A DNA stretch of 38,663 nucleotides, from positions 1 through 38,663 of the forward strand of contig JAPPQH010000003.1 of the NCBI GenBank assembly GCA_028817035.1. Direction: 5' to 3'. This document shows, piece by piece, positions 1 to 38,663 of this stretch. The position numbers and the translations under genes were made by a program. This stretch comes from Candidatus Campbellbacteria bacterium. GTDB lineage: Bacteria > Patescibacteriota > Minisyncoccia > Phycocordibacterales > JABAAK01. Each line of letters begins with the position of its first letter. Position 1 is the first letter of the stretch. The notes beneath the pieces were generated by a model, which was given only the letters and a program-made list of their open reading frames with translations, was not told where the DNA came from and did not search any database.

Positions 1-25
1 ATTTATTATGACCGGACATAATTTA

Positions 26-1030
26 TTATTCTAAACTTTTTAAATGTTTAACGCCCAAAAGGGTTATAGAGCGACCCCTTGGCGTTCTCTCAATAAACCC
101 CTTCTGCAGAAGAAACGGCTCATGAACTTCTTCAATAGTCGCCTCTTCCTCTGAAAGTGATGCAGATATCGTTCCTATTCCAACAGGGCCACCTCCAAAT
201 TTACTGTTTATGGTATGCAATATAGACCTGTCAATCTCTGTCAGACCAGCGCCATCAATACGCAAAAGCTCAAGCGCTCTCATCACACTCTCCTTATCCA
301 TAGATTTTTTATTTACCTGAGCGAAATCGCGACATCTCTTAAGAAGATAATTTGCTATTCTCGGTGTGTTTCTTGACCTTGATGCAATTATCATAAGGGT
401 ATCTTTATCAGAATCAATTCCCAAAATCTCAGCCGAGCGCGACACAATCTTGCAAATCTCATCATCCGTGTAGTAATTTAATCGGAACAACCCTCCAGAA
501 AACCTTGAACGAAGTGGGGAAGACAACATTGAAACACGGGTTGTTGCTGCTATCAGCGTGAAAGGCGGCAAATCAAGTTGTATTGTTCTTGCAGAAGGAC
601 CCTTACCAATTATTATATCAAGGACACCTGCCTCCATAGCCGGATACAACATTTCCTCAATTACTCTGTTTAAGCGGTGTATCTCATCAATAAACAAAAT
701 ATCACCTGAGGACAAATTGGTAAGAAGTGCTGCCAAATCTCCAGCGCGACATATAGCAGGACCAGAGGTTGTTTTGAGCGCACCACCTGTTTCTCCTGCA
801 ACGAGATGGGCAAGCGTTGTCTTTCCAAGACCGGGAGGACCATACAGCAACAAGTGTTCTGGTGATTGGCTACGCTCCTGTGCGGCATTAACCAATATAG
901 AAATATTTTCTTTTATTCCGTCTTGCCCTATATACTCACCCCAAGACGAAGGGCGAAGAGTCATATCAAGAGAAGAATCTCTCTCAACCATAGTTATTTC
1001 TTCTGTTTCCTTTTTATTATCTTGGCTCAT
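26..1030 (-). CDS. ruvB: Holliday junction branch migration ATPase RuvB
   Basis: RuvB is the hexameric AAA+ motor that drives branch migration of Holliday junctions with RuvA. The 334-residue protein has the normal family length. Visible motifs are Walker A GPPGLGKT at about residues 64-71, Walker B ILFIDEIH at about 111-118, sensor-1 AATTR at about 161-165 and the arginine-finger stretch SPLRSRF at about 171-177. The C-terminal third is the winged-helix DNA-binding domain, with the RTPRGR stretch near the end. Its ATG lies inside the 3' end of the upstream PilB-like gene (14-base overlap), so the two are probably co-transcribed and translationally coupled. ruvA is about 27 kb away in this window, so the usual ruvAB pairing is broken. 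Confidence 0.97.
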   Translation of the reverse strand: MSQDNKKETEEITMVERDSSLDMTLRPSSWGEYIGQDGIKENISILVNAAQERSQSPEHLLLYGPPGLGKTTLAHLVAGETGGALKTTSGPAICRAGDLAALLTNLSSGDILFIDEIHRLNRVIEEMLYPAMEAGVLDIIIGKGPSARTIQLDLPPFTLIAATTRVSMLSSPLRSRFSGGLFRLNYYTDDEICKIVSRSAEILGIDSDKDTLMIIASRSRNTPRIANYLLKRCRDFAQVNKKSMDKESVMRALELLRIDGAGLTEIDRSILHTINSKFGGGPVGIGTISASLSEEEATIEEVHEPFLLQKGFIERTPRGRSITLLGVKHLKSLE

Positions 1031-2705
1031 TTATATCTATAATTCTTTTTATCTCCGAAAGAGAAGTTAAACCTTCCATAACTTTCATTATAGCATCCTG
1101 TACAATTGTCGGTGTCCCTTGCTTCTTTGCCGCCTCTGATATCTCTCTTGTAGAACCACCGTCATATAAAACCTTTTCAATATTCTCATCCATAAATATT
1201 GTCTCAAATATTCCCAACCTTCCCTTATAACCATCAGAAGAATCTTTTAAGTCATCCCTCGGTTTCATAAAAGTAGAAAAATCAATCTCACCAACCCTGT
1301 CTTTTATTGACTGCGGTGCGTCTTCAAAAATTTTGCGTATCGTTGTTTTGTCTTCCTCAGATATAGAATCCACAACAGCGTTTTCCTTTTTTAACCTTCT
1401 CACAAGCCTCTGCGCGATTATCAGATTCACAGAAGCGCTTATCAACTTCCTATCAATCCCAATATCTATCAAGCGAGAGAAAGCACCAGAAGCACTGTTC
1501 GTGTGGAGTGTGGAGAAGACCAAATGCCCTGTAAGAGAGGCGTTAATAGCCGTTTTTGCAACCTCCAAATCTCTTATCTCACCCACCATTATCACATCTG
1601 GGTCCTGTCTCAATATCGCCCTAAGACCGCTTGCAAATGTGTATTTATCCCCCTTAATCTGTGTCTGAACAATACCATCAAGATGGTACTCAATAGGGTC
1701 TTCAAGAGTTATTATTTTTATGTTTGGATTGTGTACCTCTTTTAGAAAAGAATAAAGCGTGGTCGTCTTTCCAGAACCAGTTGGTCCTGTCGTTATTATT
1801 ATCCCATTAGGTCTGTTTATCTCCTCTCTTACTATTTTAAGAACACCATCTTCAAAACCCAAATTATCAATGTTTTGTGTCAAACCTCTTGGATCAAGCA
1901 ACCTCATAACAATCGCTTCGCCTGACGGTCCTGGTATGGTTGATATTCTCACTTCCATGTCAACACCATCAAGCCGTATGCTAAACCTTCCGTCTTGTGC
2001 TCCACTGTTAATGTTAAGTTTCATTCCGCCAATCAATTTTATTCTTGACGCAAGGCGTTGAAAAATAGAATGATTGATATTCAGCAAGTCTACAAGAATT
2101 CCATCAATACGATAACGGATGCGAACATTATCCTCAGAAGGTTCAATGTGAATGTCAGATGATTTAAGAGCAGTCCCACCCGCGATCAATGTATCAAGTA
2201 TGTTGGTGGCGTTTTGTTTCGCTGTGTCATTTATAATTTTTTGAACCATATCTCTCAAAGAATGTATGTCTTTCACATTCTCTGACACCGACATGCTTTT
2301 CTCACTGGATATGCTTATAACACCCTCTTCCACCTCTATTGAGGTAGATATATCAGAATAAAGTCGCCACATCCTCTCAAGCGTGCTCTTGGATGCCATG
2401 TATATAGAAAGAGAATACCCTCGCTCTTTCAGTTTCTCCAACACGGCTTCAAGGTGGGGATTCTTTGGTGAAAAAACAGCAAGATGCAAATCCCTTCTTC
2501 TCATTTTGAACGCAGCAACCTCCGCCTTCCTCGCATCATCTTCTGTTATCAGTGGGAGCACATCAGGGCTGGCATATACTTCATTTGGCGCTATATATTT
2601 TATGCCGTATTCCTTAGCAAGACCCGACACAAAACGCTCCTCCTCTTTGCTTTTAAGAGAGTTCAAAAGATCAGTTTTTGTATTGTCTTGAAATTTGCTT
2701 GCCAT
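1017..2705 (-). CDS. pilB: Type IV pilus assembly / type II secretion ATPase (PilB/GspE family)
   Basis: This is a hexameric ATPase that powers pilin polymerisation at the inner membrane. The 562-residue protein has an N-terminal region of about 140 residues like the GspE/PilB N-terminal domain, then the core ATPase: Walker A GPTGSGKTTT near 306-315, the Asp-box region TLEDPIEY, Walker B DPDVIMVGEIRD near 368-379 and the His box TLHTNSA. The tetracysteine zinc-binding insert that normally precedes the GYxGRxxIxE motif has no cysteines here, although GYKGRLGIFE itself is present. The next gene on the strand, ruvB, starts inside its 3' end. No other pilus gene lies in the window. The family is certain; pilB rather than gspE is an inference from type IV pili being usual in this group. 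Confidence 0.9.
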   Translation of the reverse strand: MASKFQDNTKTDLLNSLKSKEEERFVSGLAKEYGIKYIAPNEVYASPDVLPLITEDDARKAEVAAFKMRRRDLHLAVFSPKNPHLEAVLEKLKERGYSLSIYMASKSTLERMWRLYSDISTSIEVEEGVISISSEKSMSVSENVKDIHSLRDMVQKIINDTAKQNATNILDTLIAGGTALKSSDIHIEPSEDNVRIRYRIDGILVDLLNINHSIFQRLASRIKLIGGMKLNINSGAQDGRFSIRLDGVDMEVRISTIPGPSGEAIVMRLLDPRGLTQNIDNLGFEDGVLKIVREEINRPNGIIITTGPTGSGKTTTLYSFLKEVHNPNIKIITLEDPIEYHLDGIVQTQIKGDKYTFASGLRAILRQDPDVIMVGEIRDLEVAKTAINASLTGHLVFSTLHTNSASGAFSRLIDIGIDRKLISASVNLIIAQRLVRRLKKENAVVDSISEEDKTTIRKIFEDAPQSIKDRVGEIDFSTFMKPRDDLKDSSDGYKGRLGIFETIFMDENIEKVLYDGGSTREISEAAKKQGTPTIVQDAIMKVMEGLTSLSEIKRIIDINEPR

Positions 2706-2766
2706 ATAAAATGTGTCTAATGCCTATTTTACTACAAAAACAAAGTAAAAATGATAAAATTACATT

Positions 2767-3213
2767 ATGGAATGGATTATTTATTCTCCCGAAGATATAA
2801 GAGATGTAGCAAAATGGGTTCACAAAGAACTATGCGAATATGATAAAAAAAATGGAGCAGTAGTCATGGCTCTGACTGGTCCTTTGGGTGCAGGAAAGAC
2901 ATTGTTTGTAAAAGAAATAGGTAAATTACTGGGAATAGAACAGGACATAATAAGCCCAACCTTTATCCTTGAACGCATATACAAAGCCAAAAAATCTTTT
3001 GAACACATCCACCACATAGATGTTTATCGTCTCAAAGATTCCTCAGAAACAAAACCGCTACGGCTTGATGAAACTTTCAAAAAAGACAACACACTTGTTT
3101 TGATTGAGTGGGGAGAGAAGATACAGGACATATTACCCAAACCACACTTGGAAATGAAAATTGAGGTAAAAGAAGGGGACACCCGCTTGATTCACTATGA
3201 AGAAAAAAAATAA
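2767..3213 (+). CDS. tsaE: tRNA threonylcarbamoyladenosine biosynthesis ATPase TsaE
   Basis: TsaE is the small P-loop ATPase that cycles the TsaB-TsaD complex making t6A37 on tRNAs reading ANN codons. At 148 residues it has the normal length. The Walker A motif GPLGAGKT lies at about residues 38-45, and the family signatures SPTFIL, HIDVYRL and IEWGEKI are present in order. It starts a plus-strand operon: its end overlaps the polA start by 17 bases. A TAAAAT box at 2755-2760 ends only 6 bases before the ATG, so the mRNA may have almost no leader; no convincing -35 box or SD is visible. Confidence 0.93.
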   Translation: MEWIIYSPEDIRDVAKWVHKELCEYDKKNGAVVMALTGPLGAGKTLFVKEIGKLLGIEQDIISPTFILERIYKAKKSFEHIHHIDVYRLKDSSETKPLRLDETFKKDNTLVLIEWGEKIQDILPKPHLEMKIEVKEGDTRLIHYEEKK

Positions 3214-5572
3214 CCAAAAAACACTTTTCCTAATAGACGCGCTCGGCATAATACACCGCGCCTATTTCGCACTACCCGCCTTCACCACAAAAAGTGGAGA
3301 ACCAACCGGCGCCCTATACGGTCTATGCCTCGCGCTGATAAAAATGGTGGAGAACCACGACCCTGACTACATAATCGCGTGTTATGACACACCAGAGCCA
3401 ACAGTAAGACATGTCGCATACAGTGAATACAAAGCGACACGCGATGAAGCACCAGAAGACCTCTCCCTTCAAATTGAAAAATCCAAAGATGTTTTTAAAT
3501 CCTTTTCAATACCAATGAAAGAATGCGCAGGCTATGAAGCAGATGACATAATAGCAACACTTGCAAGAAAACACGCAAGCGAAGAAATAAAAGTGGTTGT
3601 TGTGACAGGGGATCGCGACCTGTTTCAACTAATATCAGACAACCCACCAATATCCATTTATTTTCTGAAAGGCGGTGTCAAAGAAGCAGGGCTCATAGAT
3701 GAAAAAACCGCAGAAGAACAAATCAGCTTCAGCCCAAAATATATGGCGGACTACAAAGGGCTTGCAGGGGATGCCTCAGACAACATAGCAGGAATAAGAG
3801 GCATAGGAACAAAAACAGCAACCACACTCATAAAAAATTTTGGCTCTCTCTCCGACCTCTACAAAATTTTAGAAAAAGATGAAGCAGAAATAAAAAAGTG
3901 TGGCATCACCGACAGAATGGTACGCCTTCTTAAAGAAGGCAAAAAAAATGCGATGGGGTCCAAAGACCTTGCGACAGTTAATGACAGCGTAAGCATAGGA
4001 ACAGACCTACCAAAAGAAATCTGGAAAGAAGCAAGGTCTTATGAAAAATTTGAAAAACTTCTTGAAGAACTTGAATTCCAATCCCTCTCAAAAACACTAC
4101 GGGCAATATGCAACAAAAACATCCCAGCGGGGAGCGCAAGAGCAAGTGCAAAAGCAAGTGCAAGTGCAAAAAAACAAACCCCAGACGAAGAAAGTGAAAT
4201 ATTCAAAAAAAGCAAAATCGCACTTTGGATTCTTGACTCCTCGCACACAAACCCAACAGAAGAAGACATAACCAACTCCACCAAAACAAACAGCTTGGAA
4301 GAGTCATACGAAGTTCTCAAAAAGAAAATAAAAGAAGAAAAACTTGACTACATTTTGGATAAAATAGAAATACCACTAATACCCGTTTTGTCGCAGATGG
4401 AAAAAACAGGCATAAAAATAGACATTCCTTATCTAAACAAACTCTCAAAAGAATACCACGAAGCGCTCTCCCAGATTGAGAAAAAGATATTTCTTCGGGC
4501 AGGCAGTGAATTCAACCTAAACTCACCAAAGCAACTATCAAAAGTCCTCTTTGACGACATGGGGCTGGCAGACAAAAAAAGTGGTAAAACAAAAAAATCA
4601 ACAAGAGAATCCGAGCTAAACAAAATAAAAGACAAAGATGAAATAATACCGCTAATACTGGAATACCGCTCCCTACACAAACTTTTGTCTGTTTATATAG
4701 ATGTTTTACCACGCCTTGCAGACAACCAATCAAGAGTTCATACAAAATTCGTCCAACACGGAACAACCACAGGCAGAATGGCATCAAAAACTCCAAATGT
4801 TCAGAACATACCAGTCAAAACGGAAAGAGGGCAGACAATAAGAAAAGCATTCATAGCAGAAGACAACTTTAAAATAATATCTTTTGATTACTCACAAATA
4901 GAATTAAGATTAGCCGCCTTCCTTTCTGGCGACAAAGACCTATCCGAACTTTTCTCAAAAAACGACATACATCAAGCAATGGCAGTCAAAATATTTAAAG
5001 TAAGCGAAAATAAAATAACAAAAGAAATGAGAAATAAAACAAAAGCAATAACTTTTGGGATATTATATGGAATGGGAATCAAAGCACTCAAAAGAGCGAT
5101 AGAAGAAAAAGAAGAAGGCGAAGCAACAAAACTATTTACAGAATACAAAAAAACCTTTTCTGGTTTTGTGGGATACAAAGAAAAGGAAATAGCAAAAACA
5201 GAAAAAAGAGGCTACACCGAAACATATTTTGGCAGGAGAAGACAAATACCCGAAATCTTTTCAAGAATAAGCTATATCCGTGCTCAAGGAGAAAGATTTA
5301 TAATAAACTCGCCAATACAAGGAACCCAAGCAGATGTGATAAAACTCGCCATGATCAAAATCAGCGAATACATAGACAAAAACAATCTGAATAAAGATGT
5401 AAAAATGCTCCTCCAAGTCCATGACGAACTGGTCTTTGAAATAAAAGAAGAAAAAATCCCACAAATATCAAAAGAAATAAAAAAAATTATGGAAAACACA
5501 TTCAAAGACGAAGGCGGAATATTGCTCCCAGTTGATTTTTATGTAGGCAAAAACTGGCGAGATGTGGAATAA
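3197..5572 (+). CDS. polA: DNA polymerase I, without a recognisable 3'-5' exonuclease domain
   Basis: Pol I performs gap filling and RNA primer removal in replication and repair. The 791-residue protein has an intact N-terminal 5'-3' nuclease domain (about 1-290; GYEADDIIATLA, VVTGDRDLFQL and GDASDNIAGIRGIG are visible). The C-terminal polymerase domain (about 375-791) carries motif A FDYSQIELR near 562-570, motif B RNKTKAITFGILYGMG near 612-627 and motif C LQVHDELVFE near 738-747. Between them only about 80 residues stand where the proofreading domain of E. coli Pol I (about 190 residues) would be, including an Ala/Ser/Lys low-complexity linker near 314-330. No DxE exonuclease motif is visible there. 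It overlaps tsaE by 17 bases and is followed after 8 bases by the holA-like gene. Confidence 0.96.
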   Translation: MKKKNNQKTLFLIDALGIIHRAYFALPAFTTKSGEPTGALYGLCLALIKMVENHDPDYIIACYDTPEPTVRHVAYSEYKATRDEAPEDLSLQIEKSKDVFKSFSIPMKECAGYEADDIIATLARKHASEEIKVVVVTGDRDLFQLISDNPPISIYFLKGGVKEAGLIDEKTAEEQISFSPKYMADYKGLAGDASDNIAGIRGIGTKTATTLIKNFGSLSDLYKILEKDEAEIKKCGITDRMVRLLKEGKKNAMGSKDLATVNDSVSIGTDLPKEIWKEARSYEKFEKLLEELEFQSLSKTLRAICNKNIPAGSARASAKASASAKKQTPDEESEIFKKSKIALWILDSSHTNPTEEDITNSTKTNSLEESYEVLKKKIKEEKLDYILDKIEIPLIPVLSQMEKTGIKIDIPYLNKLSKEYHEALSQIEKKIFLRAGSEFNLNSPKQLSKVLFDDMGLADKKSGKTKKSTRESELNKIKDKDEIIPLILEYRSLHKLLSVYIDVLPRLADNQSRVHTKFVQHGTTTGRMASKTPNVQNIPVKTERGQTIRKAFIAEDNFKIISFDYSQIELRLAAFLSGDKDLSELFSKNDIHQAMAVKIFKVSENKITKEMRNKTKAITFGILYGMGIKALKRAIEEKEEGEATKLFTEYKKTFSGFVGYKEKEIAKTEKRGYTETYFGRRRQIPEIFSRISYIRAQGERFIINSPIQGTQADVIKLAMIKISEYIDKNNLNKDVKMLLQVHDELVFEIKEEKIPQISKEIKKIMENTFKDEGGILLPVDFYVGKNWRDVE

Positions 5573-5580
5573 TAATATAT

Positions 5581-6261
5581 ATGCTTTATGTTATACACGG
5601 CGAAGACGAAGTGCAGATAAGAGACCGCACAAAAGCCATATTAGACACCCTACGCTCAAAAAGAAAAGATGCAGATGTCTGTTATCTAAATGAAGAAGAT
5701 GACGAAGGCCAAGCAGAACGCCTCGCAGTCGCGAGAAGTTTGTTTGACGATAAATACATAGTGGTTGTTTCAAAAAAAGTAAACACCGACCTGCTCAAAC
5801 TATTCTCAGACTCTCCACACATATTCCTGCTCCGCGATTTTAAGCCAGACAAAAAAACCGTCACCGCATACAAAAAATACGCCAAGAAAGTAGAAGAGTG
5901 CAAAGCGACAAAAAAGGAAACCTTTAACACATTTACACTTGCAGACGCACTTCTAAAAAAAGACAGAAAAGCACTTTGGGTCGGCTTTCAGAACGCCGTT
6001 GGAAATGGCGTATCAGTTGAAGAAATACACGGTGTTTTGTTGTGGCAGGTAGATGTCATCAGAAGGGCATTTCTCGCAAAAACTGCAAGTGAGGTAAAAA
6101 TGAAACCATTTGTCTTTACAAAGGCAAAAAGAGCAACGACAAACTTTACACAGGAAGAACTTGACACACTCGCGAAAGACCTCGCAGAATGCTCTCTAAA
6201 AGCACGCAGAGGAGAGTTTAATTTTGAGGACAGACTTGAACAAATAATTACCTCCATATAA
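5581..6261 (+). CDS. holA: DNA polymerase III delta subunit-like protein (HolA family, short)
   Basis: HolA-type delta subunits open the sliding clamp within the clamp loader. The 226-residue protein starts with the characteristic delta N-terminus (LYVIHGEDEVQIRDR), where the degenerate nucleotide-binding region would be. It ends with a helical region (LLWQVDVIRRAFLA, then LAECSLKARRGEFNFEDRLE) like the delta collar domain. It is much shorter than E. coli HolA (343 residues), as is often seen in reduced Patescibacteria genomes. It follows polA by 8 bases in the same operon, a fitting DNA-replication context. Sequence similarity to classical HolA is weak by eye, so the assignment rests on N-terminal pattern, fold-level layout and neighbourhood. 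Confidence 0.65.
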   Translation: MLYVIHGEDEVQIRDRTKAILDTLRSKRKDADVCYLNEEDDEGQAERLAVARSLFDDKYIVVVSKKVNTDLLKLFSDSPHIFLLRDFKPDKKTVTAYKKYAKKVEECKATKKETFNTFTLADALLKKDRKALWVGFQNAVGNGVSVEEIHGVLLWQVDVIRRAFLAKTASEVKMKPFVFTKAKRATTNFTQEELDTLAKDLAECSLKARRGEFNFEDRLEQIITSI

Positions 6262-6263
6262 TA

Positions 6264-6296
6264 TATAGACCTTCGCAGAATCTGCGAAGGTCTATA
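6264..6296. terminator. Perfect palindromic terminator between convergent genes
   Basis: A 16-base arm (6264-6279) and its exact reverse complement (6281-6296) flank a single central base, starting 3 bases after the holA stop. With converging genes on both sides, it can fold equally on either transcript and probably ends both. There is no long U-run on either side. Confidence 0.75.
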
Positions 6297-6300
6297 ACCA

Positions 6301-6606
6301 TCACTTTGGAAGCGGCACACCAGACTTTTCAGCACTTGAGATCAAAAGTGAAACCCAAAACTCCGTGCTCTTTTGAGTCATGTGTGTTCGGTTCATCCTC
6401 CTTCGCCACTTGAAGAGCGGGTCTGCTTCTTTCAAGTTAGGTATTGTTTGGCTCTTAAGAAACCTCTCAATAAACTTAGAAACAGAACTTGCCCCATCCA
6501 AACCCCTTTTCTCAAACTGATCTTTTAGGGCTTGAAAACCACCCTTTACATCCCGCACATCAAGCGAAGAAGGCTCTGGTCTTTTCATATATTCTTCTCT
6601 TCCCAT
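6301..6606 (-). CDS. Small hypothetical protein, SD-driven cassette
   Basis: The family is not recognised. The 101-residue protein is soluble and basic, with Arg/Lys-rich clusters (KWRRRMNRTHM near 66-76) and no membrane segment or signal peptide. The start is supported by a strong SD, GAGGAGG, 6 bases before the ATG. Upstream is a consensus promoter and a small GGGC/GCCC hairpin, and the palindromic terminator lies just downstream, so this is a self-contained expression unit. It is divergent from the SD-driven gene at 6838. The function is unknown; the Arg/Lys-rich middle would allow nucleic-acid binding, but that is a guess. Confidence 0.75.
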   Translation of the reverse strand: MGREEYMKRPEPSSLDVRDVKGGFQALKDQFEKRGLDGASSVSKFIERFLKSQTIPNLKEADPLFKWRRRMNRTHMTQKSTEFWVSLLISSAEKSGVPLPK

Positions 6607-6641
6607 TTTTTCCTCCTCTGAAAGTTCAAAAACATCATATC

Positions 6642-6693
6642 GGGCGAAGCCCAGAACTGAATTAATTATAAAGATATGTAAAACCTATGTCAA
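6642..6693 (-). promoter_or_regulatory. Consensus promoter and leader hairpin for the 6301-6606 gene
   Basis: On the minus strand a perfect TTGACA (6693-6688) is followed after exactly 17 bases by a perfect TATAAT (6670-6665). The leader then contains a GGGC-TTC-GCCC hairpin (6652-6642) ahead of the SD. Confidence 0.8.
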
Positions 6694-6745
6694 ATATGGC
6701 TATAAATAATAGGCTAAAAAGGGTGGCAGATGGACTCTACAAGAT

Positions 6746-6796
6746 TTGCACAAAACAGCATATGGGGTTATCATATAAGTGACTGGGGGAATTCCC
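6746..6796 (+). promoter_or_regulatory. Promoter and leader palindrome for the 6838 gene
   Basis: TTGCAC (6746-6751), 17 bases, then TATCAT (6769-6774). The leader carries the palindrome GGGAATTCCC (6787-6796). The layout matches the other SD-driven cassettes in the window. Confidence 0.6.
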
Positions 6797-6837
6797 TCTT
6801 AGTTTTGGTCCTTACAGAACAACAGGAGGAAAGGGTT

Positions 6838-7341
6838 ATGGAAAAAAGTAGCAACGACCTTGAAGCAATCGTATGCCAGTTTCCAGTGAACAAATTGTTC
6901 CAAGAAATATGGTGTGCGCATAGAGTCCCTTATTTTGATAAACTGCCTTACAACTCACTCGTTCTTTTGAGGCAAACCATTTTAAGTTTGCCAGAAAGTT
7001 TCTTCGAAAGAAGGTTTCTTGGTTCTTTTCTCTCTAAATTTTCTTTTCACAACGAAGAATTGAAAGACCTTCTCACCATACCTTATGTAAATGAGGTCTT
7101 TGAGCCGTATGTAGGGAGGGAGCATCTTTTCCCTCCAAACAAAGACTGTCGCTGTGTCAGCCGTGTCCTTCTAATGCTTCACGAGATTTATTTCTCCGAG
7201 AAAGACCTCTTGTGGTGGTATTGGGCTGGTTTGAGGGACGAAAAGAACAGGTTGGAGATGAGAATAGACACGGCAAGAAAGGGAGGAGGCAAGACATTTC
7301 GACACTACGGGAGAATAGTTGATCCAAACCTTTTCTCCTAA
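6838..7341 (+). CDS. Hypothetical protein, SD-driven cassette
   Basis: The family is not recognised. The ATG at 6838 is chosen because AGGAGGAAAGGGTT sits directly in front of it; an in-frame start at 6730 lies upstream of the predicted promoter and is unlikely. The 167-residue protein is soluble, rich in aromatic residues (WWYWAG near residue 127) and Leu/Phe, and has a basic Gly-rich tail (ARKGGGKTFRHYGR). It has its own promoter, leader palindrome and a strong intrinsic terminator that begins at its stop codon. Codon use differs from that of neighbouring core genes: fewer ATA codons, more CTT/CTC and GAG. Confidence 0.75.
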   Translation: MEKSSNDLEAIVCQFPVNKLFQEIWCAHRVPYFDKLPYNSLVLLRQTILSLPESFFERRFLGSFLSKFSFHNEELKDLLTIPYVNEVFEPYVGREHLFPPNKDCRCVSRVLLMLHEIYFSEKDLLWWYWAGLRDEKNRLEMRIDTARKGGGKTFRHYGRIVDPNLFS

Positions 7342-7366
7342 GCCCCGCACCCGCGGGGCTTTTTCT
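7341..7366 (+). terminator. Rho-independent terminator
   Basis: An 8-bp GC-rich stem (AGCCCCGC/GCGGGGCT, loop ACCC) is followed by TTTTTCTTT, beginning at the last base of the stop codon of the upstream gene. Confidence 0.9.
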
Positions 7367-7391
7367 TTAGGCGCATCAACCACGAACTATT

Positions 7392-7554
7392 TTACTGTCT
7401 TTCCCTTGTTTTATATAGTCCAATTCGCCATTTTCACCTAAAACCCCTTATTTTATATACAAGACAGTAAAAATAAAACACCAAAACCCTTGTTTCATAT
7501 AGTCCAATTCGCCATTTTCACCCCAAACCCCTTATTTTACTTATCGGACAGTAA
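7392..7554 (+). repeat. 84-bp-period tandem duplication with TTACTGTC half-sites
   Basis: Positions 7403-7470 and 7487-7554 are near-identical copies with a period of 84 bases. Each ends in GACAGTAA (7463-7470 and 7547-7554), and the inverted form TTACTGTC stands in front at 7392-7399. The block lies just upstream of the winged-helix/ComF-like gene, and the last half-site falls between a weak -35-like stretch and a TATCAT box (7559-7564) that ends 6 bases before its ATG. This arrangement suggests operator sites for that regulator, which is inference. Confidence 0.75.
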
Positions 7555-7570
7555 GGTGTATCATACTGCT

Positions 7571-8560
7571 ATGATTGAAACAAAGAGAAAAATATTAAAT
7601 ATACTTAAAAAACATCCAAAGACAAGACCAAATGAACTGGTGGATTACACGGGACTTAGTCGTTCCGTCACACAGAAATACCTTGGTGAGCTTGTTGATG
7701 ACGGCTTTATAGTGCGAAGTGGTAAACCACCACACACATTTTATAGTGCCGATAAAAATATTTCAGAAATAATACAAAATGACTTTATCTATAATGCCCC
7801 AGAAAAAGGATTACTCTTTGGGATGGACGGATTCAAGGTTTGGGCAGATAAAAAAATGGGGGATATTCCGATAGAAAGGAAAATCCGGTTATATGAAAGG
7901 GGGTATGAGAAATACACAAAACTGAAAAAAGATTTTTTTAAGTTTGAATCTGCCAAAGACAAATTAAAAAATAACATAATAATTGATAATCTCTACTGCA
8001 TAGACCTGCATCATATAAACATTGGTAATGAAATAACAAAAATATCAACCCCATATGTAATACTTCCTATTGTAAAAGGATCTGGAACAAAAGAAAAATT
8101 AAAAAATCTTGTTGATAAATATGTGTATCCATCTATTGAACGCATCCATTCGTTTATAAAAAAACACAAGATTGATGCTGTTGCCTTTGTTCCACCAACC
8201 AACACAAACCGCCCAATACAGATAATGAAACTCTTGGAAAAGAGATTTAAAAATACAGATGTAAACACAATGCCAATACTTAAAATCAAGAGAGATTTTT
8301 CAAAATTTGGAGGAATAAGAAATGAACAAAAGCATTTGGAAGGAAAAACAAGGATAGCCAACGCGCGAGAAACTTACCTTATAACATTGGAAAAGAAAAC
8401 ATATAACAGATTGTTATTAGTGGATGACTTAATATATAGCGGTTCAACGATGAATGAAATCGCACGCAAATATAAAGATAGTAAGATCGCCAAAGAGGTA
8501 TGGGGAATAGGACTAATCGGCATAAACACCAAAAAAGTAATCCCAGTAAGAAAAGCGTGA
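7571..8560 (+). CDS. Winged-helix regulator fused to a ComF-type phosphoribosyltransferase domain
   Basis: The 329-residue start at 7571 is preferred over an in-frame upstream start at 7490 because that start lies within the tandem repeat. Residues about 4-65 form a winged helix-turn-helix (TRPNELVDYTGLSRSVTQKYL, then a wing with GFIVRSG). The C-terminal half is a phosphoribosyltransferase-like domain with the PRPP-loop motif LLVDDLIYSGST at about 281-292. It also has the ComF-like pattern QKHLEGKTRIANARE upstream of it. Related domain combinations are known (for example Bacillus PurR, a winged helix plus a PRTase that senses PRPP), so a nucleotide- or PRPP-responsive repressor or a competence-related protein are both possible. 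The gene is flanked upstream by repeated half-sites. Confidence 0.75.
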   Translation: MIETKRKILNILKKHPKTRPNELVDYTGLSRSVTQKYLGELVDDGFIVRSGKPPHTFYSADKNISEIIQNDFIYNAPEKGLLFGMDGFKVWADKKMGDIPIERKIRLYERGYEKYTKLKKDFFKFESAKDKLKNNIIIDNLYCIDLHHINIGNEITKISTPYVILPIVKGSGTKEKLKNLVDKYVYPSIERIHSFIKKHKIDAVAFVPPTNTNRPIQIMKLLEKRFKNTDVNTMPILKIKRDFSKFGGIRNEQKHLEGKTRIANARETYLITLEKKTYNRLLLVDDLIYSGSTMNEIARKYKDSKIAKEVWGIGLIGINTKKVIPVRKA

Positions 8561-8581
8561 GGGCTCGGACTTTTTCTTGGG

Positions 8582-8851
8582 TTAACTTTTGATTTTCAAA
8601 TAAATATTATAGTTAAAGAATTCTCTGAGAGTTTGTGCAAACTTTGTTGCCGACTCAAAATTACTCGTCAGAACATATTCTGTGTAATTTTCTTCTTCAA
8701 AAACCTCATCTAAAAAAATATCTTGATCCGATATGTCCTTTATTTCCTCAGTGACAAAATGAAGTAAAAAATCATGCTCCATATTTTGGGATGTATCTTT
8801 GGGGAATATTCGGAGTAAAAATCGCTTGTTGTTCATTTGTTCAATTTCCAT
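8582..8851 (-). CDS. Small acidic hypothetical protein
   Basis: The family is not recognised. The 89-residue protein is acidic in the middle (DISDQDIFLDEVFEEEN) and rich in Phe. It has no membrane segment or recognisable motif. No SD is visible; ATG at 8851 and ATG at 8836 are both possible starts. It is divergent from the controller gene at 8974, so the 122-base gap between them may hold both promoters. Base composition and codon use match neighbouring native genes. Confidence 0.5.
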   Translation of the reverse strand: MEIEQMNNKRFLLRIFPKDTSQNMEHDFLLHFVTEEIKDISDQDIFLDEVFEEENYTEYVLTSNFESATKFAQTLREFFNYNIYLKIKS

Positions 8852-8936
8852 ATATTATTCTTTAATACCATTTTACCCTGTTTTTGATGGGCCAACTTCA
8901 TAAATAACTTTATCCACAATAAATGCTTTTTCATTG

Positions 8937-8973
8937 TTGAGAGCTTATATAATAGAGTATATAATCTATTATA
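8937..8973 (+). promoter_or_regulatory. Promoter with overlapping inverted repeat (probable C-box) for the RM controller gene
   Basis: TTGAGA (8937-8942), a 17-base spacer and TATAAT (8960-8965) place the transcription start almost on the ATG at 8974, so the mRNA should be leaderless or nearly so. A perfect inverted repeat TATAATAGA (8948-8956) / TCTATTATA (8965-8973) with an 8-base spacer overlaps the -10 box and abuts the start codon. Overlapping operators and leaderless mRNAs are known for RM controller proteins such as C.AhdI and C.Esp1396I. Confidence 0.7.
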
Positions 8974-9243
8974 ATGCGTACTCGTAAAGAAGTTGTCGGT
9001 ATAGGAAAAAGAATCAAAACCAAAAGAGAGGAAAAGGGCCTTTCTTTGGAAAAATTAGCGGATAAGGCAAATGTTGCTTTTACCACTATGTTCAAATTAG
9101 AGAGAGGGGAAATAAAAAATCCATCTGTTGCCACGATAATGGATGTAGCTAAAGCTTTGTGCGTAGAACGGGATATTTTAATTGGGGATGATGTTAAAAA
9201 GTTGAAAACGATAACATCTCCAAAAAGAAAATTGAAAAAATAA
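8974..9243 (+). CDS. XRE-family controller (C) protein of the restriction-modification system
   Basis: The 89-residue protein is essentially one helix-turn-helix domain of the XRE/Cro type. The scaffold IKTKREEKGLSLEKLADKAN, the turn VAFTTMFKLERGE and PSVATIMDVAKAL are visible at about residues 13-66, with a basic tail. The size and the position directly before a fused restriction-methylation gene are typical of C proteins, which delay and limit restriction activity after entry into a new host by binding boxes at their own promoter. An inverted repeat overlaps its -10 box. A 12-codon reading frame (9245-9283) bridges this gene and the next; its TGA overlaps the next ATG. Confidence 0.85.
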   Translation: MRTRKEVVGIGKRIKTKREEKGLSLEKLADKANVAFTTMFKLERGEIKNPSVATIMDVAKALCVERDILIGDDVKKLKTITSPKRKLKK

Positions 9244-9279
9244 TATGGCAAAGAATTTTCTAAAAGCAAAATATTTTGT

Positions 9280-11172
9280 ATGACACATATAAATAAACCA
9301 AACGATAGTGAAGTTGATGCTTACACTTATATTAAGGAAGAATTAGAAAGTTTAGGGTGGAACATAAAAAACCCAGCAAAAGTTAGTGTTGGTGAGGTTT
9401 ATAAACAGAATGAAGCATTAAGCAACATAGACATTAAAAGTTGCTTGAATAGAAATAGGCCAGAAGCAATTGTTAAAGTATCAGATAATATATTTTGGAT
9501 TATAGAATCAAAAAGAACCAAGGATGAAATAAATAAAGCTTTAGATGAGGCAAAAAATCAATATGCCAAAAAAATCAACAAGAGTTTATCAATTAGTGCC
9601 CCATTAGTTTCTGGCGTTGCGGGTAATTTAACCGACGGATTTTTAGTTGAAACTCAAATTCTTAAAGATGGCCAATGGAAAACAATTCTTTTTAATGGAA
9701 GGAAAAAAAGAACTCTACTCTCTAGACCACAAGCGAAGTATATCATCAAAACTAAAAATATTGATTATAAAGAATTTCCAGATATACCACAACAAAAATA
9801 TATAAGTGCAGGAGTTGAAATTAATGAGATACTTCATAATTCAGGTATCAATAAAAACAAAAGAGCGAGATTTATTGCGGCCCTAATACTTTCAACATCA
9901 ACCGGAGAAAGGGTGGATTTTGTAAAAGAGAATACAAAGACATTAATAAGAGATATAAATAATTTAATTCAGCAGAAGTTAGACGAGGTTGGCAAATCAA
10001 ATTTCTATGATTTTATTAAATTAGAATTGCCGCCATCTCAAGAAAATCATCATAAATACAGAGAAGCGATTATACAAACATATAATAAATTAGACACACT
10101 TGAGATAAGAAATTCAATGGACTCTGGGAGTGATGTGTTGGGCGAGTTTTATACGACATTCCTAAAGTATGGTAATGGAGCAAAGGAGATTGGTATAGTT
10201 TTGACACCCAGGCATATAACTAAATTTGCAGTTGAAGTGTGTGATATAAATTACAAAGATATAGTGCTAGACCCAGCCTGTGGCACTGGCGGTTTTCTAG
10301 TTTCAAGTTTAGATAAAGTAAGGAGAGAATCAACGGGAGAAAGATTTGAGAATTTCAAAAAATATGGACTTTTTGGTATAGAGCAAGATGATGAAGTTGT
10401 GGCATTAGCACTTGTTAATATGATTTTTAGAGGTGATGGTAGGCATAATATGAGAGAAGGCAATTGTTTCAATAATAATATAACTAATAAAACTGAAGGA
10501 GGCAACCAAACAGCACAATTTGAATCTAGAGATGGTATTAATAATACCAGACCAGCCATTACAAAAGTTTTAATGAATCCGCCTTTTTCTCTAAAAAAAG
10601 AGGATGAAAAAGAAAGCAAATTTATTGATTACGCATTAGATCAACTCAAGGACAAAGGAATACTTTTTGCAATTACTCCAGTTTCTGTTATGACTGAAGG
10701 GAAGAGTGGTTCTAAGTGGAGAAAAAAATTATTAGAAGAAAACACGATACTTTCTGTTGTTACTTTTCCAGATATATTTTATCCGGTTTCTATAATAACC
10801 GTTGGGATTTTTATTAAGAAGGGTGTGCCACATGATTTTGAAAACCAAAATGTATACTTTGCTAGGATTAATGATGATGGTTTCACAAAGAGAAAGGGCA
10901 AGAGAGTGTTTAATGATTCAGTTGAAAATGATTTAGATAAAATAAAAAAAGAATTGGTTGCTTTTATAAAAGATGAAAATATAAGTATAGATAATGTTCC
11001 GGAATTTAAAAAAGTTGCAAAATTGGATAAAGATGATGAAACACATGAGTTAGCACCTGAGGCATATCTTGACACAAAAGTTTTGACTAGAAAGGAGATA
11101 GAGGATGGTGTAGAGGAAATGATACGAGAGTCTGTTGCTTTTAGAATCAGATATAACAAGAAATTTAAGTAG
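9280..11172 (+). CDS. Fused restriction endonuclease-DNA adenine methyltransferase (BcgI A-like, type IIB)
   Basis: This protein modifies adenine in, and probably cleaves beside, a bipartite DNA site when joined to its specificity subunit. The 630 residues contain an N-terminal region resembling the HsdR_N/PD-(D/E)XK nuclease fold, with P61-E62 and E76-S77-K78 spaced as in that motif. The middle and C-terminal part is a gamma-type N6-adenine methyltransferase with motif I LDPACGTGGF near 330-339 and motif IV NPPF near 433-436. No separate HsdR gene is present. Length and two-gene layout match BcgI (A about 637, B about 341 residues). The alternative is an ordinary HsdM with an unrelated N-terminal extension; the ESK motif makes a nuclease more likely. 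Confidence 0.82.
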   Translation: MTHINKPNDSEVDAYTYIKEELESLGWNIKNPAKVSVGEVYKQNEALSNIDIKSCLNRNRPEAIVKVSDNIFWIIESKRTKDEINKALDEAKNQYAKKINKSLSISAPLVSGVAGNLTDGFLVETQILKDGQWKTILFNGRKKRTLLSRPQAKYIIKTKNIDYKEFPDIPQQKYISAGVEINEILHNSGINKNKRARFIAALILSTSTGERVDFVKENTKTLIRDINNLIQQKLDEVGKSNFYDFIKLELPPSQENHHKYREAIIQTYNKLDTLEIRNSMDSGSDVLGEFYTTFLKYGNGAKEIGIVLTPRHITKFAVEVCDINYKDIVLDPACGTGGFLVSSLDKVRRESTGERFENFKKYGLFGIEQDDEVVALALVNMIFRGDGRHNMREGNCFNNNITNKTEGGNQTAQFESRDGINNTRPAITKVLMNPPFSLKKEDEKESKFIDYALDQLKDKGILFAITPVSVMTEGKSGSKWRKKLLEENTILSVVTFPDIFYPVSIITVGIFIKKGVPHDFENQNVYFARINDDGFTKRKGKRVFNDSVENDLDKIKKELVAFIKDENISIDNVPEFKKVAKLDKDDETHELAPEAYLDTKVLTRKEIEDGVEEMIRESVAFRIRYNKKFK

Positions 11173-11173
11173 C

Positions 11174-12127
11174 ATGAAATTTAAGGATTTATTTCATATA
11201 GATTACGGTCAAAAAGAGTACCATGATAAAAGTAATCTAACGGATGGAGATGGAGATAAAATTTTAATTTCTTCAAAGGGTGAGGACGGTGGCATATATG
11301 GTTTTTTTGATATTCCCAGAGATGGCTATAAAGCACCAATAATTACAGTTCCAAGCACTGGCACAATAGGGCAAGCATTTCTTCAACTACGAGATTGTTC
11401 TGTTGATGACAATTGCTTGGTCTTAATACCAAAAGATAAAAACATGTCGGAAGAAGAAATGTATCAAGTGATATATCAAATTAGAAAATTAAAATGGCGT
11501 TTTAAATATGGGCGACAAATAACTCCCGAGAGATTGGGTAATGAAAAATTAAAAATTATTGATACAAATATAGATAAGAAAAAATTAGAAAATCAACTTT
11601 CATTGAAGAAACCGAAAAATATAAAGGTTATTGACCCAAAAAAGTTTGTACATTTTAGAGTTGACCAAATTTGTTTGGTTGAAAAGAAAAAAGCACTTCC
11701 AAAGAATGCAATTAATTTAACAGGCAATATCCCATATGTCACAACATCTTCAAAAAATAATGGAGTTAAGGATTTCACCGATGAAGAAAGTAATTTTCCA
11801 AAAAATAGACTAACGGTTTCATTAAATGGTAGTGTTGGAGAAGTTTTCTTTCAAACCAAGGATTTTATTACAAGCACAGACAACGTTGTTCTTTCATTAT
11901 TGGAAGAAAAGTTCAAGGGAGATATAAAACTATTGTTATTTGTTGGATTTATGATTAAGCGTTATACTTGGGGATTTTCGTGGAGTAGAAAATTATCTAA
12001 GAAAAAACTAGAAAAATTAATAATAAATCTACCAGTAAATGATAAAAATGAGCTTGACTTAAAATATATACATTCTATTGCAGACAATAGTTTGGGAATA
12101 ACTGAATTGAAGGAGTATATAAAATGA
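11174..12127 (+). CDS. DNA specificity subunit of the type IIB/type I-like system (BcgI B-like)
   Basis: This subunit recognises the DNA target of the RM complex. The start at 11174 lies one base after the stop of the methyltransferase; an earlier in-frame start at 11135 would overlap it by 38 bases. The 317-residue protein shows two similar halves. Each opens with a KF..F motif (MKFKDLFHIDYG at 1, KKFVHFRVDQI near 155), followed by a target-recognition segment with a G(T/S)(I/V)G motif (TGTIGQAF, NGSVGEVFF), a D(N/D)(N/C) segment and a helix. Two target-recognition domains fit a bipartite site. The size matches the BcgI B subunit. Confidence 0.82.
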   Translation: MKFKDLFHIDYGQKEYHDKSNLTDGDGDKILISSKGEDGGIYGFFDIPRDGYKAPIITVPSTGTIGQAFLQLRDCSVDDNCLVLIPKDKNMSEEEMYQVIYQIRKLKWRFKYGRQITPERLGNEKLKIIDTNIDKKKLENQLSLKKPKNIKVIDPKKFVHFRVDQICLVEKKKALPKNAINLTGNIPYVTTSSKNNGVKDFTDEESNFPKNRLTVSLNGSVGEVFFQTKDFITSTDNVVLSLLEEKFKGDIKLLLFVGFMIKRYTWGFSWSRKLSKKKLEKLIINLPVNDKNELDLKYIHSIADNSLGITELKEYIK

Positions 12128-12143
12128 TTTTGTAATAACCCCC

Positions 12144-12184
12144 CAACAAAAAACCCCTGCGTGTAGGCGGACCTACAGCAAGGG
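12144..12184 (-). terminator. Minus-strand intrinsic terminator, copy 1
   Basis: Read on the minus strand, an imperfect GC-rich hairpin (12184-12154) is followed by a U-run (TTTTTTG). It lies directly after the hydrolase gene. A near-identical copy stands at 13151-13190 on the other side of that gene, so this roughly 43-bp sequence is also a direct repeat. Confidence 0.8.
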
Positions 12185-12190
12185 CTATCC

Positions 12191-13108
12191 CTACCTTCTG
12201 TGCAGTTTTAAATCTGGTAATGATTCTTTATTTTTTACAAATCGGTCAAACCAATTTATTGCTTCGTTTATTGAGGCGGCTTTGTTGGTGGTTAGTGAGT
12301 GATTATCGCCTTCATAAATAATTGTTTTATATGGGATTTTTTCTTTATACAATAATTCACTCACTTTTAAAGTATCAAGAACACTAACCTTCCAATCCGC
12401 TGTCCCGTGCATCATCAGAATTGGTGTCTTTTTGTATAATTTATCTATCCAGAAAACCACCGAGCGTTTTTTGTATTCTTCTTTAGAACCACCAAATATT
12501 TCTTTATATAACTCTTTGAGTTCAGGGCGATTTTTCACTTGGTTAAATAGATTTACCACGGCGGCTTGAACAACTATTGCCCGAATCCATTTCACGCGAG
12601 CAAGTGCAAGATAGCACACCATTCCCCCACGACTTGCACCAAACATCCCAACTCTACTTGCATCTGCTCGCGAATACTTTTTCAAAATTTTATGTAAAAC
12701 AAGAACATCTTCTATCTCGCTACCACCATGATATTCTGTTCCTTCACCGCCTTCATTTCCCGAGTATTGACTGGCGATGACGATATAGCCAGCCTTTGCA
12801 AAAGCTGCAATTGATCCAAGAAAGAGCGTGAAAGGTTTTATTTCACCACATGGACCGTGTGTACCCCAGGCACGATTTCCCCCACGATTCCAAATAATGC
12901 AAGGAAGATTCTTGCCCCTTTTGGGTTCAGCAATGTAACCAACAACCTTATGCCCTTGAGATTTATAGACGATTCTATATGCAAAAATTTCCTTGCCATT
13001 TTGAATAGCCCTATCTTTTACTGTCTTATTAAGGTTAGATAAAATTTCTCCTGTTGCAGTAATGGGCTTGACTTCTAAAATTAACGGAATTGATTTTAGT
13101 TTATTCAT
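12191..13108 (-). CDS. Alpha/beta hydrolase, S9 peptidase / dienelactone hydrolase-like
   Basis: This is a serine hydrolase of unknown substrate. The about 305-residue protein has a canonical catalytic triad layout: nucleophile elbow GASRGG, acid HGTADWKV and base GDNHSL. WNRGGNRAWG is a probable oxyanion-side loop. It has no signal peptide, so it is probably cytoplasmic. ATG 13108 is used as start; a GTG at 13117 would add three residues, and no SD is visible for either. The gene is bracketed by two copies of the same minus-strand terminator, so it forms a small unit that ends at copy 1 while the upstream tmRNA ends at copy 2. Confidence 0.88.
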   Translation of the reverse strand: MNKLKSIPLILEVKPITATGEILSNLNKTVKDRAIQNGKEIFAYRIVYKSQGHKVVGYIAEPKRGKNLPCIIWNRGGNRAWGTHGPCGEIKPFTLFLGSIAAFAKAGYIVIASQYSGNEGGEGTEYHGGSEIEDVLVLHKILKKYSRADASRVGMFGASRGGMVCYLALARVKWIRAIVVQAAVVNLFNQVKNRPELKELYKEIFGGSKEEYKKRSVVFWIDKLYKKTPILMMHGTADWKVSVLDTLKVSELLYKEKIPYKTIIYEGDNHSLTTNKAASINEAINWFDRFVKNKESLPDLKLHRR

Positions 13109-13150
13109 ACAATTCACTATACCCTATTTTTCTGAAAAAATCAATACCCC

Positions 13151-13190
13151 CAACAAAAAACCCCTGCATGTAGGCGGACCTACAGCAGGA
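13151..13190 (-). terminator. Minus-strand intrinsic terminator, copy 2 (tmRNA terminator)
   Basis: On the minus strand the stem CCTGCTGTAGG / CCTACATGCAGG is followed by GGTTTTTTG. It sits 23 bases downstream of the mature tmRNA 3' end and repeats the sequence at 12144-12184. Confidence 0.88.
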
Positions 13191-13212
13191 GTAATTATTG
13201 CGAGTGTGTTTT

Positions 13213-13554
13213 TGGTGGAGGTGGGGAGAATCGAACTCCCGTCTACAAGTGTTTGTCTATACCGTTCTACGCAGGTAGTCGCCTATGAACCCCTGAGAAG
13301 CGCAGACGACAGCGTTTATCTCAGGTTTTTCCCTTTGTTGCTTGATTTGCGATCAAGGGAGAAATCGCAAATGCAGATCTGCGAATGTGACGCCACTACG
13401 ACCTAGCAGATCAGTCAGTCGTGATGACGGCTTACTTAAGCGTAAGCAGGTGTAAGTTTATTTGCACTTACTTTGTTTCCGATGTTTTAAGAGAGTTCGG
13501 AGATCTCTCTACGCAAAGTATAAATTCACACTTATATCGAAACCGATCACCCCC
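13213..13554 (-). ncRNA. ssrA: Transfer-messenger RNA (tmRNA), 342 nt
   Basis: tmRNA rescues stalled ribosomes together with SmpB and tags the nascent peptide for proteolysis. The 5' end GGGGGUG (13554-13548) pairs with CACCUCC before the encoded ACCA 3' end (13216-13213). The T-arm GGGAGTTCGATTCTCCC and the 5' half GGTTTCGA are typical. The tag frame begins at GCA (13465) and reads A-N-K-L-T-P-A-Y-A before TAA (13438-13436), which lies in a GCTTAC/GTAAGC hairpin. smpB lies immediately upstream on the same strand. The tag ends in AYA instead of the well-known LAA. It is a one-piece, non-permuted molecule. Confidence 0.95.
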
Positions 13555-13556
13555 AC

Positions 13557-13590
13557 AGAGCGCATACCGGGTGGGGTAGGTATACGCTCT
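13557..13590 (-). other. Processing-type hairpin between smpB and tmRNA
   Basis: A 12-bp stem (13590-13579 with 13568-13557, one G-U pair) and a 10-base loop end exactly 2 bases before the mature 5' end of the tmRNA and overlap the smpB stop codon. This layout suggests that tmRNA is cut out of a joint smpB-ssrA transcript at this stem, probably by a double-strand-specific or end-processing RNase. It could also stop ribosomes or protect the smpB mRNA 3' end. Confidence 0.65.
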
Positions 13591-14044
13591 ACGGGAGAGA
13601 CCCGCTGTTTTTGATTGTTCGGCGTGCTTCTCTTTCGCTATCTCTTTTCTTTATTATCTCTCGTTTATCTTTTCCTTTTTTTCTACGAACAATGCCTATT
13701 TCCACCTTTATAAGTGCACCTTTACTATACACGGAAATAATAATTGAAGTCAACCCTTTTGTCTTTTCTGCTTCCAAAAGCTTTAATATCTCGGGTTTTT
13801 TGAGCAAAAGCCTTCTTGTGCGACTGGGGTTGTGCGATTTTGGGGCATTTGATTTTTGAAAGGGGGGTATGTTTAGCGAGACGACAAAAGCCTCCCCACC
13901 GCGAACAAGACATCTCGCGTTTTTTAGGGAACCCATGCCCTTTTTGATTGCTTTTACCTCAAACCCCCTCAGTTCAATTCCAGCTTCAATACTTTCAAGC
14001 ACTTCATAATCAAAAAGAGTTTTTTTATCTTTAAGATAAACCAT
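13589..14044 (-). CDS. smpB: SsrA-binding protein SmpB
   Basis: SmpB delivers tmRNA to stalled ribosomes in trans-translation. The 151-residue protein has the normal length and shows the family signatures YEVLESIEAGIELRGFEVKAI, GSLKNARCLV, SHNPSRTRRLLL and the C-terminal basic tail with GKDKREIIKKRDSEREARR, which enters the decoding centre. It lies directly upstream of ssrA on the same strand; its TAG overlaps the processing hairpin in front of the tmRNA, so the two are probably one transcription unit. Low SD signal before the ATG, as in other core genes here. Confidence 0.97.
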   Translation of the reverse strand: MVYLKDKKTLFDYEVLESIEAGIELRGFEVKAIKKGMGSLKNARCLVRGGEAFVVSLNIPPFQKSNAPKSHNPSRTRRLLLKKPEILKLLEAEKTKGLTSIIISVYSKGALIKVEIGIVRRKKGKDKREIIKKRDSEREARRTIKNSGSLP

Positions 14045-14111
14045 AATTTTCTCTATATTGTGGTATTTATATTATAAACAAAATGCCCAAATCTACCAAT
14101 TTATTTGTCTA

Positions 14112-14140
14112 TTGATAATAAAAGGTCTTATGGGTATAAT
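14112..14140 (+). promoter_or_regulatory. Promoter of ftsH
   Basis: TTGATA (14112-14117), exactly 17 bases, TATAAT (14135-14140), placed 30 bases before the ftsH ATG. Confidence 0.75.
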
Positions 14141-14170
14141 GTAGGTACAATAAACTATTAAACGACAAAA

Positions 14171-16042
14171 ATGAATAATAGAAATATACAGAAAAACAAC
14201 AAGCAAAAAGCGCCAAAAAGTTTTTTTAGGCAGTTTGTTTTGTCTGTTTTGATACTTATTATCTTCGCGAGTGCGTATGGTTTGTTTAAGTCGGAGGCGG
14301 TAGAGATAAAAGAGATAGGAATTTCAAATTTGGTTGTTGCGATTGAGGCGGGGGAGATAAATTCAATAGTTGTAAAAGGTGAGACGGTTGAGGTTGTTTA
14401 TAGCAACGGAGATAAGGGTTCGCTTAAAAAAGAAAGCGGAGCGCCAATCACACAAACACTCACCAACTACGGATTGTCCTCAGAGGCGATTCGCTCTGTT
14501 GCGATTGAGGTTGAAAATGAGAGGGGTTTTGCGTATTGGCTGACAGTCATCATTCCGTTTTTATTGCCACTACTCATATTCATCGTGCTCCTTTGGATAT
14601 TGCTCGGTCAGTTCAAAAACACCGGCTCACAGGCATTTAATTTTGGAAAATCAAGGGCAAGGGTTCTCAGCCCTGATGATCCGTCAAGGCGCATAACATT
14701 TAAAGATGTCGCTGGTGTTGAAGAGGCAAAAGAGGAGTTGGGGGAGTTTGTAGATTTTTTGAAAAATCCCAGAAAATATAAAAAGATGGGCGCAAAGGTT
14801 CCCAAGGGTCTTTTGCTGACTGGTTCACCGGGGACAGGAAAAACACTCCTTGCAAAAGCAGTTGCTGGCGAGGCTAAGGTTTCATTTTTCACAATCTCTG
14901 GCTCAGAGTTTGTGGAGATGTTTGTTGGTGTCGGTGCGAGCAGGGTTCGCGACTTGTTCAGAAACGCCAAAAAGCATTCTCCGTCTGTCATATTCATAGA
15001 TGAAATAGATGCTGTTGGTAGAACGAGAGGAACAGGAGTGGGTGGAGGTAATGATGAGAGGGAACAGACGCTGAATCAAATTCTCGTTGAGATGGACGGT
15101 TTTGAAAGTAGGGATAATGTGATAGTCATAGCGGCAACCAATCGCCCTGATGTCCTTGACCACGCACTTTTAAGACCAGGTCGTTTTGACAGGCGCTTGG
15201 TTATTGATGTGCCTGATAAGTTGGAGAGGATGGCGATACTGAAAATACACGCAAGAGGAAAACCGATGGATAAAAATGTTAACTTTGATTCAATAGCCGC
15301 AAAGACACCAGGTTTTTCTGGCGCTGATTTGTACTCAGTTGTAAATGAAGCGGCTATATTAGCAGCGCGAAAGGGAAACAAGGCTTTGTCCCAAAAAGAT
15401 TTTGCTGATTCTGTTGAAAAAGTCGCACTTGGTCCAGAAAAAAAGACACGCATATTGACCGACCACGAAAAAAGGAGGATAGCGTTTCACGAAGGGGGCC
15501 ACGCACTTTTGGCGTCAGTCCTTCCTTATGCAGATCCAGTTCAAAAGATTTCTATAATTTCAAGAGGTCATGCGCTTGGTTATGTTCTTAGCACACCTGA
15601 CAAGGATTACAGGTTGCGCACAAAACAAAAGTTTCTTGATGATATGGTGATGGCAATGGGGGGTTATGCTGCAGAACAAATTGTGTTTGGTGATGTCAGC
15701 ACTGGTCCAAGTAGCGACCTTGAAAAAGTAACGCAGATAGCAAGAAACATGGTGACAAATTGGGGGATGTCTGAGAAAATTGGACCAACCATTGTTTCCA
15801 ATTCAAAATACAACACTCAACGCGGTGGAAATTCTAACGAAACCCAAAAAATGATAGACAGAGAGGTTCAGGCGATAGTTAAAAACACTCTGAAAAAAGC
15901 GACTATGTATTTAAAGAAGTATAGGAAGGCGCTTAATGCATTGGCAGAGAAACTTTTACAAGTGGAGACAATGGAAAGAAATGAGTTTGAAAAATTGATT
16001 ACATCACAGGGGGTTAAAATACAAAACGCTTTGGGCAGGTAA
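14171..16042 (+). CDS. ftsH: ATP-dependent zinc metalloprotease FtsH
   Basis: FtsH is a membrane-anchored hexameric AAA+ protease that degrades damaged membrane proteins and regulators. The 623-residue protein has two membrane segments (about 20-40 and 117-140) bracketing a small extracytoplasmic domain. The AAA domain carries Walker [10 protein letters not shown] near 217-225, Walker [12 protein letters not shown] and the second region of homology with arginine fingers (RPGRFDRR). The zinc site HEGGH begins near residue 440, with a downstream [10 protein letters not shown] segment supplying the third ligand. Walker A has Ser for the more common Pro after Gly. It has its own consensus promoter and is divergent from smpB. 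Confidence 0.97.
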
Positions 16043-16052
16043 ACAAAAAAAT

Positions 16053-16072
16053 GGAACCCCGTTAGGGGTTCC
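16053..16072 (-). terminator. Terminator hairpin between ftsH and the coiled-coil gene
   Basis: A perfect 8-bp stem (GGAACCCC/GGGGTTCC, loop GTTA). The A-run before it (16044-16051) gives a U-run on the minus strand, so it mainly ends the minus-strand gene at 16081; it may also end ftsH. Confidence 0.8.
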
Positions 16073-16080
16073 ACATATGC

Positions 16081-16755
16081 TCAATTAGAGCTTACTTCAG
16101 GAACATCGGAGGTTGGTGGTGACTGTTGCGCGACATCACGTGCCGCATTAATCCGCCCAACAACCATATACATATCCGACATTATGCCACCGACTTTCTC
16201 CACCACCTTTTCTATCTCCCTTTCAAGTTGCTGGAGTTTCTTGCGATGATCTTTCGTGTCCTTGCCCTCCTTTTTCAATTCCACGACTTCGTCCTCCAAA
16301 AACTCGATTTCTTGTGCCAATGCCATCTCTTCTTCTGCAAGAGCATCAAACTCCCCAACCCTCTCAATCAGTTCGCTGAGTAGCGCTCGTGACACGGGGT
16401 TTGAGACCGTCTCTTGCAAAACAAGCATAACTCCATTTCTGACTTCTTCTTCCAAGAATTCGTCATATAGATAGGGCACAGAGTCTGTCATACAAAACAG
16501 ACCAGTAGAGATAGGGTTGGCATCCGATTGCGGCGCAGGTGCAGGAGCAGGAGCAGGAACAGGAGTGGCGGACTCGCCAACCCCCAAACTCACAGTCTCA
16601 TGCCTCTGAGAACCTTTCTGGTTAGACGCTTTGTCGGGATCTATCACAAAGAAAACGACAAGCAAAACCAGGGGGCAGACAAACAAGACGAGGAACTCGT
16701 CCTGACGACTTTCCAAGACCTCTGCCACCTTTTTCATATCCATAAACTTTGACAT
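16081..16755 (-). CDS. Single-pass membrane protein with Pro-Ala linker and coiled coil
   Basis: The family is not recognised. The 224-residue protein has a cytoplasmic N-terminus, one membrane helix at about residues 21-38 (FLVLFVCPLVLLVVFFV), a Pro/Ala repeat linker at about 65-75 and a long acidic/basic coiled coil at about 120-190 (EEEMALAQEIEFLEDEV, then KKLQQLEREIEKVVEKV). The start is supported by AAAGGAGGTGTGAG before the ATG. It has its own promoter, leader stem and terminator. A spacer-plus-coiled-coil protein anchored in the membrane could be an envelope scaffold; this is inference. Confidence 0.75.
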   Translation of the reverse strand: MSKFMDMKKVAEVLESRQDEFLVLFVCPLVLLVVFFVIDPDKASNQKGSQRHETVSLGVGESATPVPAPAPAPAPQSDANPISTGLFCMTDSVPYLYDEFLEEEVRNGVMLVLQETVSNPVSRALLSELIERVGEFDALAEEEMALAQEIEFLEDEVVELKKEGKDTKDHRKKLQQLEREIEKVVEKVGGIMSDMYMVVGRINAARDVAQQSPPTSDVPEVSSN

Positions 16756-16778
16756 CTCACACCTCCTTTTTCAGGACA

Positions 16779-16845
16779 TTTGTTCGGTGGTTTCTTCAAA
16801 GAACAAACCTTATATTATTATACTACAATATGGAAAAATAAGCAA
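16779..16845 (-). promoter_or_regulatory. Promoter and leader stem for the coiled-coil membrane protein
   Basis: On the minus strand TTGCTT (16845-16840), 17 bases, then TATAAT (16822-16817). The leader contains TTTGTTC and GAACAAA, which can pair, before the GGAGG SD. Confidence 0.65.
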
Positions 16846-16858
16846 GTCCAAACACCTC

Positions 16859-17527
16859 TCACCAAGAAATGGGCTTCAACCCATTTGACTTCAGATAATC
16901 ATTTGCCTTGCTGAAATGCCCACACCCAAAAAACCCTCTGTCTGCAGAGTAGGGAGATGGATGTGCCGCGGTCAAAATCAGATGCTTCTCTCTGTCTATC
17001 AATCCTGCTTTTTCCTTTGCAAATGCACCCCACAACAAAAAGACAACCCCCTCTCTGTTGTCTGATATTGTTTCTATCACACAATCAGTAAACATTTCCC
17101 AGCCCATATCTCTATGCGAAGTGGGGGAGTTTGCGCGAACAGTCAATATGGCGTTCAAAAGTAGAACACCCTGTTTCGCCCAACGCGTGAGGTTGCCATT
17201 TTTAGGAATCTCAATACCCAAATCATCATTTATCTCCTTGAATATATTTTTAAGTGATGGCGGTGGCGTTATGCCGTCCTGAACGGAAAAAGCAAAACCA
17301 TGCGCTTGACCTCTGCCGTGATATGGATCTTGCCCCAAAATTACAACTTTTATGTCATCAAAAGGGCAGATATTAAACGCATTAAAAATATCTTTAGGCA
17401 GAGGGTAAACAGTTTTTGAAATATATTCTTCTCGTACCTTTTTTGTAAGTTCCTTAAACTCTTCTTTATCAAATACCTCAGAAAGTTTCTCTCTCCACGA
17501 TTGCTCTATTTCAACTTCTTTTTTCAT
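16859..17527 (-). CDS. ung: Uracil-DNA glycosylase (family 1)
   Basis: Ung removes uracil from DNA as the first step of base-excision repair. The 222-residue protein matches the family length. The water-activating motif GQDPYHG lies near residues 64-70, the uracil-binding stretch LLLNAILTV near 123-131 and the DNA-intercalating HPSPYS motif near 190-195. It stands downstream of tRNA-Ile on the minus strand with only 11 bases between, so it may be read from the tRNA promoter. thyA and mazG, which also limit uracil or damaged nucleotides in DNA, lie elsewhere in the window. Confidence 0.97.
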   Translation of the reverse strand: MKKEVEIEQSWREKLSEVFDKEEFKELTKKVREEYISKTVYPLPKDIFNAFNICPFDDIKVVILGQDPYHGRGQAHGFAFSVQDGITPPPSLKNIFKEINDDLGIEIPKNGNLTRWAKQGVLLLNAILTVRANSPTSHRDMGWEMFTDCVIETISDNREGVVFLLWGAFAKEKAGLIDREKHLILTAAHPSPYSADRGFFGCGHFSKANDYLKSNGLKPISW

Positions 17528-17538
17528 AATGTGTTTAG

Positions 17539-17612
17539 TCCACCCGCCTGGACTTGAACCAGGAACCCCGCGTGTATAAGACGCGTGCTCTAACCAATTG
17601 AGCTACGGGTGG
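17539..17612 (-). tRNA. tRNA-Ile (anticodon UAU)
   Basis: The full cloverleaf folds: acceptor CCACCCG/CGGGTGG, D-arm GCTC...GAGC, anticodon stem CGCGT/ACGCG with loop CTTATAC, and T-arm CCTGG-TTCAAGT-CCAGG. The loop places UAU at 34-36, so it reads the isoleucine codon AUA directly. CCA is not encoded. Most bacteria read AUA with a lysidine-modified CAU tRNA. Confidence 0.92.
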
Positions 17613-17639
17613 TATAAGGAAAATATACCACACTATTCA

Positions 17640-17826
17640 TTAGCGCGAACAGCCTTGCTGTTCGCTTGGTTTTGCTCGCAATCGCTCACTCCGTTCGCTT
17701 CTATTTATTATCGCTCGGCGGTTTCACCGCCTCGCTTGACGCAACTCGCAGGCTCGTTGCGGTCGGACTCACATATTCCAAACTATTCTGCTCGCAGGCT
17801 CGTTGCGGTCGGACCCGTGCCCTCTA
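17640..17826 (+). repeat. REP-like hairpin repeat cluster 1
   Basis: Between tRNA-Ile and the next promoter (more than 300 bases without a gene) there are: a GCGAACAGC/GCTGTTCGC hairpin (17645-17665), a TTATCGCTC unit with the GGCGG-TTTCA-CCGCC hairpin (17716-17731), and two GCAAC...GTTGCGGTCGGAC units (ending near 17768 and 17815), the second truncated at its left. Confidence 0.8.
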
Positions 17827-17877
17827 ATCTATTCCGTTTGCTCACGCCCCTCACCCTGCGATTCTTTCACCCCGCAC

Positions 17878-17906
17878 TTGACAAAAATACCCATATGACT
17901 TATAAT
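17878..17906 (+). promoter_or_regulatory. Perfect consensus promoter
   Basis: TTGACA (17878-17883), 17 bases, TATAAT (17901-17906). The leader then has two hairpins, CGGTC-TTT-GACCG (about 17914-17926) and CCAATC...GATTGG (about 17928-17946), ahead of the AGGAGG SD. Confidence 0.85.
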
Positions 17907-17989
17907 GATAATAACGGTCTTTGACCGCCAATCACCCTGCGATTGGAGTTAATCGCAGATTTGTCCTTTCAAAACAGGAGGAAACGTTA

Positions 17990-18490
17990 ATGTGTATGAG
18001 TCAGTTGCTAAACAAATTGAAGGAGGAAGAGGCTAAAGCCTTCAAAGCACACCGCTCCGAGCTCGAAAAGAGCGCCGGGCTGTATTTTGCTTTCGCAGGC
18101 TTGTGTGTGGTTCCCATGGCCATCTTTGTTGGCATCGTCACCTACAACAGTTTTTACGAAAGCTTTGGTGACGATGCGTTGGTTGTGGGAACACTCATCG
18201 TATGTGGCGTCCTCTCAATCCTTTTCAAGTGTGTTACGGGGAGCGAGCCGATTGATATGGAGCCATCTCCAGAAAAAATGTGTAGGGCGTCCTCTCCGTT
18301 CTTTTTCTTTTTGCTTGGTGTGTGGTTTAGTTTGTGGTTCGTAGGTGAAAGCAACCCACAGGTCCATGCAATCGCCATGTTCATAAGCATGGATTACATG
18401 TTGCTGTTGCTCCTATGCTTGCATTCCTACTACCACCCCCAAACCTGGAGAAACCATGACGAGGGGCGAGTGGATGCACAGGGTGCATGA
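17990..18490 (+). CDS. Four-TM membrane protein, array member 1
   Basis: The family is not recognised. The ATG at 17990 follows an ACAGGAGGAAACGTTA SD; an upstream in-frame start at 17921 lies in the leader hairpins. The 166-residue protein has a charged N-terminal helix of about 28 residues (KLKEEEAKAFKAHRSELEKS) and four membrane segments at about 29-50, 62-80, 102-119 and 124-147. It resembles the two downstream paralogues in layout and in the last segment (FISMDYMLLL compare FVTLDCAWAY). Isoleucine is mostly ATC, unlike core genes. It sits in its own promoter-hairpin-SD-terminator cassette. The function is unknown; the size and layout are holin-like or immunity-protein-like, without direct evidence. 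Confidence 0.8.
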   Translation: MCMSQLLNKLKEEEAKAFKAHRSELEKSAGLYFAFAGLCVVPMAIFVGIVTYNSFYESFGDDALVVGTLIVCGVLSILFKCVTGSEPIDMEPSPEKMCRASSPFFFFLLGVWFSLWFVGESNPQVHAIAMFISMDYMLLLLLCLHSYYHPQTWRNHDEGRVDAQGA

Positions 18491-18511
18491 AGCACCCAAT
18501 CCTCGGACATA

Positions 18512-18550
18512 GAGCCATGGCAAACTTCGTTGCCATGGCTCACTTTTTTA
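18512..18550 (+). terminator. Rho-independent terminator of array gene 1
   Basis: A perfect 12-bp stem (GAGCCATGGCAA/TTGCCATGGCTC, 6-base loop) followed by ACTTTTTTATT. Nearly the same terminator, with the same 30 bases before it, ends array gene 3 at 20272-20310. Confidence 0.95.
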
Positions 18551-18798
18551 TTATCGCTCGGCGGTTTCACCGCCTCGCTGACGCAACTCGCAAGCTCGTT
18601 GCGGTCGGACTTATACCCCAACAATCTATTACATTCGCTTGGTCACCCCTATTTACTATCACTCACGGCTCCGCCACTCGCTGACGCAACTCATAAATTC
18701 GTTGCGGTCGGACTCACGCCCTCCAATCTGTCGCAGGCTCGCAAAGGTCGGACTCACGCCCTCCAATCTGTCGCAGGCTCGTTGCGGTCGGACTCACA
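18549..18798 (+). repeat. REP-like hairpin repeat cluster 2
   Basis: Four to five units fill the gap before the next promoter. One carries GGCGG-TTTCA-CCGCC followed by GCAAC...GTTGC (18549-18612). The next has a GGC-TCC-GCC version and the AATTTATGA-type loop (18651-18714). Two 40-base tandem units follow (18721-18760 and 18761-18800), the first with a GCAAA in place of GTTGC. Confidence 0.85.
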
Positions 18799-18804
18799 CT
18801 TCAT

Positions 18805-18833
18805 TTGACATTAACATTTATATACTCTACCCT
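18805..18833 (+). promoter_or_regulatory. Promoter of array gene 2
   Basis: TTGACA (18805-18810), 17 bases, TACCCT (18828-18833). The leader has a GGCAAC-TTGTT-GTTGCC hairpin (about 18845-18861). The stretch from about 18795 to the ATG is nearly identical to that before array gene 3. Confidence 0.75.
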
Positions 18834-18892
18834 TAATAACAGAAGGCAACTTGTTGTTGCCGAATGATCTTTTCAAAACGGAGGAAGTGGTT

Positions 18893-19468
18893 ATGGAAAA
18901 ACCCGTTCTTTTAATCCCTGGTGGTCTTTGGGTGAAACTTTCTAACTCTCATGCTGGGCAATTGGAGAGGAAGGTTGGAGAAGTCCAAAGAGGGTATTGC
19001 AAGATGTTTATGAAACAGAATATAGTGGGCTTGCTGTTGCTGTTAGCCCCCATCTTCTTACTCGCCAATTTTGTGAACTTCATCTGTGTTTACAGCTTTG
19101 GTCCTCATTTTGACTCTTGGGATACTCTCTCTTCTCTCATCCTCTTCTCTTTCCTTTGCAAAGCCCTTTCTTTTCCGAGGCGGTGTGACATGAGTGTGTT
19201 TGGGGAGGATTTTTGGGAAAAGGGAACTCTGCTTTTCTTGTTGGGTTATCTGGTAGTGTGTGCCTTGTCTATTCACGAGTCACATTTGTTTGCGTTTGCC
19301 ATGTTCGTGACGCTTGACTGTGCGTGGGCCTATTTGGTCTGTCATTGGTTTAAGGCAAGTGGCGAAACTGTCAGAAAGCGGGACTTTAAAAAGTCACTGG
19401 AACCCATGTTCAAGGAAGCGAGAAGTACAGTAGGAGAAAGCACACACTTGTGCGTGGCGAAAACTTGA
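18893..19468 (+). CDS. Four-TM membrane protein, array member 2
   Basis: The family is not recognised. The ATG at 18893 follows an ACGGAGGAAGTGGTT SD. The 191-residue protein has a soluble N-terminal part of about 42 residues, membrane segments at about 43-68, 78-96, 110-127 and 130-150, and a basic cytoplasmic tail (KASGETVRKRDFKKS). Between segments 2 and 3 it carries FPRRCDM (94-100) and EDFWE (105-109), both shared with array member 3 (FPRSCDM, EDFWE). The conserved Cys and charged loop are the best candidates for a functional site. It is transcribed from its own promoter, with a GGCGGACTT/AAGTCCGCC terminator. Confidence 0.8.
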   Translation: MEKPVLLIPGGLWVKLSNSHAGQLERKVGEVQRGYCKMFMKQNIVGLLLLLAPIFLLANFVNFICVYSFGPHFDSWDTLSSLILFSFLCKALSFPRRCDMSVFGEDFWEKGTLLFLLGYLVVCALSIHESHLFAFAMFVTLDCAWAYLVCHWFKASGETVRKRDFKKSLEPMFKEARSTVGESTHLCVAKT

Positions 19469-19484
19469 AGCCACGGCAGCTTGG

Positions 19485-19514
19485 GGCGGACTTAAAAAGT
19501 CCGCCTCTATTTTA
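19485..19514 (+). terminator. Rho-independent terminator of array gene 2
   Basis: A 9-bp stem GGCGGACTT/AAGTCCGCC with an AAA loop, followed by TCTATTTTATT. Confidence 0.9.
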
Positions 19515-19577
19515 TTATCGCTCGTGGCTCCGTCACTCGCTGACGCAACTCATAAATTCGTTGCGGTCGGACTCACA
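19511..19577 (+). repeat. REP-like hairpin repeat unit 3
   Basis: One complete unit: TTATCGCTC, a GTGGC-TCC-GTCAC hairpin (one G-U pair), CGCTGACGCAAC, the loop with AATTCG, then GTTGCGGTCGGACTCAC. Confidence 0.85.
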
Positions 19578-19583
19578 CTTCAT

Positions 19584-19612
19584 TTGACATTAACATTTAT
19601 ATACTTTACACT
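19584..19612 (+). promoter_or_regulatory. Promoter of array gene 3
   Basis: TTGACA (19584-19589), 17 bases, TACACT (19607-19612), then the same GGCAAC/GTTGCC leader hairpin (about 19623-19640) as before array gene 2. Confidence 0.8.
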
Positions 19613-19671
19613 TAATAACAGAAGGCAACTTGTTGTTGCCGAATGATCTTTTCAAAACGGAGGAAGTGGTT

Positions 19672-20250
19672 ATGGAAAGGATTATTGTGGTTGTTCCCGA
19701 TAGGTCCTGTATTGTAATTTCTGGCGACAGCGAGCAAGAACTGGATAAAAAGTGTAAAAAAGTTAAGAGCGATTTGGAAAAAATCCAGAACAAATATCGC
19801 GAGGTATTTGCGCAACAGAACGCAATGCAATTGTTGTTGCTATTGATTCCCATTCTTCCTTTTGCTGTCTTTTTGAACTTCGTCCTTGTCAACACCTTCG
19901 GCTTTCACAATAACCTTTGGCACTTTCTTGTTTTTTGCAGTGCGTATTCTTTGGGTCTCAAGGTTTATTATTTTCCGAGGTCGTGTGACATGAGGGTGTT
20001 TGCGGAGGATTTTTGGGAAATGGAGTCTATGTTTACCAAGATCTCTCTGGTTTTTCTGTACTCAGCGTCTCTCTTTGACCCACAAGTGTTTGTGTTTGCC
20101 AAATTCGCACTGCTTGATAGCTTGTGGATCTGGCTTGTCTATCGTTGGTCTAAGGCAAGCGATAGGACTGTCAGGGCGGAGCACTTTGAAGAGGAGTTTA
20201 TCAAGGTGACAAGGGAAACAGAGAAATCTGCAACCATACGGAGTGCATGA
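19672..20250 (+). CDS. Four-TM membrane protein, array member 3
   Basis: A paralogue of the gene at 18893, of unknown family. The ATG at 19672 has the same SD and leader as array member 2. The 192-residue protein has a soluble, coiled-coil-like N-terminus (EQELDKKCKKVKSDLEK, about 21-37), four membrane segments (about 52-76, 83-100, 118-133 and 136-155), the shared FPRSCDM (101-107) and EDFWE (112-116) motifs, and a charged tail. Its 5' flank matches array gene 2 but its 3' flank (AGCACCCAATCCTCGG and the terminator) matches array gene 1, so the cassette looks recombinant. Confidence 0.8.
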   Translation: MERIIVVVPDRSCIVISGDSEQELDKKCKKVKSDLEKIQNKYREVFAQQNAMQLLLLLIPILPFAVFLNFVLVNTFGFHNNLWHFLVFCSAYSLGLKVYYFPRSCDMRVFAEDFWEMESMFTKISLVFLYSASLFDPQVFVFAKFALLDSLWIWLVYRWSKASDRTVRAEHFEEEFIKVTRETEKSATIRSA

Positions 20251-20271
20251 AGCACCCAATCCTCGGACATA

Positions 20272-20310
20272 GAGCCATGGCAACGCAGTTTGCCATGGCT
20301 CACTTTTTTA
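20272..20310 (+). terminator. Rho-independent terminator of array gene 3
   Basis: A 12-bp stem GAGCCATGGCAA/TTGCCATGGCTC followed by ACTTTTTTATT. The loop differs from that at 18512-18550 but the stem is identical. Confidence 0.95.
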
Positions 20311-20505
20311 TTATCGCTCGTGGCTCCGCCACTCGCTGACGCAACTCGCAATCGCTCACTCCGTTCGCTTCTATTTATTATCGCTCGTGGCTTCGCCACT
20401 CGCTGACGCAACTCATAAATTCGTTGCGGTCGGACTTATACCCCAACAATCTATTACATTCGCACGCTCGCAAAAGTCGGACTCACGCCCTCCAATCTGT
20501 CGCAA
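20309..20505 (+). repeat. REP-like hairpin repeat cluster 4
   Basis: Two complete TTATCGCTC units with GTGGC-TCC-GCCAC and GTGGC-TTC-GCCAC hairpins (about 20311-20345 and 20381-20437). A degenerate unit with GCAAAAGTCGGACTCAC follows (about 20462-20490). This fills the 328-base gap after array gene 3; no gene is seen in it. Confidence 0.85.
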
Positions 20506-20578
20506 GTGATTTCTTACATTTCACAAGAAAAAGCAAAACACAAAGACAAAAGAAAAATAAAAGGTTAGAATATATAAT

Positions 20579-21082
20579 ATGCCTATCAAAAAATTTTGGC
20601 AGTGGTATGAAAAAACAGAAAGGGTCCAGATAACCCTCGCTTTTTTTCTTTTCATATTACAGATAATACACCTTGTCTGGCTTTCTGGGGAAGTTGTCAT
20701 TCCGCGACTTTTTGGCGTTTCGCTTTTCTCAATAGAAGGAATTTATGCTGTGTTAATCGCGGTGATAGATTACATAGAGATACCTGCCCTCATTACCGTA
20801 AACTTGGTTTATATAAATTCTTTAAGAAAAAAAGAAAAACCAGCCCTACCGATAGTTGCCCTCATACTTGTAAACTCTCAATGGCTTCACCTCTTTTGGA
20901 TTACAGATGAAATAATAGTTGAACATTTCACCGAAGGAAACAGCATAGTGTTCCATCCGATTTTGGCTTGGATTGCGATACTTATAGATTATGCTGAGAT
21001 TCCAGTTATGATTGATCTTGCCCGTAGGTTTATATGTATATACAAAAACCCCGATAATAAATCTGTGTGCTATTCAAAATGA
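20579..21082 (+). CDS. Membrane protein with an internal two-fold repeat (DYxEIP motifs)
   Basis: The family is not recognised. The 167-residue protein has about four membrane helices and an internal duplication. Half 1 has HLVW at 31-34, Glu38 and DYIEIP at 64-69; half 2 has HLFW at 104-107, Glu111 and DYAEIP at 137-142. The His-to-Glu (7) and His-to-Asp (33) spacings are identical in both halves. Conserved His, Glu and Asp within membrane helices could bind a metal or move protons, which is inference. The gene converges on recG and overlaps its 3' end by 13 bases. No SD is visible, in keeping with native genes. Starts at 20579 by default. Confidence 0.75.
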   Translation: MPIKKFWQWYEKTERVQITLAFFLFILQIIHLVWLSGEVVIPRLFGVSLFSIEGIYAVLIAVIDYIEIPALITVNLVYINSLRKKEKPALPIVALILVNSQWLHLFWITDEIIVEHFTEGNSIVFHPILAWIAILIDYAEIPVMIDLARRFICIYKNPDNKSVCYSK

Positions 21083-23205
21083 ACGGATGAAGTTCTTCTT
21101 TCAATTTCTTCTGCGATAGCCTTGTGGTTTGCAAGTTCAGAATCTTTTTCAATGATTATCCCTGCCTCAGTCCTCGCATGCTCAACAAGCCTCTTGTTTT
21201 TCAGTGCCTCCATAGCAAAGTCTGAAATACCTGATTGTTGGACTCCAAACAGCTCACCACTTCCTCGCAGTTTGTAATCTTTTTCAGCAAGTTTGAAGCC
21301 ATCACTGGTTGAAGCGAATGCTTTTAATCTTTCCAAAGAAATATCATTTTGTGTTTTTGTTACAGCAAAGCATTTAGTGCTATGCTCACTTCTTAAAATC
21401 CGTCCGCGTAATTGGTGCAGTTGTGCCAGCCCAAATCTCTCTGCGTTTTCTATAACCATTACTGTCGCGTTGGGGACATTAACCCCAACCTCAACCACTG
21501 TTGTTGTAACCAAAACATCTATTTTCCCATCCAAAAAATTCTCTATAATCTCTGCTTTTTTGTTCGGCTTCATCTGTCCGTGCAACTCTTCTATCGCCAG
21601 TTTGGGAAGTATTTTTTTGAGATGTTTTGCTTCCTCAGAAACAGAGCGAAGTTTAAGGACGGCATCATCATCTTGTTGCAATATCCTTGGACAAACAACA
21701 TAAACCTGTCTTCCTTTTGAAACTTCTTTTTCTATGATACCCTCAACTTCTTTTTTGCTTTCTGAGTTTATTATCTCTGTGGCAACCTCGCCACGATTGG
21801 GCGGAAGTTCGTCAAGAGTGCTTATATCAAGGTCTCCATATATAGTCAGGGCAAGCGTTCTTGGTATGGGGGTCGCGCTCATTGAGAGAAAGTGGGGAGC
21901 TATGTCATCTTTTCTTGCGATATTCTTTCTCTGTGCTACTCCAAATCTATGCTGTTCATCAACTATGACATAAGCAAGATTTTTGAAAGAAATATTTTTT
22001 TGTAAAAGTGAGTGCGTCCCAACCACAATAGCAATCTCTCCGTTCTTCACCCAATCCGTCATCTGCTTTTTTGAGATTTTGGTGGATTTATCTTTATCTA
22101 CTTTTGATGGAAATTTTCTGCATATCTTAGAGGTTATAAGTCCCATGGAGATGGGGAGGTCTTTGAACATATCAACAAACACCTCAAACTGCTGTATAGC
22201 AAGAATCTCTGTCGGCGCCATATATGCAACCTGTAGTCTGCCATAATCTTGATTTGGCGGTCTTGAATTTATAACAGAACTTGCACTTGCCGCTGCAACC
22301 ATCGTTTTACCTGACCCCACATCTCCCTGAAGCAGTCGCGACATACCAATATTCTTTTTCATATCTTTTGATATGTCGTCTATTACCCTCAACTGCGCGT
22401 TGGTTGGTTTGAAGGGCATTTTTTCCAAAAATCTCTCCAAAATTTCTTTGTCAAAATCTATCTTAAACGAACTCTTTGAACTTCTTGTTTGTCTATCCCT
22501 TTGTTTCGCGACCTGTAAGAAAAATATCTCATCAAATGAAAACCTTTTTCTCGCCACCTCAATATCTTTTTTTGTCCGTGGCGCGTGTATGTAAATCATT
22601 GCCTCATATCTTGTGGGTAGGGAATACTTTTTTATTATCTCATCAGGCACCGGGTCTGGAAAATCATTTATCATTGGAAGTATCTTGCTTTTTATCGCCC
22701 CTCTAAACCAAAGTGATGTGATACCTTTTGACTCAGGATATATTGAGATAATCTCCTCCTCTCTGCTTGTCACTTGCTCCATCTCGCCTATCAAGTCCGC
22801 ATTGCTTATGTCTGGGTTTGAAAGAAACAACTTTCCCTCACTTCCACCTACTGTCCCTGACAGTTTGACTATACTGCCCTTAGGATACTGCTTTGATATA
22901 TACGGCTGGTTAAACCACAAGACTTTCATATTGCCTCCGTCAGTTGCAAGAGTTGCCTCGGACATCATCGTCCTTTTGCGAAACGCACGGCGCATTTTTA
23001 TAGCAGTTATTCTGCCCGACAGAGAGATCTTGTCATTTTTCTTTAACTTCGTCACATCGCGAACACTTTGACCCCCTGTATAAGTTGAGTACCGAAAGGG
23101 AAGGTGATACAGCAAATCGCGTATGGTTTTTATACCAAGGGCAGAGAGCCCCTTGGTTTGTGCGGTTTTAAGGCGAAAGTGTTTGGAAATATCGTTCTCA
23201 ATCAT
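21070..23205 (-). CDS. recG: ATP-dependent DNA helicase RecG
   Basis: RecG reverses stalled forks and processes branched DNA. The 711-residue protein has an N-terminal wedge/OB domain (about 40-170, with RAFRKRTMMSEATLATDGG and KVLWFNQPYI). The helicase core has motif I LLQGDVGSGKTMVA, motif II VIVDEQHRFGV and motif III SATPIPRTLAL. Motif VI reads QLRGRILRSE, where most RecG proteins have GRVGRG; both arginines are kept. The C-terminal TRG-like segment (KDYKLRGSGELFG) is present. A TATAAT box lies about 10 bases before the ATG, so the mRNA leader is very short. Confidence 0.96.
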   Translation of the reverse strand: MIENDISKHFRLKTAQTKGLSALGIKTIRDLLYHLPFRYSTYTGGQSVRDVTKLKKNDKISLSGRITAIKMRRAFRKRTMMSEATLATDGGNMKVLWFNQPYISKQYPKGSIVKLSGTVGGSEGKLFLSNPDISNADLIGEMEQVTSREEEIISIYPESKGITSLWFRGAIKSKILPMINDFPDPVPDEIIKKYSLPTRYEAMIYIHAPRTKKDIEVARKRFSFDEIFFLQVAKQRDRQTRSSKSSFKIDFDKEILERFLEKMPFKPTNAQLRVIDDISKDMKKNIGMSRLLQGDVGSGKTMVAAASASSVINSRPPNQDYGRLQVAYMAPTEILAIQQFEVFVDMFKDLPISMGLITSKICRKFPSKVDKDKSTKISKKQMTDWVKNGEIAIVVGTHSLLQKNISFKNLAYVIVDEQHRFGVAQRKNIARKDDIAPHFLSMSATPIPRTLALTIYGDLDISTLDELPPNRGEVATEIINSESKKEVEGIIEKEVSKGRQVYVVCPRILQQDDDAVLKLRSVSEEAKHLKKILPKLAIEELHGQMKPNKKAEIIENFLDGKIDVLVTTTVVEVGVNVPNATVMVIENAERFGLAQLHQLRGRILRSEHSTKCFAVTKTQNDISLERLKAFASTSDGFKLAEKDYKLRGSGELFGVQQSGISDFAMEALKNKRLVEHARTEAGIIIEKDSELANHKAIAEEIERRTSSVHFE

Positions 23206-23272
23206 TGCTATTTTTATTATACTCCTTTATGATATATAATGTTAATTGGTGTTCTAACACCATAACAATATT

Positions 23273-23701
23273 ATGGAATATCTCAAAAAGAAATATTTTG
23301 TATCTGCTCTCGTTGGCGGCATCACAATACTCTTTGTTATGTGGCTTGTAGAAATTCTTTTTCTACACCTGTTTGGCTTTACTTATCAAGTTGTTGATAT
23401 CTCGTCATTCACAAGCGTTTTGGCAGTGTTCTTGATAGCGTATGCGATAGGGTACATACACGAAAGAATTCCACATTGTCCCACACCTTTTCTTTGGAAG
23501 ATTTTGCGTTTCGGTGGGATGATGTTTGTTCTCATTGCTCCGCTTCTATTTGTATTCTACGGACCATATGATGCTTATGCTCATCTCTACTGGATTGAAA
23601 TGTCCCTTGACATCTCATTTATAGGATCAGCAGTGATTGTCTATACAATGTATCAGTTTGAACCCGGCAGAAGTGTACACTACGGAACAAAGAAAAATTA
23701 A
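23273..23701 (+). CDS. Hypothetical four-TM membrane protein
   Basis: The family is not recognised. The 142-residue protein has four hydrophobic segments at about 9-33, 42-62, 79-98 and 110-130, with short charged loops (HERIPHCPTP between segments 2 and 3) and a basic C-terminus (HYGTKKN). There is no SD; the composition is like the native genes. It is divergent from recG with a 67-base shared promoter region and lies 9 bases before tRNA-Ser. Confidence 0.7.
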   Translation: MEYLKKKYFVSALVGGITILFVMWLVEILFLHLFGFTYQVVDISSFTSVLAVFLIAYAIGYIHERIPHCPTPFLWKILRFGGMMFVLIAPLLFVFYGPYDAYAHLYWIEMSLDISFIGSAVIVYTMYQFEPGRSVHYGTKKN

Positions 23702-23710
23702 TTTAATACT

Positions 23711-23798
23711 GGAGAGATGGCTGAGTGGTCGAAAGCGCTCCCTTGCTAAGGGAGTAAGGGGTTTTCCCCCTTCGTGGGTTCGAATCCCACTCTCTCCG
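23711..23798 (+). tRNA. tRNA-Ser (anticodon GCU)
   Basis: An 88-base gene with a long variable arm typical of tRNA-Ser: acceptor GGAGAGA/TCTCTCC, anticodon stem CTCCC/GGGAG with loop TTGCTAA (anticodon GCU, codons AGC/AGU), variable arm AAGGGG...CCCCCTT, and T-arm GTGGG-TTCGAAT-CCCAC. CCA is not encoded. Its 3' end is duplicated 164 bases downstream. Confidence 0.95.
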
Positions 23799-23800
23799 CA

Positions 23801-23842
23801 TAAATAATAAAGATGTGCCTTGCGCACATCTTTATTATTTAT
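23801..23842 (+). terminator. Terminator after tRNA-Ser
   Basis: A perfect long stem: TAAATAATAAAGATGTGC (23801-23818) pairs with its exact complement (23824-23841). The core AAGATGTGC/GCGCACATCTT with its U-rich tail recurs at about 23973-24000 after the duplicated tRNA end. Confidence 0.85.
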
Positions 23843-24000
23843 ATGAGTGGGGTTCGAACGAGCCCGTTAGGGCTTTTAGTTCGGTGCTTTTTTCTTAGCG
23901 AACGAAGTGAGCTTAGAAAACAGTTTCACTTGCAAAGCAAGTGAAAAATCCCACTCTCTCCGCATACAAAATAAAAGATGTGCCTTGCGCACATCTTTTG
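23843..24000 (+). repeat. tRNA-Ser 3'-end duplication with inserted hairpin core
   Basis: The last 20 bases of tRNA-Ser and its flank (23783-23802) recur at 23947-23966, followed again by the AAGATGTGC terminator. Before the copy stands GAGTGGGGTTCGAA (23845-23858), like the left side of the T-arm, and then a nested hairpin core CGAAC-AGCCC-GTTA-GGGCT-GTTCG (about 23855-23885) and GCTTTTTTCTTAGCGAACG (about 23887-23905). The same core is found twice behind tRNA-Arg near 35.2 and 35.5 kb. Confidence 0.85.
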
Positions 24001-24055
24001 TAACTGTGATATAATTTATTATCAATTTATTAATTTTTAGTACCCATTTTGATAT

Positions 24056-24643
24056 ATGGATGAAATAGTTTATATTTTAATCAATGAAGCAATGCCTGGT
24101 TATGTTAAAATTGGAAGAACCACAAATCTTGAGAAGCGTGTCCGTGAACTTGACAAAACCAATGTGCCCTTACCGTTTGAGTGTCATTATGCTTGTACTG
24201 TAAAAGATTCAAAGTTTGTTGAAGACAAATTACACGATGCTTTTCTAAATAACCGCATTCGTTCTAGCCGTGAGTTTTTTGAAATTGAGCCAGAAAGAGT
24301 TGTATCTGCACTTAAACTTTGTTGTCTTAAAGATGTTACACCACAAAAAGATTTTGTTGAAACACAGGAGGATCAGAAAGCTCTTGATAAAAAACGAAAA
24401 AATAGAGATACATTCAACTTTAAAATAGTTGATATCCCCATAGGTGCAGAACTTTATTTTAGTCGAGATGAAAATATAAAAGCCAAGGTTGTTGATAATA
24501 GAAATATAGAATTTAACGGTAAGAGTACAAGTCTTTCGTTGTCTGCTAGAGAACTTTTGGGTTATCGTGCGTCAGGACCTCTTTATTGGATGTACGAAGG
24601 GGAAACTCTTGACGAAAGAAGGAAAAGAATTGAGCAGGAATAG
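24056..24643 (+). CDS. GIY-YIG/T5orf172-type nuclease-like protein with a RAMA/DUF4357-like C-terminal domain
   Basis: The 195-residue protein opens with a T5orf172/MUG113-type GIY-YIG domain: VYIL at about 5-8, GYVKIGRTTNLEKRVREL at about 15-32, and later DKLHDAF and REFFEI near 61-80, as in phage-type GIY-YIG relatives. From about residue 118 a second domain (FKIVDIPIGAELYFSRD, then NIEFNGKSTSLSLSA) resembles the RAMA/DUF4357 domain found in restriction and modification proteins. The protein may be a small DNA endonuclease used in repair or defence. It is preceded by the duplicated tRNA-Ser end, a position common for mobile or defence cargo. Confidence 0.75.
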   Translation: MDEIVYILINEAMPGYVKIGRTTNLEKRVRELDKTNVPLPFECHYACTVKDSKFVEDKLHDAFLNNRIRSSREFFEIEPERVVSALKLCCLKDVTPQKDFVETQEDQKALDKKRKNRDTFNFKIVDIPIGAELYFSRDENIKAKVVDNRNIEFNGKSTSLSLSARELLGYRASGPLYWMYEGETLDERRKRIEQE

Positions 24644-24695
24644 TTTGGAATGTGTAAATCTGACCTTTGCGAGCCTGCGAGCCAAACAAACCAAA

Positions 24696-24724
24696 TTGAC
24701 TTTTGGCAATGGGGTTAATATAAT
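24696..24724 (+). promoter_or_regulatory. Promoter of nrtS
   Basis: TTGACT (24696-24701), 17 bases, TATAAT (24719-24724), 16 bases before the ATG at 24741. A degenerate REP-like stretch (about 24656-24686) lies just upstream. Confidence 0.8.
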
Positions 24725-24740
24725 TGGGAGTATAAAATTT

Positions 24741-25007
24741 ATGACTACACCCCCAAAATCTATTTTTCATCATGCGAGACATCCTCATATCTTGAAAACT
24801 TCCATCAGGACTGCATTAATCGTTGGAACTGTTCTTGCTCTTATAAACCACTTTGATAGTATCTTCACTTGGACCTTAACTTCTACTCAAGTATTCCAAA
24901 TTCTTATCACCTACCTCGTTCCTTTTTCTGTTGCAAGTTATGCCGCGGCAAAGCACGCACAACGAATTGAAGAAATAAAAGAAAAAGCCCACAACCAAAC
25001 ACACTGA
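24741..25007 (+). CDS. nrtS: NrtS-like nitrate/nitrite transporter family membrane protein
   Basis: The ATG at 24741 is chosen because the consensus promoter ends 16 bases before it, which excludes the in-frame start at 24567. The 88-residue protein has two membrane segments (about 23-39 and 50-67) with the NrtS pattern: IRTALIVGTVLALINHFDSI, then ITYLVPFSVASYAA. NrtS proteins of cyanobacteria assemble from such small units to move nitrate or nitrite. Transport of that substrate here is an inference from the family; no nitrate metabolism genes are seen nearby. Confidence 0.75.
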   Translation: MTTPPKSIFHHARHPHILKTSIRTALIVGTVLALINHFDSIFTWTLTSTQVFQILITYLVPFSVASYAAAKHAQRIEEIKEKAHNQTH

Positions 25008-25023
25008 AATTATTTCATCCTTG

Positions 25024-25097
25024 TCCGCCCACTAGGATTCGAACCTAGGACCATCTCCTTAAAAGGGAGCTGCTCTACCGGACTGAGCTATGGGCGG
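25024..25097 (-). tRNA. tRNA-Lys (anticodon UUU)
   Basis: The cloverleaf folds on the minus strand: acceptor CCGCCCA/TGGGCGG with discriminator A, D-arm GCTC...GAGC, anticodon loop CTTTTAA (anticodon UUU), and T-arm CTAGG-TTCGAAT-CCTAG. CCA is not encoded. Confidence 0.95.
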
Positions 25098-25127
25098 TCT
25101 GTTTTATTATAGTAAAACTTTTCCAAA

Positions 25128-25502
25128 CTATAAAGGTATGTCTACTGCGAACAAGACACCTGCGCCTGACAACAAAAGAAGGAAAGAGAGGATTAGCACG
25201 AAGACCCAAACAGCCCTTTCTTTTTGGTAACTTATAGTTTTGTGGAATATAATGTGCAGGGCAGATATAACAAAAGATACCACAGCGGCGAGTTGGGTGT
25301 AATAGCCAATGATAATCATAATCGCGGTGATGCCAATGATAATCATTAGTATGTTCCACATATCTCCAATGCTTCCTCTTTTTGGTTTTGAGAGGTGGCA
25401 GTACACCACATATATAAGCCAAATACCCATTGCGAGGCGCAAGATGATGGGGGCGATAAAGTCAAAGAGAATTAATAAATCTGGAAAAATCGGAAATGTC
25501 AT
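25128..25502 (-). CDS. DoxX-like four-TM membrane protein
   Basis: The 124-residue protein has four hydrophobic segments. The segment order resembles DoxX: an IILRLAMGIWLIY helix, then GYYTQLAAVVSFVISA, where the G-x-x-TQLAA pattern is the family's best-kept stretch. DoxX-type proteins are linked to respiratory or redox membrane complexes, but their function in Patescibacteria is unknown. It follows the lamin-tail gene by 28 bases and is the last gene of the ruvA operon; tRNA-Lys lies downstream on the same strand. Confidence 0.55.
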   Translation of the reverse strand: MTFPIFPDLLILFDFIAPIILRLAMGIWLIYVVYCHLSKPKRGSIGDMWNILMIIIGITAIMIIIGYYTQLAAVVSFVISALHIIFHKTISYQKERAVWVFVLILSFLLLLSGAGVLFAVDIPL

Positions 25503-25530
25503 AACAAAATTATATCACAACAGTCGCCAA

Positions 25531-26328
25531 TTAATACACAACGGCATCAACCAAGAATCCGCTGTCATCAAGGAGTGCGAGTACTTCGCCGTCTTGCCAT
25601 AACAGCTCGGTTTCGCCGAGATATACTCTCCATTCGGGTAGGAAAAAGTTGGGATATTCTTCATAGTCCTGAATACAGCCGACTTCATTAATATGCTTGT
25701 CTATAAATCCACGACAAGACGCACTCAGACTGCTTGTCTGGTGATGATCAAGCGGAGCGCGACATGTTTTTTGATTGTTGAGATAGTCAACGCAGGGGGT
25801 TTCAAGAAGCAGGTTCTCATCACCAAACAAGACCAAAACATCCTCAGGAAGCGGGCACCTGTTTTTTATAGTGGGGGAGAAGGAGAAGAGTTGTGTCGCA
25901 TATCCGCTACATATATTTGTCCTAAATGAATTGCCCCAAGGCGAGCTTCCGCTTGTGACAACGACAAAATGTTTTGGCTGTATGATTATCGGTTCAAGAA
26001 GTTGTGGCGTGTTTGGAACTACTGGTTGAGAGGCGTTTGGAAGGGCAAATAGTTTTTCATCTGAAAGCCGTAAGATAGACCAACCTTCAAGTGAGATTGG
26101 TGTTTCCAGATTTTGACTTGATTGCAGAATTATGTATTCTTCTTGAGCACGCGAAAAGTTTTCTGTAACCTGCGGCTCAAACTTAATCAACCCAAAATAT
26201 TCCGATCTTGGAATGTCAGATACTTCTCTTGGCAGGTTTCTCTCTACACTGTTATCTAAAATTGCTCTTATGAGAATACCAGAGCCAAGAATAATTGCTA
26301 TTATTATCACAACGATTAACAATCTCAT
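25531..26328 (-). CDS. Membrane-anchored lamin-tail-domain protein
   Basis: The 265-residue protein starts with one membrane helix (about 3-24) or uncleaved signal anchor, followed by an extracytoplasmic part. Residues about 60-180 have the beta-sandwich pattern of the lamin-tail domain (EEYIILQSSQ, LEGWSILRLSD, IIIQPKHFVVVTSG, VLVLFGDENLLLE). Further on are six Cys residues that could form disulfides, and a second short repeat near the C-terminus ending DSGFLVDAVVY. Such proteins are common in Patescibacteria and probably act at the cell surface, perhaps in attachment; this is inference. It starts 1 base after the murE-like stop. Confidence 0.65.
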   Translation of the reverse strand: MRLLIVVIIIAIILGSGILIRAILDNSVERNLPREVSDIPRSEYFGLIKFEPQVTENFSRAQEEYIILQSSQNLETPISLEGWSILRLSDEKLFALPNASQPVVPNTPQLLEPIIIQPKHFVVVTSGSSPWGNSFRTNICSGYATQLFSFSPTIKNRCPLPEDVLVLFGDENLLLETPCVDYLNNQKTCRAPLDHHQTSSLSASCRGFIDKHINEVGCIQDYEEYPNFFLPEWRVYLGETELLWQDGEVLALLDDSGFLVDAVVY

Positions 26329-26329
26329 A

Positions 26330-27643
26330 CTACTTTTTATCTCTTGCTTTTTTTATCTTAAAAACTGCCGTCCTTGTTATCTCTTTGTCATTGCAGGGGA
26401 TTTTTACATTGTTCCTCACACAATAACTCTGACTTCCATATCCTATAATCAAGACGGCAGCGCGTGGCGTGTCAAACGCCATTTTAACCGCTTCATGAAT
26501 CGCTTTCTCGCGGTTGGCAATCATTGCTCTCTTTTTCTTATTTTTAATTCCCTCATCTATGTCGTTCATTATATCCTCAACGGGTTCTTCATACGGGTCA
26601 TCTTCTGTTAGAAAAGTGAAATGACAGTATTTGTCGGCAAGTTCACCACAAATTCGCCTCTTCCATTTGTCTCTGCCTCCTCCCGTCATACCAAAAACTG
26701 CAATAAGTTTCTTTTTGGGAAATGCCTGAAAAAGTTGCTCCATTGATTCTTTTGTGTGCGCGTAATCTATGTACACATCAAAGGGAACTGGAAGCGCAGA
26801 AACTTTCTCCATCCGTCCCCTTATGCAGTCCATTTTTTTCACAACTTCCTTTGCAAGCTCAGAGTGTACGCCGTAATTATACGCTGCTGTAAGGGCAAAC
26901 AGCGCATTCTCAAAATGTCCTCGCCCAAAAAGTGGCAGAAAAAATTTTGTCCCCTTGAAAGAAAACTCAACACCTTTTCGCGTGTAGTTTGGCTTAACGG
27001 ATTTTGGCGAGACCATGTCAACGATGATGGAGGTGTCTCTTGCAGGGTGAAACACGCGAAGCAGGGGTTCGTCTTCATTAAGGACGATATGACGGTTTGG
27101 CTTGAAAGATTTTTCAAGGGAGTCCCTAAGACGAAGCTTCGCTTGAAGATAATTGCTGAACGATCCGTGTACTTCAATGTGTTCTTTTGCTATGTTTGTT
27201 ACGACAAGTGTGTCTGGGTATGTAAAGAAATGCCTATACACAACGGTGCTTTCAGATGTCATCTCCAACACAGCATGCGTACAGCCCTTATTTTTCGCTT
27301 CACGCAAAAAACGCTGGATAAACCATCTGCCAGGAACACTCATATTGAATTTATTTGGAACAATTTCATCTCTTATTATAAAATGAATGCCGTTCATAAG
27401 CGCAACCCTAAGTCCTGATGCTTTAAGCAGTCTGTGTATCATCTCTGTTGTTGTTGTCTTGCCTTTAGTTCCTGTGACAATAATGACAGTAAGTTTTTTT
27501 GCAGGAAAGCCAAAACGAATTCCTGCGGTGACAGCGAGGAAGAAGTGATATGGTTTCCAAAAAAAATTAAACAAAGGTTTTGGTATTAACTTTCGGAAAA
27601 AATTGAGGCTGTTTGTAAGCCATCTTTCATCTTTTGTTTTCAT
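26330..27643 (-). CDS. Mur ligase family protein (MurE-like), without the N-terminal UDP-MurNAc domain
   Basis: Mur ligases add an amino acid to a peptidoglycan precursor with ATP. The 437-residue protein has the P-loop GTKGKTTT at 58-65, the central-domain motifs VLEMTSE and VTNIAKEHIEVHGSF, and the C-terminal DYAHTKESM and FGMTGGGRDKWKR stretches of MurE. The P-loop stands about 55 residues earlier than in E. coli MurE, so most of the N-terminal domain is missing. The DNPR motif of meso-DAP-adding enzymes reads DDPYEE here, so the added residue may differ. ATG overlaps the ruvA TGA (ATGA), so it is coupled to ruvA. Confidence 0.85.
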   Translation of the reverse strand: MKTKDERWLTNSLNFFRKLIPKPLFNFFWKPYHFFLAVTAGIRFGFPAKKLTVIIVTGTKGKTTTTEMIHRLLKASGLRVALMNGIHFIIRDEIVPNKFNMSVPGRWFIQRFLREAKNKGCTHAVLEMTSESTVVYRHFFTYPDTLVVTNIAKEHIEVHGSFSNYLQAKLRLRDSLEKSFKPNRHIVLNEDEPLLRVFHPARDTSIIVDMVSPKSVKPNYTRKGVEFSFKGTKFFLPLFGRGHFENALFALTAAYNYGVHSELAKEVVKKMDCIRGRMEKVSALPVPFDVYIDYAHTKESMEQLFQAFPKKKLIAVFGMTGGGRDKWKRRICGELADKYCHFTFLTEDDPYEEPVEDIMNDIDEGIKNKKKRAMIANREKAIHEAVKMAFDTPRAAVLIIGYGSQSYCVRNNVKIPCNDKEITRTAVFKIKKARDKK

Positions 27644-28206
27644 CTTTTGTTGTTTAGTAGGGAGAGAGCCCTTTTTATTCTTTCAGAAACATCACCGCCT
27701 TCTTTACCTGTCTCAAGTTGTGCGCGTCTTGCTTCTGCTCTCTCATAACCAAGCGAAACAAGCGCCTCAATAACTTCTTCCTCTGTTTTGTTAAGAGGGG
27801 TAGACATATCTCCAATTTTGTTTTTCAACTCCAATGTTATTTTCTCAGACATTTTTTTTCTCACCCCAGAAAGTTCTGAAAATAATTCAGCATCTCCGAC
27901 CGCTATGGCATCTGAGAGTTCTTTGGTCTCTGTGGTCGCGACAATAGACATCGCAGTTTTTGGACCGACACCCGACACCTGCAACAACATATCAAAAAAT
28001 GCCCTGTCTTCCTTTTTACCAAAACCAAACAGGGTTATGTCATTGTCTTTAGCACAAGTTCTTATCCACAAAGAAATATCTTCGCCAACCTTCACGCCCA
28101 AAAAGACCTTTGTTGAGACAACGACCATATACCCAACACCCCCAACATCTATAGTTAAGTAAAATCCGTCTTTATTTATGACCTTTCCAAAGATGTGACC
28201 AATCAT
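27640..28206 (-). CDS. ruvA: Holliday junction branch migration protein RuvA
   Basis: RuvA binds the four-way junction and loads RuvB. The start at 28206 (MIGHIFGKV) gives 188 residues, the family length; an in-frame start at 28263 adds 19 residues not found in RuvA. An OB-like domain (about 1-63, DVGGVGYMVVV) is followed by two helix-hairpin-helix motifs (LLQVSGVGPKTAMSIV, ELFSELSGVRKKMSEKI) and the C-terminal RuvB-binding domain (EVIEALVSLGYERAEAR). It is the first gene of the operon ruvA-murE-like-lamin tail-DoxX and is not next to ruvB. Confidence 0.96.
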   Translation of the reverse strand: MIGHIFGKVINKDGFYLTIDVGGVGYMVVVSTKVFLGVKVGEDISLWIRTCAKDNDITLFGFGKKEDRAFFDMLLQVSGVGPKTAMSIVATTETKELSDAIAVGDAELFSELSGVRKKMSEKITLELKNKIGDMSTPLNKTEEEVIEALVSLGYERAEARRAQLETGKEGGDVSERIKRALSLLNNKR

Positions 28207-28280
28207 ATTTTCTATGTATTTATTATATAACAGCAGAAAAGCCCTATAAAACACCACCCCCAAAACCAGAAATATAGAAC

Positions 28281-28309
28281 TTGTTATATTTTCATTTACA
28301 TATTATAGT
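28281..28309 (+). promoter_or_regulatory. Promoter of rpsT
   Basis: TTGTTA (28281-28286), 17 bases, TATAGT (28304-28309). The ATG follows 11 bases after the -10 box, so the leader is only about five bases long. Confidence 0.7.
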
Positions 28310-28320
28310 GGGGAATACAT

Positions 28321-28584
28321 ATGCCAATCACAAAATCAGTAAAAAAGGCAATGCGTAGTTCGCTACGCAAAAGAGAATACAACCTAAATCGCACCCGTGC
28401 GATGCGTAAAGCCGTGAACGATGTAATAAAAAAAGCGCAGTCATCAGACAAAGCGGGCGCAATGGAAGCATACAAGGTCGCACAAAAAGCGATTGATAAA
28501 GCAGCGAAGGGTGGCGTGATAAAAAAGAACACAGCATCTCGCAAGAAGTCACGGCTTGTTAGGATGATCAAAAGCTCCTCGTAG
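28321..28584 (+). CDS. rpsT: 30S ribosomal protein S20
   Basis: S20 binds 16S rRNA early in 30S assembly. The 87-residue protein is strongly basic and shows the S20 pattern: KSVKKAMRSSLRKREYN, RTRAMRKAVNDV, AYKVAQKAIDKAAKGGVI and KNTASRKKSRLVRMI. Its stop codon lies inside the 5' end of tRNA-Arg, with 10 bases of overlap, so the mRNA and the tRNA cannot both be made intact from one transcript. The promoter leaves a nearly leaderless mRNA. Confidence 0.97.
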   Translation: MPITKSVKKAMRSSLRKREYNLNRTRAMRKAVNDVIKKAQSSDKAGAMEAYKVAQKAIDKAAKGGVIKKNTASRKKSRLVRMIKSSS

Positions 28585-28646
28585 TTCAACGGATAGAACA
28601 CGGGCTTGCGGAGCCCGCGATACAGGTTCGATTCCTGTCGAGGAGG
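28575..28646 (+). tRNA. tRNA-Arg (anticodon GCG)
   Basis: Acceptor CTCCTCG/CGAGGAG, D-arm GTTC...GAAC, anticodon stem CGGGC/GCCCG with loop TTGCGGA (anticodon GCG, codons CGC/CGU), T-arm CAGG-TTCGATT-CCTG. The first 10 bases overlap the end of rpsT. CCA is not encoded. The flank GCTAATTAATTACCTATATTT also follows tRNA-Arg(UCU). Confidence 0.93.
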
Positions 28647-28720
28647 CTAATTAATTACCTATATTTAGGGCATGGAGTGTAAGTCCGACCGCAACGAATT
28701 TATGGGTTGCGCCAAGCAAT
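28647..28720 (+). repeat. tRNA-Arg tail plus one inverted REP-like unit
   Basis: The tail shared with tRNA-Arg(UCU) (28647-28667) is followed by one REP-like unit in reverse orientation: GTCCGACCGCAACG, the AATTTATG loop, then GGTTGCGCCAAGC (about 28683-28720). Confidence 0.8.
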
Positions 28721-28755
28721 AATTAATAAGGTATGGTATATTTAATATAAGTTCT

Positions 28756-30294
28756 ATGACAAGAAAAAAGAAAATACTGATAACAATAATCGTCCTTGTA
28801 GTTTTAATTTTTGTTGCGCTTTTTGTTTTTGGCGGCAATGACAACAACAAAGAAACCACTGAAACAGCAAAGACAGAGAACTACCAAGAAACGATACTCG
28901 TTTCTGGGCGCATAGAGGCACTAAGAGATGTAACACTTTCTTTCAGAAGCACTTCTGGTATCGTCTCAAGAATCTATCGCAAAACAGGAGAAAAAGTCAA
29001 AAAAGGAACACTTCTCGCATCTCTTGATATAAAAGATTTAACAAGAAGAAGAAATGAACTTACCCATAGTTTAGAAGCGCAGGAGGCACGCCTTGCAAAA
29101 CTAAGACGAGGTGCCACACAAGAAGAAAAGGAAGTCCAAGCGGCAAAGACCAACAGCACAAGACAAAGACTCGCAAATGCGATAAGAAGCGCAGATGCAA
29201 ATGCGATACAAGATTTAATATCAATTGAATCATCTCTTCGTCTGAATATAGACAAGTGGTTTATAAATGTCACCTCTGACTCTCCACGGCTTTCAGTTTC
29301 TATCAGCGGAACCGCCAAACAAAACCTTGAAAATGGACGAAACAGAATGGGAAGCATCTTGCGAACAAACACCGACAATTTTTTGAACTCGCCAATACAA
29401 GACACCGAAAGTTCCGTTGAAAGATTACAAAAACTCATAGAAGACCTAAAATTAGCAGGCATTTTTGCAAACCAGGTCTTCGCTGAAATCAAAAGGGCAG
29501 AGGAAAGAGGTTCTTTGCCGATAGGCGCCTCAGACCCAATCTCTAATTTTGCAAAAGAAATATCAAGTTCCATAGGAAAAACAACGCAGAGCCTTAACAA
29601 TGTTTTAGCAGAATCATCCGCACTAAAAACAGCAATCCTTGATGAAAAATCGCTCCTCGCTGGAACTTCGGAAGAAGACATCAGAGAACAGATAGCATTA
29701 GTAGAAAGAGCAAGGGAAGAGATAAACAGGATAGATGTTGATATAAGCCGCTCAAAAATTTTCGCTCCCTTTGACGGAGTCATAGGTGAAGTTTTTGTAA
29801 AAGAGGGCGAAGCAGCGATAGAAGACAGAGATGGAACAATCAGATTCATAAGCGACACATCTCTAAAAGTAGTCGTGGATGTTTCCGAGCTTGATATAAA
29901 TTATTTTAATGAAGGAGAAGAAGTCCAAGCAGAAGTGGAAGCGATAGAAGAAAAATTTGGAGCAGTCATAAATAGTGTTAATGTCGTTGAAAAAGTAATT
30001 GATAATGTTCCGACATACAAAGTTGAATTTGCAATAACAGACCAAGACAGCCGCCTACGACCAGGTCTTTCAGTTGATATAGACATACCAACCAAAAATC
30101 ACGAAAACATAGTAACAGTTCCAAACGGAGCGATAATGAGAAACGCCAACGGTGACTCAACCGTAACAATCATAAGAACAGGTGAAACAAGGGAGCAGGT
30201 GGTTGTAGAAACTGGAGTCTCAACCGACAGAGGAACCACCGAAATTCTGAGTGGTGTAAATGAAGGGGACAGAGTTGTCGTTTTAATGCCCTAA
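28756..30294 (+). CDS. HlyD/MacA-type periplasmic adaptor (membrane fusion protein)
   Basis: This is the adaptor of a tripartite-type or Gram-positive-style ABC export system. The 512-residue protein has one N-terminal membrane anchor (about 7-26) and a split biotinyl-lipoyl domain: first half ILVSGRIEALRDVTL...GEKVKKGTLLASLD near 48-92, second half SKIFAPFDGVIGEVFVKEGE near 334-353. Between them is a long helical hairpin (about 95-325). The C-terminal beta-barrel and membrane-proximal parts follow (LRPGLSVDIDIP near 436). It precedes the permease by 6 bases and the ATPase follows, so the three form one operon. The organism type (probably without an outer membrane) suggests a MacA-like role without a TolC partner. 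Confidence 0.92.
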   Translation: MTRKKKILITIIVLVVLIFVALFVFGGNDNNKETTETAKTENYQETILVSGRIEALRDVTLSFRSTSGIVSRIYRKTGEKVKKGTLLASLDIKDLTRRRNELTHSLEAQEARLAKLRRGATQEEKEVQAAKTNSTRQRLANAIRSADANAIQDLISIESSLRLNIDKWFINVTSDSPRLSVSISGTAKQNLENGRNRMGSILRTNTDNFLNSPIQDTESSVERLQKLIEDLKLAGIFANQVFAEIKRAEERGSLPIGASDPISNFAKEISSSIGKTTQSLNNVLAESSALKTAILDEKSLLAGTSEEDIREQIALVERAREEINRIDVDISRSKIFAPFDGVIGEVFVKEGEAAIEDRDGTIRFISDTSLKVVVDVSELDINYFNEGEEVQAEVEAIEEKFGAVINSVNVVEKVIDNVPTYKVEFAITDQDSRLRPGLSVDIDIPTKNHENIVTVPNGAIMRNANGDSTVTIIRTGETREQVVVETGVSTDRGTTEILSGVNEGDRVVVLMP

Positions 30295-30300
30295 ATCAAA

Positions 30301-31551
30301 ATGACATTTGATGACATAAAAGTAGCAATCTTTCTCGTAGTCCGATATGTTCGTGGTGCTAACATATGGACTACCATACTGGTAATTTTTGTGATGCTCC
30401 TGACATTTTTGAACCTTGTCGTGATTGGTGGTCTGTTAGAAGGAATAATCGTGGGCTCTCTTGACGGCTTCCGTCTAAGATATGCAGGTGATGTTTTTTT
30501 AACCGCAAATGACAACCGACCATACATTGACAGAACACAGGATGTGATAAAAAAGATTGAAGGTAGCCCGTGGGTAAAAGACTACAGTGTCCGATACATA
30601 GGCAGTGCATCTCTGTTTGAATCAGAAGAATTTTATGGCGCTGTAAATCCCAATGTCATCCCCCGTTCTGTCGGCGCTTCCGTTCACGGCGTCGACCCCG
30701 TGAAAGAGTCTTCGGTTGTCGGTCTACATCAAAGAATAATTGAAGGATCTTACCTCACAAACAATGACAGAGGGTGGATATTGGTCGGCAGAGGACTGGT
30801 CGCACGACATTCTCCCTTTGGCGAGTTCGTCCTTAGGGATGTATATCCAGGTGATGAAATTTATGTAAGCATATCTGGCGGACCTGTAAAAAAATACAGA
30901 TTGAGAGGCGTGTTTGGGACAAAATCAGGAGAGTTTGATCTAAGCATAGTAATGCTTGAAAATGAGCTGCGCAAAATACTCGGCAGAACAGACAGAAACG
31001 CAAGCCAGATAGCAGTCAGAGTACTTGACGGAGTAAATGCCGACAACGCAAAAGAAGAACTCCTTGCAATTGGGACAGGCAAGTATGCAAAAGTGCAAAC
31101 CCCTGCCGAAGCGATAGGACCTTTTCTCAATGACATAAGAAACACATTTTTCACACTCGGTGCCGCCGTAGGTGTGATAAGTTTAATCGTCTCTTCAATA
31201 ACAATATTTATAATAATATTTGTTAATGCCGTCTCAAAACAAAGACACATAGGAATATTAAAAGGCATAGGAGTCACACCAGTCGCGATAGAAATATCTT
31301 ATGTGCTTTACGCCCTTTTCTATGTGCTCATAGGAATGCTGCTCGGACTCTCGTTGCTATACTTCTTTTTAGTTCCTTACTTTGAAGCAAACCCCATAAA
31401 CTTTCCTTTCTCTGACGGCATATTATATGTAACCACCGCAGGCATAACACTTCGCTTGTCATTTCTTGTAGTAACCACAATCATCGCAAGCTACATCCCA
31501 GCAAAATTAATTGTGAGAAAGCCGGCAATTCAAGCAATTATGGATCAATAA
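30301..31551 (+). CDS. MacB/FtsX-type ABC transporter permease
   Basis: The 416-residue permease has the MacB/LolCE layout. There is an N-terminal membrane helix (about 22-45), a large extracytoplasmic domain (about 60-270, with VGRGLVARHSPFG), and three C-terminal helices (about 280-306, 329-354 and 375-402). The FtsX-type coupling segment VSKQRHIGILKGIGVTP lies near 305-321. Such transporters work by mechanotransmission, pushing substrates such as lipoproteins, peptides or antibiotics outward. It sits 6 bases after the adaptor and 5 bases before the ATPase. Confidence 0.93.
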   Translation: MTFDDIKVAIFLVVRYVRGANIWTTILVIFVMLLTFLNLVVIGGLLEGIIVGSLDGFRLRYAGDVFLTANDNRPYIDRTQDVIKKIEGSPWVKDYSVRYIGSASLFESEEFYGAVNPNVIPRSVGASVHGVDPVKESSVVGLHQRIIEGSYLTNNDRGWILVGRGLVARHSPFGEFVLRDVYPGDEIYVSISGGPVKKYRLRGVFGTKSGEFDLSIVMLENELRKILGRTDRNASQIAVRVLDGVNADNAKEELLAIGTGKYAKVQTPAEAIGPFLNDIRNTFFTLGAAVGVISLIVSSITIFIIIFVNAVSKQRHIGILKGIGVTPVAIEISYVLYALFYVLIGMLLGLSLLYFFLVPYFEANPINFPFSDGILYVTTAGITLRLSFLVVTTIIASYIPAKLIVRKPAIQAIMDQ

Positions 31552-31556
31552 ACAAT

Positions 31557-32252
31557 ATGGAAACAATACTCAAAGCAAAAAAAATAATAAAAACTTATCA
31601 CGACGGCGACAAAATCACACCCGTCTTAAAGGGCATTGACCTGTCATTTCCAAGAGGATCTTTTTTCTCAATAACAGGAAAGTCAGGAACAGGAAAAAGC
31701 ACCCTCTTATACAGCCTAAGCCTTTTAGACAACCCAACCTCTGGTGAAATATTTTTGGGAAAAGACAACATCCCTGCAAACACACTCTCAACCAAGAAAA
31801 GAGTCAGATATCGCCTTGAAAACTTTGGCTTTGTCTTTCAGTATTACGCCCTTATACCAGAGATGCTCGCTTGGGAAAATGTTGCCGTTCCGATGCTCAT
31901 GCTCGGAGAATCAAAAGATGTCGCCAAAGAACGCGCAATAGAAGTTCTCAAGCGACTTGGCTTGGGAGAACGGTTTGACCATCTCCCATCTCAACTCTCC
32001 GGCGGCGAAAGCCAAAGAGTTTCAATCGCCCGCTCAATAGCACACAAACCTAAAATCTTGTTTGCAGACGAACCAACAGCAAATCTTGACACAGAAAGAT
32101 CAAAACAGGTCATAGACATATTCAAAGAACTCAACGAGGAAGGGCAGTCCATCGTCATGGTTACACACGAGGAAGAATACGCGCGAGAAGCAAAAAAAAT
32201 GATAGTCATTCAAGACGGCAAAATAATAAAAGAAGAGGAGCTGAGAAAATGA
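31557..32252 (+). CDS. MacB/LolD-type ABC transporter ATP-binding protein
   Basis: This is the nucleotide-binding partner of the permease. The 231-residue protein has Walker A GKSGTGKST at about 41-49, a Q-loop in GFVFQYYALIPEM (about 90-102), the signature LSGGESQRVSIARS, Walker B ILFADEPTANLD and the H-loop VMVTHEEEYAREA. It is of the LolD/MacB/FtsE subgroup judged by the compact size and the NLD ending of Walker B. It ends the export operon. Confidence 0.95.
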   Translation: METILKAKKIIKTYHDGDKITPVLKGIDLSFPRGSFFSITGKSGTGKSTLLYSLSLLDNPTSGEIFLGKDNIPANTLSTKKRVRYRLENFGFVFQYYALIPEMLAWENVAVPMLMLGESKDVAKERAIEVLKRLGLGERFDHLPSQLSGGESQRVSIARSIAHKPKILFADEPTANLDTERSKQVIDIFKELNEEGQSIVMVTHEEEYAREAKKMIVIQDGKIIKEEELRK

Positions 32253-32281
32253 GACAATTTCCACACCCAACTTACCAAAAC

Positions 32282-32343
32282 TTGCATCAAAACCACTTTT
32301 TGTATTATCATATACTTGGTTAGGGTTAAGAATAATCTTGACC
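32282..32343 (+). promoter_or_regulatory. Promoter and leader hairpin for the 32379 gene
   Basis: TTGCAT (32282-32287), 18 bases, TATCAT (32306-32311). The leader contains an 8-bp hairpin GGTTAAGA/TCTTGACC (32324-32331 with 32336-32343, one G-U pair) ahead of an AAAGGGG SD. Confidence 0.6.
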
Positions 32344-32378
32344 TTGTTCTTTTTCACAACGACAAAGGGGTGTTAGAA

Positions 32379-32906
32379 ATGACAATAGCAAATGTAGCAG
32401 GTGCAACAGGTGAATCGTCTTCAGAGGACAATCCCGAAGGGCAACTGAGGGTCTCAGTCACTCCCAAAGTAGCGAAGAGAGATCGCTTACTGGAACAAAT
32501 CACCGACAACTTTGAGGGGATTCTGAAGCGTATCAGGGTTGGTCTTGATCTTGACAAGGAAACGAATCTGGTAAGGAATCTGGTTTTGAAAGCTCCAGAA
32601 AGGGCTTTGCGAGACCAAGAGTTCTGGGCTACTTTGAAGGAAATCTTTGTTAAGAATAGAGAGAATTCTCTTGGTCTTACCTCGGAAGAGATGAGGCACA
32701 TGTTGGGAGGGTATCTGAAAAGGGATTTTTTCCCTTCCAATATGGAAGAAGAGGTCATGCTCTCTTTCCTCAAGATCATCCACCACCATCACCGCAACGG
32801 AACTTTGTTTGAGTATAGAAATATGCTCAAACAGTTGGCAAAGAGGGATGCCAACGGAAGTGAAGAAAAAAAGGAGGGTCGTATAAACGGTCATAGGGTG
32901 GCATAA
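32379..32906 (+). CDS. Hypothetical soluble protein, SD-driven cassette
   Basis: The family is not recognised. The ATG at 32379 follows an AAAGGGGTG SD-like stretch; a TTG at 32316 in the same frame lies in the leader. The 175-residue protein has a flexible acidic N-terminus (GATGESSSEDNPEGQ), a helical charged body, a notable HHHH run at about 136-139 (IIHHHHRNGT) and a basic tail. It has no membrane segment. It stands alone with its own promoter, leader hairpin and a strong terminator, and belongs to the cassette-type genes. Confidence 0.7.
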   Translation: MTIANVAGATGESSSEDNPEGQLRVSVTPKVAKRDRLLEQITDNFEGILKRIRVGLDLDKETNLVRNLVLKAPERALRDQEFWATLKEIFVKNRENSLGLTSEEMRHMLGGYLKRDFFPSNMEEEVMLSFLKIIHHHHRNGTLFEYRNMLKQLAKRDANGSEEKKEGRINGHRVA

Positions 32907-32933
32907 CTCAAATGCCGTCAAGGGCTGTTTGAG

Positions 32934-32968
32934 AAGCCCCACGCCTTTGGCGTGGGGCTTTCACTTTT
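32934..32968 (+). terminator. Rho-independent terminator
   Basis: A perfect 12-bp stem AAGCCCCACGCC/GGCGTGGGGCTT with a TTT loop, followed by TCACTTTT. Confidence 0.95.
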
Positions 32969-33005
32969 CCAAATTTTTTACACAAAAAATGGTATAATTA
33001 TTTTA

Positions 33006-33359
33006 ATGAAAAAAACTTTCAAAGAATACGAAGATTTTACAGAAACAACCGCAAGATATGACAGGTCTGACAGCCTAAGAGAAGCCGCTTATCTGACACT
33101 CGGACTGACCAGCGAAGCAGGCGAAGTAGCAGATAAATTAAAAAAATTTATTCGCGACCAAAAGGGAAAAGACATAGAACAAATGAGCGAAGACCAGAAA
33201 AAAGAGATAGCAAAAGAACTGGGTGATGTTCTTTGGTACACCGCCCGCCTCTCCATAAGGTTTGGTTCATCGCTTGAAGAAGTCGCAAACAAAAATATTG
33301 AAAAATTACAATCCAGAAAAGACAGAAGCAAATTACATGGATCTGGGGATAACAGATAA
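33006..33359 (+). CDS. MazG-like nucleotide pyrophosphohydrolase
   Basis: MazG-type enzymes hydrolyse NTPs or dNTPs to monophosphates and clean the nucleotide pool. The start at 33006 gives 117 residues; an in-frame ATG at 32952 lies inside the preceding terminator. The metal-binding pattern is clear: SEAGEVADKLKKF (ExxE-type helix near 37-49) and KELGDVLWYTARL (ExxD-type helix near 70-82), followed by NIEKLQSRKDR. It is followed within 64 bases by thyA, another nucleotide gene with its own promoter and SD. Confidence 0.88.
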   Translation: MKKTFKEYEDFTETTARYDRSDSLREAAYLTLGLTSEAGEVADKLKKFIRDQKGKDIEQMSEDQKKEIAKELGDVLWYTARLSIRFGSSLEEVANKNIEKLQSRKDRSKLHGSGDNR

Positions 33360-33360
33360 C

Positions 33361-33388
33361 TTGACATTATGAACGCACTTTGTAACAA
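33361..33388 (+). promoter_or_regulatory. Promoter of thyA
   Basis: TTGACA (33361-33366), 16 bases, TAACAA (33383-33388), just after the mazG stop. It is less ideal than the other cassette promoters, but followed by an ACAGGAGGTAAG SD. Confidence 0.5.
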
Positions 33389-33423
33389 TAAAAACAGGTT
33401 CTTTAAAAACAGGAGGTAAGACC

Positions 33424-34329
33424 ATGAGTGACGTCTACCTGCCACAACAACCCCAAAACATAGAGGTCCAATACCTCGATCTCTTAATGGGGACAATGGA
33501 GTGTGGCAATATTCGTGATGGAAGAAATGGGAAAACCCTTTCTCTTTTTGGCGAGATAATTCGCCACGACATGTCTTTGGGGTTTCCTCTTTTGACGACA
33601 AAGTACATGCCCTTCCACCTCATCTTGAGTGAACTTCTTTGGTTCATCTCTGGCTCAACCGACACCAGAATCTTGAACGATCTTGACTGCAAGATATGGA
33701 ATGCCAACGCAAACGCTGGCTATTGGTTGGAAAGAGGTTATGCCAAGTTTGAAGGAGATGCGGGCAGAGTATACGGTGCACAGTGGAGAGGGTGGGCAAG
33801 GCCAAACGGATCACATGTAGACCAGTTGGCGAAGGTGATAAAGATGATCAAGGAAACTCCAAGCGATAGGAGACTGGTTGTCCAAGCCTTCAACCCAGGT
33901 GAGTTGGACCAAATGTGCCTACCGCCTTGTCATATGGGTTTCCAATTCTACTCTGCTAACGGCGAGCTCTCTTTGATGATGTTCCAGCGTAGTTGCGATA
34001 TGTTCCTGGGCGTCCCCTTCAACATCGCATCTTATGCGCTGCTTCTATGCTTTGTTGCTCAGATTGTCGGTCAGACACCCAAAGAACTCAAAATTGTTCT
34101 TGGTGATTTCCACATCTATGCAAATCACATGGATGCGGTGAAAGAGCAACTTAGCAGGAAAACACATCCCTTGCCCAAGCTTGTCATAAACAAGAATATC
34201 AAGGCACTTAAAGACCTTGAGTTGGGTAAAAAGGGTGGAGTTCCGATAGATAAGGATGCTGTCAAACGAGTTGCTTGGTTAGAGGGATACACCCACGAAC
34301 CAGCAATTCGTGCCGAAATGGCAGTCTGA
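33424..34329 (+). CDS. thyA: Thymidylate synthase ThyA
   Basis: ThyA methylates dUMP to dTMP with methylene-tetrahydrofolate. The 301-residue protein carries the catalytic Cys169 in LPPCHMGFQF, the RRLVVQAFNPGE phosphate-binding stretch, the QRSCDMFLGVPFNIASYALL signature, and DFHIYANHMD. It is a little longer than E. coli ThyA (264 residues). A strong AGGAGG SD stands 9 bases before the ATG. The gene is in the SD-driven cassette style (own promoter, SD, GC-rich terminator) and not in an operon with folate genes. A normal folate route is not visible in the window. Confidence 0.96.
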   Translation: MSDVYLPQQPQNIEVQYLDLLMGTMECGNIRDGRNGKTLSLFGEIIRHDMSLGFPLLTTKYMPFHLILSELLWFISGSTDTRILNDLDCKIWNANANAGYWLERGYAKFEGDAGRVYGAQWRGWARPNGSHVDQLAKVIKMIKETPSDRRLVVQAFNPGELDQMCLPPCHMGFQFYSANGELSLMMFQRSCDMFLGVPFNIASYALLLCFVAQIVGQTPKELKIVLGDFHIYANHMDAVKEQLSRKTHPLPKLVINKNIKALKDLELGKKGGVPIDKDAVKRVAWLEGYTHEPAIRAEMAV

Positions 34330-34344
34330 CCTTTTCTTTTTCAT

Positions 34345-34370
34345 CCCCCGTCCGCTCACGCGGACGGGGG
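34345..34370. terminator. GC-rich terminator hairpin between thyA and the DUF3750 gene
   Basis: A perfect 11-bp stem CCCCCGTCCGC/GCGGACGGGGG with a TCAC loop. There is only a weak U-tail on the plus strand (ATTGCTTTAT); it serves thyA and possibly the converging gene. Confidence 0.8.
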
Positions 34371-34376
34371 ATTGCT

Positions 34377-34961
34377 TTATAAATCACAACCCCTTTTCTC
34401 CAAATAATTTTTTCCTATCGCCCTCTGCGACAACTCAAGATCAAGCTCTGGAATTCTACAAGAAATCCAAGCGATAAAAGTATTACTGTTTGGACCAGGA
34501 AGGGTAGAGTAATCCGTCTTGTAAGGATAGTTTGTCGCCTCATTATGAATCTTTTCCACCAACTCCTCCGCCACACCCCCTTGCAAACTGACAAGCACCC
34601 TTGGAGTAGCACCATACCAAAATCTATCTGGTAAATCTTTCTCTATCCTTAAAACAGAATCATAACCCTCCGAAGTAAGCCAGCCAATAACCTCATAAAC
34701 CGTGTACTGCTCCGCACCCCTTTGCTTCGTTGAAATCCATGTATGGTCTGCAAACAAACCTCGCCACCCCCAAAGCTCCGCCGCATAAATTTGTATAACC
34801 GCATCTCTCGTCTCCTTTGGGTCAGGTGCAATTCCCGACGACTCCCTTGACGCTTTATCCCACCCAGTAAAGTCCCAGATTATAAGTATTGAAAGCAACA
34901 CAATTAAAAACAAAAACAAATACAGAATGCCCTTTAATATTTTTTTTATAATTTTTTTCAT
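34377..34961 (-). CDS. DUF3750 family membrane-anchored protein
   Basis: The 194-residue protein has one N-terminal membrane segment (about 10-30) and a soluble outer part that matches the DUF3750 pattern. In order: ELWGWRGLFADHTWIS near 62-77, YTVYEVIGW, DRFWYGATPRV, EKIHNEATNYPYKTDYS and the terminal signature GPNSNTFIAW...RAIGKNYL. Conserved His, Asp and Asn residues hint at an enzyme, but no activity is known for the family. The gene converges on thyA. No SD is seen before the ATG. Confidence 0.8.
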   Translation of the reverse strand: MKKIIKKILKGILYLFLFLIVLLSILIIWDFTGWDKASRESSGIAPDPKETRDAVIQIYAAELWGWRGLFADHTWISTKQRGAEQYTVYEVIGWLTSEGYDSVLRIEKDLPDRFWYGATPRVLVSLQGGVAEELVEKIHNEATNYPYKTDYSTLPGPNSNTFIAWISCRIPELDLELSQRAIGKNYLEKRGCDL

Positions 34962-35029
34962 AATCCCTAACTTATTAAATCATACTACAAACCTTTATAA
35001 ATTTTTAGTTTTTGGTATAATCAATATAA

Positions 35030-35103
35030 CTCCTCGTAGCTCAGCTGGATAGAGCAACTCCCTTCTAAGGAGTAGGTCGCAGGTTCGAATCCTGCCGAGG
35101 AGG
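35030..35103 (+). tRNA. tRNA-Arg (anticodon UCU)
   Basis: Acceptor CTCCTCG/CGAGGAG with discriminator G, D-arm GCTC...GAGC, anticodon stem ACTCC/GGAGT with loop CTTCTAA (anticodon UCU, codons AGA/AGG), and T-arm GCAGG-TTCGAAT-CCTGC. CCA is not encoded. A TATAAT box lies at 35016-35021. Its 3' end is copied three more times downstream. Confidence 0.95.
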
Positions 35104-35653
35104 CTGATTAATTACCTATATTTCAAAGACACACCTCAAATATAAATGGTTGTTGACACGAACGAGCCCGTCAGGGCTATGGGTTCGGCGCTTTTTTCTT
35201 AGCGAACGATAGCAAAAATAATAGTTTGGAATATGTGAGTCCGACCGCAACGAATTTATGAGTTGCGTCAAGCGTTCAAATAGTGAAGTAATAGATTGGA
35301 GTGTGTGAGTCTGACCGCAACGAGCCTGCGAGTTGCGTCAAGCGAGCGACAGCGAGCGATAATAAAATAGAAGCGAGTGGAACGAGCGAGCGATAATGAA
35401 TAGGTGCCGAGGAGGCTGATTAATTGTCTATATTTCAAAGACACGCCTCAAGTATAAATGGTTGTTGACACGAACGAGCCCGTCAGGGCTATAGGTTCGG
35501 CGCTTTTTTCTTAGCGAGTGATAGCAGAAGTAATAGGTTGGAATATGTGAGTCCGACCTTGCCGAGCCTGCGAGGCAAGTCAAGCGAGCGACAGCGAGCG
35601 ATAATGAATAGGTGCCGAGGAGGCTAATTAATTGTCTATATTTCAAAGACACA

Positions 35654-35791
35654 GGCGAAATAAAAGACGACTTAGCATCTTTGCAACAACTTCGCATATT
35701 TGACAAAAAAAGATTGGTCGATAGAAAATATAAATTGAGAGAAAACAAGTTTGAGAAATTAAAAGAAAAATTAAAAAGTTTGATGCTATAA
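35654..35791 (+). pseudogene. 5'-truncated remnant resembling a PemK/MazF-like toxin C-terminus
   Basis: An open stretch of 45 codons without a start runs straight out of the tRNA-Arg border repeat and ends in TAA. It encodes a basic helical tail (ASLQQLRIFDKKRLVDRKY, then NKFEKLKEKLKSL). The order QLR(I/L)xDxKRLV followed by a KxKEKLK helix is like the C-terminus of PemK/MazF-type toxins of Patescibacteria. The 5' part has been cut off at the repeat border, so it is probably cargo broken by recombination at the tRNA end. The family call is tentative. Confidence 0.4.
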
Positions 35792-35798
35792 AATATCT

Positions 35799-35820
35799 AC
35801 ACCTCCCGTAAGGGAGGTGT
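35799..35820 (+). terminator. Hairpin after the toxin remnant
   Basis: A 9-bp stem ACACCTCCC/GGGAGGTGT with a GTAA loop, 7 bases after the remnant's stop; no strong U-tail. Confidence 0.6.
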
Positions 35821-36070
35821 GGGGACTTGGTATGTCCATTTACTCTTTAATGATAACATATTTTAATAATTTTTCAAAGTTGATAGCAGAAGTAATAGGT
35901 TGCAAATCGTGAGCCCGACCGCAACGAGCCTGCGAGTTGCGTCAAGCGAGCGACAGCGAGCGATAATAAAATAGAAGCGAGTGGAACGAGCGAGCGATAA
36001 TGAATAGGTGCCGAGGAGGCTGATTAATTACCTATATTTCAAAGACATATCCCAAGGAGGAGGCGTGGAG

Positions 36071-36129
36071 TTGAAAAAATTTTACTAATTTTGTAAACTT
36101 TAGTTAGGTCTTTGATAGTGTCAAAGACC
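36071..36129 (+). promoter_or_regulatory. Promoter and leader hairpin for the 36167 gene
   Basis: TTGAAA (36071-36076), 17 bases, TAAACT (36094-36099), then a perfect 9-bp hairpin GGTCTTTGA-TAGTG-TCAAAGACC (36107-36129) before the AAGGAGG SD. Confidence 0.7.
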
Positions 36130-36166
36130 CCCTAAATCTCACGAAGCAGAAAGAAGGAGGTTTGTC

Positions 36167-36556
36167 ATGTCTACTGGAGATGGAAGGACTGATCCGAAAG
36201 GACCGTTTGTAGTTGTAAACGAAGAAATTTGCCCCAGAGACAAAGACGACGAAAGTCGTACGACCAAATCAATGAGAGATTATCTAGAACTAAAAGATGA
36301 GAAGGCAGGAATCGTTAGTAAATTGGAGGACTCAAGACAACAGATGGCATATATGCGTGCCAAATTGTCACAAGCAACAAATGAGACAAACAGGCTTTTA
36401 GGTGAATTGGCTAGAATCGAAGCAGATATGGAGAAAGAAGAAAACAAAGCCCGCAGACTTCTTGATGAAAAAAGAAAACACAGAAGTGTGGGCGGAAGCA
36501 GAAGCGTGGGCGGAAGCAGAAGTGGAAGCACAGGCGGAAGCGGAAGTGGGCAATGA
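36167..36556 (+). CDS. Coiled-coil protein with a Gly/Ser-rich tail, SD-driven cassette
   Basis: The family is not recognised. The 129-residue protein has a polar N-terminus, a coiled coil at about 38-103 (ELKDEKAGIVSKLEDSRQQM, then RIEADMEKEENKARRLLDEK) and a low-complexity tail of Ser-Val-Gly-Gly-Ser-Arg and Ser-Gly repeats (about 107-129). The tail is encoded by a repeated 18-base DNA unit (GGAAGCAGAAG...), so its length may vary between strains. AAGGAGG stands before the ATG, and a long terminator follows. Confidence 0.75.
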   Translation: MSTGDGRTDPKGPFVVVNEEICPRDKDDESRTTKSMRDYLELKDEKAGIVSKLEDSRQQMAYMRAKLSQATNETNRLLGELARIEADMEKEENKARRLLDEKRKHRSVGGSRSVGGSRSGSTGGSGSGQ

Positions 36557-36574
36557 TCTACCTTGATCTTTCTA

Positions 36575-36623
36575 AATCTAAGCAATCTAAACTGAGGGAT
36601 GGATTGCTTAGATTTTTCTTTTA
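36575..36623 (+). terminator. Rho-independent terminator
   Basis: A 13-bp stem AATCTAAGCAATC/GATTGCTTAGATT around a 14-base loop, followed by TTTCTTTT. Confidence 0.92.
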
Positions 36624-36679
36624 TTGACAAATTTATTGTAAAACTATATATTTTAGTAATGAAACGGTTTTAATCCGTT
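36624..36679 (+). promoter_or_regulatory. Promoter and leader hairpin for the lipoprotein gene
   Basis: TTGACA (36624-36629), 17 bases, TATATT (36647-36652), then AACGG-TTTTAAT-CCGTT (36663-36679) before the AAGGAGG SD. The promoter starts directly at the end of the previous terminator. Confidence 0.75.
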
Positions 36680-36721
36680 GTTCTTTTTGAACCCATAGTT
36701 TTGAAAAAGGAGGTAAAGAAA

Positions 36722-37126
36722 ATGCCAAACAAAGGATTCGCGTTCTTTTTGCTTTTAGCCATTCTGTTTTTACAGGGATGCGCCTACTCTCAGCCCAAAG
36801 CCAGCCCCAACAGCATCGTTGATGTCTGCAAACCGGCAAACACGAGTTGGCTTGTAGCCTGCGCAGAACTAGACGAGATAATCCTTATCAAAGATAGCGG
36901 TGAGGAAGTAAAGTGGTCGCTTAGGAGCAAAAATCCACACAACCAACAAGCCGCCTTTGTTCTGCTTAATAAGTTTGGAGACATCCGTTGTTATCTTCGG
37001 ACACCAAGCGGCGATGAATGGTTTATTTTTTCCTGTGTTAAAGGAGGAGACCCCGACCGCTACTTCTTTGAAACATACAAGGAAATGAAAGAGGTATTGA
37101 TGAAGTCAATAGCAAGTGAGGCTTAA
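36722..37126 (+). CDS. Small lipoprotein, SD-driven cassette
   Basis: The family is not recognised. The ATG at 36722 follows AAGGAGGTAAAGAAA; an in-frame ATG at 36701 would include the SD in the coding part. The 134-residue protein has a lipoprotein signal peptide (KGFAFFLLLAILFLQGC) with a lipobox LQGC, Cys at about residue 20. The mature part has four further Cys and a compact alpha/beta pattern (LDEIILIKDSGEEVKWSLR, FGDIRCYLRTPSGDEWFIF). It should be anchored to the outer face of the membrane by a lipid. It has its own promoter, leader hairpin and terminator. Confidence 0.8.
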   Translation: MPNKGFAFFLLLAILFLQGCAYSQPKASPNSIVDVCKPANTSWLVACAELDEIILIKDSGEEVKWSLRSKNPHNQQAAFVLLNKFGDIRCYLRTPSGDEWFIFSCVKGGDPDRYFFETYKEMKEVLMKSIASEA

Positions 37127-37173
37127 AACTTTCACTCTAAAACTTCTCAAGCCACTCACCGCTCGCAATTTTT

Positions 37174-37216
37174 GGGCGGCAGGTTGCATCGCAACCTGCC
37201 GCCCCTTACTTTTTAT
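37174..37216 (+). terminator. Rho-independent terminator of the lipoprotein gene
   Basis: A perfect 14-bp stem GGGCGGCAGGTTGC/GCAACCTGCCGCCC with an ATC loop, followed by CTTACTTTTTAT. Confidence 0.95.
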
Positions 37217-37256
37217 AAATCAAAAGAAACAGCGTATAATTTCCTTTACACAACCC

Positions 37257-37285
37257 TTGACAAGAAATCTTACATCATATAAAAT
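37257..37285 (+). promoter_or_regulatory. Promoter of the Panacea toxin-antitoxin pair
   Basis: TTGACA (37257-37262), 17 bases, TAAAAT (37280-37285), 31 bases before the ATG at 37317. No SD is visible. Confidence 0.7.
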
Positions 37286-37316
37286 AGCATATAACAATAA
37301 AATAATAACAACAATC

Positions 37317-38093
37317 ATGCTTGGAAAATTTATACAACAAAATAGGACTAAAAAAAATCTGACACAAGAATACCTTGCGTCAGAGCTCGGCATTTCTCGT
37401 CCCACCTATTTACACATTGAACGAGGGGAACGCGAACTTAAAATTTCCGAAGCAGAAAAACTGGCAATCATCTTTGATATATCACTTAAAGACTTTCTTG
37501 AAAAAAAAGAAAACAAAATGCAAGTTTCCATTGAGAAATTGAAAACAAAAAACACAAGAAAATCAAACGACCTGGAGATTCGCGTTACCAGAAAAGACCT
37601 TGATAAATTCAAGCAGGTCTTCCTTTATGTCCTAAACAAAGTGGGCGGCAAGTCCAATGTAGGAGAAACGGTCTTACACAAACTTCTTTATTTCATTGAT
37701 TTTGACTACTATGAAAAATTTGAGGAAAATTTGATGGGAGCAAAATACATTAAAAATCACCATGGTCCCACTTCTGTTGAACTCGGCAAAATAATAAAAG
37801 AAATGCAAAAACAGGGAGAAGTTCAAGTGGTAGAAAGTAAATATTTTAAATATGGTCAAAAGAAATACTTAGCAACCAAACGCCCAAACCTTGAAATCTT
37901 GACTGCGCGTGAAGTTGAGCATATTGACGAGGTATTAGCACGACTTTCTGATAAGAATGCTAAAGAAATAGAAAAATATTCACACGGAGACATACCTTGG
38001 AAAGCAGCACAGAACGGCGAAGTCATTTCTTATGAAACTGTTTTTTATCGTGATGAAAGATATTCTGTAAGAAATTATGAAGATGAACTTTAA
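37317..38093 (+). CDS. HTH-Panacea (DUF4065) antitoxin
   Basis: The 258-residue protein starts at 37317, after the promoter; an in-frame start at 37116 would run through a terminator. Residues about 1-62 are an XRE-type helix-turn-helix (NRTKKNLTQEYLASELGIS, then PTYLHIERGERELK). After a basic linker, residues about 95-240 match the Panacea/DUF4065 (SocA-like) domain: VGETVLHKLLYFIDFDYYEK, YIKNHHGPTSVELGKIIKEM and the late HGDIPWKAA motif. Panacea domains neutralise many unrelated toxins. The downstream RelE-like gene overlaps by 17 bases, as in a toxin-antitoxin operon; the HTH probably represses it. Confidence 0.82.
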   Translation: MLGKFIQQNRTKKNLTQEYLASELGISRPTYLHIERGERELKISEAEKLAIIFDISLKDFLEKKENKMQVSIEKLKTKNTRKSNDLEIRVTRKDLDKFKQVFLYVLNKVGGKSNVGETVLHKLLYFIDFDYYEKFEENLMGAKYIKNHHGPTSVELGKIIKEMQKQGEVQVVESKYFKYGQKKYLATKRPNLEILTAREVEHIDEVLARLSDKNAKEIEKYSHGDIPWKAAQNGEVISYETVFYRDERYSVRNYEDEL

Positions 38094-38424
38094 TGAATTA
38101 TCAAAATTTCAAAAAGAATTCAAAACCCTTGCAAAAAAATATAAATCTTTACCCAAAGATCTGCAGGAATTTTGTAAGGTAGTTTCAGTGGACCCCATCG
38201 GAAATAGCAAGCATTTTAATGTCATCACACAAACCGAAACCTTTTATATCATAAAAGCAAGATTTTTTTGTAAATATCTAAAGAGAAATTCCTTCCGCAT
38301 CATATATTCCTATTTTGAAGCCGAACAAAAAATTGAATTTATTGAAATTTATTTCAAAGGAAACAAAGAAAAAGAAGACAAGGAAAGAATAAAAGAATAC
38401 ACAAAAGAAAAACCAAAGCGATAA
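38077..38424 (+). CDS. RelE/HigB-like toxin
   Basis: The 115-residue basic protein has a RelE-like order: an N-terminal helix pair (LSKFQKEFKTLAKKYKSLPKDLQ), central strands, then FRIIYSY and the characteristic IEFIEIYFKGNKEKEDKERI end. RelE-type toxins cut mRNA in the ribosome. The Arg/Lys residues needed for catalysis (Lys/Arg near 75-85) look present. The start overlaps the antitoxin by 17 bases; ATG at 38083 is a second choice. A RelE-like toxin paired with a Panacea antitoxin fits the known partner-swapping behaviour of that domain. Confidence 0.7.
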   Translation: MKMNFNELSKFQKEFKTLAKKYKSLPKDLQEFCKVVSVDPIGNSKHFNVITQTETFYIIKARFFCKYLKRNSFRIIYSYFEAEQKIEFIEIYFKGNKEKEDKERIKEYTKEKPKR

Positions 38425-38466
38425 AAAAAAGGGGCGTTTGGTTGGTTTTACACCAACCAAACGCCC
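38424..38466 (-). terminator. Terminator of the partial minus-strand gene
   Basis: A perfect 14-bp stem GGGCGTTTGGTTGG/CCAACCAAACGCCC (38432-38445 with 38453-38466). The A-run before it (38423-38430) becomes a U-run on the minus strand; it may also end the toxin mRNA. Confidence 0.85.
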
Positions 38467-38500
38467 AATAAAAAGAACATCCATATCCTCTTTCACAAGG

Positions 38501-38662
38501 TCACAACTGGAAGGGCAACCTCACCTCCGCTCCAACGGTAACACCGCCTCCCTTGGCATTGACTCTATAGCCACCTATACCAAGGTTCACTTCGGTTTTG
38601 TTGTAGCCCACTCCAAATTCTGCAACAAGGCCTTCTCGCGTCTCCTTCCGCAAAGTAGCCTC
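38501..38662 (-). CDS. 3' end of a truncated gene, glycine-rich beta-type protein
   Basis: The window cuts this gene; only the last 53 codons and the stop are seen. The visible part alternates hydrophobic and polar residues with many glycines (LVAEFGVGYNKTEVNLGIGG, then GGGVTVGAEVRLPFQL), a beta-strand pattern like an autotransporter- or porin-like barrel end or a repeat-rich surface protein. Codon use is like the cassette genes (more GC at third positions). The U-tailed hairpin at 38432-38466 ends it. No family can be named. Confidence 0.6.
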   Translation of the reverse strand, partial: EATLRKETREGLVAEFGVGYNKTEVNLGIGGYRVNAKGGGVTVGAEVRLPFQL

Positions 38663-38663
38663 A

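Follow-up and report, generated by a model that had tools for sequence, protein, structure and literature searches.

How do genes whose proteins have diverged strongly come to stand between flanks that are nearly identical? The question is raised by three neighbouring genes for predicted four-transmembrane (4-TM) proteins on contig C3 of a Candidatus Campbellbacteria bacterium (genome G000, 566 kb, a size in keeping with Patescibacteria, 97% complete, 17 contigs); the whole contig, of 38,663 bases, is referred to here as the window. Sequence comparison points to autonomous cassettes, each comprising promoter, leader, ORF and terminator, whose flanks have probably been homogenised or swapped by recombination as the ORFs diverged, in an array restricted to this lineage.

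Layout of the array

With ung/tRNA-Ile on one side and recG on the other, the array shares its contig with housekeeping genes. An earlier, sequence-only reading had correctly placed the ORFs of its three cassettes, together with their start codons, promoters, Shine-Dalgarno sequences (SDs) and terminators. The array occupies the plus strand and opens with REP-like units (17640–17836) adjoining the tRNA-Ile gene (17538–17612, minus strand). Cassette 1 has a promoter, read from the sequence (17880–17910; TTGACA, 17-nt spacer, TATAAT), and a leader of type B (17911–17989) comprising a hairpin, a second hairpin with a GGAG loop (CTGCGATTGGAGTTAATCGCAG), a boxA-like GTCCTTT at 17963 and the SD AGGAGG. 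Its ORF, c1 (17990–18490), encodes a 166-aa 4-TM protein, and is followed by a 3′ flank with terminator T2 (18491–18560), whose 12-bp stem is common to cassette 3. REP-like hairpin repeats (18546–18800) occupy the gap before cassette 2, in which a REP tail, a promoter (TTGACA) and a leader of type A (18779–18892; GGCAACTTGTTGTTGCC hairpin, GATCTTT at 18866, SD CGGAGG) precede c2 (18893–19468, encoding a 191-aa 4-TM protein) and a terminator (19469–19515) with the stem GGCGGACTT. A REP-like unit (19507–19580) fills the second gap. Cassette 3 consists of a promoter and type A leader (19558–19671, GATCTTT at 19645), c3 (19672–20250, encoding a 192-aa 4-TM protein) and a 3′ flank with terminator T2 (20251–20320), and further REP-like units (20303–20504) close the array. 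REP-like units separate the cassettes, as had been claimed, and stand at both ends as well. The recG neighbourhood of relatives was considered as a possible empty site, but neither a tRNA nor a similar layout was seen beside recG there. Elsewhere in the window (9280–12127), an ORF resembling a specificity subunit comes after a type I restriction-like methylase; the window contains no restriction subunit.

Flanks and coding sequences are discordant

Cassettes 2 and 3 share near-identical leaders (121 nt at 98%, with 112/114 positions before the ATG identical), a stretch slightly longer than the approximately 90 nt first described. Cassettes 1 and 3 share, also as described, a 3′ flank of 83 nt at 90%, which spans the last codons and the terminator and contains GTGCATGA AGCACCCAATCCTCGG and the 12-bp stem GAGCCATGGCAA/TTGCCATGGCTC; this flank accompanies proteins with 23% aa identity. 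At fourfold-degenerate sites, c2 and c3 matched at 13/20 positions, compared with the 112/114 upstream (Fisher p = 1.8e-5). Because fourfold sites match so poorly next to near-identical flanks, the flanks and ORFs of cassettes 2 and 3 have different histories. The proposal that cassette 3 is a cross of cassettes 2 and 1 thus holds for its flanks, the 5′ being of the cassette 2 type and the 3′ of the cassette 1 type, but not for its ORF, of which the coding part is 36% identical to c2 and 23% to c1; either partner may have been the donor.

A divergent family of membrane proteins

The strong divergence attributed to the three paralogues is evident from these identities. c2 and c3 are clear paralogues (35–36% protein identity, BLAST E 1e-31), both carrying the FPR(R/S)CDM and EDFWE motifs assigned to them, of which c1 retains only an aligned DM. 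By profile comparison, c1 is a remote member of the same family (hhalign 90.6%, E 1.3e-6 against a c2+c3 profile), and its score with c3 of 62 compares with 33 ± 6 in shuffles preserving the hydropathy profile, none of 300 scoring as high. A remote fourth copy, on contig C9, has the same leader as c2 and c3.

Four TM segments were clear for c1 by hydropathy, and compatible with the profiles of c2 and c3. Membrane location is well supported; the likeliest placement is the cytoplasmic membrane, with both termini on the inner side. An AlphaFold model of c3, of moderate confidence (mean pLDDT 69), has helices at 21–58, 61–76, 82–100, 107–132 and 137–162. Foldseek found no close fold for this model (best E 0.9 in PDB, 0.39 in BFVD), and the best VIA-align Z of 8.3 was not accepted as fold kinship, since it reflects helical arrangement and, for a model of this pLDDT, lies in the range expected without kinship. 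There was no family match in Pfam, NCBIfam, PHROGs, PADLOC or PDB sequences, no lipoprotein signal common to the 4-TM proteins, and no homologue among 197 relatives, GTDB genome contigs, IMG/VR or phages; two matches of E ~0.005 among the 197 relatives were short (15 bits) and were rejected. An FPRxCDM family in other Patescibacteria, suggested by the sequence-only reading, was searched for and not found. Comparison did not support a superfamily uniting the 4-TM proteins with the other membrane arrays of C9.

Shared flanks recur across the genome

At least seven arrays have shared flanks over diverged ORFs, and these include HAD-like, lipoprotein, other membrane and ORFan genes; loci were sampled near REP clusters and leader matches, making such counts lower bounds from a biased sample. 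The HAD-like pair on C11 is identical at 107/107 upstream positions, with 48% aa identity and 23/38 fourfold sites matching, and the HTH pair on C17 at 110/110, with 59% aa identity. In the three-gene array on C10 (L063, C10:57500–61000), one pair of genes reaches 83% identity and the third gene just 31% at the aa level (fourfold sites 8/21), beside a downstream flank of up to 366 nt at 98%; its leader has multiple hairpins. A lipoprotein pair on C8 (L050, C8:13790–16013, minus strand) shares leader and signal peptide, with 144 nt at 93% and 39% aa identity overall. For a membrane pair on C9, 74 nt of flank match at 96% and the proteins at 25% (fourfold sites 5/13), and a C14 helical pair has a common 3′ flank of 42 nt at 95% and 28% aa identity. 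For the C9 small-membrane pair, the discordance of flank and ORF was not significant (p 0.43).

Flanks are shared by unrelated genes too. A search with the c2 leader matched upstream of non-homologous genes on C14, C10, C11 and C17; type A leaders precede 4-TM, HAD-like, helical and 43-aa genes, and type B leaders precede c1 and ORFans from C14:11600 and from C8:22185. In three copies of the type B hairpin (window 17940–17965; L036:3599–3692 and L051:2185–2276, both minus strand), the GGAG loop is invariant and the stem changes are compensatory. The cassette 2 terminator stem (GGCGGACTT) recurs in the C14 helical genes, and nowhere else among the stretches compared. Leader identity was 93–100% within most arrays, and between arrays (type A) roughly 85–96% over shorter stretches and 86% in the longer matches, where promoter spacer and REP tail vary. 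Outside this genome, no leader DNA was found in 59 relatives, genome contigs or viral contigs, and in Rfam the gathering score was reached by tRNA alone. A single-contig genome of the same family, G005, has tandem ORF cassettes laid out as here. At C1:475500–481000 of G005 (L099), tandem secreted leucine-rich-repeat-variant proteins (PF01816; 199 and 527 aa) have leader and signal peptide in common and differ in repeat number.

REP-like repeats

REP-like units are dispersed, with about 74 matches genome-wide. Of the two hairpins in these units, one occurs with three stem alleles; pairing is kept in 94.8% of cells, and double changes in the stem numbered 24, compared with 9.1 in shuffles (0/500 as high), for distinct variants chosen by hand from the match list. 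They could supply the homology for recombination, as the sequence-only reading suggested. Like bacterial REP elements, they are multicopy, intergenic imperfect palindromes with covarying stems; unlike REP/RAYT systems, no RAYT transposase (PF01797; Y1_Tnp) was found in this 97% complete genome, and stem alleles and flanking tag are the genome's own. Several contigs end inside the repeats (C6:1–135 and 8930–9060, C9:27850–28025, C13:4288–4326), and arrays may therefore be under-counted or broken by assembly.

A boxA-like element in the leaders

Leaders follow the order promoter, often a hairpin, G(T/A)TCTTT, then SD. In the genome stretches sampled for this count, G(T/A)TCTTT occurred in the 67 nt ending 8 nt before the start codon of 23/99 SD-bearing ORFs, compared with 2.0 ± 1.3 after base shuffling and 3 when the opposite strand was scored. 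The pattern GTTCTTT-N0–30-AGGAGG has 19 occurrences in the genome, against 2 for the reversed pattern (9 against 0 in G005), and most relatives are near chance. The element lies mostly 6–14 nt after a -10-like box, or 23–42 nt with an intervening hairpin, and in c2/c3 the stretch reads GATCTTTTCAAAAC. The 16S leader of this genome carries GATCTTTAACAT, and those of relatives GCTCTTTAACCA, GTCCTTTTAACA and GTTCTTTGCACA; no clear boxA-like sequence was seen in the 16S leader of relative G003. G(T/A)TCTTT is accordingly termed boxA-like here: it resembles the boxA of rRNA leaders and would be a form of that NusB/S10 site. Searches detected a NusB gene here (E 5e-34) but none in G005, a genome with the same boxes.

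In minimal leaders, GTTCTTT follows the -10 box by 6–14 nt, and the SD comes almost immediately after it. These precede mostly ORFans (C12:14000–17855, C5:13383, C9:10696, C6:8108, and in the window from 16804, at 33398 and at 36680), and also a thymidylate-synthase-like gene at 33424 in the window. An anti-SD hairpin as the sole reason for the CTTT element was rejected as a general explanation, because minimal leaders (GTTCTTTTTAGGAGG) can form no hairpin.

In E. coli suhB, where the Nus factor complex is involved, translation is repressed through a boxA located 6 nt upstream of the SD (PMC5725501), and here too the boxA-like element lies a few nt before the SD. Unlike suhB, the leaders described here stand on many accessory monocistronic genes, and are known from sequence. 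The Nus/S10 machinery is known mainly from rRNA. Tentatively, a 5′-terminal (hairpin)-boxA leader, spread among genes by copying, might define a family-wide regulon of a large set of accessory, lineage-restricted genes, in which this machinery would control the mRNAs or deliver ribosomes to them and concerted evolution of leaders would act as a genome-wide engine for new genes.

Discussion

In the proposed reading of recombining cassettes, each gene would be its own transcription unit, with a sigma-70-type promoter, 5′ hairpin, boxA-like element, SD, ORF and intrinsic terminator. Homologous recombination or gene conversion, anchored in leaders, terminators and dispersed REP-like hairpins, would copy the expression modules among neighbouring cassettes, and occasionally among unrelated genes, with the result that ORFs are duplicated, swapped and diverge under the same control. 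The genome behind this reading is assembled in 17 contigs, with breaks falling in these repeats.

Genes in tandem order, with proteins far more diverged than their flanks, are also what recent duplication of whole cassettes would leave behind if very fast diversifying selection then acted on the protein, and the flanks would then need no recombination. However, fourfold sites have diverged as in old copies (c2/c3 13/20, C10 8/21, C11 23/38), which weakens this alternative because selection on the protein does not explain synonymous divergence; the two flanks of cassette 3, moreover, match two different neighbours, and such a history is improbable. If the duplicates are instead old, purifying selection for common regulation, for example by a trans-acting factor, could by itself have kept the leaders identical, and promoter boxes, hairpin, box and SD are indeed conserved between unrelated genes. 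Yet identity within an array reaches into the promoter spacer and REP tail, which are variable between arrays of the same type (86%), and includes every one of the 107 upstream positions in the C11 pair, so that selection as the only cause seems unlikely. Chimeric joins in repeats might mimic shared flanks, and contigs do end in the same REP-like repeats, but the repeats here (about 120 nt) are below typical read length, the copies differ by a few bases, and the same layout is present in the single-contig G005; an assembly artefact is very improbable.

The sequence-only reading suggested a conflict, immunity or surface-variation system. Such a system, including one with phase-variable surface proteins, would be consistent with lineage-restricted arrays of divergent membrane proteins, and with the C8 lipoprotein array, in which the signal peptide is conserved and the body divergent. 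Against this, the 4-TM proteins have no substantial PADLOC match (a single one, of 13 bits) and no phage homologue, and HAD-like and HTH genes carry the same flanks. Since flank sharing is genome-wide and extends to unrelated proteins, it is not by itself a sign of conflict, immunity or surface variation; with a promoter and SD on every copy, moreover, none of the cassettes is silent. The reading is thus unsupported, and we give it little weight.

Recombining cassettes have a parallel in the Borrelia erp genes, in which one promoter and leader stands ahead of many diverged ORFs whose members recombine (PMC10016077). Near-identical promoter and leader DNA over strongly diverged ORFs is common to the erp (OspE/F-related, upstream homology box) genes and the present array. 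However, erp genes occupy an allelic site on cp32 prophages and their products are surface lipoproteins, whereas the array encodes 4-TM proteins, in tandem on a housekeeping contig, and has no cp32-type prophage plasmid site; it also differs in that there are several leader types and that terminators are common too. The most erp-like pair in the genome is that of the C8 lipoproteins, with their common signal peptide. The variable lipoprotein families of mycoplasmas likewise combine a conserved 5′ part and a divergent body in tandem arrays; here, a promoter precedes every copy, and neither silent copies nor switching of promoters was seen. Integron cassettes contain ORFs that are as a rule promoterless and attC-joined, whereas every ORF here has its own promoter and terminator.

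Accessory genes in this genome seem to be built from copied expression modules while their proteins diverge: old, diverged paralogues stand under young, homogenised modules that also drive unrelated genes. By a weak inference, the 4-TM proteins might serve to vary the cell envelope of a small, presumably host-associated bacterium. Through the boxA-like leader, accessory genes would be tied to the machinery of rRNA antitermination. Copying of expression modules could explain, in a way open to test, how new ORFs gain and keep expression, and so bears on the origin and expression of the many unplaceable genes of Patescibacteria.
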